A DNA stretch of 64,000 nucleotides. It comes from Haemophilus massiliensis (lineage in GTDB: Bacteria; Pseudomonadota; Gammaproteobacteria; Enterobacterales; Pasteurellaceae). Location of the stretch: NCBI GenBank assembly GCA_000752995.2, contig LM994632.1, positions 50,037 to 114,036 on the forward strand. Direction: 5' to 3'. The notes beneath the pieces are model-generated. The model worked only from the letters and a program-made list of their open reading frames with translations. It did no database searches and was not told where the DNA came from. This document shows, piece by piece, positions 1 to 64,000 of this stretch. A program made the position numbers and the translations under genes. The first letter of the stretch is position 1; each line of letters begins with the position of its first letter.

Positions 1-803
1 TCGCCGCAAAATGCCAGCTTACGCTCAAGTGCGGTCTGATTTTCCTGCAATTCTTTCAGTAACGGCGGCGCAATTGTCAGTCGGTCGCAGCCGGCAAGTT
101 CGGTGATTTCGCCGACATTGCGGAAACTGGCCCCCATCACCACGGTTTGATAGCCGTGCTGTTTGTAGTAATTATAGATTTTAGTGACCGAAATCACGCC
201 CGGATCTTCCGCCGGCGCATAGTCTTTTTTCTCACCGTTGGCTTTATACCAGTCTAAAATGCGCCCGACAAACGGTGAAATCAAATACACGCCCGCTTCG
301 GCACAAGCGCGCGCTTGCGCTTCGGAGAATAATAAGGTTAGGTTGCAGTTAATCCCTTCTTTTTCCAGAATTTCCGCCGCGCGGATACCCTGCCACGTGG
401 AGGCAATTTTGATTAAAATACGGTCATTTGAGATGCCGGCTTCGTTATAAAGACGAATTAATTTGCGCGCTTTTGCCACCGTCGCCTCGGTGTCGTACGA
501 CAATCTGGCATCCACTTCGGTAGAAATCCGTCCCGGCACGATTTTTAGAATTTCCAGACCGATATTCACCGCCAGTTTGTCTTCCGCATCAATCAGCTGT
601 TGGGCTTTATCTTGGCTCTGCGTTTTTGCATATTTAATTGCCTCATCGATTAGCGGGGCATATTGCGGCAGGGCGGATGCGCTTAAAATTAATGAAGGAT
701 TGGTGGTGGCATCCTGCGGTCGGTATTGTTTGATAGCGTCGATATCACCGGTATCGGCAACTACAACGGTCATACTGCGAAGTGCGTCTAATTGTGTGGT
801 CAT
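1..803 (-). CDS. talB: Transaldolase, 3' end outside the window
   Basis: Transaldolase moves a dihydroxyacetone unit between sedoheptulose-7-P and glyceraldehyde-3-P, releasing erythrose-4-P, in the cytosolic pentose phosphate pathway. The reading frame starts at an ATG (801-803) behind GGAG and runs off the left edge, giving about 267 of the usual ~317 residues. It begins [20 protein letters not shown] and has the DATTNPSL motif near the N-terminus, ILIKIAST (Schiff-base lysine) and NLTLLFS, all typical of TalB. The C-terminus is missing. It lies 39 bases downstream of a catabolic array on the same strand, with no clear terminator between, so it may be partly co-transcribed. That makes sense if the array delivers erythrose-4-P. 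The family call is secure. Confidence 0.95.
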
Positions 804-842
804 AGTTTTCTCCAAAATAATATTAATGTAAATCTTTTTACG

Positions 843-1790
843 TTATTCTCGGCATTCCGGAACCGGCGTTTTTAATGGCTTCCTAGCAAAAAAGCGATGA
901 ATATTTTCCACCACTAATTTTCCCATCGCACAACGCGTGGACACTGTCGCGCTGCCAATATGCGGCGTGACCACAACATTATCCTTATGCAGTAGTGCGT
1001 TGGGAACAATCGGTTCATCGGCAAATACATCCAAACCAGCTCCGGCAATTACGCCGTTTTGAATAGCATGGACTAAGGCCTGCTCGTCAACGACGCTACC
1101 TCTGGCAATATTAATCAGAATACCGTTTTTACCTAAAGCCTGTAAGACTTCTGTATTTATGAGATGTTTTGTCGCTTTTCCGCCGGATACACAGAGGATT
1201 AAAAAGTCACTGTGTTGTGCTAATGCTTTTAAATCAGAATAATAGGTGTAAGGAGAATTCCGTTCCCGTTCCAGTGAGAAATAAGCAATTTCCATGTTAA
1301 AAGCGACCGCTCTTTTAGCAACCGCCTGACCAACACGACCGAAACCTACGATGCCGAGACGACTATCACTTACTTTAATAGCCAATGGATACGATACTTT
1401 CCCCCAGTTGCCGCTTTCGATAAAACGTTGTGCCGCATTAAGCCGACGCGCCGTAGCCAAGATGAGCGCCATACCCAAGTCGGCTACGTCATCGGTTAAG
1501 ACATCCGGCGTATGTGTCACCTTTATGCCATTTGCCAATGCGGCCTGCATATCGACACCGTCATATCCGACTCCGAATACAGCAATCAATTTTAATTGCG
1601 GAAATTGGCTAATCAGTTCTGCGGGCACCTGTGATTCGCCACTCGCTAAAATAACCTGCACATTTGCGGATATTCTCTCTAATTGTGTTGATGACATTTC
1701 CTCATAAACATAAATATCATAGTCGGAAGAAAGCATATCAACAACGAGATCGGGAACTTTTGCGACCCTTAAAATCATCGGATTTGCCAT
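843..1790 (-). CDS. D-isomer-specific 2-hydroxyacid dehydrogenase
   Basis: A 315-residue cytosolic NAD(P)-dependent dehydrogenase interconverting a 2-hydroxyacid and a 2-oxoacid. The Rossmann motif GFGRVG lies near residue 150. The catalytic triad of the family is visible: Arg in NIARGSVVD, Glu in FADEP and His in TPHIGSAT. Length is normal. The short N-terminal half and overall pattern resemble glyoxylate/hydroxypyruvate reductases (GhrB/HprA type). It starts at an ATG behind AGAGGT and is the last gene of the region-2 array, 12 bases after the TIM-barrel gene. The substrate is unknown; a C3 or C4 hydroxyacid or hydroxypyruvate is a reasonable inference from context. Confidence 0.85.
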   Translation of the reverse strand: MANPMILRVAKVPDLVVDMLSSDYDIYVYEEMSSTQLERISANVQVILASGESQVPAELISQFPQLKLIAVFGVGYDGVDMQAALANGIKVTHTPDVLTDDVADLGMALILATARRLNAAQRFIESGNWGKVSYPLAIKVSDSRLGIVGFGRVGQAVAKRAVAFNMEIAYFSLERERNSPYTYYSDLKALAQHSDFLILCVSGGKATKHLINTEVLQALGKNGILINIARGSVVDEQALVHAIQNGVIAGAGLDVFADEPIVPNALLHKDNVVVTPHIGSATVSTRCAMGKLVVENIHRFFARKPLKTPVPECRE

Positions 1791-1802
1791 AATATATTAC
1801 CT

Positions 1803-2705
1803 CTAAAGTCTGGATAATGCGGATTTTAAAAACTCTCTGCACTGCTTTTCATGCAACCAAAGATCATCATACTCATTTGTTCTGACTTCAATCGCTACAC
1901 TCAGTTCATTAAAAATATTCGGTATTTCTAATGTTTGTGCGGTTGCTAGAATCGGCATAACGGTTTCTTCGGTAAGAAATCCCGGAGGCCCCAGTTTAAT
2001 ATGAAAATCACCGTACATAGCGTGATGCTTATCTAATACCGCATTAGATAAATGTAACTGAGAAATAAACGGTGACGCTGTTTTCAATGATTCTTCAGGT
2101 ATTTCCTCGTTTAAGCAAGTGTGTGCGCTGTCCCATGCGATATATAAATTAGGGCATTCATTGCGGAAGCTTCGAATCCAGTTCACGGTTTCACCGGTAA
2201 GACCAATCAGCTGCTTTTTATGTGCAAAACAGTCCAATGGTTCAATTTGTAACACCATATTCTTAAACTGCTTGGTTTCCTGACTGATTTGACAGAGAGA
2301 ATCCGCCAATGCACGTTTGGCTTCATATTGTTGGTAGGACACGGGCTTCGCACCACTTACAATAGAAAGTTTGGTAGCACCAGTTTCTGCGGCAAGATGA
2401 ACAAGCTCTTTAGCTCTTTTCACTGATCTCGTTCTTAGCGCGCTGTCAAGACTGGCCAGGTTTAAATGTTCTTTTAATAATTCAAACGTCATCCATTGCA
2501 CAATGTTTAAATGATTTTTTTCTGCGAGACTGCGAACTTGGCATATTGTATCCGAATTGGTAAGCATACCAAGTTCAATAGTACTATAGAAATCAAAGTC
2601 TATGATTTTATTGACAATGTCCGGCACATTTTTCTCGTTTGTCATTAACGGAAAAAATAACTCCGGAATCAGTAAAGAAGGTGACAATCGATTATAGCGC
2701 TTCAT
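1803..2705 (-). CDS. Xylose-isomerase-like TIM-barrel protein
   Basis: A 300-residue member of the AP-endonuclease-2/xylose-isomerase-like TIM-barrel superfamily (sugar phosphate isomerases/epimerases, some decarboxylases). The usual metal ligands can be placed: Glu in LQIEPLD, Asp in IAWDSAH, His in SQLHLSN and Glu in FNELS near the end. The start ATG follows a strong AGGAGGG. It sits between an MFS permease gene (5 bases away) and a 2-hydroxyacid dehydrogenase gene. The superfamily includes 3-oxo-isoapionate decarboxylase (OiaC), which yields L-erythrulose. Because the same array carries kinase and isomerases fitting L-erythrulose use, that role is one possibility, but sequence alone does not establish it. 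Confidence 0.75.
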   Translation of the reverse strand: MKRYNRLSPSLLIPELFFPLMTNEKNVPDIVNKIIDFDFYSTIELGMLTNSDTICQVRSLAEKNHLNIVQWMTFELLKEHLNLASLDSALRTRSVKRAKELVHLAAETGATKLSIVSGAKPVSYQQYEAKRALADSLCQISQETKQFKNMVLQIEPLDCFAHKKQLIGLTGETVNWIRSFRNECPNLYIAWDSAHTCLNEEIPEESLKTASPFISQLHLSNAVLDKHHAMYGDFHIKLGPPGFLTEETVMPILATAQTLEIPNIFNELSVAIEVRTNEYDDLWLHEKQCREFLKSALSRL

Positions 2706-2709
2706 TTAT

Positions 2710-4023
2710 TTACCCTCCTACCCTTTGTGTTTGAACTGAAGTGGGCACTTTATTAAAGTTAATGCAAAGTGTCCCTAAAATATAACATCCGGCACAAATG
2801 CCAAAATAGGTCAGAACGCTGGAAAAACTACCGGTATATTCAAGAATAATCCCCACTAAGATCGGAACGAGAATACCTGCGCAGCTGTTTGCCATATTCA
2901 TAAAACCGCCGACAATACCTACTCTGTCTTTTGGCGCCAAAATTGCCGGAAAGCTCCAATACAAACTGCCGAACATCATAAAGAATGCCGCTGTCCCCAG
3001 TAGCCATACCGCAGTTGAAGGATCTGTCGTGGACGGTAGCATTAAAAAAACCACCAGGCCAACAATGCCTGATACCGATAATAAGCTTTTCAAAGCAATA
3101 TTATGGCTAACGCCTCTTTTCACCAAAAAATCAACAAAAAAACCACTAAACAGGCAACCCAATGTACCCAGAATAAAAATGAGAAAAGTTGAATTACCGA
3201 TACTCTTTAAATCCAGCCCTTGTGCTTGCGCTAGATAATTTGGTCCCCAAGTTAATAATCCCCAGTAAACCATTCCCCAAGATGCGCGCCCCAGCATGAT
3301 AGCAATCATGGTAAACCAAGAAATACCGATTCCTTTGGTCGGTTCATTATTTGTAACTATACCGGGAAGTTCATTTCCTTCTTCGATATGAGTAAGTTCC
3401 GCTTGGTTGACTTTGTTGTGTTCGGAAGGCTTATCACGCAAGATCCGCCAAGAAAGCATTCCTAATGACATAGTAAAAAGACCAACTACAACGAAAGCAA
3501 CTCGCCATGAATCAAACAGAACGATTAAATGTGCAACGATAATGCCTCCCAAGGCAACACCTAAAGGACTACCCGAATCCATGATTACGGCACCACGTCC
3601 TCGTTCCGATGAAGTCAGCCATGCCGAACTGAGTTTGGCGCCACTTGGTGAAATCGGGCTTTCTGCTGCACCTAAACCGATTCGGGCCAGAATCATCGAA
3701 ATACCACCAGTGGCAAAGCCGATAATCGTTTGGAAAAATCCCCAACCGACAAGCGATCCGGTAATGACTTTTCGAGGACCGTAACGATCCAATAACCAGC
3801 CACCCGGCACTTGAAGCAAAGCGTACGACCAAAAGAAACTACTGAGAATAAGCCCTTGCATAACCGGTGAAAGATTAAACTTTTCTTTAATATAAGGCAT
3901 GCCAATAGACAGTGTGATTCTATCCATTAGGTTTACTGCCATTAAAAAGAACATGACGGTAAATATTACCCAACGAAAGGATGTAGACTTTTCATTTGTA
4001 GAATAAATTTTTTGATTATTCAT
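2710..4023 (-). CDS. MFS permease, anion:cation symporter type (paralogue 1)
   Basis: An inner-membrane major facilitator protein of about 437 residues with roughly 12 hydrophobic segments. The loop motif LLDRYGPRKV and the N-terminal NLMDRITLSIGMP are typical of the ACS family, which carries galactonate, glucarate, tartrate and similar sugar acids by proton symport. An upstream GTG frame exists, but the ATG at 4023 has GGAG eight bases before it, so I use that. It is strikingly similar to the permease at 11901-13163: long blocks such as QGLILSSFFW and ERGRGAVIMD are shared. Substrate is unknown; a small sugar acid is likely from family and context. Confidence 0.85.
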   Translation of the reverse strand: MNNQKIYSTNEKSTSFRWVIFTVMFFLMAVNLMDRITLSIGMPYIKEKFNLSPVMQGLILSSFFWSYALLQVPGGWLLDRYGPRKVITGSLVGWGFFQTIIGFATGGISMILARIGLGAAESPISPSGAKLSSAWLTSSERGRGAVIMDSGSPLGVALGGIIVAHLIVLFDSWRVAFVVVGLFTMSLGMLSWRILRDKPSEHNKVNQAELTHIEEGNELPGIVTNNEPTKGIGISWFTMIAIMLGRASWGMVYWGLLTWGPNYLAQAQGLDLKSIGNSTFLIFILGTLGCLFSGFFVDFLVKRGVSHNIALKSLLSVSGIVGLVVFLMLPSTTDPSTAVWLLGTAAFFMMFGSLYWSFPAILAPKDRVGIVGGFMNMANSCAGILVPILVGIILEYTGSFSSVLTYFGICAGCYILGTLCINFNKVPTSVQTQRVGG

Positions 4024-4092
4024 AATATACACTCCAAATATTGGACGTCGGAAATATGAATCGCAATTTAAATATATTCAGTGGGTTTAATT

Positions 4093-5160
4093 TTATTTAC
4101 TTAGAATCTTTGCCATAGCGAAATATATTTTTTCAACCAGTTTATCACCGAAAATAATTTGGTATTGATTAGCAATAGTAAATATGCCTTTTGTTTTATC
4201 CACTTTCTCAATCGCTAATTTATCGGCTTTTAATTCATTATCCACTACAACTCGAATACGTGTGGCGCAATGAGTCAGTGCCTGGATATTTTCTTTTCCA
4301 CCCAGACAAGCAATTAATTGCTCTGCGATATGAGTGTATTCATTCGTACTATTGCCCGATGAATGTACTGATAATGCATTTAACGCGTTTTGAATCAGAG
4401 ACGGAAATTTTTTACCATCCCATGCACTGCGTCCAACAAATAAGCCGTCAATATGGGGCTGAATAATAAGTTTATTACTATTTTCAGGATTAACGCTGCC
4501 GCCATATAAAACCGGAATCTTATGACCGTCTTCAGCAAATAGTTCTGATAAACATTGTTTGATTACCGCATGTTTTTCATTAGCATATTCGGCGGTCGCC
4601 GGTATGCCGTCTTTACCGATTGCCCATACCGGTTCGTAGGCAATCCACAATTTTGACAACTGATGTTTTTTAACGCCGTATAATCCGATTTTAAGTTGTG
4701 TTCGTAAGACCTCATCAGACAGATTATAATTTTTCTGTTCTAGGGTTTCACCGATGCAAAGTAATGTAGTAAATCCATGGCTCAGGGCAGAAATAACTTT
4801 TTCATTTTCCTCTTGATCTGTTTCTTTCATCACATGACGGCGTTCGGAGTGCCCAATCATTACAAGCGTTGCGCCTGCTTCTTTTAACATCGGCGGAGAA
4901 ATTTCACCGGTAAATTGTCCATTGTCATTAGCATTCATATTTTGGGCGCCGATAATAATTTTTTTATTATTTTTAATGGAATCTACAACCGTTGTGGCGT
5001 CTTTAATACAGGTATAAGAGGGGATAACAAATAGTTCGATATCATAATCTGTTTTGAAATGATCTACCGCGTGCGAAAGTGCGGTTAAATATTTGATCGT
5101 TTCTGCATTTCCTTTATACATTTTCAAATTGGTACCGAAATAGATTTTTTTATTTTTCAT
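4093..5160 (-). CDS. Triosephosphate isomerase-like enzyme fused to a PTS EIIB domain
   Basis: A single 355-residue frame with two parts. Residues 1 to about 255 form a triosephosphate isomerase fold with all catalytic landmarks: NLKMY (Lys), IGHSERR (His), AYEPVWAIG (Glu and loop 6) and LYGGSVN (phosphate loop). After a short Ser/Asn-rich linker, residues ~277-355 read as a glucose-type PTS EIIB domain: LGGKENI, then HCATRIRV with the phosphorylatable cysteine, then GIF and QIIFGD. No EIIC or EIIA is encoded in the window. Neighbouring kinase (DhaK/L) and RpiB-like genes suggest the L-erythrulose-1-P isomerase (LerI) branch of the TIM family rather than housekeeping TpiA. That substrate is an inference; the fusion is read directly. 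Start ATG follows AGGA. Confidence 0.85.
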   Translation of the reverse strand: MKNKKIYFGTNLKMYKGNAETIKYLTALSHAVDHFKTDYDIELFVIPSYTCIKDATTVVDSIKNNKKIIIGAQNMNANDNGQFTGEISPPMLKEAGATLVMIGHSERRHVMKETDQEENEKVISALSHGFTTLLCIGETLEQKNYNLSDEVLRTQLKIGLYGVKKHQLSKLWIAYEPVWAIGKDGIPATAEYANEKHAVIKQCLSELFAEDGHKIPVLYGGSVNPENSNKLIIQPHIDGLFVGRSAWDGKKFPSLIQNALNALSVHSSGNSTNEYTHIAEQLIACLGGKENIQALTHCATRIRVVVDNELKADKLAIEKVDKTKGIFTIANQYQIIFGDKLVEKIYFAMAKILSK

Positions 5161-5163
5161 CGC

Positions 5164-5838
5164 TTATTCCTTATTTTTTATTAATACTCTGCAAGGTGAA
5201 CCGTCGGTTTTTTCTATTGCGATAGGTATCATTAAGGCATCGACCACTGGACCGGTAATTTCTTTTGTATTACAGATATATTCAACTAAAGTGACACCTT
5301 TCTTTAATAAATGGTGATGCGTGACATGCTTGGTTAACGGTTTTTCCATCGTGCCGGTTAACCAACCGCGAATCGGATAATCCTGCGGAAAATCAAAGGC
5401 GATAATGTCTAATTCCTTTTCTGCTAAATAAGCAGCACCCTCAAAGGTGATATAAGGTGCGTTTGCCCAAAACTGTTTAGAATTATAACTATAATGCGTA
5501 TCCCAGCAGGTTTTGAAAATAATTTTAGAAACCGGGTGCTCTGGGAAAACAGCATCTAACATCTGTTCCGTAATAGCAAGATTATCGACGATACATGCAG
5601 ATAAATCTAATACATGAAATTCGCCGATATAGGTTTCAATCGGAATATCCAGAATATCGTAAGCTGATTTTTGGATATGGCTTAGCGCATCCATATGAGT
5701 AAACGCGTGGCAAGATACCTGTAACTGTGTCGCTTCAAACAGGTCACCGCGGTCAAAACTGCCTTTTTTTTCAATATTAGCCTGCCAACGGATATGGTCC
5801 GCAGAAATAGGCATACTGAGGTCAATCCATTTATTCAT
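5164..5838 (-). CDS. Cyclase-family (kynurenine formamidase-like) hydrolase
   Basis: About 224 residues of the PF04199 cyclase/formamidase family, metal-dependent hydrolases acting on amides, lactones or related bonds. The signature HAFTHMDALSH (HxxTHxDxxxH) is near residue 50, and a late THHHLLKKGVTLVEY block is typical. The start is the ATG at 5836-5838 behind AAGGAG, not the upstream TTG. It lies 3 bases upstream of the TIM-EIIB gene and 12 bases downstream of the TRAP permease gene, so it is very probably co-transcribed with both. Its reaction is unknown. Opening a lactone or processing a sugar-acid derivative would suit the context. Confidence 0.75.
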   Translation of the reverse strand: MNKWIDLSMPISADHIRWQANIEKKGSFDRGDLFEATQLQVSCHAFTHMDALSHIQKSAYDILDIPIETYIGEFHVLDLSACIVDNLAITEQMLDAVFPEHPVSKIIFKTCWDTHYSYNSKQFWANAPYITFEGAAYLAEKELDIIAFDFPQDYPIRGWLTGTMEKPLTKHVTHHHLLKKGVTLVEYICNTKEITGPVVDALMIPIAIEKTDGSPCRVLIKNKE

Positions 5839-5850
5839 ATACAATTCTCC

Positions 5851-7143
5851 TTACGGAAAGAGTAAATTCGGTAAGAATGTACTAAATTCCGGCACCAAAA
5901 TTAACAAAACCAATAATCCAAACAGCGACAGCAAAAACGGTAGGCTTTCTTTTAATACTCTCATCGGTTCGCACTCGGCAATATTAGCGGATAAGAAAAT
6001 TAGATAACCGACAGGTGGTGTAACTAAACCAATCATTAGATTTAATACAATGACTAAACCAAAATGAATAGGATTAATTCCGAATTGGTTGACAATTGGC
6101 ATAAATACAGGAACAAGAATGGTCAATGCTGCCGTAGGATCCATAATCATTCCGATAAACAGGACAATAACATTAATAAGAATCAACGCAGATAAAGGGC
6201 TATCACAAACAGCAGAGACCCAAACGGCAACCTGATGACTGATTTGTAAGCGCGCGATTAGCCAAGCAAAAATTGAAGAAGCACCGACAATCAGCATGAC
6301 GGTTATAGTACCTTTTAGTGATGAGATTAAAGCTTTCTTCAGCAATTCCATGCTGAGCTCTTTATAAACGAAAGTTCCGACTAAATAGGCATAAACCACG
6401 GATACAGCGCCAGCTTCCGTTGCGGTGAACATGCCCGAAATAATACCGTAAAGAATAATAATCGGACAAAGTAACGCCCACACGGCATCTTTGGCGCTCT
6501 CCTTCACTTCTCTCCAGTTGAAATCCGTAGCCGCGTTACCGTATTTATATATTTTACTTAATATGAAAGTCACGAGAATTAGGGTTAAAGCGATCATAAT
6601 TCCGGGAATAATGCCCGACATAAACATTTTCCCGACCGATACACCGGCTCCGGCCAGTGCAGCGAACACTATCATGGGTACGCTGGGAGGAATAATCGGC
6701 CCGATAATTGACGCAGATTGAGTCAGTGCCGCAGAAAAATCTGCGGGATAACCGCTCTTTTTCATTGCCGGAATCAAAGAACTCCCAATTGCCGCCGTCG
6801 ATGCCACTGCCGAACCGCTGATTGAACCAAAAAACAAACTGGAAAAAATATTGATATAGGCCAATGAACCTTTCCAGCGTCCGATTAAAGAAGTGACAAA
6901 ACGGATAATACGGGTTGTAATGCCGCCTACGCTCATGAGTTCACCGGCAAGGAAAAAGAATGCTAATGCTTGTAGCGCATTAGTATCAAGCCCTTGCATA
7001 ACCTGTTGTGCCACAATGGTTATCGGAATATTCGGCAGGAAGTAAAATAATGTAACGATTGAGGCGAATATAATACTGTAAAAAAGCGGAAGCCCTAATA
7101 CCGTTAGAATAAACATCACGCCGAGCAGAACAATAAATGACAT
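5851..7143 (-). CDS. TRAP transporter large permease subunit (DctM)
   Basis: Inner-membrane DctM-type subunit of a tripartite ATP-independent periplasmic transporter, 430 residues and almost wholly hydrophobic (about 12 segments). The family block with MKKSGYPADF and GPIIPPSVPMI is present near residues 125-155. It shares the base at 7143 with the DctQ gene, the usual tight coupling for subunits of one complex. Such systems use an ion gradient to import dicarboxylates, sialic acid, gulonates and other sugar acids delivered by the DctP protein. The substrate is probably a carboxylated sugar, judged by neighbours only. Confidence 0.92.
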   Translation of the reverse strand: MSFIVLLGVMFILTVLGLPLFYSIIFASIVTLFYFLPNIPITIVAQQVMQGLDTNALQALAFFFLAGELMSVGGITTRIIRFVTSLIGRWKGSLAYINIFSSLFFGSISGSAVASTAAIGSSLIPAMKKSGYPADFSAALTQSASIIGPIIPPSVPMIVFAALAGAGVSVGKMFMSGIIPGIMIALTLILVTFILSKIYKYGNAATDFNWREVKESAKDAVWALLCPIIILYGIISGMFTATEAGAVSVVYAYLVGTFVYKELSMELLKKALISSLKGTITVMLIVGASSIFAWLIARLQISHQVAVWVSAVCDSPLSALILINVIVLFIGMIMDPTAALTILVPVFMPIVNQFGINPIHFGLVIVLNLMIGLVTPPVGYLIFLSANIAECEPMRVLKESLPFLLSLFGLLVLLILVPEFSTFLPNLLFP

Positions 7144-7619
7144 TATAATTCCCTCACTTTTTGAGTTTTAGCTAAAGAGAAAAAGGCGATAATAATTCTA
7201 ACCATCTCTAAAGAGAGACATAGAATAAACGGAATATATACCCATGCTTTTGAAATCTTAAATGCCGAGTAATAGCTTTTCAAATTCATTGAATATACTT
7301 TTACACCACCTTTTACTAATAAAAACAGGCAGATGAGCATAATGATATAAAGTAGAGAAGATAATAGCCAACCATATTTAAATCTCTCAAAAATCATAAT
7401 CCTCAACATCGGAACTTGTATTTGAGTTGTCGTTAATACTCCGAATAAAATCATCCAGGCATAACAAAATCTTAAAAACTCTTCTGCCCACGGAAAGGAA
7501 ACATTAACGACATATCTTGTTATAACTTGAATAAATGTCATCACGACAATAATGAGAAAGAAGAGACAGCCTAATGATAAAAATGTTTTATTAATAAATT
7601 TCTCATATTGCTCAACCAT
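7143..7619 (-). CDS. TRAP transporter small permease subunit (DctQ)
   Basis: A 158-residue four-segment membrane protein with the DctQ pattern of ITRYVVNVSFPWAEE in the second quarter, followed by FLRFCYAWM. It acts with the large permease, whose gene it overlaps by one base, and with the periplasmic binding protein whose gene lies 32 bases upstream. Gene order P-Q-M is the standard one. Base composition is rather AT-rich, like the rest of this part of the array. Confidence 0.92.
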   Translation of the reverse strand: MVEQYEKFINKTFLSLGCLFFLIIVVMTFIQVITRYVVNVSFPWAEEFLRFCYAWMILFGVLTTTQIQVPMLRIMIFERFKYGWLLSSLLYIIMLICLFLLVKGGVKVYSMNLKSYYSAFKISKAWVYIPFILCLSLEMVRIIIAFFSLAKTQKVREL

Positions 7620-7651
7620 AATTATTGACCTCCCCTAACCTAAATTTTCGA

Positions 7652-8629
7652 TTATTGAGTTTCCGTAATCTTGGAAATCATATCTTGACCGAATTTTTTT
7701 GCATAATCGTCCCAGGCTTTCTGTGCGCCCGATTGGAAAGTAGTTACATCAGGGGTTGTTTCAACTTCCATTCCTTGCTGCTTTAATTTATCTAAATAAA
7801 CTTTATTTTCTTCTATGTTCAGTTTTTTCTCTAATTCAGCACCTTCTTTAGCGGCTTGTAATAGGATATTCTGATCTTCTTTATCTAGACTGGTAAAACG
7901 ATCAAGATTCATAGACATCGGCGCGGCGGTATAAGCATGATGAGTTAAAGAAAGATATTTTTGCACCTCTTGCAGGTTATTGTTATAAATGTGGTGCACG
8001 GGGTTTTCTTGACCATCAATGACACCGGTTTTTAGTGAAAAATACACTTCGTTGAATGGCATCGGTGTCGGATTTGCTCCCCACTCTTTGAAAGCCGCGA
8101 TATGTGCTGGATTCGGTGTGGTCCGTAATTTTAAATGGGAAAGATCGGTAACCGTTTTGATCGGTCTTTTACTATTGGTAATATCTCTAAATCCGATTTC
8201 ATAAAACGCCAAACCTTTTAAATTGGATTCTTCTAATGAAAGTAAAAGTTGCTCGCCTATTTCGCCATTGAGCACTTTTTCTACATGCGCCTCATTTCTG
8301 AATAAGAAAGGCAGATCAAGTAAATTTAGTTTTTCATTAAATGTGGTGTAATACGGATTACCAACGACAACAATATCAATTGTTCCCATACGTGTACCGT
8401 CAATTTGAGTATCAGAATTACCTAACTCACTATTTGGGTGTAATTTAATCGTAATACGCCCATTTGATAACTCATTGGCGCGTTTGGCCATAAATTCGGT
8501 AGCTTTGGTTACCGTATCACTCGGCGAACCATAATGACTTAATGCGAAAGTATGTTGTCCGGCAGCAAACACCGAACCGGATAGACATAGTGAAATAAAA
8601 ACTGTTGAGAACAAAGTTGATTTTGTCAT
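7652..8629 (-). CDS. TRAP transporter solute-binding protein (DctP)
   Basis: Periplasmic extracytoplasmic binding protein of 325 residues. An N-terminal signal peptide (Lys at residue 3, hydrophobic run, cleavage probably after SVFA) is followed by the DctP fold. The conserved arginine that salt-bridges a ligand carboxylate is in LKLRTTPNP near residue 175, and the block VIDGQENP follows. This arginine supports a carboxylic-acid ligand. The gene leads the P-Q-M trio and is 36 bases downstream of the rpiB-like gene. A C4 to C6 sugar acid is the most likely ligand, though the exact compound cannot be read from sequence. Confidence 0.92.
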   Translation of the reverse strand: MTKSTLFSTVFISLCLSGSVFAAGQHTFALSHYGSPSDTVTKATEFMAKRANELSNGRITIKLHPNSELGNSDTQIDGTRMGTIDIVVVGNPYYTTFNEKLNLLDLPFLFRNEAHVEKVLNGEIGEQLLLSLEESNLKGLAFYEIGFRDITNSKRPIKTVTDLSHLKLRTTPNPAHIAAFKEWGANPTPMPFNEVYFSLKTGVIDGQENPVHHIYNNNLQEVQKYLSLTHHAYTAAPMSMNLDRFTSLDKEDQNILLQAAKEGAELEKKLNIEENKVYLDKLKQQGMEVETTPDVTTFQSGAQKAWDDYAKKFGQDMISKITETQ

Positions 8630-8665
8630 ATTACACCTCAGTTAAGTTAAATTGCTTTTGACTGA

Positions 8666-9118
8666 TTAACATTTGCTGTATTTAGTATCAATTTCCTTTA
8701 TTCTGGCCACTTTTGGCGCGGAACCTCCACCAACAAAATCCGACTCTAACCATACTTTAAGTAATGATTTAGCGAGTTCTACACCAATTACCCGTTCACC
8801 GAAGCAAATAATTTGCGCATCATTACTTTTTCTTGCCCGCTCCGCTGAAAAAACATCATGACAAACGGCCGCTCTTATACCGGGAATCTTATTGGCAGTA
8901 ATAGCCATACCGATACCCGTGCCACAGGTTAGAATACCTCGGTCATATTTGCCTTCCGCCACGGCTAAAGCAACTTGTTCGGCAACATCCGGATAAAGCA
9001 CCACTGCACCGGCATTAGCACCGAAGTCTTCATATTCAATCCCTAATGAATCTAAATACTTCATTAATTCAACTTTTAAATTATAGGCAGCTTCATCACA
9101 GCCAATTGCAATCTTCAT
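8666..9118 (-). CDS. RpiB-family sugar-phosphate isomerase
   Basis: About 150 residues, matching RpiB/LacAB length. The N-terminus MKIAIGCDEAA, the catalytic cysteine in LTCGTGIGMAI near residue 65 and the NDAQIICFGER block identify the family (ribose-5-P, allose-6-P or tetrulose-4-P isomerases). The start chosen is the second ATG, seven bases after AGGAGG; the first ATG is too close to the ribosome site. Next to a TIM homologue and a DhaK/DhaL kinase, it fits D-erythrulose-4-P isomerase (DerI/EryI type), producing D-erythrose-4-P. Ordinary ribose-5-P isomerase B remains possible. Confidence 0.85.
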   Translation of the reverse strand: MKIAIGCDEAAYNLKVELMKYLDSLGIEYEDFGANAGAVVLYPDVAEQVALAVAEGKYDRGILTCGTGIGMAITANKIPGIRAAVCHDVFSAERARKSNDAQIICFGERVIGVELAKSLLKVWLESDFVGGGSAPKVARIKEIDTKYSKC

Positions 9119-9149
9119 AGTCATACCTCCTAATTAATTTGATGTTAAT

Positions 9150-10103
9150 TTACATTTTCGTAAAATTAAGAATGTTGTTAACATTAGTTGCCGTCGTTGC
9201 AATCACATTAATAATTCCCGTTCTTAGTGCCCCCAGAATGGCCATTGCTTTTGTATTCTCCGAAGCAATACCTATAACACAAGGAATTTCTCTCAAATCT
9301 TCTAGGCTCAATCCGATTACCCTATTACTCATTACAGTATCGACTAATTCCCCTTGCAGATTAAAAAATCCATAACCGGCGATTTCTCCGATAACTCCTT
9401 CATTAATTCTTGCATCGGTAATTTCTTTCGGTGTAAACCATCCCAACTGAACCATATAACTGTTCTCATTCATATCGCCGATACCGACCAGCGCAACATC
9501 CGCTTTTCTGGCGCGATCTAATGTATCCTTAATCACCCCATTTTTCATAAAGATGCTTCTGAATTCTTTATTTTCTAAATAAGCCGGCGCATAGAGTGTT
9601 TCATAGTTTCCATTAAATCGTTTGGCCAAATTGCGGCAGATATGATCAGCGTCAACTGGTGCACCGATACGCTGGGTACCGCCAATACTGCAAATGAATT
9701 TGCAGTTTTTTTCCGGAGAAATCCCGACGTATTCACCAATTGCAGCAACATTTCGCCCTTGACCGACAGCAACCGTCATACCGTCTTTGAGTACGTTTAC
9801 TAAGTATCCGTTCACTAACGCCGCCACTTGTTTTCGTTGCTCTTTTTCACTGTATTCATCAACTGCAATTAATGCTCTTTGAATACCGAATTGTTCAATC
9901 AATTTTCTTTCTAATTGAGAAGTAAATATTGGATGATACTTAACGTTTATTTCAACAATGCCTTCTTGACGCGCTTTTTTTAATAAGCGACCGACTTTTA
10001 CTCTTGAAATATTGAACCGTTGAGCGATCTCTTCTTGAGTAAGCTCATGTTCATAGTAAGCAATTGCAATTTCAGTTAATAAATCACCATCTTCAGATTT
10101 CAT
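9150..10103 (-). CDS. SorC-family sugar-binding transcriptional regulator
   Basis: A 317-residue regulator: an N-terminal helix-turn-helix (TQEEIAQRFNISRVKVGRLL, roughly residues 20-45) and a large C-terminal SorC/CggR-type effector domain that binds phosphorylated sugars. The block VALVGIGDMN and the C-terminal GALRTGIINVIATT are typical. An upstream TTG frame was rejected in favour of the ATG at 10101-10103, which has AGGAAC before it. It is embedded in the array, so it probably controls its own operon, with a pathway intermediate such as a tetrulose phosphate as the effector (inference). Repeats at 15922-15960 are the best candidate operators. Confidence 0.88.
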   Translation of the reverse strand: MKSEDGDLLTEIAIAYYEHELTQEEIAQRFNISRVKVGRLLKKARQEGIVEINVKYHPIFTSQLERKLIEQFGIQRALIAVDEYSEKEQRKQVAALVNGYLVNVLKDGMTVAVGQGRNVAAIGEYVGISPEKNCKFICSIGGTQRIGAPVDADHICRNLAKRFNGNYETLYAPAYLENKEFRSIFMKNGVIKDTLDRARKADVALVGIGDMNENSYMVQLGWFTPKEITDARINEGVIGEIAGYGFFNLQGELVDTVMSNRVIGLSLEDLREIPCVIGIASENTKAMAILGALRTGIINVIATTATNVNNILNFTKM

Positions 10104-10119
10104 AATCGTTCCTATCGTA

Positions 10120-10956
10120 TTAAAGCGAATCAATATATTGTTTTGATGTAATAAGTGTTTTTTCTATAAGAGAAAAATCAATTTTTTTATCTTTTCTTTT
10201 TGGTGTTGAATCCAGTTCACGATAAATCCGCAAGGGGATCTCAAAGCTGCAAGGAATATTTTTTTGTTTAATTAATGGAATGATTTTTTGATAATTAATG
10301 AGCCCTTTTCCTTCAATAGGAATAAACTCAAATTGATTGTCTATTATGCTGACATCTTTAATATGAAAATACTGTGAATAATTTAAGGCTTCAATAGATT
10401 GTTTTTCTACATCTAAGTTTCTATCATAAGTCACCATATTACCTGGATCAAAATTCAGTGCATAATTATCTGAAGCAAGTGCTTCCAATAATTCAACCCC
10501 ATCTTGCAATGTAATAAACGCATTAAAATTATAATCTCCTGCATTCTCCAAGCATAAAATACAGCTAGTTTCCTCTAATATCGGAGTTAATAATCGTAAA
10601 TTTTCTATTAATTTTTTTCCATTTTCACGTTTTGTTGTACATACATTAATATATTTCACACCTATTGATTGTGCAAAATAAACTCGCGGTGCAAACACTT
10701 CTAAGAAATTATCCGCCGCTAAGTCCATCGTACATCCTAGTGCTAAAGTAGATAATTGATATTTTTCTTTTAATATATTTATGTTATGCGCATTTTCTTG
10801 ACTGAATAAATCTTGTTTCAGATTACCGACATAGCCCTGATTATATGCCAATTCAAAGTAATTAAAACCGCACTTTTTAATAGACGCTAATGTGGTTTCA
10901 ATATCATACCCATCATAAATAGATGTATTTACCGCTAACTTAAGTGCCTCACTCAT
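10120..10956 (-). CDS. Xylose-isomerase-like TIM-barrel protein, AT-rich
   Basis: A 278-residue sugar phosphate isomerase/epimerase-like protein. Likely metal ligands: Glu in LCLENAGD, Asp in LNFDPGN, His in YFHIKD and Glu in CSFEIP. The frame extends further upstream, but that would overlap the amidohydrolase gene. The ATG at 10956 has AAGGAAA before it, so I use it, leaving a 13-base gap. Codon use is clearly richer in A and T than in flanking genes, suggesting a separate history. It is distant from the other TIM-barrel protein at 1803-2705. The reaction is unknown; epimerisation, isomerisation or decarboxylation of a keto-sugar acid are all possible for the family. Confidence 0.72.
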   Translation of the reverse strand: MSEALKLAVNTSIYDGYDIETTLASIKKCGFNYFELAYNQGYVGNLKQDLFSQENAHNINILKEKYQLSTLALGCTMDLAADNFLEVFAPRVYFAQSIGVKYINVCTTKRENGKKLIENLRLLTPILEETSCILCLENAGDYNFNAFITLQDGVELLEALASDNYALNFDPGNMVTYDRNLDVEKQSIEALNYSQYFHIKDVSIIDNQFEFIPIEGKGLINYQKIIPLIKQKNIPCSFEIPLRIYRELDSTPKRKDKKIDFSLIEKTLITSKQYIDSL

Positions 10957-10969
10957 ATATTTTCCTTCG

Positions 10970-11890
10970 TTACAATTTGATGTTGTAATATTTTTTTGCG
11001 TTTGAGAAAAAGAGTTTATACTGCTCGTCATAGCTATAACTTTTCACACTCTCTTTAAATCCGTCAAAAATAGTGTCTAAGTCGCCACATAAACTATCAA
11101 CCGGGAAATTACTGGCAAACATCGCTCGATCCGTACCAAAAATATTGATCGTTTCCTGAATAATCCATCGGTTATCTTCAATATTCCACAGTTTATTTGG
11201 TAACCCGATACCTGAAATTTTCACTACAATATTAGGCACATCGGAAAGTTGGGACATGGCTTTATGCCATCCCGATAAACCTTCCGGCGAACGATCCGCG
11301 GGTAATCCGGTATGGTTTAAAATTATCAGTGTTTGTGGAAAATCCAACGCTAATTGTTTCGCTTCATGTAAGTTCCACCACGGCGTTTGCAGATCAAAAT
11401 TAAGTTGATATTTGTGTAGTAAAGCATACCCTTGACGCCATTTATCGTTACTCATCAAGGTTCTAAACCCCATTTCCGCTTCTCTTAATGATATCGGTCC
11501 TGCCGGTTTGTGTCTGACGCTTCTAACTAATGGATAGCCTGCCTGACGCTTTAATATTTCTTCAATGTCATCATGGTGTAACCATGCTTGCGCGACAACA
11601 GCATTCGGCATCCCAAATTTATCCGCAACGGTATGGATATAAGCCGTTTCTCCGATAGGATCATTAGGATCCCATTCCGCATCAATATAAACCGTGGCAA
11701 CAACATTGTGTTTCGGCGTTGCGTCTTTTAAATAATCTGTCGGTAGATAATCTTTTTTGATTGCGCTGTAATCCCCGTATCTAAACGGAATTAAAACGTC
11801 CGGCGCCAGCCACGGATGTGGGTTAATCTGAGGTTGCCAAAAATGCTGATGTGCATCAATCATTGGGCCATTATATAATTCGGTATTCAT
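10970..11890 (-). CDS. Amidohydrolase-2 / sugar lactonase-like hydrolase
   Basis: A 306-residue TIM-barrel metal hydrolase of the COG3618 type. The N-terminal metal motif MIDAHQHFW is near residue 10, and RSVRHKPAG, ILNHTGLP and ASNFPVD near residue 240 are hallmark blocks. Characterised relatives hydrolyse L-fucono-, L-rhamnono- or L-galactono-lactones, or 2-pyrone-4,6-dicarboxylate. Its place between an MFS permease and a TIM-barrel enzyme suggests it opens an imported or internally formed sugar lactone before further oxidation. Start ATG at 11890 follows GGAGGG. Confidence 0.78.
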   Translation of the reverse strand: MNTELYNGPMIDAHQHFWQPQINPHPWLAPDVLIPFRYGDYSAIKKDYLPTDYLKDATPKHNVVATVYIDAEWDPNDPIGETAYIHTVADKFGMPNAVVAQAWLHHDDIEEILKRQAGYPLVRSVRHKPAGPISLREAEMGFRTLMSNDKWRQGYALLHKYQLNFDLQTPWWNLHEAKQLALDFPQTLIILNHTGLPADRSPEGLSGWHKAMSQLSDVPNIVVKISGIGLPNKLWNIEDNRWIIQETINIFGTDRAMFASNFPVDSLCGDLDTIFDGFKESVKSYSYDEQYKLFFSNAKKYYNIKL

Positions 11891-11900
11891 TTTATCCCTC

Positions 11901-13163
11901 CTATCTGTTTTCTTTGCTTAACTTAATACTTAATGTTCCTAATATGTATATCAGTGAACAGCCGGAAAAAAACAGCAGTACATGATCGTAATTTCTAGAT
12001 TGACCTAGAATAATACCGACTAAAATCGGAACGGCAATTCCACCGATACTACCGGCCATGTTCATTATTCCGCCAACGATACCGACTTTACTTTTTGGTG
12101 CGAGTAATGCCGGAAAGCTCCAGTATAAGCTTCCCCACATTAAGAAAAAGGCGGCAATGGATAAAACCAGTATTGCGACAATCGGATCTTGCATACTAGG
12201 TAAGAGATAAAAAGCCGCCAGTGTGCTGATACCGGATAGCGTTAAAACTGTTTTTAATACGACTTTCTGAGCAAATCCTTTTTTGACCAGAATGTCAGAA
12301 ATAAAACCACCGCACAATGACCCGAACGTACCGCACAGAAAAATAATGAAGGTGGCATTACCGATACTTTTTATATCAAATCCTCTTGCTTGAGCCAGAT
12401 AACTTGGACCCCAAGTCAATAAACCGAAAAACATCATCGCCCAAGCAGCACGACCGAATAAAATAGCGATGAGAGAGCGATAATCTACACCAATTCCTTT
12501 TAAAACAGGTTCGGAATCGACCGCACTTTGTGCCGTCTGGCTTTCGATTAATCGCAATTCCTGCCGATTCACACCATGATGTTCCCGCGGGGTATCGCGT
12601 AAAAACTTCCAAGCAATAAACCCTAATAAAATCGTAGCAACACCGGCGATAGCAAAGACAATTCGCCAAGAACCAATGCTGGCAAGCATATAAGCAATGA
12701 TAATACCACCGAGAGCTGCGCCAAGCGGACCGCCACAATCCATAATAACCGCGCCACGACCACGTTCCTGAGCTGATAACCATGTTGCATTAAGTTTTCC
12801 GCCGGAAGGAAAAAGAGGCGCTTCAGCGGCACCGAGCATAAATCGGGCCGCAAGTAAAGAAATACCACCGGTTGAGAAAGCGGCTAACGTTTGAAAAACA
12901 CCCCATAACACGGTCGAACCAGTAATAATTTTTCGCGGTCCATATTTATCGATTAGCCAACCACCGGGAATCTGAAGTAAAGCATAGGCCCAGAAAAAAC
13001 TGCTCAATATAAGCCCTTGGGTTTCAGGCGAAAGATCAAATTCCTGCGCTATAGTCGGCATAGCAATAGAAAGAGAAATCCGATCAACTAAATTTATCAC
13101 CACCAATAAAAAGATAATACCAAAAACAAACCAACGGACATTCGACGCTTTTTCTTTCATCAT
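11901..13163 (-). CDS. MFS permease, anion:cation symporter type (paralogue 2)
   Basis: Inner-membrane permease of 420 residues, about 12 hydrophobic segments, with the ACS-family pattern NLVDRISLSIAMP, LIDKYGPRKI and ERGRGAVIMD. It is a close paralogue of the permease at 2710-4023, with many identical stretches over the whole length. It lies between dhaL (54-base gap containing a small hairpin) and the lactonase-like gene. Uptake of a sugar acid or lactone-derived acid by proton symport is likely. Two such permeases plus a TRAP system in one array suggest either several substrates or a merger of two gene sets. Confidence 0.86.
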   Translation of the reverse strand: MMKEKASNVRWFVFGIIFLLVVINLVDRISLSIAMPTIAQEFDLSPETQGLILSSFFWAYALLQIPGGWLIDKYGPRKIITGSTVLWGVFQTLAAFSTGGISLLAARFMLGAAEAPLFPSGGKLNATWLSAQERGRGAVIMDCGGPLGAALGGIIIAYMLASIGSWRIVFAIAGVATILLGFIAWKFLRDTPREHHGVNRQELRLIESQTAQSAVDSEPVLKGIGVDYRSLIAILFGRAAWAMMFFGLLTWGPSYLAQARGFDIKSIGNATFIIFLCGTFGSLCGGFISDILVKKGFAQKVVLKTVLTLSGISTLAAFYLLPSMQDPIVAILVLSIAAFFLMWGSLYWSFPALLAPKSKVGIVGGIMNMAGSIGGIAVPILVGIILGQSRNYDHVLLFFSGCSLIYILGTLSIKLSKENR

Positions 13164-13181
13164 AGTATGATCCCTTGCTTG

Positions 13182-13202
13182 GCAGACGTAATCTACGTCC
13201 GC
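13182..13202. repeat. Small hairpin between dhaL and the MFS gene
   Basis: Inverted repeat GACGTA-N3-TACGTC extended by GC/GC with one mismatch on each side. No T-run follows on either strand, so it is not a standard terminator. It could be a processing or pausing hairpin within the operon. Confidence 0.35.
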
Positions 13203-13217
13203 GGAGAAAAAAATAAA

Positions 13218-13847
13218 CTAATGCTTATGTGCATATTCGGACATGTATTTCAGAATAAAAGACATTGAAACGGCTCCCGGATCGACATATCCCAAAGAGC
13301 GCTCTCCCAAGCTTTTGGCACGTCCGAAAACGGCAATCTGATTGCGTGTGTTCTCGGCACCTTCCGCCGCTGCTTGAGCTACCGAAGTCAACGCAACGGT
13401 TAAATCCTCATTTTTAACCGATTCGGCTTGTTTTTCCGCTGCGACCAAAGCATCAACCATCGTTTTATCACCCGGCTTTGCACCACCGCGCTCAAATACC
13501 GCTTTGGCGCCAGCCGAAAGAAATTGATAAAGAGTTTCCGCATTAAATTGCGCCTGTCCGGTCAATACTTTTCCGCCGGCTCTGAATAAGGTGCCAAAAA
13601 TTGCGCCGGATGCCCCGCCCATACTAGACATCATTTTTGTACCCGCCGTTAAAAATAACTCTCCAATATCTTTCGGCTGGAATGTATCGGTACAGAGTAA
13701 ATCACGTACCGCAGCAAATCCTCGCTGCATGCCTAAACCATGGTCGCCGTCTCCAATTTTCAAATCCAGTTCGGTTAAGTGCGGTTCACTTTCCACCATT
13801 TTTTCTGCGGTATATAAAAGTAGTGCTTTGGTTTCGGTTACATTCAT
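13218..13847 (-). CDS. dhaL: Dihydroxyacetone/erythrulose kinase, nucleotide-binding subunit DhaL
   Basis: A 209-residue DhaL subunit, close to the family norm of ~210. The metal/nucleotide motif LKIGDGDHG with its aspartates is near residue 28, and MMSSMGGASGAIFGT and the late GRAKSLGERS-type block confirm it. It phosphorylates the ketose held covalently by DhaK. The start is the ATG at 13847 behind GGAG, immediately after dhaK's stop, not the upstream in-frame ATG. No DhaM phosphoryl donor is encoded in the window, so whether it uses ATP or PTS phosphate is open. Context with LerI- and DerI-like isomerases favours L-erythrulose as substrate over dihydroxyacetone. Confidence 0.88.
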   Translation of the reverse strand: MNVTETKALLLYTAEKMVESEPHLTELDLKIGDGDHGLGMQRGFAAVRDLLCTDTFQPKDIGELFLTAGTKMMSSMGGASGAIFGTLFRAGGKVLTGQAQFNAETLYQFLSAGAKAVFERGGAKPGDKTMVDALVAAEKQAESVKNEDLTVALTSVAQAAAEGAENTRNQIAVFGRAKSLGERSLGYVDPGAVSMSFILKYMSEYAHKH

Positions 13848-13848
13848 T

Positions 13849-14856
13849 TTATTTTCTCCATTTGAAACTATCACAAGGCATATCGTAAAGTTTTTGTAGC
13901 TCATCATCTAAACGAAACAGCGTGACCGAATAACCCGCCATTTCCTGTGATGTACAGTAACTGCCGATCAACGTATCATGAATTTGAATGCCACGTTGAG
14001 TCAGCTGTTGATGAACTTTTCTGTTGGCAATAAAAAGTTCCGTATAAGTCGAGGCACCAAGATTATTAATCGTGACACAGACGCGATCACCAGCCTTTAG
14101 GCCGATATCGTTGCAAATAGATTCAATAATTTCGGTGTTGATTTCGTCTGCTGTAGCCATTTTTTGACGGCGAACCCCCGGCTCACCATGGATGCCCATA
14201 CCTAGTTCCAATTCATCATCATCTAATTCAAAATTAAATTTACCGGTTTGCGGAATCGAACAGGCACCGAGCGCCACCCCCATGGTTCTGGTATTAAAAT
14301 TGGCTTTTGCCGTAACCGCATGTAATTTTTCAAGATCATAACCCGCCTGCACTGCCGCACCAGCAATTTTCAGTATATACATGTCACCGGCAACTCCACG
14401 ACGATCTGACATGCGGGATAATGGTGCGGCGGAAATATCATCAGTAACTCGTACGGTTTTAACCTGAATACCTTCTTCCTCTAAAAGTTCGGCCGCAATA
14501 TCGAAATTCATATTGTCGCCAGCATAGTTTCCATACACAAATAATACGCCGTTGCCTTTCTGCGCGGCTTTGGTCGTTTCAATAATAATATCCGGTGACG
14601 GTGAAGCGAAAATTTCCCCCAATGCCGCGGCATCTGCTAAACCTTTTCCCACATAACCGGCAAACATCGGTTCGTGACCGCTTCCGCCACCGGTAACGAC
14701 GACAACTTGATTTTCCGCAATATCATGACGGATGACGCCACTCACACCTTCAACTTTAAGTAGTTTTCCTCCGCAAGCATAAATCAAACCTTCTAACTGT
14801 TCTGCCGGAACATCATTCGGACTATTCAATAATTTTTTAGGTTTTCTATTGCTCAT
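13849..14856 (-). CDS. dhaK: Dihydroxyacetone/erythrulose kinase, substrate-binding subunit DhaK
   Basis: A 335-residue DhaK subunit. The glycine-rich GGGSGHEPMFAGYVG is near residue 55, and GIHGEPG near residue 215 carries the histidine that binds the ketone of the substrate covalently. GNYAGDNMNFD is also conserved. It partners DhaL, whose gene starts one base after the dhaK stop, giving translational coupling. In the homologous L-erythrulose kinase (LerK) the two parts are commonly fused; here they are separate. Product would be L-erythrulose-1-P (inferred) or dihydroxyacetone phosphate. The gene follows the PdxA2-like gene by 31 bases. Confidence 0.9.
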   Translation of the reverse strand: MSNRKPKKLLNSPNDVPAEQLEGLIYACGGKLLKVEGVSGVIRHDIAENQVVVVTGGGSGHEPMFAGYVGKGLADAAALGEIFASPSPDIIIETTKAAQKGNGVLFVYGNYAGDNMNFDIAAELLEEEGIQVKTVRVTDDISAAPLSRMSDRRGVAGDMYILKIAGAAVQAGYDLEKLHAVTAKANFNTRTMGVALGACSIPQTGKFNFELDDDELELGMGIHGEPGVRRQKMATADEINTEIIESICNDIGLKAGDRVCVTINNLGASTYTELFIANRKVHQQLTQRGIQIHDTLIGSYCTSQEMAGYSVTLFRLDDELQKLYDMPCDSFKWRK

Positions 14857-14887
14857 TATTAATCTCCCTTAATGTGATATCAGAATG

Positions 14888-15904
14888 TTATTTAGATTTA
14901 AGGACGCCTTGTCCCATGCGAACGGCAATATTAAAAGCGCTTTCAAATGCAGTTGGAATAGCGACGTTTTTACCGTACAAGTCATAAGCCGTACCATGAT
15001 TTGCCGTAGCGATAGGGATTGGAATGCCGCCTTGAACGGTAACGCCACGTTCGAATCCTAATAATTTTAATGCTGTTGAGAATTGATCATGATACATTGA
15101 CACGACACCATTAATACCTAAACGTTCAACTTCCCGCATTGTGGTATCGCTCGGGAAAGGACCGTAAAGATCGATACCGTATTGTTCTTTTGCTTTCTCA
15201 ATAGCCGGTTTAATAATGGTTATTTCTTCATCACCAAACACACCGCCTTCACCACCGTGCGGATTCAACGCCTGTACGGCAATTTTAGGTCGTTTGACAC
15301 CTGCTTGCGTCAATGAACGATTGAGCAAAAGAATACAGTCAATGACTGATTTTATAGATAAATTCGGCACAATATCTTTAAACGGAATATGTGATGTGAC
15401 ACGTGCCGCCCAAATACTATCGACAACATTTAATTCACAGACAAAATCACGATAATCCGTTTGATCCGCAAACCAATGCAACTCATCGCGATACTGTAAT
15501 CCGCCTTTGTGCATCGCCTGCTTATTCAACGGTGCAAAACAAATTGACTGTACGTAGCCGGCTTGCGCCAAATCCACCGCTTTTTTCATCGTTTCCAGCA
15601 TATAAACACCACTTTGTTCGGTTGCCGTTCCGTATTCAAAAGGATAAGGATGAGAACACTGATGATGAATAAGTGCGGGTATATTTTCTTTAAAAGTATA
15701 ACTTGCTAAAGTTTCACTGGAAATTTCATCAAATTCGACATTTACCTGCGCAATTTCCATACCTTTCAGTAATTCCCGTTTATCCGCAATAATCAGAACA
15801 TTGGCTTTATTTCTTTGTTCGTTTTGAGCTAATAATTTTGCAACCAGTTCAGGTCCCACTCCGGCAGGATCACCAAGTAATAAGGCTAAGGTCGGTTTTG
15901 TCAT
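14888..15904 (-). CDS. PdxA2-like 4-phosphate sugar-acid dehydrogenase
   Basis: About 338 residues of the PdxA family. Visible motifs: LLGDPAGVGPE at the N-terminus, ALNPHGGEGG with FGDEE (NAD/metal region, about residue 205), MYHDQ and ATANHGTAYD near the C-terminus. The catabolic branch PdxA2/DtnB-like oxidises D-threonate- or D-erythronate-4-P with decarboxylation to dihydroxyacetone phosphate, whereas biosynthetic PdxA acts in vitamin B6 synthesis. The catabolic branch is favoured by position at the head of a sugar-acid operon. The start used is ATG 15902-15904 behind GGAG rather than an upstream TTG. No DUF1537 kinase sits beside it; the nearest is OtnK at 22052. Confidence 0.82.
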   Translation of the reverse strand: MTKPTLALLLGDPAGVGPELVAKLLAQNEQRNKANVLIIADKRELLKGMEIAQVNVEFDEISSETLASYTFKENIPALIHHQCSHPYPFEYGTATEQSGVYMLETMKKAVDLAQAGYVQSICFAPLNKQAMHKGGLQYRDELHWFADQTDYRDFVCELNVVDSIWAARVTSHIPFKDIVPNLSIKSVIDCILLLNRSLTQAGVKRPKIAVQALNPHGGEGGVFGDEEITIIKPAIEKAKEQYGIDLYGPFPSDTTMREVERLGINGVVSMYHDQFSTALKLLGFERGVTVQGGIPIPIATANHGTAYDLYGKNVAIPTAFESAFNIAVRMGQGVLKSK

Positions 15905-15921
15905 AAGATCATCTCCATACT

Positions 15922-15935
15922 TGTTCAAAAGAACA
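15922..15935. promoter_or_regulatory. Palindrome before the PdxA2-like gene, candidate operator
   Basis: Perfect inverted repeat TGTTC-N4-GAACA just upstream of the first gene of the region-2 operon. It partly overlaps the first copy of the direct repeat AACACTAAT (15932-15940 and 15952-15960, exactly 20 bases apart). A regulator such as the SorC protein of the array could bind here; this is inference. Confidence 0.4.
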
Positions 15936-15984
15936 CTAATATAACTTTTGCAACACTAATTTATACATAAATTACAAAAAAATA

Positions 15985-16002
15985 ACGTGATAAAGATCAC
16001 GA
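15985..16002. promoter_or_regulatory. Candidate CRP site for the region-2 operon
   Basis: CGTGA-N6-TCACG, a perfectly symmetric match to the CRP consensus core TGTGA-N6-TCACA with two outer differences. It lies about 90 bases upstream of the PdxA2-like start. CRP-cAMP control is expected for catabolic genes in Pasteurellaceae. Confidence 0.6.
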
Positions 16003-16176
16003 TATTGAAATCATTTAAGTTAAAAATGATAGAACTGTGATAGCTCTCTCATATTTGAAAAAATAAATAAAATGATTTTTTGAAAACTCAATGAATATTT
16101 GAGCGATCTAATATGTAATTTTGGACAAGTGACGATTTTTTATTATAACTATCGCCAAGATAGTGAAATTAACAGC

Positions 16177-16206
16177 ACTGAATTCGATACAACTATCGAA
16201 TTCAGT
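16177..16206 (-). terminator. Long hairpin after the DRL-like gene
   Basis: Twelve-base perfect stem ACTGAATTCGAT with a six-base loop, 37 bases past the stop codon of the DRL-like gene. Only a poor T-run follows on the minus strand, so it may be a weak terminator or a regulator site. The neighbouring AACTATCG words favour the second reading. Confidence 0.4.
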
Positions 16207-16242
16207 TCTTAGATTAATTTTTTATATGAAGAAATAGATATG

Positions 16243-17607
16243 TTAATTAAACCGATACATTCTATATAACTCCGAATCATTTAAATCAACATCGGAAAGT
16301 TTAATTATTTCTCCTTTCGCAACATCACGGAGCAGTGTTTTATTAGACATTAAATAAAACGGAATAATTTCTTTATTTTCCGGTATATTGTTCAATAACA
16401 GCGGTCTGACTTCATTGATAACATGATGATGCCCACCCATACTTAAGACTTCACCCTGTTTAAAGTGACGCTCCGCTCTGCCCGCCATAATCAATACCTG
16501 TTTTTGTTCAGGATTGCCGCTGGCTCTGTTATGTAATACCGCGGAAAAAATAGAAATCGGTGATTCCACACCCATTAAATGATACGGCAGAATAATCGCG
16601 GCATATTGATTATGACGACTTACGATATGTCCTTTTTCTTTGAGAACTTGCCAGACGGCGTTATTATGGCATTTGACAATTACAAATTCTCCGCCAGCAA
16701 AACTAAGTTCATCATCCCGGCGTAAGCAATTAAATACCTCAACAACTTTGGTATGGGTTAAAATTCCACCGTCTTGTTGTGGAATAAAAATATCGGCCAG
16801 TTCATTGATTTTACAAATCGGATAATGCATTTCCGGTTTATCAACCTGCAAATGCAGCGAATTGGCAACCACGTTCATTTCACAATAATCCGGTGTGGCA
16901 TATTGCGGTAGAGTATCAAGCATTTTACTGCGTTGTGCAAGAGTGATAGCCACATTACCCTCTAATTTCCACAAATGGCGAAAATCCGGAACAGAAACCT
17001 CTTTATCTAAATAACGTATTTTATTTTCCTCCGGATACCAGACATAGTCGTACTCACTGGATTTCCCCGCCGCAATGATTTCCAAACCAAGAGAATTCAT
17101 CCACGTATATAAATGAATTAGGTTACTTGGTTGATCACCGTCAACGGTCGTATAGGTAACGCCTTGCATTTTAGCTAGTTTTGCCAGATAAGGACCAACT
17201 ACCGCCTCAGTTTCTTTAGAAACCATTCCGACATGTTGTTTATGAATTAACGCCCTTTCCGCAATAACTGCACCGAGTTCGGGATTACCGGTGGATTCAA
17301 TAAGCATATCGACAGGACATATAGGCAATAACTCCGGATTATTGATAATCGCAGTACCGCGTCGAACAATCATTTTCTCTATTTCTTCAAGGGTTGAACA
17401 AACTCTCATTGCGTCGGAATGCCAACCAAGTGCGGTCAAAATTTCTTGTGTTTTATCGGTATCAATATCACAGACTACGGCCACATGAATTTTGTTTATC
17501 AATTTACATTGTGCCAGTAAGGAATAGCCGAAACCGCCATTAGAACCTAAGATTGAAATACGAATATCAGGACAATTGGAAAAATTAAATAGTTGATTAT
17601 AAAACAT
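16243..17607 (-). CDS. Homoserine-dehydrogenase-like oxidoreductase with C-terminal SAF domain (DRL/COG4091 type)
   Basis: A 454-residue cytosolic protein. An N-terminal Rossmann region (ISILGSNGGFG, residues ~17-28) leads into a homoserine-dehydrogenase-like middle with TVDGDQPSNL near residue 155 and AAGKSSEYDYV. The C-terminal ~80 residues resemble a SAF domain. This architecture is COG4091; a known member is the Brucella DXR-like enzyme DRL, which performs an oxidoisomerisation (reduction plus carbon shift). Here it sits 23 bases after a GntP permease, next to acid-sugar operons. A catabolic dehydrogenase or oxidoisomerase for a sugar acid is more likely than isoprenoid synthesis, but no substrate can be read. 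Start ATG 17607 gives the full Rossmann strand. Confidence 0.75.
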   Translation of the reverse strand: MFYNQLFNFSNCPDIRISILGSNGGFGYSLLAQCKLINKIHVAVVCDIDTDKTQEILTALGWHSDAMRVCSTLEEIEKMIVRRGTAIINNPELLPICPVDMLIESTGNPELGAVIAERALIHKQHVGMVSKETEAVVGPYLAKLAKMQGVTYTTVDGDQPSNLIHLYTWMNSLGLEIIAAGKSSEYDYVWYPEENKIRYLDKEVSVPDFRHLWKLEGNVAITLAQRSKMLDTLPQYATPDYCEMNVVANSLHLQVDKPEMHYPICKINELADIFIPQQDGGILTHTKVVEVFNCLRRDDELSFAGGEFVIVKCHNNAVWQVLKEKGHIVSRHNQYAAIILPYHLMGVESPISIFSAVLHNRASGNPEQKQVLIMAGRAERHFKQGEVLSMGGHHHVINEVRPLLLNNIPENKEIIPFYLMSNKTLLRDVAKGEIIKLSDVDLNDSELYRMYRFN

Positions 17608-17630
17608 ATCATGACCTCATCATGTGGATA

Positions 17631-18947
17631 TTAAATAATATTGAACAGATCTAATAACAATACGACAACGCCGGATGTCAGCCCGCTAATGGCAGTTGCC
17701 GCCCCGACGGATTTCAACCCTTGCGCTAAATCCATATTTGAAAGACTGACTGTTACCCAAAATCCGCTTGAATTAGAATGTTTAAATATCTGCGCCCCGG
17801 TCGCACAGGCCAAATAGGCCGCCAATGGAGAAAGGTTTAATGTCCCTAACATCGGTTCAATGATCGCCGCACTGGTTAATACGCCGAGCGTATTTGAACC
17901 GGTGATCGTATTGACTAACGCTGCGATAATAAACGGAATCAGCACTGCGGGAATGTTAATGTCGGCAATACTGTTGGCGATGCTCTCCGCGACTTTAGTA
18001 TCTTTAATGATTAAAGCCAAACTGCCTCCTAATCCAGTCACAATAATCGGCATGGCTGCTAATCTCAACCCGGTTTCAAACCAATCGTTCAATACCTCCT
18101 TGGTTTTCCAACGTTCACCGGTTAATGAAAGAGAATAAGCAATGGCGATTAACATCGCGACGATAGGATTACCTAAAATAAGAATAAACTCTTTTAAGTT
18201 CGTGTTCATTTCAACATTTGCTAATACGGAGCTCATCATAATCAGCAAAATCGGTAAAATAATTGGTGCAATCGATTGAAATAAAGAAATTTTTGTATTT
18301 TCGTTGCCTTTCGATAAGAATTCTTCTTTTGGCGAAATCGGAATATTGATGTACTTACAATATAATGTGCCGGCGAAGATTCCCGGGATAGAAATCAAGA
18401 TCCCCCACAGGATCGCTTGCGATAAATCCAGATTTAAAAATGCCGCAGCGGCAAGCGGGCCCGGGGTCGGTGGTACGGCGGACGCCGTGACATAAGCACC
18501 TAAATACAACACCGTACCGTATTGCGCCATTGATGCACCGGTCTGTACCGCGAGATTGGAAATAATCGGAATTAATACGATAACAATAGTATCAGCAAGA
18601 ATTGGAATACCTAAAATGGCTGATGCGACGGCAATCGCCCAAATAGCATGTTTTTTACCAAATAGCCTGTACATTACATTGGTTATTTTGATTGCCGCAC
18701 CAGTACTTTCCAGCAATTTTCCTAAAACACAACCTAAGAAAAACAACAAGCCGACTTTACCGATAGTATCGCCGAATCCTTTGTTCAGCAGTGACATCGT
18801 TTTTTCGCCATTTAGCCCTATTGCAAAACCGAGGGCAATCACAACCAACAACAAGGTAATCGCAGGATGCACGTTCCATTTTGATATCATTACAATCATC
18901 AAGGCGATAGCAATGACAAAAACGGATAGAATATAGATCTCACTCAT
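17631..18947 (-). CDS. GntP-family sugar-acid permease (with DRL-like enzyme)
   Basis: A 438-residue inner-membrane transporter of the gluconate:H+ symporter (GntP) family, about 12 hydrophobic segments. Family-like blocks include FFLGCVLGKLLESTGAA near residue 70, GIPILADTIVIVLIPI and VPPTPGPLAAAA near residue 155. GntP members import gluconate, tetronates and related acids. It is followed at 23 bases by the DRL-like oxidoreductase, so the two probably form a transport-plus-first-step pair. It differs clearly from the GntP protein at 19201-20553, implying a different substrate. Confidence 0.86.
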   Translation of the reverse strand: MSEIYILSVFVIAIALMIVMISKWNVHPAITLLLVVIALGFAIGLNGEKTMSLLNKGFGDTIGKVGLLFFLGCVLGKLLESTGAAIKITNVMYRLFGKKHAIWAIAVASAILGIPILADTIVIVLIPIISNLAVQTGASMAQYGTVLYLGAYVTASAVPPTPGPLAAAAFLNLDLSQAILWGILISIPGIFAGTLYCKYINIPISPKEEFLSKGNENTKISLFQSIAPIILPILLIMMSSVLANVEMNTNLKEFILILGNPIVAMLIAIAYSLSLTGERWKTKEVLNDWFETGLRLAAMPIIVTGLGGSLALIIKDTKVAESIANSIADINIPAVLIPFIIAALVNTITGSNTLGVLTSAAIIEPMLGTLNLSPLAAYLACATGAQIFKHSNSSGFWVTVSLSNMDLAQGLKSVGAATAISGLTSGVVVLLLDLFNII

Positions 18948-19160
18948 AGATAATTTTCCTCTATTGAACAGTTTGACTAATTAGGGAATGTGCTAGTTAT
19001 ATTTTCAGTTTCCTCCTATATTCAGATTCATATGAAATGGTTTACCACAGCAAAAAAGTGCGGTCGTTTTTTAGATAGATTTGATTCAAATACGGTGATT
19101 GGCATTCAAATCAATAATAAAGAGAAAAAAGTCGATATTTCGTATCACTTTGTTTTTATT
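18948..19160. promoter_or_regulatory. Upstream region of the GntP-DRL pair with spaced repeats
   Basis: AT-rich gap holding a palindrome ATTTGA-T-TCAAAT (19079-19091) and a second ATTCAAAT at 19104-19111, with the two ATTCAAAT copies 20 bases apart. This resembles an operator read on one face of the helix. An uptake signal lies at 19056. The short plus-strand frame here has no homology cues and is not called as a gene. Confidence 0.4.
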
Positions 19161-19192
19161 ATAAAAAAGCAGGTTAAGAACATAACCTGCTT
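19161..19192 (-). terminator. Rho-independent terminator of the L-threonate operon
   Basis: Perfect ten-base stem AAGCAGGTTA / TAACCTGCTT with a six-base loop, followed on the minus strand by a T-run. It starts 9 bases past the stop of the GntP gene and separates the otn operon from the GntP-DRL pair. Confidence 0.85.
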
Positions 19193-19200
19193 AAACATGA

Positions 19201-20553
19201 TTAACCGCAAAACATCCACATAATACAGATGAAAATAAAGGCGAGTATGCCGTAAATTGTGGTCAGAATAGACCATGTTCTTAACCCTTCGGAGATTGAT
19301 ATACCGAAAAATTTTGTCCAGACCCAGAATAAACTGTCGTTGACATGAGAAAGGGTCATGGCGCCGGCGCCGATAGCGGAAGTAATTAATGCTATCTGTA
19401 CGCCACCATACTGTTCGGCGGCGATAGCGGGCGCCAGAATGGTTGCCGTCGTGATGATGGCAACAGTAGCCGAACCCTGTGCGGCACGCAACAGAGAAGA
19501 CAGAACAAAAGCAAGCACGATCAACGGCAAACCGGTACTGGCCAATACTTCGGATAATGCTTTGCCCACACCGCTGGCATCCAGTACTTTACCAAACATA
19601 CCGCCGGCACCGGTAATTAAGATGATACCGGCAATCGGTGCGAGCGCAGAGTTGAGAATTTCCTCCAATTTATTTTTATCCCAACCGCGACGGATACCCA
19701 ATACATAAGAAGATAAAAATACGGAAAACAGTAACGCAAACGGGGAACTACCGATCATGCTAAACAATTCGCGCACGATGTTGTCCTTTGGCAAGGTCGT
19801 TGCGGTGACTGTGCCTAACATAATCAAAATCAACGGCGTAACAATCATTCCTAAAACAGTACTGAATTTCGGCAAACCACCTTCATGCAGGACTTGTTTC
19901 TGATATTGAATTAAATCGCTGGAAGTCGGGATACTAACAAAGTTGCGTTTAGTGAAAAACGGAATAAACAGCTGACCAAGCAAATATGCCGGCAGTGCGG
20001 CAACCAAGCCGATACCTAATACTAAACCGATGTCAGCCTGTAAGGTTTGCGCACCGGCAACCACCCCCGGATGCGGCGGCAACATGACATGCACCATTAA
20101 CATGGACAATCCGATTGGTAAGGCATATACCAACATATTGCCGCCAATACGTCTTGCCACACTGAAAATTATCGGAATCAGAACGATAAATCCCACATCA
20201 ACAAACACAGGGATACCGAAGATAAAGCCGGTCGCACCCAGTGCAAAAGGCGCGTTTTTTTCACCGAATTTGTTTAATAACCAAGTTGCCAATACATCAG
20301 CACCATTAGATTTTTCAATAATTTTACCCAACATGGCGCCTAATCCCACGATCAGCGCAACACCACCCAGTGTACTACCCATACCGCTGATTAAGGTCGG
20401 AATAACTTGGCTCATCGGAATACCTGCGGTTAAAGCGACAGCTATACTGATCAGACCTAAGGCTAAAAACGGATGAACTTTGCCTTTGATCATAATCGCC
20501 AGTAAAGCGATGACACTGGACAAGCCGATTAAAATAAGAATTTCGTTTGACAT
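19201..20553 (-). CDS. GntP-family permease of the L-threonate operon
   Basis: About 450 residues, ~12 membrane segments, GntP family. Conserved features include GLGAMLGKIIEKSNGAD near residue 75, GIPVFVDVGFIVLIPI near residue 110 and LPPHPGVVAG near residue 155. It is most like the YgbN/GntT-type permease found beside ygbJKLM (ltnD-otnKCI) operons, so import of L-threonate or D-erythronate is the likely job. The start is the ATG at 20553 behind GGAGG, not the upstream TTG. A hairpin with a short T-run lies between otnI and this gene, so it may be expressed at a lower level. Confidence 0.88.
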   Translation of the reverse strand: MSNEILILIGLSSVIALLAIMIKGKVHPFLALGLISIAVALTAGIPMSQVIPTLISGMGSTLGGVALIVGLGAMLGKIIEKSNGADVLATWLLNKFGEKNAPFALGATGFIFGIPVFVDVGFIVLIPIIFSVARRIGGNMLVYALPIGLSMLMVHVMLPPHPGVVAGAQTLQADIGLVLGIGLVAALPAYLLGQLFIPFFTKRNFVSIPTSSDLIQYQKQVLHEGGLPKFSTVLGMIVTPLILIMLGTVTATTLPKDNIVRELFSMIGSSPFALLFSVFLSSYVLGIRRGWDKNKLEEILNSALAPIAGIILITGAGGMFGKVLDASGVGKALSEVLASTGLPLIVLAFVLSSLLRAAQGSATVAIITTATILAPAIAAEQYGGVQIALITSAIGAGAMTLSHVNDSLFWVWTKFFGISISEGLRTWSILTTIYGILAFIFICIMWMFCG

Positions 20554-20577
20554 ACACCCCTCCAATCAGGGAACAAA

Positions 20578-20602
20578 ACGCCCTGCCAAACAAGAAGGGC
20601 GT
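20578..20602 (-). terminator. Hairpin between otnI and the GntP gene, partial terminator
   Basis: Seven-base perfect stem ACGCCCT / AGGGCGT with an 11-base loop and TTTTG following on the minus strand. It lies between genes of one operon, so it probably attenuates rather than stops transcription. Confidence 0.5.
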
Positions 20603-20643
20603 AAAATGGTTAAGCTATACGGTTGATAAAAGTGCGGTCGGTT

Positions 20644-21420
20644 TTATTTATATTTCTCAAACCAATCCAGACCTGCGACGGTCTCTGCACGCGGTTTATA
20701 TTCACAGCCGACATAGCCGTCGTAACCGAGTTGATCGAGTTTGTCGAAAATATATTGATAGTTGATTTCACCTTCGTCCGGTTCATGGCGTTCCGGTACG
20801 GAAGCAATTTGAACATGGGCGAATTTGCCGTTCAGTTTGTCTGTTAAGCGCGATAGGTTACCGTCCACATTTTGTGCATGAAAGTAATCCAGCTGCACAA
20901 ACACATTATCACGTTGCACCGCTTCTACGATTTCCAGCGTATCCAGCTGGCTTTTCAGCAGATAATGCGGTTTTACCGCCGGACTTAACGCTTCAAGCAA
21001 TACATTAATGCCATGCGGTTTGAACTTATCCGCCGCATAGCGTACGTTTTGAATAAAGGTTTGTCGGTAGGCGGTGCGATCTGCGCCTTCCGGAACGACC
21101 GCGGCCATAACATGCACATTCGGGCAGCCAAGCGCAAGCGCGTATTCCAGCGCAGTATCAATATGCTGATGACTTTCCTGCTCCCGTCCCGGAATGGCGG
21201 ATACACCCCATTCGCCTTGCACCACATTGCCCGCCGGGGTATTGAACAGAACCAGTTTTAGATCATATTGATCCAGTTTGGCGTTTAATTCCGCCGGCGG
21301 ATAATCATAAGGCCAGAGAAATTCCACATACTTAAAACCGGCCTTCGCCGCCGCTTCAAAACGGTCTAAAAACGGGACTTCGTTAAACATCATGGTGAGG
21401 TTGGCTGCAAATTTAGGCAT
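20644..21420 (-). CDS. otnI: 2-oxo-tetronate isomerase
   Basis: A 258-residue hydroxypyruvate-isomerase-like TIM barrel (Hyi/YgbM type). It starts [12 protein letters not shown] as in that family. Likely metal ligands are Glu in VLLEALSP, Asp in VQLDYFH, His in the [12 protein letters not shown] segment and Glu in YVGCEYKPR. In the L-threonate pathway it converts 2-oxo-tetronate to 3-oxo-tetronate. It follows otnC by two bases and precedes the permease gene. Length and gene order match the characterised operon found in Haemophilus and enterobacteria. Confidence 0.9.
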
Positions 21421-21422
21421 AA

Positions 21423-22055
21423 TTATTTTCCTCTGTGTGCAAGATCGTTGACTTCGCTATCGGTAAGATAGCGAATGTTGTGCCCCTGTAGGATAAAATA
21501 CAGTTTGGCGGTTTCTTCCAGTTCTTCCGTATTATCCACCGCATCCAATAAGTCGGAACCGGTGACCACAACGCCGTGATTGGCAAGCAGGAAAGCCTTG
21601 CCGCTGAGCGCTCGTTCGCTTAATTCACGCGCAATGTTGCGATCGCCCGGGCGATAATAGGGAATAACCTGCAACTTTCCGACTCGCATAACATAGTAAG
21701 GCGTAAAAGCTTTCATTGCGTTTTGCGTATCAATGCCTTCAAGACAGGAAAGTGCGGTCAAGTAAGTAGAATGCAGGTGTACAATCGCCCGGCAATCCGG
21801 ATTTTTTTGGTACATTGCCAGATGAAACACCGATTCTTTGGACGGTTTGTCGCCGGACAGCAGATTGCCCTGCATATCCAGCACAGAAAGACGCTCTGCT
21901 TCCAAACGACCTAACGAAGAACCCGTCGGCGTCACTAAAATCCGGTTTTCATCCAAGCGTACGGATAAATTGCCCGCGCCGCCCACGCTGTAACCGCGTT
22001 CAAACAGGGATTTGGCAAGACATACCATTTGTTGTTTTTGTTCTGATTCCGTCAT
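21423..22055 (-). CDS. otnC: 3-oxo-tetronate 4-phosphate decarboxylase
   Basis: A 210-residue class II aldolase/adducin-family enzyme (YgbL type). The zinc-binding pair is in [11 protein letters not shown] near residue 95, with a further histidine in [10 protein letters not shown] near residue 155. [10 protein letters not shown] near residue 40 is the phosphate-binding region. In the L-threonate/D-erythronate route it decarboxylates 3-oxo-tetronate-4-P to dihydroxyacetone phosphate. Its start overlaps the end of otnK by four bases (ATGA), so the two are translationally coupled. Confidence 0.92.
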
Positions 22056-23293
22056 ACAAACATTCCTTGTGCAAATTCAAAAAAATCCTCTTTGCCGAAA
22101 TTGCCTGATTTCAAGGCGAGATAAACCGGTTCTTCCACCGCTTTAAGCCAAGGCACGCCCGGTGCGATTTGCTTGCCGATATAAAAACCGCGGAAGCCCA
22201 GTTGCTGTACCACAATGCTGGAAGTCTCGCCGCCGGCGATAATGAAATTGGTAAAGCCTGCCGCTTTTAAAAGTGCGGCCAATTTGGCAAAAGTTTTTTC
22301 AATGGCGGCGCTTGCCTTGTCCGCACCGAATCTCGTCTGAATTTCTTTCAATTGTTCCGGCGAAACGGTGGCATAAATCATTGGCGCTTGCGGTCGTACC
22401 GCATTCTGCAATACCCATTGGTACAGTTCATCGGCGTAATGCGGGTTGTTTAATGCTTGTTCTGCCTCCAGCCAGCGGCTTGGCGCTTTGGCTTTGTACG
22501 CATCAACTTGACAGTTGGTCATCACCGAGCAGGAACCGGACAATATCACCGTTTTACCTTGTGTCGGCGTGAACGCATCGCTGCCTTTTCGTCCGCCGCT
22601 CAACCGCGCCGCCATATAGGCGCCCAATCCTGAGCCGCCGGTCACTAATTTGAAATCGGCAACCGCTTCCGCCAGCACTGCCAGTTGGGCATTATCCACG
22701 GCATCCACCACCGCATAGCGACAGCCTTGCGCTTTTAGTTCGGCAAAGCGTTCTTTCACCCGTTGTGCGCCCAAAATTACATCGGCATAAGCGACCAGAC
22801 CGGTTTTGCCGCGTGATTGCGCATCCATAAGGCACAATAGACTGGCGTCTGTCATTGGAGTGAGCGGGTGATTACGCATACCAGACTCGTTTAATAACAC
22901 ATCGCCGACGAACAAATAGCCATTAAAAATCGTGCGTCCGTTAATCGGCAACGCCGGCGTTACCACGGTAAAATCGGCGTGCAGCGCATCCAACAACGCA
23001 TCGGTAACCGGCCCGATATTGCCTTTCGCAGTGCTGTCAAAGGTGGAGCAATATTTAAAATAGAACTGATCGCAACCATTTTGCTGCAACCAGCGCAGCG
23101 CCTGTAACGACTGTGCGACGGCTTCATTTGCCGGATTGGAGCGGGATTTCAAACTAATGACAATAGCATCCACTTGATCCGCTAACGGTTCGCGCGGAAC
23201 ACCGTTCATTTGCACCGCACTTAGGCCATTTTCGACCAAAAAGCTGGCAATATCGCTTGCACCGGTAAAATCATCTGCAATAACGCCCAACAT
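22052..23293 (-). CDS. otnK: 3-oxo-tetronate kinase (DUF1537 family)
   Basis: A 413-residue kinase of the former DUF1537 family (YgbK type). The N-terminal sugar-binding half begins with GVIADDFTGASDIASFL, and YFKYCSTFDSTAKGNIG near residue 100 is a family signature. The C-terminal nucleotide-binding half carries GGETSSIVVQQL near residue 355. It phosphorylates 3-oxo-tetronate at O4 with ATP. It lies between ltnD (one base away) and otnC (overlapping). Length and motifs are complete. Confidence 0.93.
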   Translation of the reverse strand: MLGVIADDFTGASDIASFLVENGLSAVQMNGVPREPLADQVDAIVISLKSRSNPANEAVAQSLQALRWLQQNGCDQFYFKYCSTFDSTAKGNIGPVTDALLDALHADFTVVTPALPINGRTIFNGYLFVGDVLLNESGMRNHPLTPMTDASLLCLMDAQSRGKTGLVAYADVILGAQRVKERFAELKAQGCRYAVVDAVDNAQLAVLAEAVADFKLVTGGSGLGAYMAARLSGGRKGSDAFTPTQGKTVILSGSCSVMTNCQVDAYKAKAPSRWLEAEQALNNPHYADELYQWVLQNAVRPQAPMIYATVSPEQLKEIQTRFGADKASAAIEKTFAKLAALLKAAGFTNFIIAGGETSSIVVQQLGFRGFYIGKQIAPGVPWLKAVEEPVYLALKSGNFGKEDFFEFAQGMFV

Positions 23294-23294
23294 A

Positions 23295-24200
23295 TTAATG
23301 TCCTCCCTTTTTCGGCAGTTCGATGCCGCTGAAAATTTTAATCACGGCACTGTCATCTTCCTTACCGTAGCCCGCATTACTGGCTTCAGTGAACATCGAA
23401 TAGGCGGTGCTGGCTAAATGCAGCGGGAAATGAAGAGATTTGGCGGTATCGTTTACCAGACCTAAGTCTTTGACAAAAATATCCACCATGGAAAGCGGGC
23501 TATAGTCGCCGTCCACCACATGTTTCATGCGGTTTTCAAACATCCACGAGTTACCCGCCGCATTGGTCACCACGTCATACATCAAATTCAGCGGAATCCC
23601 TGCTTTCGCCGCCAATGCCATGGCTTCCGCACCGGCGGCAATATGTACGCCGGCAAGTAATTGGTGAATGATTTTTACCGTAGCGCCCAGACCGATTTTT
23701 TCCCCGATGCGGTAAACTTTGCCCGCCACCGCATCTAAAACCGGCTGCAATTTGGCAAACGCCTGCGCCGACCCGGAAGCCATTACGGTCATCTCGCCTG
23801 CCGCCGCTTTCGCCGCGCCACCGGAAACCGGTGCGTCCAGCATAACCAAACCTAATTCTGTTAATTTTTGTGAAATTGTTTCGGCATCTTGCGCGGCGAT
23901 CGTTGAGGAAACCATAACAGCGGTGCCGGCGCGTAATTGTTTTGCCAACCCGTTTGCGCCGAACAGTACCGCGTTGACTTGTTGTGCATTCACTACCAGT
24001 AGCATGACAGCGTCCAATTCTTGCGCAAAATCGACCGCACTTTTACTGACATCTTTTGCCCCAAAGGCTTTTAAGGATTCCAATGCGGTGGGGTTAAGAT
24101 CAACACCGTAAGTAGTTAACCCCGCATTAATACAGGATTTTGCCGCCCCCATACCCATAGCGCCGAGACCAATGACCGCAACTGAATATTGATTAGCCAT
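23295..24200 (-). CDS. ltnD: L-threonate dehydrogenase
   Basis: A 301-residue member of the beta-hydroxyacid dehydrogenase family (YgbJ type). The NAD-binding motif VIGLGAMGMGAA is at residue 10, the substrate-binding DAPVSGGAAKA near residue 122 and the catalytic lysine segment near GLGATVKIIHQL at residue ~172. It oxidises L-threonate to 2-oxo-tetronate and is the first gene of the operon. The start ATG follows AGGAG. The divergent DeoR-type gene across a 190-base gap is the likely regulator. Confidence 0.92.
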   Translation of the reverse strand: MANQYSVAVIGLGAMGMGAAKSCINAGLTTYGVDLNPTALESLKAFGAKDVSKSAVDFAQELDAVMLLVVNAQQVNAVLFGANGLAKQLRAGTAVMVSSTIAAQDAETISQKLTELGLVMLDAPVSGGAAKAAAGEMTVMASGSAQAFAKLQPVLDAVAGKVYRIGEKIGLGATVKIIHQLLAGVHIAAGAEAMALAAKAGIPLNLMYDVVTNAAGNSWMFENRMKHVVDGDYSPLSMVDIFVKDLGLVNDTAKSLHFPLHLASTAYSMFTEASNAGYGKEDDSAVIKIFSGIELPKKGGH

Positions 24201-24277
24201 AATATGTTTCTCCTGAAAATAAAATGATGTGAAATACTATGTCGATAATGATTGTGGCATTTTTTTACTGTGAAAAC

Positions 24278-24293
24278 CGCGACGTAGATCACA
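24278..24293. promoter_or_regulatory. Candidate CRP site for the ltnD operon
   Basis: CGCGA-N6-TCACA between the divergent ltnD and DeoR-type genes. The right half is a perfect CRP half site and the left half matches three of five bases. It lies 78 bases upstream of ltnD. Confidence 0.45.
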
Positions 24294-24390
24294 AAATTTA
24301 ACTTTTTGTGTTAATTTTTGTGAAATCAAAAACAATGATTTTTTATCAGAAATGGTTATAATCAGGAAAAAAGCTATTCGGATATCGCCC

Positions 24391-25149
24391 ATGATCCCCG
24401 CAGAACGACAAAAGCAATTACTCAATTTAATCAGTCAGAATAATATTATCAGCATTGCCAGTTTGGTTGACATTCTCGGTGTCTCCCATATGACAGTGCG
24501 CCGCGACATACAAAAACTGGAACAGGAAGGAAAAGTAGTATCAGTGTCCGGCGGAGTGAAGTTGCTGGAACATTTATTTATGGAACCGACGCATCAGGAT
24601 AAGTCCTTGCTGTCCACCTTACAGAAAGAAAATATCGGTACGCAGGCAGCGCAGATGATCCCGCAGAATACCACGATATATCTGGATGCGGGAACCACCA
24701 CCCTTGAAATTGCACACCGTATTTTGGATCGCGATGATTTGCTGGTGGTTACCAATGATTTTATGATCGCGAATTTCCTGATGATGAACGGAAAGTGCGA
24801 ACTGCTGCACACCGGCGGTACGATAAACAAAGCGAACTACTCCTCGGTAGGAGAGCTGGCAGCCCAGCTGCTGCGCCAAATTTCCATTGATATTGCCTTT
24901 GTTTCCACCTCTTCTTGGAACCTGAAGGGGCTGACGACCCCAGACGAAAGCAAATTACCAGTCAAACGCGCGATAATCCAATCCAGCCAGAAAAATGTAT
25001 TGGTTTCGGACTCTTCCAAATACGGCAAACGCGCAACCTTCCACATCTGCCCGTTAAATATCTTTGACTGCATAATTTGTGATAAAGATCTCTTAGTACA
25101 CGTACAAGACACCATCCATGAAATGAACGTCGAGTTGATTTTGGTGTAG
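24391..25149 (+). CDS. DeoR-family transcriptional regulator of L-threonate genes
   Basis: About 252 residues from the ATG at 24391 (a 13-residue longer frame from 24352 has no ribosome site and does not match the family's usual MIPAERQ-like start). The N-terminal helix-turn-helix includes ASLVDILGVSHMTVRRDI and LEQEGKVVSVSGGV. The C-terminal DeoRC sugar-phosphate sensor domain has YLDAGTTTLEIA and VSDSSKYGKR. It is divergent from ltnD, an arrangement typical of a local repressor; the inducer is probably a phosphorylated intermediate of the route (inference). Ribosome binding signal is weak at both possible starts. Confidence 0.88.
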   Translation: MIPAERQKQLLNLISQNNIISIASLVDILGVSHMTVRRDIQKLEQEGKVVSVSGGVKLLEHLFMEPTHQDKSLLSTLQKENIGTQAAQMIPQNTTIYLDAGTTTLEIAHRILDRDDLLVVTNDFMIANFLMMNGKCELLHTGGTINKANYSSVGELAAQLLRQISIDIAFVSTSSWNLKGLTTPDESKLPVKRAIIQSSQKNVLVSDSSKYGKRATFHICPLNIFDCIICDKDLLVHVQDTIHEMNVELILV

Positions 25150-25176
25150 GGGAGTATAGGTAGATTATCTATCGAC

Positions 25177-25213
25177 AAAAGGCGAATACCGCTGTCGTTG
25201 GTATTCGCCTTTA
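25177..25213. terminator. Bidirectional terminator between the DeoR gene and iolG
   Basis: Eleven-base perfect stem AGGCGAATACC / GGTATTCGCCT with a nine-base loop between convergent genes. TTT follows on the plus strand and TTTTG on the minus strand. Confidence 0.8.
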
Positions 25214-25248
25214 GGTTGTCGTTGTCAGGCTAAGCCGAACGGTAGCTG

Positions 25249-26262
25249 TTAGCTAATTTCACTCAGTTTTACCGGACGCCCCTCATCCAGTGATTTTTTC
25301 GCGGCAATCGCAATGAGCACCGGCTGTAAACCGTCGTTGCCATTAACTAACGTCGGTTTATCGTTAACCACCGAATCGACAAAACTCATCATTTCGTCAG
25401 CAAAGGACTGCATATAGCGTTGTAGAAAGAAATATTTCGGTTTTTCGGCAATAACACCCGCCTCACAGGAATAAACTGCGGTTGAATCCGCATCGTTGCC
25501 GGTCTGTACCGCCCCTTTAGAACCGAATACTTCCGCGCGCTGATCATAGCCATATACGGCTTTACGACTGTTATCGATCACACCGATCGCACCGTTAGCC
25601 AGTTTTAAGGTAATCACAGCCGTATCAATATCACCGGCTTTACCAATGTCCGGATTCACCAGCACACCGCCGGCAGCATAAACTTCTGTGACCTCACTGC
25701 CGGATAAGTAACGTATCATATCAAAATCATGAATCGTCATATCAAAAAACATACCGCCGGAGACTTTGACATATTCAATCGGCGGTGCATCCGGATCCCG
25801 AGAAGTAACGCGAATAATATGCGGTTCTCCGATATTGCCGGCAACAATGTGTTGTTTGATAGCTTTAAAGTTATGATCAAACCGACGGTTAAAACCTACC
25901 TGAAATTTTACCCCCGCTTTCTCGACTTCTGCCAATACCTCTTGAATGCGGGAAACATCCGCATCAATCGGTTTTTCACAGAAAATATGTTTGCCTGCGC
26001 GAGCCGCTTCAATGGATATGGAGGCATGAGTATTGGTAGAGGAGCAAACCAATACGGCATCAATTTCCGGATCTTGTAGAATTTGTCTGTAATCCGCATA
26101 GACATGAACAATGCCCATTTCTTTTGCCCAGTCGTGTAATTCTTCCGTTACTCGAACATCCGAAATTGCTTTTATTTCCGCCCCTTTTACATATTTCGTG
26201 ATGCTTTCTGAATGTACGCGACCGATACGGCCGGCACCAATAATACCTACTTTAATCATCAT
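25249..26262 (-). CDS. iolG: myo-Inositol 2-dehydrogenase
   Basis: A 337-residue Gfo/Idh/MocA oxidoreductase. The Rossmann motif GIIGAGRIGRVH is at the N-terminus. FCEKPID near residue 95 carries the catalytic lysine, and GGMFFDMTIHDFDM near residue 168 holds the Asp and His of the active site. It oxidises myo-inositol to 2-keto-myo-inositol with NAD+. Its ATG shares a base with the iolE stop codon. Place next to iolE and iolD makes the assignment firm. It ends the iolD-iolE-iolG operon, followed by a strong bidirectional terminator. Confidence 0.92.
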   Translation of the reverse strand: MMIKVGIIGAGRIGRVHSESITKYVKGAEIKAISDVRVTEELHDWAKEMGIVHVYADYRQILQDPEIDAVLVCSSTNTHASISIEAARAGKHIFCEKPIDADVSRIQEVLAEVEKAGVKFQVGFNRRFDHNFKAIKQHIVAGNIGEPHIIRVTSRDPDAPPIEYVKVSGGMFFDMTIHDFDMIRYLSGSEVTEVYAAGGVLVNPDIGKAGDIDTAVITLKLANGAIGVIDNSRKAVYGYDQRAEVFGSKGAVQTGNDADSTAVYSCEAGVIAEKPKYFFLQRYMQSFADEMMSFVDSVVNDKPTLVNGNDGLQPVLIAIAAKKSLDEGRPVKLSEIS

Positions 26263-27158
26263 TAAATCCCCGCAACTTCTTTAATATATTTACGTCCTTT
26301 TACCGCATACTCAAACGGATTTGCAATTGCCGGATCCTGTTCGGCTTCCACAACCATCCAGCCTTTGTAATCATGTTTTTCCAAAATATCGAAAATCGGT
26401 TTGAAATCGATAACGCCATCCCCCGGAACCGTAAAAGTACCTTTACGCACGCCCTCTAGAAAACTCAGATTATGCGCTTTTACCTCAGCCACTACCTCAG
26501 CACGAACATCTTTTAAATGTACGTGAATGATACGATCAATATATTTTTCCAACACTTGCAGCATAGCTTGCTGTGAGCCTTCAGAATAGTAAATATGACC
26601 TGAATCAAATAACAAATAGACATCATCATTAACCTCCGCCATGTAACGATCAATTTCTGCCGGTGTCTGAATGCCAGTTCCCATGTGATGATGCAAGCAT
26701 ACGCGCATTCCTTTTTCCGCCGCCAGCTTCGCCAATTCGTTATAACCTTCGGCTAATAATTTCCATTCACTGTCGGTAAATACGGTTTTTTCTTTGAATA
26801 CGGCTTTAGTTGTCCCCTGAATACTGCGGCTTTGCTCGGAACAGCCAATAACCTTTGCCCCCATCGCATGTAAAAAGTCGCGGTGTTGAATAAAATCTTT
26901 CAGGGTTTGTTCCCGTTTTCCGTCCACAAAAAACGTGCTGAACCAAGCGTTACAAATTTGAATACCGCGTACTGCCAATTTATGTTTTAGTATTTCAACA
27001 TCCCGCGGGTATTTATTTCCCACTTCGCTGCCGGTAAATCCCGCCAACGCCATTTCGCTGATACATTGTTCAAATGTATTTTCTTTGCCGAGATCCGGCA
27101 TATCGTCATTTGTCCAACCGATAGGCGCAATACCTAATTTAACATTTTCAGCTTTCAT
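26262..27158 (-). CDS. iolE: Inosose dehydratase
   Basis: A 298-residue xylose-isomerase-like TIM barrel. The family start [17 protein letters not shown] is clear, as are [10 protein letters not shown] near residue 148, [11 protein letters not shown] near residue 188 and HVHLKDVR with GDGVIDF. It dehydrates 2-keto-myo-inositol to 3D-(3,5/4)-trihydroxycyclohexane-1,2-dione. It lies 87 bases downstream of iolD and overlaps iolG by one base. Complete and of normal length. Confidence 0.93.
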
Positions 27159-27245
27159 AATTTTTCCTTCTAAAAAGAATGATTGGATTATTCCATTGTC
27201 TGATTGTTTCCGTTCTCAAATAAGAAACATCAGCAAATTAATCAG

Positions 27246-29186
27246 TTAATAGCGTCTGGCTTCACTGATACGCTGTAGTGAATGTTCATAAGCTTCATGT
27301 ACGGTGGCTTTATCCGATACAGCCGGAACTCCCACATGCCACCAGCTGCCATAGCCGTGAACCATTGTTTTCGGTAACACTTTGATATCGATTAACGTTG
27401 AAACCGTTTGTTTTTGTGCATCCGCTAACGCCGCGCGTAATTGCTCCTCAGTGGTAACTTTATATGTTTTACAACCGTAAGAGGCTGCGTTCATTGCAAA
27501 ATCAACCTGTACAAAACTACCATCCAACTGCGCAGTTTGCTCATTTCTAAAACGGAATTCGGTACCGAAACTATCCATACCATGTCCCAGCTGCAAATTA
27601 TTAATACAACCGTTGGTCATGTTGTCGAAAAGCACCACATTAATTTTCTTGTGTTCCTGAATAGACGTGACCAGCTCCGAGTGCAGCATCATGTAAGAAC
27701 CGTCGCCGACTAAGGCATAAACCTCACTGTCGGGTTGCGCGAGTTTTACTCCAAGTGCGGCGTTTATTTCATAGCCCATACAAGAATAACCGTATTCCAG
27801 ATGATAAGTATTTTCGCCTTTGGATTGCCAACAGCGCTGTACATCCCCCGGTAAACTACCTGCGGCGCCGACGATAACATCATTTTTTTGTAGGCTTTCG
27901 TTTAAAATGCCCAGCACCCGGCTTTGGGTCAGCGCCGATTTGGTCATTTCAATAAATTCGGCAAATATCGCGTCGGTATTGAGACGATCCGCGACTTCCG
28001 GAACAAAATCGGCACCGGTATAAGTCAAGTTGTACACCCGTTCCAATTCCGCAGCAAATTGTTGTTTAACATCGGTAATCCGATTGCCCCATTGAGCTTG
28101 ATAACCGCTCGGCGCTAAAAGTGCGGTCAGTTTTTCCAGCGTTTCTTTCGCATCGGCAGTGACCTGTACACCATCAAGTTTATAAGCATCAAAACGTGCG
28201 ATATTAATATTTAAATAACTGACTTCCGGGTTCTGAAAGATCCATTTCGATGACGTAGTGAAATCGGTATATCGGGTACCTATACCGATAACCAAATCCG
28301 CTTCTTTCGCCAGCAAGTTTGCCGCTAAGCAGCCCGTTTCGCCGACCCCGCCGACATTTAAATAATGCTCAGAAACGACCGCACTTTTGCCGGCCTGCGT
28401 TTCAGCAAACGGAATATTGTAAGTTTCGGCAAACGCCTTTAATTGTTCAGCCGCTTGTGAATAACGCACACCTCCGCCACATATAATTAATGGTTTTTTC
28501 TTGCTTTGGAGCAATGTCAGAGCATCAAGCAACATAGGTTCTGTAGGCAGAGTTCGCTCAATTCGGTGAATGCGTTTTTGTAGGAAATGAACCGGAAAAT
28601 CATAAGCCTCCGCCTGAACATCCTGTGGTAATGCGATGGTTACGGCACCGGTTTCAGCCGGATCGGTCAACACCCGCATGGCATTAATACAAGCCGTCAT
28701 TAATTGTTCAGGACGGCTGACACGATCCCAATATTTGCTTACCGCACGAAAGGCGTCATTGGTACTGATACTCAGATCATAAGACTGCTCAATTTGCTGC
28801 AATACAGGATCCGGCTGACGCGTTGCAAATACATCGCCCGGCAGCAAAAGCAGAGGAATTCGGTTTGCCGATGCGGTTGCCGCTGCGGTAATCATATTAG
28901 CGGCGCCGGGACCGACGGAAGAGGTACAAGCATAAATCTGCTTACGCAGTTTTTGTTTGGCAAAACCGGTTGCAACATGTGCCATTCCCTGCTCATTGCG
29001 ACCCTGACGAACGATAAGATCACCGCTATCCTGTTCCAGCGCCTGACCTAATCCCAATACATTACCGTGGCCGAAGATGCCGAACACACCGGCAACAAAT
29101 TTAGTTATTTTGCCATCAAATTCTACATATTGATTATCCAGAAATTTAACCAGTGCCTGAGCGACTGTAAGTCTGATCGTTTTCAT
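27246..29186 (-). CDS. iolD: Trihydroxycyclohexane-1,2-dione hydrolase (ThDP enzyme)
   Basis: A 646-residue thiamine-diphosphate enzyme that opens the ring of 3D-trihydroxycyclohexane-1,2-dione to 5-deoxy-glucuronate. The three domains of the acetolactate-synthase-like superfamily are visible: an N-terminal domain with [10 protein letters not shown] and [10 protein letters not shown], a middle domain, and a C-terminal ThDP-binding motif [12 protein letters not shown] ending in FDN near residue 510. The start is the ATG at 29186, since the preceding ATG directly abuts the AGGAG. It heads the iolDEG operon and has an IolR-type inverted repeat and CRP-like site upstream. Confidence 0.93.
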
Positions 29187-29258
29187 ATTCATCTCCTGAT
29201 AACGGACTATTTAATTTTTAAACCATATAATCACATTTTTATTCCAAATAAAATATAA

Positions 29259-29276
29259 ATGAAAAATAAATTTCAT
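29259..29276. promoter_or_regulatory. Candidate IolR operator upstream of iolD
   Basis: Inverted repeat ATGAAA-N6-TTTCAT, a form of the TGAAA-N6-TTTCA motif also found at 41690, 41726 and 43717. A CRP-like site follows at 29280. Binding by the RpiR-type regulator at 42756 is inferred from recurrence. Confidence 0.55.
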
Positions 29277-29279
29277 TTT

Positions 29280-29295
29280 TGTGGAGAGGATCAAA
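29280..29295. promoter_or_regulatory. Candidate CRP site upstream of iolD
   Basis: TGTGG-N6-TCAAA, four of five matches in each half. It sits on the far side of the candidate IolR operator relative to iolD, an order repeated at other inositol promoters. Confidence 0.4.
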
Positions 29296-29354
29296 TTTTC
29301 AATCAATACCTGTTGCAAAATACACCAATTAAAAAACGGGCTATACTTTGTTAA

Positions 29355-29384
29355 GACAAAAAGTACGGTAGAATCCCGTACTTT
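29355..29384 (-). terminator. Terminator after the Fe-alcohol dehydrogenase gene
   Basis: Nine-base perfect stem AAAGTACGG / CCGTACTTT with a seven-base loop and TTTTTG after it on the minus strand, about 60 bases past the stop codon. Confidence 0.75.
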
Positions 29385-29443
29385 CGTTTGACTTGCTCAT
29401 AATAACAGCCTGTCAGATGTTGATTAAAACAGGCGAAAAGAGT

Positions 29444-30598
29444 TTATACGGTTAGCTCACAACCATAATAAGCCGATTTATAAATTGCTTTGATTTCCTC
29501 GACTGTCGGTTTGCGCGGGTTGGTTAAGGTGCAGGCATCGTCAATGGCAAGTCTGCTCATGCGATCGAGTGCGGCGAGAAAATCCGTCTCGGTAATGATT
29601 GTATTTTTTCCTTCTTTGATTGAAGCAGAAAGACCAACCCGCCGGTTTAATTGCAGGATTGCCTGTTCAAGATTATCAATCTGTAACAATGTTTCCAAAC
29701 GCGCATATTTATCCGTCGCTTTGCGGTTGAATCGTATGACATAAGGCAAAATTAACGCATTTGCTTCACCGTGCGTTAAATGGAATTGACCGCCTATTTT
29801 ATGTGCCATGCTGTGCACAATACCGAGCGAACAGTTACTAAATGCCATGCCGGCAATGGTTGAGGCGGTATGCATTTTTTCTCTTGCCTGCATATTATCC
29901 GGTTCGCGTACCGCACTTTCCAGATAATTGAACACCAAGCGAATCGCTGCCAACGCATAAGGGTCCGTAAAATCATCCGAAGCGGTGGATACATAAGCTT
30001 CAATTGCATGCGTCAGCACATCCATCCCGGTTTGCGCAGTAATTAGCGGCGGCATTTTAGCCGGGATTCGGGTATCCAAAATTGCAATATCAGGCACAAT
30101 ATCTGGACTGACAAGCGGATACTTCACGGCATTTTGAGTATCTGTAATTACGCTGAAAGCGGTAATTTCTGATGCGGTACCGCTGGTTGAAGGAATACAA
30201 ATCAGTTTAGCTTTGCGGCGTAATTTAGGAAAATTAAACTTGATTAATTCATTAAAATCATAATCGGGATATTCATAATACACCCACATGATCTTGGCCG
30301 CATCCATCGGTGAACCGCCGCCGATAGCAATAATCCAGTCAGGATTAAATTCGGCCATTTTATGTCCGCCCTGAATACAGGTTGCAATAGACGGATCCGG
30401 TTCTACGCCATCAATAATCTGCACCTCAAAACCGGCAGTCTCAAGTAATGAACGCGCTTCATCCAGAAAGCCGAAACGCTTCATTGAACTGCCGCCAGTC
30501 ACTAAAGTTGCCCGCTTCCCTTGTAGAGTGGACAAATAGTTAAGTGCATCCGTGCCATGTATCACTTTATTAGGAATACTGAATGCCGTAAAAGTCAT
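29444..30598 (-). CDS. Iron-containing alcohol dehydrogenase
   Basis: About 384 residues of the group III (Fe-dependent) alcohol dehydrogenases. GGGSPMDAAK near residue 95 binds NAD(P). The metal ligands lie in DVLTHAIEAY and in the AHKIGGQFHLTHGEANA stretch near residue 260. The start ATG at 30598 follows GGAGG; four upstream residues of the frame were dropped. It has its own promoter region with an IolR-like and a CRP-like site, so it probably belongs to the inositol regulon. It might reduce malonate semialdehyde to 3-hydroxypropionate as a redox valve, or handle another short aldehyde; this is inference. Confidence 0.85.
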   Translation of the reverse strand: MTFTAFSIPNKVIHGTDALNYLSTLQGKRATLVTGGSSMKRFGFLDEARSLLETAGFEVQIIDGVEPDPSIATCIQGGHKMAEFNPDWIIAIGGGSPMDAAKIMWVYYEYPDYDFNELIKFNFPKLRRKAKLICIPSTSGTASEITAFSVITDTQNAVKYPLVSPDIVPDIAILDTRIPAKMPPLITAQTGMDVLTHAIEAYVSTASDDFTDPYALAAIRLVFNYLESAVREPDNMQAREKMHTASTIAGMAFSNCSLGIVHSMAHKIGGQFHLTHGEANALILPYVIRFNRKATDKYARLETLLQIDNLEQAILQLNRRVGLSASIKEGKNTIITETDFLAALDRMSRLAIDDACTLTNPRKPTVEEIKAIYKSAYYGCELTV

Positions 30599-30646
30599 AT
30601 TATCCTCCAAATATATAGATGTAGTTAATTTTAAGAAAACAGTATT

Positions 30647-30662
30647 CGGAAAATGTATTTTA
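30647..30662. promoter_or_regulatory. Weak IolR-like operator upstream of the Fe-alcohol dehydrogenase
   Basis: CGGAA-N6-TTTTA, related to the TGAAA-N6-TTTCA motif but with mismatches. A CRP-like site TGTGA-N6-TAACA lies further upstream at 30750-30765. Confidence 0.3.
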
Positions 30663-30749
30663 TATTTTAATATTTTGGATGTTTTTGTTTCAAAAATATA
30701 TTTTGATGATTCTCTATTGTCAATGAGAAAAAGAAGAATTTAAGCGTTT

Positions 30750-30765
30750 TGTGATCGGGTTAACA
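30750..30765. promoter_or_regulatory. Candidate CRP site upstream of the Fe-alcohol dehydrogenase
   Basis: TGTGA-N6-TAACA: a perfect left half and four of five bases in the right half. It is about 150 bases upstream of the start codon. Confidence 0.45.
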
Positions 30766-30825
30766 GTTAAACGATAGAACAGCAAATAATATAAAAACTG
30801 ATATAAATTACGCTCAATTTGCCCT

Positions 30826-30855
30826 AAAAAAGTCGGTTTATTTCCGACTTTTCCA
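30826..30855 (-). terminator. Terminator of the AraC-linked operon
   Basis: Nine-base stem AAAAGTCGG / CCGACTTTT with a seven-base loop and a T-run on the minus strand, 40 to 70 bases after the stop of the gene at 30896. Confidence 0.8.
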
Positions 30856-30895
30856 AGGCAGATCATTATATTAATGATTGAATACAGACAAAAAA

Positions 30896-31783
30896 TTATC
30901 TGGCTGATAATTCCTTTTCAATCCGCTCCCTAGCTTTCGGCGCTTCTACCGCCATTTTCTCGGCAAATCCGAACATTGAGACACAGGCAATGGATTCACC
31001 ACCAACCGGATAAGTGCGGTCTGAAAATTTCATTTTTCTGAGACTTTCGAAAATGCTATCAAAATCCACATCCCCTTCACCCATAGGCAAATGTTGGTGA
31101 ACAACTGCATCGGTCTGCGGCGGATTAACAATATAGCGGCAATCCAAACTTTGATTGTAAGTATCGGCAAACAACACGTGCGAAAGGTCTTCTCCCGCAT
31201 ACTCCAGCATCGCGTGCACATCCCCTTTTCCCTTGTCATAGAAAAATCCGTGTGGCGCGGAATAAACATATTTCAGATACGCCGAACGATAAGATTTCAC
31301 TATATCGCAAGTTTCATTATTCAATTCACAGAAATCATAAGGGTGGGACTGAATTTCACAGCGAATTCCGTACCGCTCAAAATACGGCATTAATTCATCC
31401 AACGAACGAAACAGCATGCCGTTGCAAAGTTCCGGTTGGTGCGGGTCGCCGGACAGTTCGGTGTTAATCACCCGCACATCCATACTATCTGCTATTTCAA
31501 TCATTCGCTTCCAGTTGGCTACCGCATGTTGGCGTTGTTCTTCGCAGGGTCCCGACCAGCGATAGACGACGATAAAAGAAGAAATTTCAACTCCGGTACG
31601 CTGTAATGCGGTGCGATATTCTTGTTCGCATTCGCGCGAGAATAACGGATGTTTATAAAACGGATTAATACGCGGGTGCGGCGATTGTTCGATATATTTA
31701 TAACCCCAATCCGCCACTTGATATACCATATCGCTAATGCTCATTTGTTTGGCCAATACATCAACATCAAATGCAATTTTCAT
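30896..31783 (-). CDS. IolH-like TIM-barrel sugar isomerase/epimerase
   Basis: A 295-residue xylose-isomerase-like protein beginning MKIAFDVDVLAKQMSISDM, which resembles the IolH branch of inositol clusters. Likely ligands include Glu in CEIQSHPYDF near residue 153, Asp in LFADTYNQSLD near residue 217 and the late HQHLPMGEGDVDF block. It is the last gene of a three-gene operon (with a Gfo/Idh dehydrogenase and another TIM barrel) lying beside an AraC regulator. Its substrate may be an inositol stereoisomer or a derivative; the family's activities vary too much to decide. Confidence 0.75.
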   Translation of the reverse strand: MKIAFDVDVLAKQMSISDMVYQVADWGYKYIEQSPHPRINPFYKHPLFSRECEQEYRTALQRTGVEISSFIVVYRWSGPCEEQRQHAVANWKRMIEIADSMDVRVINTELSGDPHQPELCNGMLFRSLDELMPYFERYGIRCEIQSHPYDFCELNNETCDIVKSYRSAYLKYVYSAPHGFFYDKGKGDVHAMLEYAGEDLSHVLFADTYNQSLDCRYIVNPPQTDAVVHQHLPMGEGDVDFDSIFESLRKMKFSDRTYPVGGESIACVSMFGFAEKMAVEAPKARERIEKELSAR

Positions 31784-31801
31784 TATTTACTCCTTTTACC
31801 T

Positions 31802-32965
31802 TTACTCATAATCAACCCAGATCCCGCCGGAATCGGCAGATTTGACGCAGTTTTCCACCCAGCGTACGCCTTCTACACCGGCATGAATATCGGGATACCA
31901 GAAATCAATGGGTTTTCCCTGATCCTTTGCCACCATGGCTTTTGCAAAACGGGCATACAAATTTGACCATGCTTCAAACAGTCCCTCCGGATGCCCACCA
32001 CCGATACGATCTTCTTGCCGGGCGCTATCGTGCAGATATCCCATACCGCGTTCTAAAATACGAACCGGTTCTCCCTGCACTTCAAAACGTAGTTGATTCG
32101 GCTGTTCATCCCACCACTCAATACTGGCTTTTTCACCGATTATCCGGATTTTTTGGCCATGCATGGAACCACAGTTTACGCAAGAAGACCAAACCGTCGC
32201 CACGGCGCCTGTGTTATATTCCATTAGAGTGGTCGCATTATCTTCCAACGGCGCGCGGCTTTTTACAAAACTTTGGCGGGTGCAAAGTAAACGTTTAATT
32301 TTTAGTTGCGGTAACATAACTTCTGAAAGATAAAGCGGATGGGTGCCGACATCACCTAATACATAACTTGGGCCGGCGGAGCGCGGATCGACTCGCCATT
32401 TTGTACTTGCCGCCGCATTTTCGACGGCAATGTTATGGAAACCGTGAGCGAACTGCATATTAACGATACGTATTTCACCTAATGCGCCGGCAGCAATTAA
32501 ACAGCGCGCCTCCTCGATCATCTGGTGTCCGGCATAACCATAAGTGATCCCTACGATACGATCATGTTCAGTGGCCAGAGCCTCAAGTGTTTTTGCTTGA
32601 GCATAACTAAAACACAATGGTTTTTCACAGATTACATGTAAGCCGGCTTCCAGTGCAGCTTTGCAAATTTCAAAGTGCGTGTTGTTTGGCGTTGCGATGG
32701 AAACCGCCTCAATGCCGTCGGGGCGTTTCGATTCTTCGATAAACATTGTGTTGTAATCGGGATAGCAGCGTTGTGTCTCAACATGTAAATGTTGACCGAA
32801 TGCTCGGCCGCGTTCGGCATCAATATCAAATGCCCCTGCCACCAGTTTGAAACTGAAATCACGTAAAGCGGCGGAACGATGAATATAGCCGATCTGACTA
32901 CCGTGACCACCACCGACCATTGCCCAACGCATTGGACGTTCCACTGTTTTTTCACCGTAAAGCAT
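31802..32965 (-). CDS. Gfo/Idh/MocA oxidoreductase of the AraC-linked operon
   Basis: A 387-residue NAD(P)-dependent sugar or polyol dehydrogenase. It opens with AMVGGGHGSQIGYIHR (Rossmann), has ICEKPLCF with the catalytic lysine near residue 108 and a conserved GDVGTHPLYLSEVM block near residue 195. It differs from iolG in length and in the active-site block. The start ATG follows AAGGAG. It probably oxidises an inositol isomer or inositol-like sugar for the two TIM-barrel enzymes encoded on either side. Confidence 0.82.
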   Translation of the reverse strand: MLYGEKTVERPMRWAMVGGGHGSQIGYIHRSAALRDFSFKLVAGAFDIDAERGRAFGQHLHVETQRCYPDYNTMFIEESKRPDGIEAVSIATPNNTHFEICKAALEAGLHVICEKPLCFSYAQAKTLEALATEHDRIVGITYGYAGHQMIEEARCLIAAGALGEIRIVNMQFAHGFHNIAVENAAASTKWRVDPRSAGPSYVLGDVGTHPLYLSEVMLPQLKIKRLLCTRQSFVKSRAPLEDNATTLMEYNTGAVATVWSSCVNCGSMHGQKIRIIGEKASIEWWDEQPNQLRFEVQGEPVRILERGMGYLHDSARQEDRIGGGHPEGLFEAWSNLYARFAKAMVAKDQGKPIDFWYPDIHAGVEGVRWVENCVKSADSGGIWVDYE

Positions 32966-32976
32966 TATTTCTCTCC

Positions 32977-33900
32977 TTAAAATCCGATTTTCGTTAAATA
33001 ATCGCGGCTGCTTTTGACATCTTGCAAGCTCGTGCCCGCATTACGCGGGTCGCGTTCCTGTTCAACCGTGATGTAACCGTGGTAATCCAATTCCTCGCGT
33101 AAAACGGACCGCACTTTGGCATAATCAATGCAGCCTTCGCCGATACGACACATAACGCCTTGAGCGCAGGCGTCGAAAAAGCGAATCTTTTGTTGCATTA
33201 TCTGTGCATAAACTATCGGATTAATATCTTTAAAATGAATATAATCCAGTTGATCGGCATAATTACGCAGTGAAGCTACCGAATCCATTTTGGAATAAAA
33301 CAAATGCCCGGTATCCAAGCATAATCCTGCCGTTGCATAAGGAATATCACCTACAACTGCCTCAATTTCATCGGCAAATTCAATGTATCCTCCGGCATGC
33401 GGATGAATAACAGCCCGTACACCATAACTTTCAGCGATTTGTGCCAATTTCCGAATGTGCTTGATCATCTGTTGCCATAATGCTTTTGGCAGACGGGGCG
33501 CCTTGTCCGGATGACCGGCAGTATAATCACGCTCCTCATGCCCCCAATCTATAATCACCAGGTAAGGCGTCGAAAATTTTTGTTTCGGTTCCAACGGAGC
33601 CTGCGGGAGACAAGTAAGCAGGCGACAAATATCATGAGTTTGCTGCGCTAATTTAGCCTGATTGTCAGCAGTGACCAGATCATCAAAAATCGTTCCGGCA
33701 ACAATATGAAGCTTATTTCGCTTCAATTGTGTCGAAACAGTTTGGATGTCAAGCGGTAAATACCCGTAAGGACCGAGTTCAATGCCCTGATAACCGCCAA
33801 GGTGTGCCTCGTTTAATACCTGCGTCCATGGTGGCAGATAAGGGTTGCTGGGATCATCAACCCCCCAGCAGCAAGGCGCAGTAGAAATTCTGATGCTCAT
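32977..33900 (-). CDS. IolE/IolI-like TIM-barrel protein
   Basis: A 307-residue xylose-isomerase-like protein whose N-terminus STAPCCWGVDDPSNP resembles inosose dehydratases more than epimerases. Ligand segments: VIHPHAGGYIEF near residue 165, GLCLDTGHLFYS near residue 195, YIHFKDINP and YITVEQERDP near the C-terminus. It is first in the three-gene operon 33900-30896. A second inosose dehydratase or an inosose isomerase, working on a different stereoisomer from IolE, is the leading idea. Confidence 0.78.
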   Translation of the reverse strand: MSIRISTAPCCWGVDDPSNPYLPPWTQVLNEAHLGGYQGIELGPYGYLPLDIQTVSTQLKRNKLHIVAGTIFDDLVTADNQAKLAQQTHDICRLLTCLPQAPLEPKQKFSTPYLVIIDWGHEERDYTAGHPDKAPRLPKALWQQMIKHIRKLAQIAESYGVRAVIHPHAGGYIEFADEIEAVVGDIPYATAGLCLDTGHLFYSKMDSVASLRNYADQLDYIHFKDINPIVYAQIMQQKIRFFDACAQGVMCRIGEGCIDYAKVRSVLREELDYHGYITVEQERDPRNAGTSLQDVKSSRDYLTKIGF

Positions 33901-34088
33901 GGCTTCACTCCGTTTTTTGGTTGTTTGTCGGAGACAGTATATAAAGTTGCAGGCAATCGAATCTTAATGATCTTGTTATTTTTATAGTGCTAAAGTGGAT
34001 TTTTTTGCGATACAGCGCACAAATTCAATACGGTATCTTCATTATGTTGCGCTCAGCTAAAAACAGTTAAAAAATTGACCGCACTTTT

Positions 34089-34940
34089 TTACCGATCCAT
34101 GAGGTGCGGTATTGACTCGGGGGAAATACCAATCATACGGGAGAACAATGTGCTGAAATAATTGGCATTATCATAGCCGACTAAACCGGCGATTTGGTTT
34201 ACGCTGTAATTGGTATTGATTAGCAAAGATTGCGCTTCGCCGATGCGGCGACGGATTAAATAACCAATAAGTGAAAATCCGGTTTGCCGTTTGAACAAAT
34301 GTGCCAGATAAAAGGGGCTGACCTTAAAACGGGAAGCGACCGTTTGCAAACAAAGATTTTCGGTGTAATGCGTATCAAGGTAATTTTTTACCTGTTCGAC
34401 TAAAGGTAATTTTCTGAAAGGGAGCGACTTTATATTCTCTCTCGGTAACTGTACGATAATGCTCAGTAAAGCGGAAAGCAGATAGCGGCAGCTCTCGCTT
34501 GCCTGATTACCGTTTTCTTTAATTTGGCTGAACATTACGGCGAGCAGTTGTTCGATAACATGGTGTTGATTGCCACTGGAAATAACGGCGGGAGAGGCGA
34601 TATCAAATAAACAGTTTCTTTCTGCCCCTTTAATATTTAACTCTTTGATTCCACAACAATAAACTGCTATATCGGAATGCAATTCCGCCATTTCGTCATG
34701 AATCACGCCTTGATTGAAAATCAGGATGTCGCCGGCTTTAGTATGGTAAGTCACATCGCCGATGAGATGACTGCCTTTTCCTCTTACAATAAAGACGATT
34801 TCCAGTCGATCATCATGTTTATGTAATGTACGCGGAAAATTTTGCTGCATGGTTTCCGTATTACATAAATATAATAATTGCGGCAACCGCCCGTTTTCAA
34901 AAATCGAACTTTTGTTATCATTGAGGAAATATTGGAGCAT
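34089..34940 (-). CDS. AraC-family transcriptional regulator
   Basis: About 283 residues. An N-terminal cupin-like sensor (HKHDDRLEIVFIVRGKGSH, with GDILIFNQGVIH) precedes a double helix-turn-helix (LQTVASRFKVSPFYLAHLFK, and INQIAGLVGYDNANYFSTLF-like second unit ending ISPESI). The start is uncertain: ATG 34940 is used, and an in-frame ATG at 34955 is an alternative; neither has a strong ribosome site. It is on the same strand as, and just downstream of, the ABC importer genes, and upstream of the three-gene operon ending at 30896, which it probably activates. Confidence 0.85.
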   Translation of the reverse strand: MLQYFLNDNKSSIFENGRLPQLLYLCNTETMQQNFPRTLHKHDDRLEIVFIVRGKGSHLIGDVTYHTKAGDILIFNQGVIHDEMAELHSDIAVYCCGIKELNIKGAERNCLFDIASPAVISSGNQHHVIEQLLAVMFSQIKENGNQASESCRYLLSALLSIIVQLPRENIKSLPFRKLPLVEQVKNYLDTHYTENLCLQTVASRFKVSPFYLAHLFKRQTGFSLIGYLIRRRIGEAQSLLINTNYSVNQIAGLVGYDNANYFSTLFSRMIGISPESIPHLMDR

Positions 34941-35026
34941 TTTGCAATAACCCATTGATAGACGGTACTACATTGCGACAGTACGTGTTGTAACAATAAC
35001 TTGTAATACCGTTTAAATTAAAATGG

Positions 35027-35983
35027 TTAGCTGCCTTTTTTACGCCGTTTCAGGGTATCCAACAAAACGGCGACAACAATGATCAGACCTTTGACGATTT
35101 GCTGCCAGTACGGATCGACACCCAACATATTCAGCCCCTTGTTGGTCGTACCGATAATGAGCGCACCGATAACACACATCGGAATTGTGCCAAAACCGCC
35201 GCTTAACGATACGCCGCCAATCACTGCCGCCGCGATAGCATCCAGTTCCCACGCCAGACCGTAAGAAGGGTTGCCTGCGTAAGTTCTTGCAGCCAGTAAG
35301 GCGCCAGCAAGGCCAGAGAGTGCGCCTGCCAGCGTATAGACCCAGATAAGCGTTCTGGTAGTATTGATCCCGCAGATTTTAGCCGCATTTAAATTACCGC
35401 CGACGGCATAAACATGACGACCAAAGGTTGAACGGCTGAGCAATATATGCGAACCGATAACAATTAAAATATACAAAATAACTAGACCGGGTAAGCCGAA
35501 AACATTCACATCCGCAATCCAAGTAAACGCTTCTGATGAGGCATCAATCGGACGACCGTCCGAATAAAGCTGTGCTGCGCCGCGGGCAATGATCATCATA
35601 CCAAGCGTGGCAATAAACGGCGGAATATTACCTAATGCGGTTAGACCGCCGTTAATCGCCCCCATCAATGCCCCCAACGCCAATGAAATGGCAAAGGCAA
35701 GAATCGCAGCGCTAACGGCATCACCGCCGGTGACGATAGACGCGGAAACGACGGCGGTCAGCGCCACCATTGAACCGGAAGATAAATCAATACCGGTTGT
35801 AATGATTGCAAAAGTCACCCCAATTGCAATAATGCCGAACATCGATACCTGTTCAATAATACTCCACACGGTACGAGCCGAGAAGAAACCGTCGATCGAA
35901 ACGGATAAAACCAGAAATAAGCCTATCAGGATAAAAATCATTCCGTAAGCATTAATTATTTTTTTCAACGTGGCGTTTGACAT
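35027..35983 (-). CDS. Sugar ABC transporter permease (RbsC type)
   Basis: About 318 residues, ~8-10 hydrophobic segments, of the ribose-type (CUT2) permease family. Signatures: GIDLSSGSMVALTAVV near residue 55, GGLTALGNIPPFIATLG near residue 105 and AAAVIGGVSLSGGFGT near residue 240. The real start is ATG 35983 behind GAGGT; the frame runs 25 residues further upstream. It forms the channel for the importer with the ATPase and binding protein genes upstream. In an inositol cluster, myo-inositol is the expected cargo (as for the IatP/IbpA-type systems). Confidence 0.92.
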   Translation of the reverse strand: MSNATLKKIINAYGMIFILIGLFLVLSVSIDGFFSARTVWSIIEQVSMFGIIAIGVTFAIITTGIDLSSGSMVALTAVVSASIVTGGDAVSAAILAFAISLALGALMGAINGGLTALGNIPPFIATLGMMIIARGAAQLYSDGRPIDASSEAFTWIADVNVFGLPGLVILYILIVIGSHILLSRSTFGRHVYAVGGNLNAAKICGINTTRTLIWVYTLAGALSGLAGALLAARTYAGNPSYGLAWELDAIAAAVIGGVSLSGGFGTIPMCVIGALIIGTTNKGLNMLGVDPYWQQIVKGLIIVVAVLLDTLKRRKKGS

Positions 35984-36032
35984 AATACATACCTCATTCA
36001 TTATTCTGAGACAAATTTTTGTGTTTGGGTAA

Positions 36033-37550
36033 TTATTGACGTGCAAGTCCCGACGCAAATTCCAACACCCGTTCCTGAGTTAATTCCTGATGCGGAATAA
36101 TACCTACCTGACAGCCTTCATGCATAACCATGACCCGGTCACTCATTGAGAGCAGCTCCAGCATATCGGAGGTTATCATAATGATGGTTTTGCCTTGTTT
36201 TGACAGTTCAACCATTAATTTATAAAGCTCGGCTTTTGCGCCGACATCAATACCTTTGGTCGGTTCATCCAGAATAAGAATATCTGGCTCCAGCAACAAC
36301 CAACGGGCAAGCAAGACTTTTTGCTGATTGCCGCCGGATAAATTATTGGTGATAACATCTACATTAGGCGCTTTAATTTTCAGTTTATTTTTCTGCTCAT
36401 ATGCCGTTTCAGCGGCACGAGTAACCGAAAGCAGAAAATTTTCCAGATACGGGGACATTTTCGGCATAATCATATTGTCAGTAATGCTGAGATTGAGAAA
36501 CAATCCCGTGAGTTTGCGGTCTTCCGTAACAAAACCGATTTTATATTTCATCGCATCCAGTGGATTATGGATTTCCGCTTTTTTCCCGTGAATGTAAATG
36601 TCTCCGCTGTCGGCAGGTTTATAACCAAATAACCCTTCCACAATTTCCGAACGTCCGGCCCCTACAAGTCCGGCAATACCGAATATTTCTCCTTTACGAA
36701 CTTTAAAGTTGATATTCTGATATTTATCGGCACGGGTAAAATTTTTAACTTCAATAACGGTTTCATCGGGCAGTGGAAAACGTTCACGCTGAAACATTTC
36801 GGACATGTCACGACCGACCATCATGGCGATTAGCTCGTCTTTCGTCACAGCTTTAGCCAGTTTTGTACCCACATACTGACCGTCGCGAATAACCGTAATT
36901 TCGTCGGCGACTTTGAATACTTCATCCAATTTATGAGAGATAAAGATAATGGCAATGCCGCGTTGTTTTACGGTATCAATGATTCTGTATAACTGCTCTA
37001 CTTCATTTTCAGTGAGAGCCGTTGTCGGTTCGTCCATAATAATCACTTTGGCATCGTTAGATACCGCCGTCGCAATAGCTACCAGCTGCGCTCTTGCAAC
37101 GGAAACATCCGACATTTTGACGGTAACGTCCATGGGAACCCCAAGATCCTGTAAAATAGCAGCTGCCTTACGATCCATTTCTTTCTGGTTTAAAAAGAAT
37201 CTGCCGGTAGTGAGTTCCCGACCTAAATAAAAGTTATCAGCAATTGTTAGATTCGCCGCCGGTGAAATTTCCTGCGGTACCATAGTGAGTCCGTTGCGAA
37301 TAGCGTCAATCGCGCGATTTGGCTTGAATGGCTTTTCATCCAGAATTAATTCGCCACCCTCATCCGGCGTGTAAATACCGTACAAAATTTTCATCAAGGT
37401 GGATTTACCCGCGCCGTTTTCCCCCATTAATGCGTGGATACTGCCGCGTTTAACCTTGAGATTAATGCCATTTAATGCTTTGACTCCCGGAAATGTTTTA
37501 GACACATTGCGCATTTCTAAAATATAAGGGGAACGATTTGAATCATTCAT
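36033..37550 (-). CDS. Sugar ABC transporter ATPase (RbsA type)
   Basis: About 505 residues with two ATPase halves, as in CUT2 importers. The first half has Walker A GENGAGKST near residue 42 and Walker B IIMDEPTTAL. The second has the signature LSGGNQQKV near residue 400 and ILDEPTKGIDVG; its Walker A is degenerate (GLVGAGRSE), as is usual. The start is the ATG at 37550 behind GGAG; the frame extends 45 residues upstream without homology. It energises inositol uptake with the neighbouring permease. Confidence 0.93.
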   Translation of the reverse strand: MNDSNRSPYILEMRNVSKTFPGVKALNGINLKVKRGSIHALMGENGAGKSTLMKILYGIYTPDEGGELILDEKPFKPNRAIDAIRNGLTMVPQEISPAANLTIADNFYLGRELTTGRFFLNQKEMDRKAAAILQDLGVPMDVTVKMSDVSVARAQLVAIATAVSNDAKVIIMDEPTTALTENEVEQLYRIIDTVKQRGIAIIFISHKLDEVFKVADEITVIRDGQYVGTKLAKAVTKDELIAMMVGRDMSEMFQRERFPLPDETVIEVKNFTRADKYQNINFKVRKGEIFGIAGLVGAGRSEIVEGLFGYKPADSGDIYIHGKKAEIHNPLDAMKYKIGFVTEDRKLTGLFLNLSITDNMIMPKMSPYLENFLLSVTRAAETAYEQKNKLKIKAPNVDVITNNLSGGNQQKVLLARWLLLEPDILILDEPTKGIDVGAKAELYKLMVELSKQGKTIIMITSDMLELLSMSDRVMVMHEGCQVGIIPHQELTQERVLEFASGLARQ

Positions 37551-37691
37551 CTGTAACTCCTTAATTCCGTACCGAAAAAGGCTTAGGACTGCCATTTCCG
37601 AGCCGGGCTTTAAAGTGCGGTTGTTTTTTGGGTAGTTTTGGTCAGGCGATGGGCAAGATAAACAGCACATCGCCCTGGGAATCAAACAATA

Positions 37692-38627
37692 TTATTTATA
37701 TCTGGCCTGATATTCTTCCTTTTTATCCGGTGTAACCAACTCGAACGGCACCCATTTGATTGCCGGCACCTGTTCGCCTTTAGCCGCCAGATAGGCTACC
37801 TCGGCACCTGTGGCACCTTGCCCCTGAGCAGATTGAAATACCGTGGCGTCCAAACCTTTACCCAAATACTCTAGCGCATCCGGTGTCGCATCCAAACCAA
37901 CAATGGTAATATCCTCATCCTTAACACCCAACTTACGACTGGCCAGAATAGCGCCAATCGCCATTTCATCGTTGTTGCTGACAATCACATTGAGACCCTT
38001 ATGAGCGGCTAACAGGTTCTCCGCAATTTCCAGACCTTTAGCGCGATCCCATTTTCCTTCCTGCTCGGTTAACACTTTAATGTTATTGTGCTGAGCAAAA
38101 ACCTCCTTGTTACCCTGAGTACGTTTTGTCGTCGCGTCCAACCCCAGCACACCCATTAAAATAATTGCCTGCGCATCTTTGCCGTTCAACGCATTAACAA
38201 TATAGTTGGCCTGAATCCGACCGCCCTCAATTTCATCGGAACCGACATAACTGGTGACATATTGCATATCGTCATCATGTGGTTTACGGTTCACGATAAC
38301 TAGCGGTATTCCGGCTTTTTTCGCTTTGCGCCCGATCACTTTGATGATATTGGGATCAGTCGGAACCACTAATAAAGCATCGACTTTCTGATCAATAAAA
38401 GTTTCTACATCATTTAACAGGCGGGCGGGATCACTATTGGCATCGGATAATTTGATCTCGACATCATCATGTTTGGCATCAAAATCACGAATGGAATCCT
38501 GCAAATAGGTTTGCCATTTATCAGCAAAAGAAACCATCGGTGCACCGATAACAATATTTTTTGCCGTTACAGTCTGAGAGGTTAATAACAGACCGCCGCA
38601 TAACATGGCTAATAATGCTTTTTTCAT
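37692..38627 (-). CDS. Periplasmic sugar-binding protein of the inositol ABC importer
   Basis: About 311 residues. A signal peptide (MKKALLAMLCGGLLL, cleavage likely after TVTA) precedes a type I periplasmic-binding fold with VIGAPMVSFADKWQTYL, DALLVVPTDPNII near residue 80 and IVSNNDEMAIGAI near residue 220. The start ATG 38627 follows AGGAG. It is first in the binding protein-ATPase-permease order typical of inositol and ribose importers. A candidate IolR operator and CRP-like site are upstream. Ligand myo-inositol is inferred from the cluster. Confidence 0.9.
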   Translation of the reverse strand: MKKALLAMLCGGLLLTSQTVTAKNIVIGAPMVSFADKWQTYLQDSIRDFDAKHDDVEIKLSDANSDPARLLNDVETFIDQKVDALLVVPTDPNIIKVIGRKAKKAGIPLVIVNRKPHDDDMQYVTSYVGSDEIEGGRIQANYIVNALNGKDAQAIILMGVLGLDATTKRTQGNKEVFAQHNNIKVLTEQEGKWDRAKGLEIAENLLAAHKGLNVIVSNNDEMAIGAILASRKLGVKDEDITIVGLDATPDALEYLGKGLDATVFQSAQGQGATGAEVAYLAAKGEQVPAIKWVPFELVTPDKKEEYQARYK

Positions 38628-38698
38628 AATGTTGCTCCTGTCAGAGTAAGTTGAAATATAACATCCTGATGATACCGCTATATGCACAAGGAGGTTTT

Positions 38699-38714
38699 GT
38701 GAATGTAAATTTCA
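38699..38714. promoter_or_regulatory. Candidate IolR operator upstream of the ABC importer
   Basis: GTGAA-N6-TTTCA: perfect right half of the recurrent motif, weaker left half. A CRP-like TGTGA-N6-TCTTA lies upstream at 38796-38811. Confidence 0.4.
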
Positions 38715-38795
38715 AAACAAGATAAATTAGAACAAAATATCTGAAATCATGTATAGCATTAAGCCGAAAGTCCTGCAATTATGAAGTTAAGAAAG

Positions 38796-38811
38796 TGTGA
38801 AATAGATCTTA
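38796..38811. promoter_or_regulatory. Candidate CRP site upstream of the ABC importer
   Basis: TGTGA-N6-TCTTA: perfect left half, three of five in the right half. The same TGTGA/TCTTA pairing occurs before iolC at 43792. Confidence 0.4.
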
Positions 38812-38855
38812 TTTTAGAAATAATTTTCTGTTAATAATTTTTTTAGAATGAATAA

Positions 38856-38888
38856 ATCATAAAAAGCGCCGAACAGTAGCCGACGCTC
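38856..38888 (-). terminator. Terminator after the second inositol dehydrogenase gene
   Basis: Hairpin pairing AGCGTCGG with CGGCGCT on the minus strand (one G-U pair), followed by TTTTTATG, just past the stop codon at 38904. Confidence 0.65.
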
Positions 38889-38903
38889 ATCATATGAGAA
38901 ACA

Positions 38904-40043
38904 TTAAAGAATATCACTGACCTCAATCCAACATTTCCGCTTACAGGACAAGGCTATCGCGTCAAGTACTCTTGAAACCTTAAACCCTTCTTCAAAATCA
39001 GGGTATATAGTCTGATCATTTGCCAGACCGTTAATGAGGTCACGAATTTCAACGGTTTTTTGATCATTAAAACCAATGCCATGACCGGCACTGACACAAA
39101 AATTTTTATAATCCGGGTGCAGCGGTCCGGTCAGAATCGTTTTAAATCCCTGTCTTGCCGGATCATCATCATGCAAATAAAGCTGTAATTCCGCCATTCG
39201 CTCTTGGGTGTAACTGATAGCGCCTTTCGTGCCGGTAACCACATAACTTAATCCCATCTTGCGTCCACAAGCGATTCGTGAGGTTTCAATTGTTCCCATG
39301 CAACCATTGGCAAAACGCACAAGTGCAGTCGCCTGATCCTCATTTTCTACATTAAGCCGCTCTTTCAGGTTATGTGGATTCGGACGGGTTTTGATCACAG
39401 TTTCCATATCACCGATGACTTTTTCAATGTCACTGCCAACCAAATACTGGGACATTTGTACAATATGCGCGGCCAGATCACCTAATGCGCCCAATCCGGC
39501 TTTGGCTTTAATACAATGCCAATCAAGTGCGGTATTTTTATCGGCAAGATAATCTTCATTATGAGTACCGTAAAAATGTACGATCTCACCGATTTCGCCA
39601 CGAGCGATAATTTCACGCGCCAGCTGTGTAGTCGGGTTTTTAATATAATTAAAACCAACCAGTGTTTTTACTCCCGCTTCTCGCGCGGCATCGTACATGA
39701 TTTTGGCATCAGCTGCGGTTAATGCCAGTGGCTTTTCAGCATAAACATGCTTACCTGCGGCAATGGCGGCAAGTGCGATTTCTTTGTGCAGAAAATTCGG
39801 CGTACAAATATCTACAACATCGACATCAGGATCGTTAACAACATCCTGCCAGTTTCCAGTGGAACGACTGAAACCGAATTCTAATGCTTTTTGTGCGGCA
39901 AGCTCCGGTGTTACTTCGGCAAGATATTCCAGTTTCAATTCTGCGTCCAAAGGAAATACGGTCGGCGCCTGAGCATATGCGATAGCGTGGCAGCGTCCGA
40001 TATAACCGGTACCGATTAATCCGACTCTGATTTTTTTCATCAT
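38904..40043 (-). CDS. Gfo/Idh/MocA dehydrogenase, probable inositol-isomer dehydrogenase
   Basis: A 379-residue NAD(P)-dependent oxidoreductase. RVGLIGTGYIGRCHA is the Rossmann motif. VYAEKPLALTAADA near residue 100 holds the catalytic lysine, and GALGDLAAHIVQMSQYLVG near residue 185 the active-site block. It is distinct from iolG and the gene at 31802. Such extra dehydrogenases in iol clusters (IolX, IolW type) oxidise scyllo-inositol or other stereoisomers, the likely role here. The start is the first of two adjacent ATGs behind AGGAGG. It follows iolA by 66 bases. Confidence 0.82.
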   Translation of the reverse strand: MMKKIRVGLIGTGYIGRCHAIAYAQAPTVFPLDAELKLEYLAEVTPELAAQKALEFGFSRSTGNWQDVVNDPDVDVVDICTPNFLHKEIALAAIAAGKHVYAEKPLALTAADAKIMYDAAREAGVKTLVGFNYIKNPTTQLAREIIARGEIGEIVHFYGTHNEDYLADKNTALDWHCIKAKAGLGALGDLAAHIVQMSQYLVGSDIEKVIGDMETVIKTRPNPHNLKERLNVENEDQATALVRFANGCMGTIETSRIACGRKMGLSYVVTGTKGAISYTQERMAELQLYLHDDDPARQGFKTILTGPLHPDYKNFCVSAGHGIGFNDQKTVEIRDLINGLANDQTIYPDFEEGFKVSRVLDAIALSCKRKCWIEVSDIL

Positions 40044-40109
40044 TAATTCCTCCTGTCTTTGCACACAGAAAAGAGAGCCGCAGCCCTCTTTTTATACTTA
40101 ACGGTAAAT

Positions 40110-41618
40110 TTATAATGTAGGCATACTGAACGCAGCTTGAGTGTTCATGTCAATATCCGGCCAGCGCGTTGTGACCGTTTTCATTTTGGTGTAGAAACGA
40201 ACGCCATCCGGACCATAAACATTTAACGCACCGTATGCGGATTGTTTCCAACCGCCGAAACAATGGAATGCCATTGGTACCGGAATCGGTATATTGACAC
40301 CGACCATACCGGCTTGTACCCGATATGTGAATTCTCGTGCGGCCGCACCATTATTGGTGAAAATTGCACTGCCGTTGCCAAATGGATGTTCATTGATTAA
40401 TGTCATGGCTTCTTCAAAATTTTTCGCCCGCACAATACCGAGAACCGGCCCGAAAATCTCTTCCTTATAAATTACCATGTCCGGCGTGACGTGATCGAAT
40501 AGGCAAGGTCCGATATAAAAACCATTTTCATAGCCGGTCGGTTTTTTACCTCGACCGTCAACTACTAAAGTGGCACCTTCTTCAACCCCCTTATTGACAT
40601 AATTGGTAACATTGTTTAAATGCTGCTGACTGATTAATGGGCCGAAATCCATTTCTTCCTCACCATCCTTCGGCATGCCCGGTCCGAAACGCAGCGTTTC
40701 CACTCTCGGTTTAAGTGCCGCCACCAATTTATCGGCTGTTTCATCATCAATGGTGACTGCAATCGGCAATGCCATACAACGCTCGCCCGCCGCACCAAAT
40801 GCAGCACCCAACAATGCGTTAGCGGTAGCATCAATATCCGCGTCAGGCATGACTAAGCCGTGATTTTTTGCCGCGCCTAGTGCTTGAACCCGTTTGCCAT
40901 ATTCAGAACCGACTTTATGCACATATTCCGCTGCGACGGACGAACCAACAAAGCTCACCGCTTTTACACGAGGATCGCGTAATAAAATTTCGTTATCATG
41001 GCGATCACCATGTACGACATTAAAGACACCGTCAGGTAATCCCGCTTCTTTTAATAGTTCAGCTAATCGTATTGATAATGACGGATCCGCTTTAGCCGGT
41101 TTTAAAATAAAGGTATTACCACAAGCAAGTGCGATAGGGAACATCCACATCGGTACCATAGCAGGAAAATTGAACGGCGTGATACCCACACAAACGCCCA
41201 ACGGCTGCATTGCCGAGTGAATATCAATACCGTGACCGGCTTGTTCTGAGAATTCACCTTTCAACAAATGTGGAATACCGCAGGCAAATTCCACAACTTC
41301 CAAACCGCGGGTCAATTCACCTTTCGCATCAGAGAAAGTTTTACCATGCTCCTGAGTAATAATTTGGGCCAAGCTATCCCAATCTCGTTGTAATAATTCT
41401 TTAAATTTAAATAATATACGGGCACGGCGTAATGGTGAGGTCGCCGCCCAAGCAGGGAATGCTTTCTGCGCGATATCTGTCGCTTCCAAAACTTCATCCG
41501 GGGTACTCATTCTGACCTGACGGATTTGTTCGCCGGTTGCTGGATTAAAGATAGGCCAGACTTTTTCACCCCGGCTTTCCACTTGTTTTCCATTAATAAA
41601 ATTTAAAACAGTTTCCAT
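40110..41618 (-). CDS. iolA: Methylmalonate/malonate-semialdehyde dehydrogenase (acylating)
   Basis: A 502-residue aldehyde dehydrogenase that converts malonate semialdehyde to acetyl-CoA and CO2, the last step of inositol breakdown. Key parts: FNFPAMVPMWMFPIA near residue 150, the GSSVAAEYVH NAD region near residue 227 and the catalytic cysteine in GAAGERCMALP near residue 283; EEIFGPVLGIV follows. The IolA/MmsA C-terminus GVRFYTKMKTVTTRWP is present. Start ATG 41618 follows GGAG. It is divergent from iolB with two IolR-like repeats and a CRP-like site between. Confidence 0.93.
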   Translation of the reverse strand: METVLNFINGKQVESRGEKVWPIFNPATGEQIRQVRMSTPDEVLEATDIAQKAFPAWAATSPLRRARILFKFKELLQRDWDSLAQIITQEHGKTFSDAKGELTRGLEVVEFACGIPHLLKGEFSEQAGHGIDIHSAMQPLGVCVGITPFNFPAMVPMWMFPIALACGNTFILKPAKADPSLSIRLAELLKEAGLPDGVFNVVHGDRHDNEILLRDPRVKAVSFVGSSVAAEYVHKVGSEYGKRVQALGAAKNHGLVMPDADIDATANALLGAAFGAAGERCMALPIAVTIDDETADKLVAALKPRVETLRFGPGMPKDGEEEMDFGPLISQQHLNNVTNYVNKGVEEGATLVVDGRGKKPTGYENGFYIGPCLFDHVTPDMVIYKEEIFGPVLGIVRAKNFEEAMTLINEHPFGNGSAIFTNNGAAAREFTYRVQAGMVGVNIPIPVPMAFHCFGGWKQSAYGALNVYGPDGVRFYTKMKTVTTRWPDIDMNTQAAFSMPTL

Positions 41619-41689
41619 TTTTTACTCCATAATGTCATTGAGATAAATGATTAAGTCGTATAATTTTCAGTATGATTAGATTAAAATAA

Positions 41690-41705
41690 TGAAATAAATT
41701 TTTCA
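41690..41705. promoter_or_regulatory. Candidate IolR operator 1, iolA-iolB gap
   Basis: TGAAA-N6-TTTCA, exact match to the recurrent inverted repeat. It is the site nearer to iolA. Confidence 0.55.
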
Positions 41706-41725
41706 ATTCTGTTTTTTAACTCATT

Positions 41726-41741
41726 TGAAATAAATATTTCA
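41726..41741. promoter_or_regulatory. Candidate IolR operator 2, iolA-iolB gap
   Basis: TGAAA-N6-TTTCA, second exact copy, starting 36 bases after the first. A CRP-like site begins four bases later. Confidence 0.55.
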
Positions 41742-41744
41742 TTT

Positions 41745-41760
41745 TGTGATCTGGGTCGGA
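41745..41760. promoter_or_regulatory. Candidate CRP site, iolA-iolB gap
   Basis: TGTGA-N6-TCGGA: perfect left half, three of five in the right half, immediately after IolR-like operator 2. Confidence 0.4.
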
Positions 41761-41849
41761 TATTTGAGATCTTTTTCTGCTTAAGCTCGACCAAGTGCGG
41801 TATGATTTTATTGCAAAATTATCTTAAATAATGATGAATGGAGGTTAGT

Positions 41850-42677
41850 GTGAGTTATTTACTGTCTAAATCAGCAAAAAATCACCCGGCATCGAACGGA
41901 CAAGTGCAAAAAATCACTCCCGAAAGTGCGGGATGGGAATACGTAGGCTTTGAAATGTTTCATTTACAACCGGGCCAAATTTTACATTTCGCCACAGAAA
42001 ATACGGAAGTGTGTTTTGTGCTAATTGCCGGACAGGCAACAATCTCTGCCGGTGGAAAAACATTTGCAAATATCGGTAATCGAACATCGCCGTTTGAACG
42101 TATTCCGCCTTATTCAGTCTATGTGCCGCATGATCAAAATGTGCAAATCAACGCAGAAACCTATCTGGAACTTGCCGTATGCCGAGCCCCGAGTAACGGC
42201 AATCTACCGGTACGATTAATCGCGCCGGAACAGGTTGGCGTGGAACAGCGCGGTTTCGGTAACAATAAGCGCTTGGTGCACAATATCCTGCCAGAAACAG
42301 AAACGGCCGATGCATTATTGGTAGTGGAAGTCTTTACCGATGAGGGAAACACCAGTTCTTATCCGAGCCATAAACATGATCAGAAAAATAGTGAAACAGA
42401 AACCTATCTGGAAGAAACCTATTACCATCGATTTGATCCACCGCAAGGGTTCTGCTTACAGCGCGTTTATACCGATGATCGTGCATTGGACGAATGTATG
42501 GCGGTATATGACGGCGATGTGGTACAAGTGCCGAAAGGCTATCATCCAGTCGCCACCATTGCGGGTTATGACAATTATTATCTTAACGTAATGGCGGGAC
42601 CTGTGCGTAAATGGCGTTTCACTTGGGAAGAAGACCACCAATGGATTAACACGCGGCAGTACGCAGATAAATTCTAA
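41850..42677 (+). CDS. iolB: 5-Deoxy-glucuronate isomerase
   Basis: About 275 residues, bicupin family, converting 5-deoxy-glucuronate to 5-dehydro-2-deoxy-gluconate. Family blocks: GWEYVGFEMFHLQPGQ near residue 30, YPSHKHDQKN near residue 175 (metal-binding histidines), EETYYHRFDPPQGF and VPKGYHPV near the end. An ATG at 41838 opens the frame four codons earlier, but a GTG at 41850 has GGAGG five bases before it and gives the normal family N-terminus, so I prefer it. It ends at an inverted-uptake-signal terminator. Confidence 0.92.
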   Translation: MSYLLSKSAKNHPASNGQVQKITPESAGWEYVGFEMFHLQPGQILHFATENTEVCFVLIAGQATISAGGKTFANIGNRTSPFERIPPYSVYVPHDQNVQINAETYLELAVCRAPSNGNLPVRLIAPEQVGVEQRGFGNNKRLVHNILPETETADALLVVEVFTDEGNTSSYPSHKHDQKNSETETYLEETYYHRFDPPQGFCLQRVYTDDRALDECMAVYDGDVVQVPKGYHPVATIAGYDNYYLNVMAGPVRKWRFTWEEDHQWINTRQYADKF

Positions 42678-42695
42678 TTAAAAATATAAGCCTTT

Positions 42696-42724
42696 AAAAG
42701 TGCGGTAAAATTGACCGCACTTTT
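42696..42724. terminator. Inverted uptake-signal terminator between iolB and iolR
   Basis: AAAAGTGCGGT, seven bases, then ACCGCACTTTT: two uptake signal sequences in opposite orientation forming an 11-base perfect stem with a T-run at each end. This is the known Pasteurellaceae arrangement and should serve both convergent genes. Confidence 0.9.
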
Positions 42725-42755
42725 GCTGTTTTAGAAGAACGTCATCATTGAATTG

Positions 42756-43592
42756 CTAATTGATTTGCTGTTCTTTTTTCAATGCTAATGCAATTGCCAG
42801 TGTTTGAACTAATGTCATCGCAGCGCATTGGGATCGGAACCCGCGGGCCTGTGCTTCTTTGATGACGAATGACACGTCGCTGAATGTAATAAGCGGGCTG
42901 ATCTGGCTGTCAGTAATCGCTATCTGCTTAATTCCTTTCTGTGAGCTGGTATGCATAATTTCCAGCGTTTCCTTGGCATAAGGTGAAAAACTGATAGCGA
43001 CCACAACATCTCCCTCTTTTACCTGATTGAGCTGTTCGTCAAACATACCACCCAAACCGTTAATCACAAAAGAACGACAATCAAGATGATGCAGAGCATA
43101 ATCAAGATAACAGGCTACACTAAAAGAGCGTTTTAATCCGACAATGAAAATGTTGTGAGCATCATTTAGAATTTCCACCGCACTTTGTAGCTGTTCTGAT
43201 GAGGTTTGATTGGCAAGCTGCTGTAGAGCATGGCTGTTAGCTTGTGCAAAAATATTAAGAATGTCGCTCGGGCTTTCCTGACCGCCTTGTTCCGGCTCAA
43301 GCTGACGAAACACCTGTAATCTTTCCGTATAGCTGACAGTTTCTTCCATCAGGTTTTCACGGAATATTTGTTTCATTTCATTAAATCCGCTAAAGCCGAA
43401 AGCATTGGCAAAACGAATTAATGTTGAAGGCGGCACGCCCGCGCGTTCGGAAATAGTAGCAACCGTATCGAAAACAACGCTGTTATTATTATCCAGTACA
43501 TATTGTGCAACCTGTTTTAAACGCTTACTCAGGTTGTCATAGCGGGAGCGAATTTCATTCTGCAAATTAACCAACTGTGAATTTTCTTGCAT
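42756..43592 (-). CDS. iolR: RpiR-family transcriptional regulator IolR
   Basis: A 278-residue RpiR-type regulator. The N-terminal helix-turn-helix has TISERAGVPPSTLIRFANAF near residues 45-65. The C-terminal SIS sugar-phosphate domain has FIVGLKRSFSVACYLDYAL near residue 150 and VVVAISFSPYAKETLE near residue 200. It lies between iolB and iolC and is divergent from iolC. RpiR-type IolR repressors control inositol genes in enterobacteria and rhizobia, so this is the probable regulator of the TGAAA-N6-TTTCA sites; the inducer is usually a phosphorylated pathway intermediate. Confidence 0.88.
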   Translation of the reverse strand: MQENSQLVNLQNEIRSRYDNLSKRLKQVAQYVLDNNNSVVFDTVATISERAGVPPSTLIRFANAFGFSGFNEMKQIFRENLMEETVSYTERLQVFRQLEPEQGGQESPSDILNIFAQANSHALQQLANQTSSEQLQSAVEILNDAHNIFIVGLKRSFSVACYLDYALHHLDCRSFVINGLGGMFDEQLNQVKEGDVVVAISFSPYAKETLEIMHTSSQKGIKQIAITDSQISPLITFSDVSFVIKEAQARGFRSQCAAMTLVQTLAIALALKKEQQIN

Positions 43593-43716
43593 TTTTTACC
43601 TTATTCGATCACATTTAACGATTTTTATCTTCCAAATTATGATAGAAAAAAGGCTTTTTGGATAGTTATTTTATAAAAAATAAGCAATTTTCTTCTTTCC
43701 TTTCATATTGGAATTT

Positions 43717-43734
43717 ATGAAATATAAATTTCAT
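43717..43734. promoter_or_regulatory. Candidate IolR operator, iolR side
   Basis: ATGAAA-N6-TTTCAT, an exact and extended copy of the recurrent motif. Probably autoregulates iolR. Confidence 0.55.
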
Positions 43735-43834
43735 ATTTATTGTACGTAATCTTGCATAAAGGTGCTACTTTATGCAAAGGAAATTAACCTTTGTGATCCA
43801 GATCTTAAATGCAAATTTTATTCATTGACTTTTT

Positions 43835-43850
43835 TGGAATGTATGTTTCA
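43835..43850. promoter_or_regulatory. Candidate IolR operator overlapping the iolC promoter
   Basis: TGGAA-N6-TTTCA, one mismatch from the motif, overlapping the proposed -35 box of iolC. Confidence 0.5.
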
Positions 43851-43911
43851 ATTTATCTATAATTTATCAATATCAGTTACACGTGATTAATTTGTCACTA
43901 AGGAAAACAGA

Positions 43912-45825
43912 ATGAAAACTACTGAGAAAACATTAGATTTAATTTGCCTTGGACGGGTTGCAGTGGACTTATATGCGCAACAAATTGGTTCCTGTTTGGA
44001 AGATGCGAGTTCTTTTGCTAAATATCTTGGCGGTTCTTCCGGTAACGTTGCTTACGGAACCGCCGTACAAGGTGTGAAATCATCCATGTTGGCGCGCGTG
44101 GGAGATGAGCATATGGGGCGTTTTCTGCATGAAGAATTACAGCGCGTTGGTGTCGATACCAGCCATTTAATTACAGATAAAGAACGTCTGACCGCATTAG
44201 TCATTTTAGGAATTAAAGATCAAGAGACTTTCCCATTGATTTTTTATCGCGACAATTGTGCCGATATGGCGATTACAGCGGAGGATTTCAGTGAAGAATA
44301 CATTGCTTCGGCAAAAGCGCTGTCAATTACAGGTACCCATTTATCACACCCGAAAACCCGCCGTGCCGTTTTGACCGCGCTTGAATATGCCGGACGCAAC
44401 AGCACAAAACGTTTATTAGATATTGATTATCGCCCTGTGTTATGGGGACTGACCTCTTTAGGCGACGGTGAAACCCGTTTTATTGACTCTACGGCGGTTA
44501 CCGCATCCTTACAGGAAGTACTGCATCATTTTGATGTTCTGGTTGGTACTGAGGAAGAATTTCATATTGCTGGCGGTTCAACCGATACGCTAACCGCACT
44601 TAAAAATGTGCGCAAAGTCAGCGCAGCAACATTGGTATGTAAGCGCGGAGCATTGGGCTGTTCCGTATTTGAGGGGGAAATCCCAGATCATATTGACGGT
44701 GGTATTAATGTTTACGGTGTTCGGGTTGAGGTGCTAAATGTGTTAGGCGCCGGCGATGCTTTTATGTCCGGTTTACTGCGCGGCTATATTAACGGTGAAA
44801 GCTGGGAACAATGCTGTCGTTATGCCAATGCCTGCGGTGCGTTAGTCGTTTCCCGCCATGGCTGTGCGCCGGCAATGCCGACCAAAGAAGAGCTGGATGA
44901 TTATTTATCCCGTGCGGAATCCGTACCTCGTCCTGATTTAGACGACAAACTTAATCATTTACATCGAGTTACTACTCGTAAAACTCAATGGGATGATTTA
45001 TGTATTTTTGCCTTTGACCACCGCAAACAACTCGTGGATATGGCCGAGAAGTGCGGTGCAGATCCGAAACGAATTCCAAAACTGAAAACCTTATTGCTAC
45101 AGGCGGCAGAACAAACTGCTCAACAAGAAGGCATAAACAACGGTCATGCCGGTATTCTGGCGGATACCACTTTTGGACAAGCTGCGCTGAATGCGATTAC
45201 CGGCAAAAAATGGTGGATTGGTCGTCCGATCGAACAGCCCTCCTCCCGCCCACTGCAACTGGAACACGGTGATCTTGGCAGCCAGCTGATCAGTTGGCCG
45301 GCAGAACATGTGGTCAAATGTCTGGCATTTTATCATCCGGAGGATAACGCTGAACTTAAAGCCAGACAGGATGCAAAACTGCAAGAGGTATATCAGACTT
45401 GCTGCCGTACCGGTCATGAATTACTGCTGGAAATTATTTTACCGCCGGATATGACTCAGCAGGAAAGCTATTATGCCGAAATGATCGCGCATTTCTATGC
45501 AATCGGTATTAAACCGGATTGGTGGAAATTACCGGGAGTAAGCAGCCATGCTTGGACTCAGATCAGCACAGTGATTGAACAAAACGATAAATATTGCCGC
45601 GGTATTCTGATTCTCGGATTGGATGCGCCGGAAGAACACTTTGATGCCGTATTCAAGGCTTCCGCACATGCACCGCTGGTGAAAGGATTCGCCGTCGGTC
45701 GCACTATTTTTGGGCAACCTTCAATTGACTGGCTGGCAGGAAAACTGAATGATCAACAATTGATTGACGCAGTGTCCGAACGTTATGCCCGGTTAATCCG
45801 GTTATGGAAAAATCGCAAAAACTAA
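43912..45825 (+). CDS. iolC: 5-Dehydro-2-deoxygluconokinase fused to a DUF2090 aldolase domain
   Basis: A 637-residue two-domain protein. Residues 1 to ~325 are a PfkB-type sugar kinase: YLGGSSGNVAYG near residue 40 and the catalytic NVLGAGDAFMSGLLRG near residue 275. Residues ~335-637 are the DUF2090 domain (LCIFAFDHRKQLVDMA; GFAVGRTIF near the end), regarded as the phosphate aldolase. The protein thus covers phosphorylation of 5-dehydro-2-deoxygluconate and cleavage to dihydroxyacetone phosphate plus malonate semialdehyde. No separate iolJ lies in the window, which supports the bifunctional reading. Start ATG follows AAGGAA; a hairpin terminator follows the gene. Confidence 0.92.
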   Translation: MKTTEKTLDLICLGRVAVDLYAQQIGSCLEDASSFAKYLGGSSGNVAYGTAVQGVKSSMLARVGDEHMGRFLHEELQRVGVDTSHLITDKERLTALVILGIKDQETFPLIFYRDNCADMAITAEDFSEEYIASAKALSITGTHLSHPKTRRAVLTALEYAGRNSTKRLLDIDYRPVLWGLTSLGDGETRFIDSTAVTASLQEVLHHFDVLVGTEEEFHIAGGSTDTLTALKNVRKVSAATLVCKRGALGCSVFEGEIPDHIDGGINVYGVRVEVLNVLGAGDAFMSGLLRGYINGESWEQCCRYANACGALVVSRHGCAPAMPTKEELDDYLSRAESVPRPDLDDKLNHLHRVTTRKTQWDDLCIFAFDHRKQLVDMAEKCGADPKRIPKLKTLLLQAAEQTAQQEGINNGHAGILADTTFGQAALNAITGKKWWIGRPIEQPSSRPLQLEHGDLGSQLISWPAEHVVKCLAFYHPEDNAELKARQDAKLQEVYQTCCRTGHELLLEIILPPDMTQQESYYAEMIAHFYAIGIKPDWWKLPGVSSHAWTQISTVIEQNDKYCRGILILGLDAPEEHFDAVFKASAHAPLVKGFAVGRTIFGQPSIDWLAGKLNDQQLIDAVSERYARLIRLWKNRKN

Positions 45826-45848
45826 TTTAATGTAATGCACAGGATACC

Positions 45849-45882
45849 GAAAGCCACCTAAGTTACCACTTTGGTGGCTTTC
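45849..45882 (+). terminator. Hairpin after iolC
   Basis: Ten-base perfect stem GAAAGCCACC / GGTGGCTTTC with a 14-base loop, starting 24 bases past the iolC stop. The T-run is weak, so efficiency is uncertain. Confidence 0.55.
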
Positions 45883-45934
45883 TGCTATCGATTATACTTT
45901 ACATCCTATCCAATCAAAAAACTTAGGTGTGATA

Positions 45935-47818
45935 ATGGATAACTCTTTAATTCCAAATATTGAACTGTTTATTGCTCAGGTGCCACCGTTTAATCATCTG
46001 CCGGATAACTTGATTAAGCAAATCGCTCACAATATTGAAATACGTTATGTGCCTAAGGGAGAAACGATTGTCGGCGAAGTGCGGTCCGAAAATGAATATT
46101 TATACATTGTACGTATTGGCGCAGTAGAGCAAATCCACCTGTGCGGACAGTTATCGGGGCAATTGAGAGCAAGACTGGAAAATGGCGATAGTTTTGGATT
46201 CGGGATTTTTGATCATCAAGCGCAGGATAAATATCAAGCCTACGCGCTGGAAAACAGCCTGATTTATCAAGTGCCTTTTCGTTTGCTGAATGACATATTA
46301 AAAGCATATCCCGAATACGCCGCTTATTTTTCCACTAATCCGGGAACGCGTTTACACAGTTTTGCAAAAAATAATTTAATTAAAAATCAGAACGATATTT
46401 TTATAAAACGGGTTATTGATGTAGCAAATCCGAAAGTCGCATTAGTCGAGCATAACGCAACAATACGACAAGCTGCATTAAAAATGTGTGAGCAGCGCCG
46501 TTCTTCAGCGTTAATTATGCGACAGAATCAGCTGATCGGCATTATTACTGATCGAGACATGACAAAAAAAGTGGTTGCCCAACACATCGATATTAATACG
46601 CCGGTAACGAATATCATGACGTTGCAACCACCGGTGATTAATGGTAATGAACTGGTACTCAATGCAGTTTCTATGATGATGCAGCATAATATCCGCAGCC
46701 TACCGGTAATGATTGACGGACAAATTCGCGGTATTTTAACCGCCACGGATTTGGTTAAATATAACAGTATTCAATCGGTCTTTATTATTAATCATATTTT
46801 TCAGGCCAACACTTTACCGCTGCTTGAAGAGGTTGCCGCGCAGCAAAAAGGGCTATTCAGTGCGTTGGTTGAAAACGGGACGGCTTACCATGATATTATG
46901 AAAGTAATGACGCTGATTGCCGATGCATTTACCCGCAAATTATTAATGATGGCGGAACACCAACTGGGTCCGGCTCCCTGCGGTTATGCTTGGGTCGTAG
47001 CCGGATCACAGGCGCGTTATGAAATGCATCTTTTATCCGATCAAGATAATGCCCTAATTGTCGAGCGCGAACTCAGCACAGACGAACGGCATTATTTCAC
47101 ATGTCTTGCCAGTTTTGTTAACGATGGATTAAACCAGTGCGGTTACGCCCGTTGTTCCGGTCACTATATGGCATCAAATCCTGTTTGGTGTCAATCATTA
47201 GCGACATGGAAAAATTACTTTTCACAATGGGTAATTGAACCTGAATCGGAAAGCCTGTTAAATGCTTCTGTCTTGATGGATATGCGGGGAATTTATGGCG
47301 ATATTGCACTGGTGAATGAACTGCAACAACACTTTACCGCTTTAGTTGCCGATAATAAGCGATTTTTAGCTTACTTAGTAGCAAACAGTATTCGTATTAG
47401 ACCGCCACTCAGTATTTTCAGAAATTTTGTATTAACCAAAGAAGGCAAGCATAAAAATAAACTAAACCTAAAGAAACGGGCGATCAGCCTGCTAGTGGAT
47501 TTAGGTCGGATTTATGCGCTGGCAGCGGGAATTACCGAAACGTTAAGTACGGAACAGCGCTTTGTCAACTGTCATAAACGAGGACTGATTAATCAACAGA
47601 CAATGGATAATATTCTGGGTGCCTATCAATTTGTCTGTGATATGCGCTTTAAGTATCAGTTGGTTGCACTACATGGCGGGCGGGCAATATATAATCACAT
47701 CGATCCGCATGCGTTAAATGTATTTGAACGCAATCACCTAAAAGATGCCTTTCGTTTAATCGCACAGTTTCAAGATGCCGCAGAAATGCGTTTTTCTCAG
47801 CGAGGCATCATTCGATGA
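45935..47818 (+). CDS. cNMP/CBS-domain nucleotidyltransferase (DUF294)
   Basis: About 627 residues in four parts: a cyclic-nucleotide-binding-like domain (residues ~10-135), a pair of CBS domains (~165-285, with IGIITDRDMTKKV and GILTATDLVKY), a DUF294 putative nucleotidyltransferase (GSQARYEMHLLSDQDNAL near residue 350, with the GS and paired Asp of the polymerase-beta fold) and a helical DUF294_C domain. The start is ATG 45935 rather than the GTG two codons earlier. It overlaps the exonuclease gene by four bases. Pairs like this often accompany sodium:solute symporters, as here; a signalling role controlling the symporter has been suggested for relatives but is unproven. Confidence 0.85.
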   Translation: MDNSLIPNIELFIAQVPPFNHLPDNLIKQIAHNIEIRYVPKGETIVGEVRSENEYLYIVRIGAVEQIHLCGQLSGQLRARLENGDSFGFGIFDHQAQDKYQAYALENSLIYQVPFRLLNDILKAYPEYAAYFSTNPGTRLHSFAKNNLIKNQNDIFIKRVIDVANPKVALVEHNATIRQAALKMCEQRRSSALIMRQNQLIGIITDRDMTKKVVAQHIDINTPVTNIMTLQPPVINGNELVLNAVSMMMQHNIRSLPVMIDGQIRGILTATDLVKYNSIQSVFIINHIFQANTLPLLEEVAAQQKGLFSALVENGTAYHDIMKVMTLIADAFTRKLLMMAEHQLGPAPCGYAWVVAGSQARYEMHLLSDQDNALIVERELSTDERHYFTCLASFVNDGLNQCGYARCSGHYMASNPVWCQSLATWKNYFSQWVIEPESESLLNASVLMDMRGIYGDIALVNELQQHFTALVADNKRFLAYLVANSIRIRPPLSIFRNFVLTKEGKHKNKLNLKKRAISLLVDLGRIYALAAGITETLSTEQRFVNCHKRGLINQQTMDNILGAYQFVCDMRFKYQLVALHGGRAIYNHIDPHALNVFERNHLKDAFRLIAQFQDAAEMRFSQRGIIR

Positions 47819-48543
47819 GTTTTAAAGTAATAAACCGTCTCCGTCAGTACTTTCACCCGTTAAATCAATTGGAACAGCAACGTCGCGCTTTTTACGATAG
47901 ATTACTTAATGCTGATTATCCTGAGCAATGGCATGAATGGTTTCGACAGCCTTATCCGAAAACGGAGACAGATCTGACCGCACTTTCTTATTTAGTGATC
48001 GACTTTGAAACGACGGGACTAAATTCTATGCTGGACAATATACTCAGCGTTGCGGCCGTTCCGATTGATAATCTCAAACTGGATTTATCCCGTTCATGGC
48101 ACCAGTTTGTTGCCCGCCAACAGGTAAAAGGGGATACCGCGGTAGTCAATCATATCGTACCTCAGATGTTAAACGGTGTAGAAAATTTGGATGACGTAAT
48201 GAATGAACTGTTTTCCCACATGCAAGGACGGATTATTATTGCACATGGCTGTAACATTGAAAAACGCTTTATTCATCATTATCTGGCGAGCCGATATGGC
48301 TTACGGAGTTTTCCTTTGCTGTGGCTGGATACGCTAAAAATTGAACGTTCATTGCTTAACAACACGACACAAACTGATTATCGCTTATCTGCGATACGAC
48401 AGGCTTATAATCTACCCGAGTATATCAGTCATAATGCAATGATTGACGCCATCGCTGCCGGCGAATTGTTTTTGGCACAGTTGGAAAGATTGTTCGGCAA
48501 ACAACGTAAATTGCTAGGTGAAGTCTATAAGCGATCGCTATAA
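47815..48543 (+). CDS. DnaQ-like 3'-5' exonuclease
   Basis: A 242-residue DEDDh exonuclease domain protein. Motif ExoI is VIDFETTGLNSM near residue 62, ExoII is IIIAHGCNIEKRF near residue 142 and ExoIII is SHNAMIDAIAAGELF near residue 202, with the histidine in place. It is not DnaQ itself, which has a different N-terminus and neighbours. It is translationally coupled to the DUF294 gene, so it probably processes a nucleic acid or nucleotide linked to that protein's activity. The true substrate is unknown. Confidence 0.85.
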   Translation: MSFKVINRLRQYFHPLNQLEQQRRAFYDRLLNADYPEQWHEWFRQPYPKTETDLTALSYLVIDFETTGLNSMLDNILSVAAVPIDNLKLDLSRSWHQFVARQQVKGDTAVVNHIVPQMLNGVENLDDVMNELFSHMQGRIIIAHGCNIEKRFIHHYLASRYGLRSFPLLWLDTLKIERSLLNNTTQTDYRLSAIRQAYNLPEYISHNAMIDAIAAGELFLAQLERLFGKQRKLLGEVYKRSL

Positions 48544-48577
48544 TAAAAATTTCTGCAAAACAACCGTAGAAAAAGTG

Positions 48578-48616
48578 AAATGGTAAGGCGAACCTTGCCT
48601 TACCATTTTGTTTTTT
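48578..48616 (+). terminator. Terminator after the exonuclease gene
   Basis: Twelve-base perfect stem AAATGGTAAGGC / GCCTTACCATTT with a seven-base loop and TTTTTT just after. It touches the end of the convergent symporter gene. Confidence 0.85.
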
Positions 48617-50288
48617 ATCGAATTTGTTGGCTTCGTTGGCGAATGAGGACATACAAAAAATAAAGCACTGTTGCCGCACCAAAGCAATAGTAGCCAATCC
48701 ACACCACTGACGGTACGTAGTGTGCCATAAAGATATACATTGAAACGGACAAAAAGGTTACGACTAACGATACTGCTTTAGCATAAGCCCAAGGATGAAT
48801 ATCTACTTGTTTTGTGTATTCTTCCTGATATGCTGTTTCCATTGGTTTAATACGACCGATAATCAGCATAACCACCACATTGATAACGAATAAAATCGCG
48901 ATTAAATGGAAGAAGTGGATGTCCACTTTAATGATAAACGAACATACGATGTAGGCAATCATACCGAAAATCAGCCCGAATTTGGCAGCAATCGGCGGTA
49001 CGCGTTTAGTTAACAGACCGACTACAACGACACTTAAAATCGGTGCATTGAAAATCCCCTGTAATTCCTGAATTAAGAAATACAGACCATCCGGCGCATT
49101 TGCCACTAACGGCGCAACAATCATGGAGACGACAGCAAGGATAATGCCTACGACTTTACCGACATTCACCAAACGGATATCGCTGGCATTAGGATTAATT
49201 TGAGTTTTATATACATTGCGTGAAAACAAAGTAACGGAGGAATTTAACGCACTGTTAAATGTGGATAGTACGGCACCGACCACAACCGCGGCAAAGAAAC
49301 CAACCAGCGCATCAGGTAAGACTAAATGTACCAGATCCGGATAAGCTTGATCGGGAATATCCAATTTTCCCTGAAAAATATGGAAAGCAATAATTCCCGG
49401 TAAAATAATCAATAGCGGTCCCAGCAACTTCAGAAACGCACATAATAATACACCTTTCTGTCCTTCTTTTAGATTTTTTGCGCCCAGCGCGCGTTGAATA
49501 ATGGACTGGTTGGTACACCAAAAGAACAGATTGGAAATTATCATACCGGTGAATAAGGTGGAAAAGGGTACGACAGAATTCTCATCTCCGATAGAATTGA
49601 AATGATCCGGATTTGCCTGGTAAATCTCTTTTAAACCGACCCAAGCATTACCGTCGCCAACATAAGCCAAACCCAGCACCGTCACCAGAACACCACCGAT
49701 TAATAACCCGATACCATTGATCGTGTCGGATACGGCAACAGCTTTCAGACCGCCGAAAATTGCATAAATAGACCCCAGAATACCCACTCCCCACACCATA
49801 ATCCAAAGTGCGGTGGTTTTATCCACACCAAAAACCTGTGAAACCTGAAACAGACTTTCCAACGCCAACGCACCGGTGTAAAGCACGATAGGTAACAAAG
49901 AAATCACATAGCAGCCAAGGAATAGTAAAGACGTAATGAGCAATGTACCTTTATCAAAACGTTTTTCCAGAAACTCCGGAATAGTCGCGATACCAAGCTT
50001 TAAATATTTGGGTAAAAAATACAGTGCAAAAACCGCAATGGTAATGGCGGCAATCACTTCCCATGCCATAACGATAAAACCCTGGCGATAAGCCAAACCA
50101 TTCAATCCGACTAAATGTTCGGTGGAAAGATTCGTCAACATCATGGAACCGGCGATAAATACCGCAGTTAATGAACGGCCGGCCAGATAATAACCCTCGG
50201 AATTCGTTAAATCATCGCGTCTGGTATACCACCATGCGAGAATCGCAACCAGTGCAGTAAATCCTACAAATGAAATAAAAGCAAGCAT
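48615..50288 (-). CDS. Sodium:solute symporter (SSS/SGLT family)
   Basis: A 557-residue inner-membrane protein with about 14 hydrophobic segments. Family marks: GYYLAGRSLTAVFIAGSMM near residue 35, NLSTEHLVGLNG near residue 55 and IYAIFGGLKAVAVSDTING near residue 175. It resembles YidK/SGLT-type sugar symporters. An IolR-like inverted repeat (50363) and a CRP-like site (50412) upstream hint that it may import myo-inositol as a second uptake route beside the ABC system. The convergent DUF294-exonuclease pair is typical of SSS neighbours. Substrate otherwise unknown. Confidence 0.85.
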   Translation of the reverse strand: MLAFISFVGFTALVAILAWWYTRRDDLTNSEGYYLAGRSLTAVFIAGSMMLTNLSTEHLVGLNGLAYRQGFIVMAWEVIAAITIAVFALYFLPKYLKLGIATIPEFLEKRFDKGTLLITSLLFLGCYVISLLPIVLYTGALALESLFQVSQVFGVDKTTALWIMVWGVGILGSIYAIFGGLKAVAVSDTINGIGLLIGGVLVTVLGLAYVGDGNAWVGLKEIYQANPDHFNSIGDENSVVPFSTLFTGMIISNLFFWCTNQSIIQRALGAKNLKEGQKGVLLCAFLKLLGPLLIILPGIIAFHIFQGKLDIPDQAYPDLVHLVLPDALVGFFAAVVVGAVLSTFNSALNSSVTLFSRNVYKTQINPNASDIRLVNVGKVVGIILAVVSMIVAPLVANAPDGLYFLIQELQGIFNAPILSVVVVGLLTKRVPPIAAKFGLIFGMIAYIVCSFIIKVDIHFFHLIAILFVINVVVMLIIGRIKPMETAYQEEYTKQVDIHPWAYAKAVSLVVTFLSVSMYIFMAHYVPSVVWIGYYCFGAATVLYFLYVLIRQRSQQIR

Positions 50289-50668
50289 AGAAATTCCTTA
50301 TATGAACTGATAGTTATTCATGTCGAATATAACACCTTCAAAACCATAACAAGGCTTATAATTAGAATATACATTTCATTTTACACACATACAAATATTT
50401 TTATTCTATTTTGTTACGGAGATCAAACTTTTCTTTACACAAAACATGCACAGATTAGTTATTGAACAGATTTTTTGTTTTATGAGAAAAGATTAAGTTA
50501 TTCAGAAGATATATAATATGAAATTTCTATTTTATATATAAAAAAGCGGGAAAGCTGATATGAGAATATGGCGTATTATTTAATTCAGTTAATAAATACA
50601 TCATATTGTTGCAACATACTTTCCCATGATGATATGAAAATTAAAGTTTTTACGGTCAAATTTGGCGT
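50289..50668. promoter_or_regulatory. Symporter promoter region and srmB downstream gap
   Basis: A 380-base AT-rich gap. It contains TAGAA-N6-TTTCA at 50363-50378, related to the inositol operator motif, and a CRP-like TGTTA-N6-TCAAA at 50412-50427. The part next to srmB shows no convincing terminator and no gene. Confidence 0.45.
50363..50378. promoter_or_regulatory. Candidate IolR operator upstream of the symporter
   Basis: TAGAA-N6-TTTCA: perfect right half and three of five in the left half. Its distance from the start codon (about 75 bases) matches the iolD and iolA sites. Confidence 0.4.
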
Positions 50669-51991
50669 CTAGCTATTATCACTAGCATTGCTTTTTCGGC
50701 GTTTGCCGATGTTCTTACGGTCTTTATGGCGCAGTTTGATTTTTTTCTTTTGTTCGGTTTTTTTCTTTTCTTCCTGCTTGGCTTTGAGGCGCGCTTTTTG
50801 TTTTTTACTGACGGTTTTTATTTCACCGTCTTTCGGCGCTTTAGTGCGCGGTTGCAAACCTTCAATAACGCGCGGTTTCAGCAATTCTTCCGTATAACGC
50901 TTGATTTTGCCCAGCAATTTATAATCATGCGCTTCCACAAAAGATACGGCGGTGCCTTTTTTGCCGGCGCGGGCAGTACGTCCGATACGGTGCAAATAGG
51001 TGTCCGCGCTGTAGGGTAAATCGAAATTCATTACATGGCTGATGTCGTCAATATCAATACCTCGCGCGGCGACATCGGTTGCGATCAATACGGTGACAAG
51101 ACCGCTTTTAAGTTTATCAATGGCGTTAGTGCGCTGGGTTTGCGCCATTTCGCCTTCCAGATAAGTGCTACGGATACCGCGTTTACGCAGGGTGTCGGAA
51201 AGCTCGCGCACAGTTTCGCGCCGACGCACAAACACGATGCCACGGCTGACTTGTTCCTGTTCGATAAAACGGGCGAGCAATTTAATTTTGTGTTCATTGC
51301 TGTCCGCATGATAATACCATTGCTGAATTTTTTTGCGTTCGCGGCGGCTTGGTTCGGCATCAATTTGTATCGGATCATTTAACAAACGGGCGGCAAAATC
51401 CGTTAACAGTTCGCCCTCCAACGTAGCGGAAAATAGCAAGGTTTGTTTGCGCCAACGGGTTTCGGCGGCGATTTTTTCCGCATCCTGCCCAAATCCCATT
51501 TGCAACATGCGATCCGCTTCATCAAAAATCAGTATTTCCACCGCGCGGCAATCAAAATTTTCTTCTTTAATATATTGCAACAAACGCCCCGGTGTGGCGA
51601 CTACGATGTCCTGATTTTTGTTAAAAATTTCACCGTGATTATGATATGCCACACCGCCGGTGATGGTAGCAATAGCTAAATGCGTAAACTGCGCCAGTGC
51701 TTGCGCCTGTTCGGCGACTTGCACCGCCAGTTCACGAGTCGGCGTTAGAATCAAAATTCGCGGTGCGCCGGGCTTGCGGCGCGGATAATCCAGTAAGTGC
51801 TGTAGCGCCGGCAGTAAAAAAGCGGCAGTTTTGCCGGTGCCGGTAGGGGCGCAACCCAACACATCACGCGCTTCCATTGCCGCCGGAATGGTTTGTGCCT
51901 GAATAGCCGTCGGGCGCGTGTAACCTTTTTGCTGGACGGCCTTTAATAATTCAGGCGCGAGATCAAAATCTTCAAATTGTGCTATTGTCAT
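50669..51991 (-). CDS. srmB: DEAD-box ATP-dependent RNA helicase SrmB
   Basis: A 440-residue RNA helicase. In order: Q-motif region near residue 25, Walker A APTGTGKTA near residue 50, PTRELAVQ, ATPGRL, DEADRML near residue 155, FSATL, ATDVAARGID near residue 305 and HRIGRTARAG near residue 330. The C-terminal ~60 residues are very rich in lysine, which suits RNA binding. The length and tail match SrmB, which assists assembly of the large ribosomal subunit. It is divergent from trmN6 with an 83-base gap, an arrangement conserved in relatives (srmB beside yfiC). Confidence 0.92.
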   Translation of the reverse strand: MTIAQFEDFDLAPELLKAVQQKGYTRPTAIQAQTIPAAMEARDVLGCAPTGTGKTAAFLLPALQHLLDYPRRKPGAPRILILTPTRELAVQVAEQAQALAQFTHLAIATITGGVAYHNHGEIFNKNQDIVVATPGRLLQYIKEENFDCRAVEILIFDEADRMLQMGFGQDAEKIAAETRWRKQTLLFSATLEGELLTDFAARLLNDPIQIDAEPSRRERKKIQQWYYHADSNEHKIKLLARFIEQEQVSRGIVFVRRRETVRELSDTLRKRGIRSTYLEGEMAQTQRTNAIDKLKSGLVTVLIATDVAARGIDIDDISHVMNFDLPYSADTYLHRIGRTARAGKKGTAVSFVEAHDYKLLGKIKRYTEELLKPRVIEGLQPRTKAPKDGEIKTVSKKQKARLKAKQEEKKKTEQKKKIKLRHKDRKNIGKRRKSNASDNS

Positions 51992-52074
51992 GTTTCTTGT
52001 TACTATTACGCTAAAATTGCGGCAGATTATACCGCACTTTGTCGGCTAATGTGCGGTCAATTTTTAGGAAGTTT

Positions 52075-52788
52075 ATGACGGCGAAAAATCACGGTTTTAC
52101 CTTTAAACAGTTTCATATCAATCATGATCGCTGTGCGATGAAAGTCGGTACTGACGGCGTATTGCTGGGTGCTTGGGCTGATGTGTCGGATGCGAAAACG
52201 CTGTTGGATCTCGGCACTGGAACAGGATTAATCGCTCTGATGCTGGCACAACGAACCGCTGCACATTGCCGTATCAGTGCAGTGGAAATTGATTATGCGG
52301 CATTTTTACAGGCAAAAGAGAATGTGCGGCATTCGCCTTGGGCAGACAGAATTAGCATCTATCATCAGGATATTGCTGACTTTGCCGCTAAGTGCGGTGA
52401 AAAATTTGACATTATTACGGCAAATCCGCCCTATTTCCAACCCGGTTCCGATTGTCGTTCGGGACAGCGCAACCGAGCGCGTTATACGCTGGATCAATGT
52501 CATGAAGACTGGTTAAATCTGGCGGCAACCTGCCTGAGCGACAACGGTTGCATTCATTTTATTTTGCCCTTTGAAGCCGGCGAAACATTGCAAAAACAGA
52601 CCGCACTTTTTTGCCTTCATCGCTGCGAAGTGGTAACCAAAACCGGCAAAATGCCGCAACGTTTGCTGCTGACATTCGCCAAACGACCGCAGCCGACGGT
52701 ACACGAGCGTTTGACGATTTATGATGAGAATCATCACTATCAGCCCGAGTTTATTCGTCTGATCCAAGATTTCTACTTAAAATATTAA
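52075..52788 (+). CDS. trmN6: tRNA1(Val) (adenine-37-N6)-methyltransferase
   Basis: About 237 residues. The SAM-binding motif LDLGTGTGLIALML is near residue 45 and the N6-adenine methyltransferase signature ITANPPYFQPG near residue 120. It methylates A37 of tRNA-Val (YfiC family). An upstream TTG extends the frame by 12 residues, but ATG 52075 is preceded by AGGAAG and is the better start. Next to srmB as in Escherichia coli and Haemophilus. Confidence 0.92.
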   Translation: MTAKNHGFTFKQFHINHDRCAMKVGTDGVLLGAWADVSDAKTLLDLGTGTGLIALMLAQRTAAHCRISAVEIDYAAFLQAKENVRHSPWADRISIYHQDIADFAAKCGEKFDIITANPPYFQPGSDCRSGQRNRARYTLDQCHEDWLNLAATCLSDNGCIHFILPFEAGETLQKQTALFCLHRCEVVTKTGKMPQRLLLTFAKRPQPTVHERLTIYDENHHYQPEFIRLIQDFYLKY

Positions 52789-52822
52789 TATTGAACGGAA
52801 AAACCGTGCAATCCCGCCAATT

Positions 52823-53635
52823 TTAGGCAATTAAACCCGCTCGTTGCAGAAAATTGTACACGCCGTCCTGCTCAATGTGATCGGTAACGTGCGTAGCCAC
52901 TTGCTTCAACTGTTCGTGTGCATTCCCCATGGCAACACCGACGCCCACGGCGCTAAGCATTTCAATATCATTCAGTCCATCACCGAATGCCATAACATTG
53001 TTCATATTTAAACCTAAATGCCGCACTACCGCTGCAATTCCGCGGGCCTTTGAACCCTGCGCATCAAAAATATCGACGGAATTTTCATGCCAGCGTACGG
53101 TTTTCAAACCGTTTAAAATCTGTGCCTCGGCAATCGTTTGATCCATGCTTTCGTCATAAAACGGTAACATCTGATAGACATCATGGTGCTTAAAATACGC
53201 TTTATCCACGCGGTAATTCAAGGTTACGGCATCAAGGGCGGAACGTAGCTTCGGCGTAACCGCGGAGACCCGAACCTGTTCATTACTGACAAAGGCATAA
53301 TCCACCTGCCGTTGCTCAAAAAAATCCACTAATAGCTGAATTTTATCCGTTGCAATCGGATGATTTTCAATCACCTGACCTTTATAAACTGCAGATTGCC
53401 CGTTCATGGTGACGAATATATCAATGCCTTGCGCCTCAATCACGCGGTTCAGTTTCTCCGGAAAACAGCAACGTGCCCGGCCGGTCGCAATACCGACCTG
53501 AACGCCGTTGGCATGCAGTTTTTCAATGGCGGGAATGATGCTGGCGGGCAGGTGATCTTTATTTTTAACAAACAGGGTTTCGTCAATATCAAAAAAAACC
53601 AGTTTGATTTGGTCGCGGTAATTCGGAATCGTCAT
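52823..53635 (-). CDS. Cof-type HAD hydrolase
   Basis: A 270-residue haloacid-dehalogenase-like sugar phosphatase (Cof/IIB subfamily). Motif I VFFDIDETLF is near residue 15, motif II IATGRAR near residue 53, and motif IV VMAFGDGLNDIEML near residue 220; the cap domain lies between. It dephosphorylates small sugar phosphates or cofactors, with broad specificity in characterised relatives. It is convergent with trmN6 and followed by the unrelated comF gene. Start ATG follows AAGGA. A paralogue lies at 55266-56051. Confidence 0.88.
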   Translation of the reverse strand: MTIPNYRDQIKLVFFDIDETLFVKNKDHLPASIIPAIEKLHANGVQVGIATGRARCCFPEKLNRVIEAQGIDIFVTMNGQSAVYKGQVIENHPIATDKIQLLVDFFEQRQVDYAFVSNEQVRVSAVTPKLRSALDAVTLNYRVDKAYFKHHDVYQMLPFYDESMDQTIAEAQILNGLKTVRWHENSVDIFDAQGSKARGIAAVVRHLGLNMNNVMAFGDGLNDIEMLSAVGVGVAMGNAHEQLKQVATHVTDHIEQDGVYNFLQRAGLIA

Positions 53636-53779
53636 GTCATATCCTTATCTCATAAATTTCGCGCTGATTTTAGCATTATTACGATCCGGATCGTGAAATT
53701 AAATAAAAAAACTGCAGCGTTCACCGGCTTGTTTTAGGCTGTTGCAGTATTAAACGGAAAAGTGCGGTGGAAAATAACG

Positions 53780-54466
53780 ATGAATTGGTTTGGTTTCTGT
53801 TGTGTGCAATGTCACAGAAAGCTGGCTATTGCGACACAAGGTTTGTGCAGTCGATGTAATAGACAAATTAGCCGCTTTTCTTATTGCGGCTGTTGCGGAT
53901 CGGCGGTCGTCAATTATCCGCTGCGCTGCGGTAATTGCCTGCGTGATGAGCCGGCTTGGCAGCGCATGGTCATTGTCGGACGCTACGCAGAACCGCTATC
54001 AACACTGATTCACCGCTTTAAATTTAACCGTCAGTTTTGGCTGGATCGCACTTTGGCGCAGTTATTGCTGCTCGCCTTGTATGAGGCAAGGTGTTACCAC
54101 CAGCTTACATGGCCGGATGTGATTTTACCTGTGCCGCTGCACCATTTACGCCAATGGCAGCGAGGATATAATCAGGCAGATTTACTGGCGAATTATTTAG
54201 CGCGTTGGTTGCATATTCCAAAACGCAATGATCTTCTGTGCCGAATAATCCACACACCGACCCAGCGCGGATTAAGCGCTAAAGCGCGACGTAAAAATTT
54301 AAATAACGCCTTTCGGGCAAATAAAGAAATTATCGCAGCGAATTATCGCTCAGTGGCGCTGGTGGATGATGTTATCACTACCGGCGCAACGCTGAATGAA
54401 ATCGCCAAATGCCTGCGCCTGGCGGGTATCCAGCATATTCAGGTATGGGGATTGGCCAGAGCCTAA
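53780..54466 (+). CDS. comF: ComF-family phosphoribosyltransferase-like competence protein
   Basis: About 228 residues. Two N-terminal zinc-type cysteine clusters (CCVQCHRKL, LCSRCNRQ, and CGCCGS with CGNCL) precede a phosphoribosyltransferase domain with the PRPP motif ALVDDVITTGATL near residue 200. Haemophilus ComF is needed for natural transformation, probably in moving DNA across the inner membrane. The start is ATG 53780, although a GTG frame opens six codons earlier. Its presence is consistent with the many uptake signals in the window. nfuA follows 82 bases later. Confidence 0.88.
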   Translation: MNWFGFCCVQCHRKLAIATQGLCSRCNRQISRFSYCGCCGSAVVNYPLRCGNCLRDEPAWQRMVIVGRYAEPLSTLIHRFKFNRQFWLDRTLAQLLLLALYEARCYHQLTWPDVILPVPLHHLRQWQRGYNQADLLANYLARWLHIPKRNDLLCRIIHTPTQRGLSAKARRKNLNNAFRANKEIIAANYRSVALVDDVITTGATLNEIAKCLRLAGIQHIQVWGLARA

Positions 54467-54548
54467 AAAAAGAAAAGGTGGAAAAAAAGTCCGTCTGGGA
54501 GTATCATTTCCGACAATATAGCTCAAGTATTGATAGGAACAACTTATT

Positions 54549-55133
54549 ATGCAACAGATTATTATTTCAGACGCAGCACAAACCCATTTCCGCAAGCTGC
54601 TTGATCAGCAGGAAGAAGGCACCAACATTCGTATTTTTGTGGTGAACCCGGGAACGCCGGGGGCGGAATGCGGCGTGTCTTATTGCCCGCCGAATTCGGT
54701 GGAAGCTACTGATACTGAAATGAAATATGATACGTTTTCCGCCTTTGTGGATGAAATCAGCCTGCCGTTTCTGGAAGATGCGGAAATTGACTATGTTACG
54801 GAAGAACTTGGCGCTCAGTTAACGCTGAAAGCGCCGAATGCGAAAATGCGTAAAGTGGCAGACGACGCACCGCTGATCGAACGGGTGGAATATGTGATCC
54901 AGACTCAAATTAATCCACAACTGGCGGGGCACGGTGGCCATATCACCTTGATTGAAATTACCGAAGACGGCAACGCCATTTTACAATTCGGCGGCGGTTG
55001 TAACGGTTGCTCAATGGTGGACGTTACGCTAAAAGATGGCGTTGAAAAACAATTAATCAGCCTCTTTCCGGGCGAGCTGAAAGGCGCCAAAGACGTAACC
55101 GAACATCAACGCGGTGAACATTCTTATTATTAA
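54549..55133 (+). CDS. nfuA: Fe-S biogenesis protein NfuA
   Basis: A 194-residue cytosolic iron-sulfur carrier that delivers [4Fe-4S] clusters. The N-terminal A-type-like domain has [19 protein letters not shown] near residue 25. The C-terminal NifU domain carries the cluster-binding [14 protein letters not shown] (CxxC) near residue 150. Length is as in Escherichia coli (191). Start ATG follows AGGA. It sits downstream of comF as gntX-nfuA do in enterobacteria. Confidence 0.95.
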
Positions 55134-55265
55134 ACCTGATAGAAAAACCGTTGATCAGCACCTTAACAGTCGGACGATTCACCAACTGACTAACGTGCTG
55201 ATTTTTATAGGCTTGTTATATAAGCATAAAAACGTCCAAAATTTTCACCGCACTTTTGATCATTT

Positions 55266-56051
55266 TCAGGCAAAAACTCGGTTCAGCACCATGGCGATGC
55301 CGTCATTATCATTACTCGCGGTAGTTTGCTTGGCTGCGCGTTTAATTTCCTCCGGTGCGTTACCCATTGCCACGCTTAATCCGACATATTGCAGCATATC
55401 CAGATCATTAAAATTATCCCCGAAAGCAACCGTTTCCTGCGCTGAAACATTAAGGTAATCTTCCATAAACCGAACGGCTTTCGCTTTCGTCGCGGCTTTA
55501 TTCATAATTTCCAGATATTCAGCTTTAGAACGATGAACCGCCAATTGCGGAAACTGGTATTGTAGTTGTTTTTCCAGCGGTTCAATCTCGACAGCCTCGC
55601 CCATTATGAGTATTTTGTGTACCGCAGGCAGATTATGCGGTTTGATTTTCGCCGACAGTCCGGTAATTTCCGCTTCCTGCTTAATCCAGTCACTTGCGGG
55701 ATTATCAGTAAACCAATCCAAACCGGCATAATAACTGACTGATAAATGAGTAAAATTCGCTAAAGCCTGTTGCAATGCGAATACGTCTTGAGGGGATAAA
55801 GTTACTGAATACAAAGGGTTCAAATCCTGATCCAGAATTAACGCACCGCTGTAACAAATAATTGGCTGACGGGTCTGTAGCTGTTGAGTATAAGGCGTGA
55901 TCGCATAAGGTGGGCGTGCAGAGACGGGGATAAACGGAATACCTTGGTGAATAATGCGCCGAATCGCAGTAAACGTCGCAGGGCTAATTTGATGCTGGCT
56001 GTTTAAAAGCGTCCCGTCCATATCGCTAAACACCGCTTTATATGTTGTCAT
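55266..56051 (-). CDS. Cof-type HAD hydrolase (second copy)
   Basis: A 261-residue IIB-type phosphatase: motif I VFSDMDGTLLNS near residue 8, VSARPPYAI near residue 43 and VAFGDNFNDLDMLQYVG near residue 210. It is a distant paralogue of the protein at 52823. Its gene follows the terminator of the ATP synthase operon and is convergent with nfuA, so it is probably transcribed alone. Substrate unknown; sugar phosphates or a pyridoxal-type phosphate are typical for the family. Confidence 0.88.
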   Translation of the reverse strand: MTTYKAVFSDMDGTLLNSQHQISPATFTAIRRIIHQGIPFIPVSARPPYAITPYTQQLQTRQPIICYSGALILDQDLNPLYSVTLSPQDVFALQQALANFTHLSVSYYAGLDWFTDNPASDWIKQEAEITGLSAKIKPHNLPAVHKILIMGEAVEIEPLEKQLQYQFPQLAVHRSKAEYLEIMNKAATKAKAVRFMEDYLNVSAQETVAFGDNFNDLDMLQYVGLSVAMGNAPEEIKRAAKQTTASNDNDGIAMVLNRVFA

Positions 56052-56112
56052 AAATACCTCGCTGACAATTTATTTAGTTTTTGCTGCGAGAAATTAAATC
56101 ATAACGGCAAAT

Positions 56113-56138
56113 AAAAAACCACCCGAAGGTGGTTTTGT
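56113..56138 (-). terminator. Terminator of the ATP synthase operon
   Basis: Stem ACCACC / GGTGGT with the stable tetraloop CGAA (TTCG on the minus strand), A-run before and TTTTTTAT after on the minus strand. It lies just past atpC. An uptake signal at 56143 adjoins it. Confidence 0.9.
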
Positions 56139-56155
56139 TTAAAAGTGCGGTCAAA

Positions 56156-56584
56156 TTAGCGTTTATTTTTTACTAACTTTTCCGTTAATTCATAAGCGCG
56201 TAATTTCGCCAATTCTTTGGAAAGTTTGGATGCCAGTAATTCATAATTTGCGTCTTTCGCGCCGGATACAATATTTTGTTCCGCCCGACGTTTGGCTTCC
56301 AGAATACGATTGCCGTCCAGTTCTTTACCGCGAATCGCCACATCGGCAAGCACGGTTACCACATTCGGCTGTACTTCTAAAAAACCGCCCGAAACGTAGA
56401 TTACGTCTTGACTGCCGTTTTCCAGCGTGAGCTTGACAATACCCGGTTTAATCGCGGTAAGCAATGGCGTATGACCCGGTAAAATACCCAGTTCGCCTTC
56501 ACTCCCGGTTGCCTGAATACTTTGCACGTCACCGCTGAAAATATTCTCTTCCGCACTTACGACTGTTAATTTAAATGTTGCCAT
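56156..56584 (-). CDS. atpC: ATP synthase epsilon subunit
   Basis: A 142-residue F1 epsilon subunit starting [18 protein letters not shown], with the family block [19 protein letters not shown] near residue 30. It links rotor gamma to the c-ring and inhibits ATP hydrolysis. The start is ATG 56584 behind AAGGAG rather than the frame's earlier Met. It is last in the operon, 43 bases after atpD. Confidence 0.95.
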
Positions 56585-56627
56585 GTTATTCTCCTTCAAG
56601 TTTTCTGTTAATCAGGTCTTGAAGTGA

Positions 56628-58891
<2,264 letters not shown>

Positions 58892-58914
58892 TTCGTTTCT
58901 CCGTTAATCCTTGA

Positions 58915-60459
58915 CTACCACGTACTGTTGGCTTTGAATTTATCCAAAATACCTTTCAATGTGTCTTTGATTTCATCATTGTAATTACCGGTTTTGGTTA
59001 ATTCCGCCAAAAATTCGGCGTGGTTGTTTTTCGCATATTCCAATAATGCGGATTCGAACGACGCGATACGATCCAGCTCTACATCATCCAAATAACCGAA
59101 TTCTACTGCAAACAGCACCAAAGCCTGCTGCGCAACGCTTAACGGCGCATATTGTTTCTGTTTCAGCAATTCGGTAACTTTCTGACCGTGCGATAACTGT
59201 TTACGGGTCGCATCATCCAGATCGGAGGCAAACTGGGCGAACGCCGCCAACTCACGATATTGTGCAAGTGCGGTACGAATGCCGCCGGCTAATTTTTTCA
59301 CCACTTTAGTTTGTGCCGCACCACCTACACGAGAAACGGAAATCCCCGGGTTAACCGCCGGACGAATACCGGAGTTAAAATAGCTGGTTTCTAAGAAAAT
59401 CTGACCGTCGGTAATAGAAATTACGTTAGTCGGTACGAACGCAGAAACGTCACCGGCTTGTGTTTCAATAATCGGCAATGCGGTTAATGAACCGGTCTGT
59501 CCTTTTACTTTGCCTTCGGTAAAGCGTTCGACATATTCTTCATTTACCCGAGATGCGCGTTCCAGCAAACGGGAATGCAAATAGAATACATCGCCCGGAT
59601 AAGCCTCACGACCCGGCGGACGACGTAATAATAACGAAATCTGACGATAAGCGACAGCTTGTTTGGACAGGTCATCATATACGATTAACGCATCTTCGCC
59701 GCGATCACGGAAATATTCACCCATGGCACAACCGGAATACGGTGCCAGATATTGCAATGCAGCAGATTCGGAAGCCGACGCAACCACTACGATAGTATTG
59801 GCTAATGCACCGTGTTCTTCTAACTTACGCACCACATTGGCGATAGTTGAGGCTTTCTGACCGATAGCCACATAAATACATTTAATTCCAGAATCGCGCT
59901 GGTTGATAATCGCATCAATAGCCAATGCGGTTTTACCGGTCTGACGGTCGCCGATAATCAACTCACGCTGACCGCGACCAATCGGCACCATGGAGTCAAC
60001 CGCTTTATAACCGGTTTGCACTGGTTGATCAACAGATTTACGATCAATAACGCCCGGCGCAATCACTTCGACCGGTGAAAAACCGTCGTGTTCAATTTCG
60101 CCTTTACCGTCGATCGGTTGACCCAGTGTATTTACCACACGGCCCAACAGACCGCGACCGACCGGCACTTCAAGAATACGACCGGTACACTGAACTTCCA
60201 TACCTTCCGCTAAATCCGCGTAAGGTCCCATGACTACCGCACCCACTGAATCTCTTTCCAGATTGAGCGCCATCGCATAACGATTATTGCCCGGCAAAGC
60301 GATCATTTCACCTTGCATTACATCGCTTAAACCATGGATACGAATAATACCGTCGCTTACGGAAACAATGGTTCCCGTATTGCGCGCTTCGCTAACCACG
60401 TCAAACTGAGCAATACGTTTTTTAATCAATTCACTAATTTCAGTCGAATTTAGTTGCAT
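58915..60459 (-). CDS. atpA: ATP synthase alpha subunit
   Basis: A 514-residue non-catalytic nucleotide-binding F1 subunit. Walker [17 protein letters not shown] is near residue 168, [17 protein letters not shown] near residue 265 and the signature [17 protein letters not shown] near residue 365. Start [16 protein letters not shown] is the standard enterobacterial-type start. Confidence 0.97.
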
Positions 60460-60471
60460 CTTTTATTCCTC

Positions 60472-61020
60472 TTATAATTGCAACTCATTTGCAAGACGAG
60501 CAAGTTGTCCGCGACTACTGCCGTCAATTACAAAATCATCTGTACGGATAACAGCACCTGCAATTAACGTGCTATCTACGCTGCAATTTAATTTAACTTT
60601 ACGGGCAAGTCTTTTTTCCATTGCGTCGGTGATTTTCTGTTGCTGCGCCGCACTCAACGGCTGCGCCGAAACCACATCCACTTCCGCTTCGGCTTGATGT
60701 TCCTTCGCATAACGCTGAAATTCTTCAAACACCGCTGGAAGTGCCGTTAAACGCTTATTTTCAGCCATTAACCGAATAAGATTTTGCCCATATTGATCAA
60801 GTTGGTCGCCACAAATCGAAATGACAATATCGGCCAGTTTTTTTGCCGATAATGAACTGCTGAGTAAATCCTGCATGGCATCGTCTTCTGATACCTGCGC
60901 AGCAAAATTTAACATTTCAGTCCATTTTTCAACCGCACTTTTATCAGTGGTGGATTGTTCCGCCGCAAAATCAAATGCCGCTTTTGCATAAGGGCGAGCT
61001 ATCGTAGTTAATTCTGACAT
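60472..61020 (-). CDS. atpH: ATP synthase delta subunit
   Basis: A 182-residue delta subunit (stator link) with an N-terminal [14 protein letters not shown] and a C-terminal [20 protein letters not shown] typical of the family. The start is ATG 61020 (MSELTTIA); the longer frame overlaps atpF. It lies 12 bases before atpA. Confidence 0.94.
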
Positions 61021-61033
61021 AAGCCCAACCTTC

Positions 61034-61504
61034 TTATAGTTCCGCAACTAATTTATCAATAATGTCATTGTTTGCCGCTTCGTCAACCGTACGACCCACA
61101 ATTTTCTCTGCACCGGCAATGGCAAGCGAAGCCACTTTGGCACGCAATTCTTCCTGTACGCGTTTACGTTCGGATTCAATTTCCGCATGTCCTTGTGCAA
61201 TGATTTTCGCTTTCAGCGCCTCGGCTTCGGTTTTCACTTCATCCAAAATTTCATTGCGGCGTTTATTGGCTAAATCCACAATTTCCTGCGCCTGAAGTTT
61301 TGCCTGGTTGATTTCCTGCTCCGCCAAGACTTTGCTGTCAGCCTGCTCTTTACGAGCCGCTTCTGCCGATGCCAAGGCATTGGCAATCGAGCTTTGACGC
61401 TCCTCGATCGCTTTAATGATCGGCGGCCATACGAATTTCATGCAGAACCACACAAATAGTGCGAACGCAATCAGTTGGCCGATTAATGTTGCATTTAAGT
61501 TCAC
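61034..61504 (-). CDS. atpF: ATP synthase subunit b
   Basis: A 156-residue Fo b subunit: one N-terminal membrane segment ([20 protein letters not shown]) then a long charged coiled coil forming the peripheral stalk, with [15 protein letters not shown] at the C-terminus. Length equals Escherichia coli AtpF. Confidence 0.96.
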
Positions 61505-61576
61505 AACGCCCTCCTCAATAATGTCTAACCCTTACTCTATACGAGTAATCCTTGCTGTAATCAGCAAAGCCGACAA

Positions 61577-61891
<315 letters not shown>

Positions 61892-61939
61892 TCATCAACA
61901 ATCCGTCGCCGTTTAAACCGACAAACCGTTAAATGACTG

Positions 61940-63135
<1,196 letters not shown>

Positions 63136-63192
63136 TACTGTTATTGTCTTTGCCTGAAAATAGACTCAATTTAATCAAAAAAAATCTCATTA

Positions 63193-63220
63193 ATTATACG
63201 CGAGTTTTACTTGTATTCAA
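63193..63220 (-). promoter_or_regulatory. Candidate promoter of the atp operon
   Basis: On the minus strand: -35 TTGAAT, 16-base spacer, -10 TATAAT, about 60 bases before atpI. The -10 box is a perfect match. A CRP-like site is centred about 61 bases before the expected start point. Confidence 0.65.
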
Positions 63221-63239
63221 CTTAAAACTACGCAAAAAG

Positions 63240-63255
63240 TGTTAAATTCATCACA
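63240..63255. promoter_or_regulatory. Candidate CRP site of the atp operon
   Basis: TGTTA-N6-TCACA (minus strand TGTGA-N6-TAACA). One half is perfect, the other matches four of five bases. Its centre is near position -61.5 relative to the expected transcription start, the classic class I position. Confidence 0.45.
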
Positions 63256-63291
63256 TTTTTATAAAAAAATAAAAACAAATAAAACAAAAGC

Positions 63292-63930
63292 TTAACTGGA
63301 ACTTAACAAAATTAAATTTCTTTCCCCAATTAAATTAGGAATATTCAATTTTATTACATTATTCACATGCAATGAAGGTGCCAGCTGTTGTACCTCGTCA
63401 GGCTGATAAATACCTTTCAAGGCATAAAACATACCGTTTTCAGCCGGCAAATGCCGACACCAGTCAGTCATATCTTTCAAAGATGCAAAGGCGCGGCTTA
63501 ATACGCCGTCGAATAATTGTTCCGGCTGATATTGTTCCACCCGGCTCAACACCGGTTCAACATTGCTCAACCTTAATTCGCGCACCGCATTACGAATAAA
63601 ACTGATCCGCTTACCCAAACTGTCGAGCAACACAAACCGTTTATCCGGATTAATAATCGCCAGCGGCAAACCGGGCAGCCCCGGGCCGGTGCCGACATCA
63701 ATAAAACGCCGTCCTTGTAAATAAGGGCTAACTACGATACTGTCAAGAATGTGTTTAACCAGCATTTCCGACGGATCGCGCACCGAGGTAAGGTTATAGG
63801 CTTTATTCCATTTGTGCAGCAACAAAACCAATGTCACCAGCTGCACTTTTTGCTGATCGGTTATACAAAGTGCGGTCTGTTTAAGCAAAGAATCCAATCT
63901 GTCGGTTAATTGTCGCTGCAAGTCAGTCAT
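63292..63930 (-). CDS. rsmG: 16S rRNA (guanine-527-N7)-methyltransferase
   Basis: A 212-residue methyltransferase (GidB). The SAM motif [17 protein letters not shown] is near residue 76, followed by [18 protein letters not shown]. It methylates G527 of 16S rRNA. Its ATG overlaps the mnmG stop by one base, the conserved gidA-gidB arrangement, and the atp operon follows, as in many gammaproteobacteria. Confidence 0.96.
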
Positions 63931-64000
63931 TATTCACCTCGTTTCAGCATTCCCTGTTTTTTCAGGTTAACCAGCAAAATTGAAATGGCAGCAGGAGTAA
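63930..64000 (-). CDS. mnmG: tRNA uridine-34 5-carboxymethylaminomethyl enzyme MnmG, C-terminal end
   Basis: Only the last ~23 codons are in the window. They read [17 protein letters not shown] then LKRGE and a stop at 63930-63932, matching the MnmG (GidA) C-terminus. The rest lies beyond the right edge. The stop codon overlaps the rsmG start by one base. Confidence 0.9.

Follow-up and report, generated by a model that had tools for sequence, protein, structure and literature searches.

Why should a sugar-phosphate isomerase carry an EIIB domain of the PTS? The question is raised by a frame in a 64,000-nucleotide stretch of Haemophilus massiliensis DNA (contig LM994632.1, positions 50,037 to 114,036 of the forward strand; hereafter the window, in whose coordinates positions are given unless a locus is named). 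The frame, at 4093-5160, lies on the minus strand, with its ATG at 5160 and its stop codon at 4093-4095, and encodes 355 amino acids; the plus strand over the same interval contains many stops. A preliminary description of this DNA, which named no strand, had reported one uninterrupted frame joining a triosephosphate isomerase (TIM) barrel to an EIIB domain, and on the minus strand this holds. The protein is organized as follows:

4375-5160, minus strand: TIM-barrel domain, residues 1-262, probably of LerI/EryH type (Pfam, PDB sequence match, catalytic residues)
4327-4374, minus strand: variable, flexible linker, residues ~263-278 (length and sequence vary among 14 fusions; pLDDT below 50 at residues 269-272)
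4096-4326, minus strand: EIIB domain, residues ~279-355, sucrose/glucose type (PF00367, TIGR01996, Foldseek)
4267-4269, minus strand: codon of Cys298, the predicted phosphorylation site in the motif HCATRIR (invariant in 14/14 TIM fusions, and in 15/15 sequences when a cyclase fusion described below is included)

Pfam places a TIM match at residues 9-258 (246.6 bits, cut-off 20.1) and a PTS_EIIB match, PF00367, at residues 280-313 (47.8 bits, cut-off 27), TIGR01996 aligns over residues 275-352 (85.2 bits), and NCBIfam NF011497, with a model length of 357, covers residues 1-354 (601.6 bits, cut-off 485). In the structure prediction that the preliminary description had called for, the AlphaFold model of the fusion (39 aligned sequences) reached a mean pLDDT of 90.6, with residues 269-272 of the linker as the sole segment below 50. 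Modelled alone, the EIIB part reached a pLDDT of 95.0 and matched six EIIB chains of the PDB in Foldseek at E <= 0.001, with TMq from 0.79 to 0.90. Integrative models account for two of these chains; the six include 3ipj, 3bp3, 1o2f (complex of IIA-Glc with IIB-Glc) and 3bp8 (complex of Mlc with EIIB). Profile and fold searches (Pfam, NCBIfam, AlphaFold/Foldseek) therefore agree on the identity of the C-terminal part: with PF00367 above its cut-off, a conserved phospho-Cys motif C-x-[TS]-R and an EIIB fold, this half is a real EIIB of the glucose/sucrose type with a predicted phospho-Cys. The barrel is catalytically complete, as had been claimed, Lys13, His104, Glu176 and YGGSV being invariant in the 14 fusions.

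The architecture is conserved and already named, yet seemingly unstudied as far as searches go. The earlier remark that no described enzyme of this make-up was known is not supported in that form: the same architecture is catalogued at full length as NF011497/PRK14905 (triosephosphate isomerase/PTS system glucose/sucrose-specific transporter subunit IIB), although this name was given by sequence, and neither a function nor a study was found in the literature searched. No paper on a TIM-EIIB fusion was found in open-licence PMC, which is no proof of absence, and the text of the Actinobacillus succinogenes genome paper, which treats the PTS genes of that species, does not contain the term triosephosphate isomerase (PMC3091790). 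The fusion can also pass as plain tpiA, as in Pasteurella multocida, where it is annotated merely as a tpiA triose-phosphate isomerase.

Among 140 Pasteurellaceae genomes, 16 passed the NF011497 cut-off; the match was full-length in 14, spread over eight genus groups, and confined to the TIM part in two (G039, G040). Conservation in orthologous clusters, raised as a check in the preliminary description, was thus confirmed, with the phospho-Cys present in 14/14 fusions; Cys298 and Arg301 are invariant in these proteins, and the linker varies. A chance join or an assembly error as the source of the fusion is rejected in view of its presence in 14 genomes. In a contig scan of 84,980 species, which required an exact match to either of two peptide patterns, retained 80 of 170 relatives and could miss fusions elsewhere, nine full TIM fusions were found among the relatives kept, all in Pasteurellaceae, together with three further loci of the family (Conservatibacter L044, Cricetibacter L046 and GY-402 L047). 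The 80 of 170 relatives kept include 68 loci of other taxa (L049-L116), and no TIM frame in these has an EIIB motif. In three of the Bacillota loci (L080, L089, L103) a related bare TIM gene is followed by genes for a DhaM-type EIIA, DhaK and DhaL, and other loci have fused or split DhaKL with no DhaM in the locus. When 394 genomes were drawn from the order, three passed the NF011497 cut-off, all of them Pasteurellaceae, and 371 had no match. None of 55 phages carries the fusion. Among plasmids, four of the 661 records with a match have one place covering at least 80%, and three of those listed are P. multocida at 67.7%. One P. multocida 'plasmid' record (L221, NZ_CP113523.1) has rpoD, dnaG and rpsU adjoining the operon and looks chromosomal.

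The fusion gene lies directly behind a cyclase gene in all 11 fused operons read, namely the window, nine named loci and one P. multocida record; the surroundings of the fusion genomes G031, G045, G107 and G109 fall outside this count. Ahead of the fusion, these operons have in common DhaK, DhaL, an AP-endonuclease-like barrel protein, a SorC regulator, RpiB, a TRAP transporter and the cyclase, whereas PdxA, MFS and amidohydrolase genes are variable; in L041 and L043 the locus ends within DhaK. In the window, the operon upstream of the fusion gene is composed of:

5164-5844, minus strand: cyclase-family protein (PF04199), just upstream of the fusion gene (Pfam; the Conservatibacter homologue bears EIIB)
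5851-8629, minus strand: TRAP transporter dctM, dctQ and dctP (Pfam DctM, DctQ, DctP)
8666-9124, minus strand: RpiB/LacAB isomerase, possibly a D-erythrulose-4-P isomerase of DerI/EryI type (PF02502, 178.6 bits; NF051858, 166.2 bits, under its cut-off of 240)
9150-10133, minus strand: SorC/DeoR-type sugar-binding regulator (PF04198, 266.6 bits)
10120-11031, minus strand: xylose-isomerase-like TIM barrel protein (PF01261, 66.7 bits)
10970-13163, minus strand: amidohydrolase (PF04909) and MFS transporter, accessory and absent from some operons (Pfam, locus comparison)
13218-14856, minus strand: the split DhaL and DhaK kinase, grouped with kinases that lack DhaM (PF02734, PF02733; DhaL tree)
14888-15928, minus strand: PdxA-family dehydrogenase, upstream of DhaK (PF04166)

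A PdxA-family gene likewise precedes DhaK in L039, L040 and the P. multocida record. For the TRAP transporter, PDB relatives gave 97 matches (best 191.3 bits), and the names of the best ones give no substrate.

The operon also bears on what the isomerase half acts on. The TIM fold with its Lys, His, Glu and phosphate loop is present as in LerI/EryH-type isomerases, and the best match among 189 PDB sequences was 11ef, the L-erythrulose-1-phosphate isomerase (LerI/EryH) of Brucella melitensis, at 182.9 bits, with Thermotoga maritima TIM close by at 178.7 bits; by Foldseek, 11ef came 12th behind plain TIMs (TMt 0.94). Because 11ef is barely ahead by sequence and ranks 12th by structure, the substrate assignment leans on the operon no less than on the fold. 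The two proteins share the TIM domain, and RpiB and DhaKL partners are encoded in the operon of the fusion; 11ef differs in having 262 amino acids and no EIIB. The TIM half is probably an L-erythrulose-1-phosphate isomerase of the LerI/EryH type, as judged by family and operon together, and the earlier reading as a C4 isomerase is likely on the same grounds. In the P. multocida operon, transaldolase and transketolase genes come next, which we take to fit D-erythrose-4-P as the product of a LerK/LerI/DerI pathway. A separate TIM match lies elsewhere in the window's genome (C6:170765). In Actinobacillus GY-402 the fusion is part of a DhaKL operon (L048), and a bare TIM paralogue lies next to genes of OtnK-like and PdxA-like type (L047). 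Since this bare paralogue is found outside the DhaKL operon, EIIB belongs with one type of operon and not with the TIM subfamily as such.

The general components of the PTS are encoded elsewhere in the genome of the window (2.6 Mb, nine contigs), which has HPr, an EI stretch beside crr, exactly one PF00358 EIIA and six PF02378 EIICs. The preliminary description had reported that the window lacks EIIC, EIIA and HPr genes, and indeed all PF02378, PF00358 and PF00381 matches lie outside it. A crr-sized PF00358 protein (frame of 166-196 aa) is present in 15/15 other genomes of the set. No EIIC partner is fused to the EIIB domain or encoded in the operon, and all six PF02378 EIICs of the genome own a B domain; service as the missing B domain of an orphan EIIC is thereby ruled out for the window's genome, which was the one covered by this check.

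Of the 16 TIM genes of NF011497 type, 14 carry EIIB on the TIM protein, and the two exceptions show other arrangements. The cyclase of Conservatibacter flavescens (L044, G039) has 314 aa and ends in a complete EIIB that includes HCATRIR (PF00367, 52.6 bits); this cyclase-EIIB fusion is located at L044:9431-10372, the TIM encoded behind it is bare, and DhaK- and DhaL-like frames were recognized by eye further upstream. In Cricetibacter (L046, G040) TIM does not extend beyond the linker; next comes a frame of 63 aa that corresponds to the start of EIIB and breaks off just past HCATR. This remnant (L046:10795-11000) is followed by transketolase-like DNA in another frame, and the start of the transketolase appears affected too. 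The DhaKL operon is retained in Cricetibacter, and the remnant implies that the module can be lost.

A like module was found on its own in a different kind of operon. A free EIIB gene (91-109 aa as scanned) directly follows a ribose-type ABC sugar permease gene in four loci:

L182:5882-6208, free EIIB gene, with an FGGY kinase in the locus
L183:5919-6206, free EIIB gene
L209:4038-4310, free EIIB gene
L210:4019-4291, free EIIB gene

That ABC permease (E <= 1e-120) is present in 4/140 genomes, with EIIB right behind it in 4/4. By eye, no EIIC lies beside the four free EIIB genes; a FruB-like frame occurs about 1.5 kb further on in L210. Three of the four were scanned, and each scored best with the GlcNAc type, suggesting that the EIIBs of the ABC operons were recruited separately and independently of the sucrose-type lineage. 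Given EIIB on the cyclase in Conservatibacter and free EIIB behind an ABC permease, the module follows non-PTS uptake operons, and so it appears to go with these operons rather than with TIM. The swap of EIIB to the cyclase in Conservatibacter and the free EIIBs in ABC operons are new here, and suggest that EIIB in Pasteurellaceae is a movable module linking such operons to sugar status. Isolated EIIB genes of about 100 aa and of glucose/GlcNAc type, with no adjoining EIIC by eye, were also seen in nine genomes of the family (L205-L208, L211, L213-L216; of these loci, L205 alone was scanned against families). A short EIIB frame in G066 (L212) was left uncounted, as it overlaps the remainder of a broken EIIC, and in G109 an EIIBC gene near a MurQ-like gene, identified by eye, has a stop after its EIIB (L181:5914-7365).

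The nearest transporter relative of the fusion's EIIB domain is the ScrA-type EIIBC of the sucrose PTS (TIGR01996), from which the fusion differs in having no EIIC and in carrying EIIB at the C-terminus of a soluble enzyme. In a tree of 35 EIIBs, the 14 TIM-linked domains and the cyclase-linked domain form one clade (100/99) nested among the N-terminal EIIBs of ScrA-like permeases from the same family; the alignment is short, several branches are long, and the enclosing forks have bootstrap values of 80-88. The 20 native sequences in this tree were those with the motif near the N-terminus, with C-terminal EIIBs of GlcNAc and glucose type left out. The window's EIIB is 51% identical over 80 residues to that of a 498-aa EIIBC of its own genome. 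As all 15 operon EIIBs fall in one clade within the ScrA-like EIIBs, there was thus apparently one recruitment from a sucrose-type EIIBC, followed by descent with one change of carrier. The TIM tree, from which 13 of the 20 unfused TIM rows were left out on account of their start pattern, is open at the base of the family clade and therefore gives no direction for the move of EIIB between TIM and cyclase.

In two close pairs, L018/L019 and L013/L015, dN/dS of the EIIB part is about 0.14 (0.05/0.35 and 0.08/0.56) versus about 0.09 for TIM, and by these low values EIIB is, as far as sequences can tell, under purifying selection. Over 91 pairs, mean dN is 0.315 for EIIB versus 0.216 for TIM and mean identity 63% versus 72%, with dS saturating in distant pairs. 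When the 15 operon EIIBs were compared with 12 native ScrA-like EIIBs, the Cys, the first Arg, N291, GG and QII were kept in all of both groups. The second Arg after the Cys is kept in 14/15 operon EIIBs, and G338 is changed in one. The operon EIIBs depart from the natives at Q326 and in the C-terminal helix, which are relaxed or changed, and they show relaxation at several positions that do not vary among the natives.

The reading we favour, and to which we give somewhat less than an even chance, is that of an operon-encoded PTS node in which EIIB would exchange phosphate with EIIA-Glc, or dock to it, and would act in trans. EIIB would here be a working domain derived from a ScrA-like EIIBC by loss of EIIC. 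Judging by its descent and conserved residues, it may take phosphate from EIIA-Glc at Cys298 and give it back; the TIM half, from family and operon, would stand between DhaKL and RpiB and pass L-erythrulose-1-P towards D-erythrose-4-P. By equilibrating with or binding EIIA-Glc, the node could couple expression of the non-PTS operon and the state of the PTS to one another (inducer exclusion, cAMP signalling), and the carrier enzyme would mainly provide co-expression and stoichiometry, perhaps place. Action in trans is suggested by the presence of the same module on the neighbouring cyclase in one relative and of a like module, free, in ABC operons; against it stands the fact that the cyclase fusion is a single case. 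The node as a whole is favoured by the crr-sized EIIA of these genomes and by the B domain that each of the six EIICs owns; it is weakened by the loss of the module in Cricetibacter, by the faster evolution of EIIB relative to TIM, by the relaxed positions of the operon EIIBs and by the separate lineage of the EIIBs in ABC operons. Flux control through EIIB phosphorylation, as proposed in the preliminary description, is unproven and is weakened by Conservatibacter, where EIIB sits on the adjacent cyclase and TIM is bare. The corresponding explanation, in which the attached isomerase is switched directly, in activity or stability, once EIIB is phosphorylated, would fit the covalent TIM fusion in 14 of the 16 such TIM genes in 140 genomes and the conserved Cys, but it is unlikely in view of the module being on the cyclase, with TIM free, in Conservatibacter and of a linker that is variable in length and sequence and of low confidence at residues 269-272. 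In TIM barrels, moreover, the end of the C-terminal helix lies on the far side of the barrel from the active site. Direct gating of the isomerase is less likely than a trans-acting node, although TIM and cyclase in one complex might allow direct control after all.

Three other roles, or the lack of one, were weighed against the trans-acting node. EIIB as a passenger from gene fusion with a scrA-like gene, without a present role, would account for its loss in Cricetibacter and its faster evolution relative to TIM; the low dN/dS in close pairs, the Cys invariant across eight genus groups and the retention of EIIB on another protein in Conservatibacter make this quite improbable. We give still less credence to EIIB standing in for DhaM and supplying phosphate to a PTS-type DhaKL kinase, an idea prompted by DhaK and DhaL being split and best matched to PTS-type subunits in the PDB, and by the lack of a DhaM in the window's genome, where PF03610 matches two proteins, both EIIAB-Man. 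That DhaM belongs to the EIIA type and donates phosphate from a His speaks against its substitution by an EIIB. In NCBIfam, the top score of both DhaK and DhaL is with the fused kinase family PRK14479; the tree sets DhaL among split and fused kinases that lack DhaM, away from E. coli and three DhaM-linked Bacillota (long branches, midpoint root); and Cricetibacter retains DhaKL with a mere EIIB remnant. EIIB as a DhaM substitute is disfavoured by these three lines of evidence. In the 15 other genomes of the set, PF03610 is found in a single frame of 327-360 aa, the size of EIIAB-Man, in seven and in more frames in eight; among the frames of these eight are some of 131-213 aa and, in G101, one of 468 aa, and these could include a DhaM. 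Finally, EIIB might be a docking tag. The enzyme would then be held either at an EIIC in the membrane, in line with the docking to a PTS permease considered in the preliminary description, or on a regulator that EIIB binds in its unphosphorylated state, in the way of EIIB-Glc and Mlc. The fold matches to the EIIB of the Mlc/EIIB complex 3bp8 and to the GlpD-PttBC integrative model 9a6a are in line with this, and the described sequestration of Mlc by dephosphorylated EIICB-Glc illustrates that an EIIB can signal by binding (PMC3901232). However, there is no B-less EIIC in the window's genome and no Mlc-type regulator among the operon genes scanned, and we consider a docking tag decidedly unlikely.

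Extended to both kinds of operon, the trans-acting node would become a carrier-independent EIIB module that wires the TRAP and ABC operons of Pasteurellaceae to the PTS, recruited at least twice and exchanging phosphate with EIIA-Glc or sequestering it, by which an induced operon could escape or tune inducer exclusion. This wider proposal is speculative and more doubtful than the node itself; if true, it would describe a counter to catabolite control that the operon itself encodes. The PTS is known to control non-PTS sugars by the binding of EIIA-Glc to permeases and by EIIA domains that permeases of the LacS type carry (PMC2848229, PMC10710835). The nearest precedent there for a non-PTS protein that has a PTS domain in a regulatory role is LacS or RafP (PMC2848229; LacS also PMC10710835), but these have an EIIA domain on a permease, phosphorylated by HPr in LacS, and here EIIB is found on catabolic enzymes. 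The DhaM-dependent DhaKLM system is alike in that PTS phosphate enters a DhaK/DhaL kinase pathway; it differs in that its DhaM is of EIIA type, and the window's genome has no DhaM. A permease-less EIIB that rides on catabolic enzymes and switches carriers between relatives would be a different way of coupling an operon to the PTS. The trans-acting node predicts that EIIA-Glc phosphorylates Cys298 and that this matters only when PTS sugars compete.

No RNA families were found at gathering score in positions 1-26000. Four near-consensus CRP sites were counted in the window versus 1.4 expected, a number reached in 5/100 shuffles and too weak to use; one of these sites, at 16036, lies upstream of the PdxA gene. 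Downstream of the fusion gene and on the same strand, positions 843-4032 hold a block of genes for an MFS protein, an AP-endonuclease-like barrel protein and a 2-hydroxyacid dehydrogenase, which is also found in Necropsobacter (L037).
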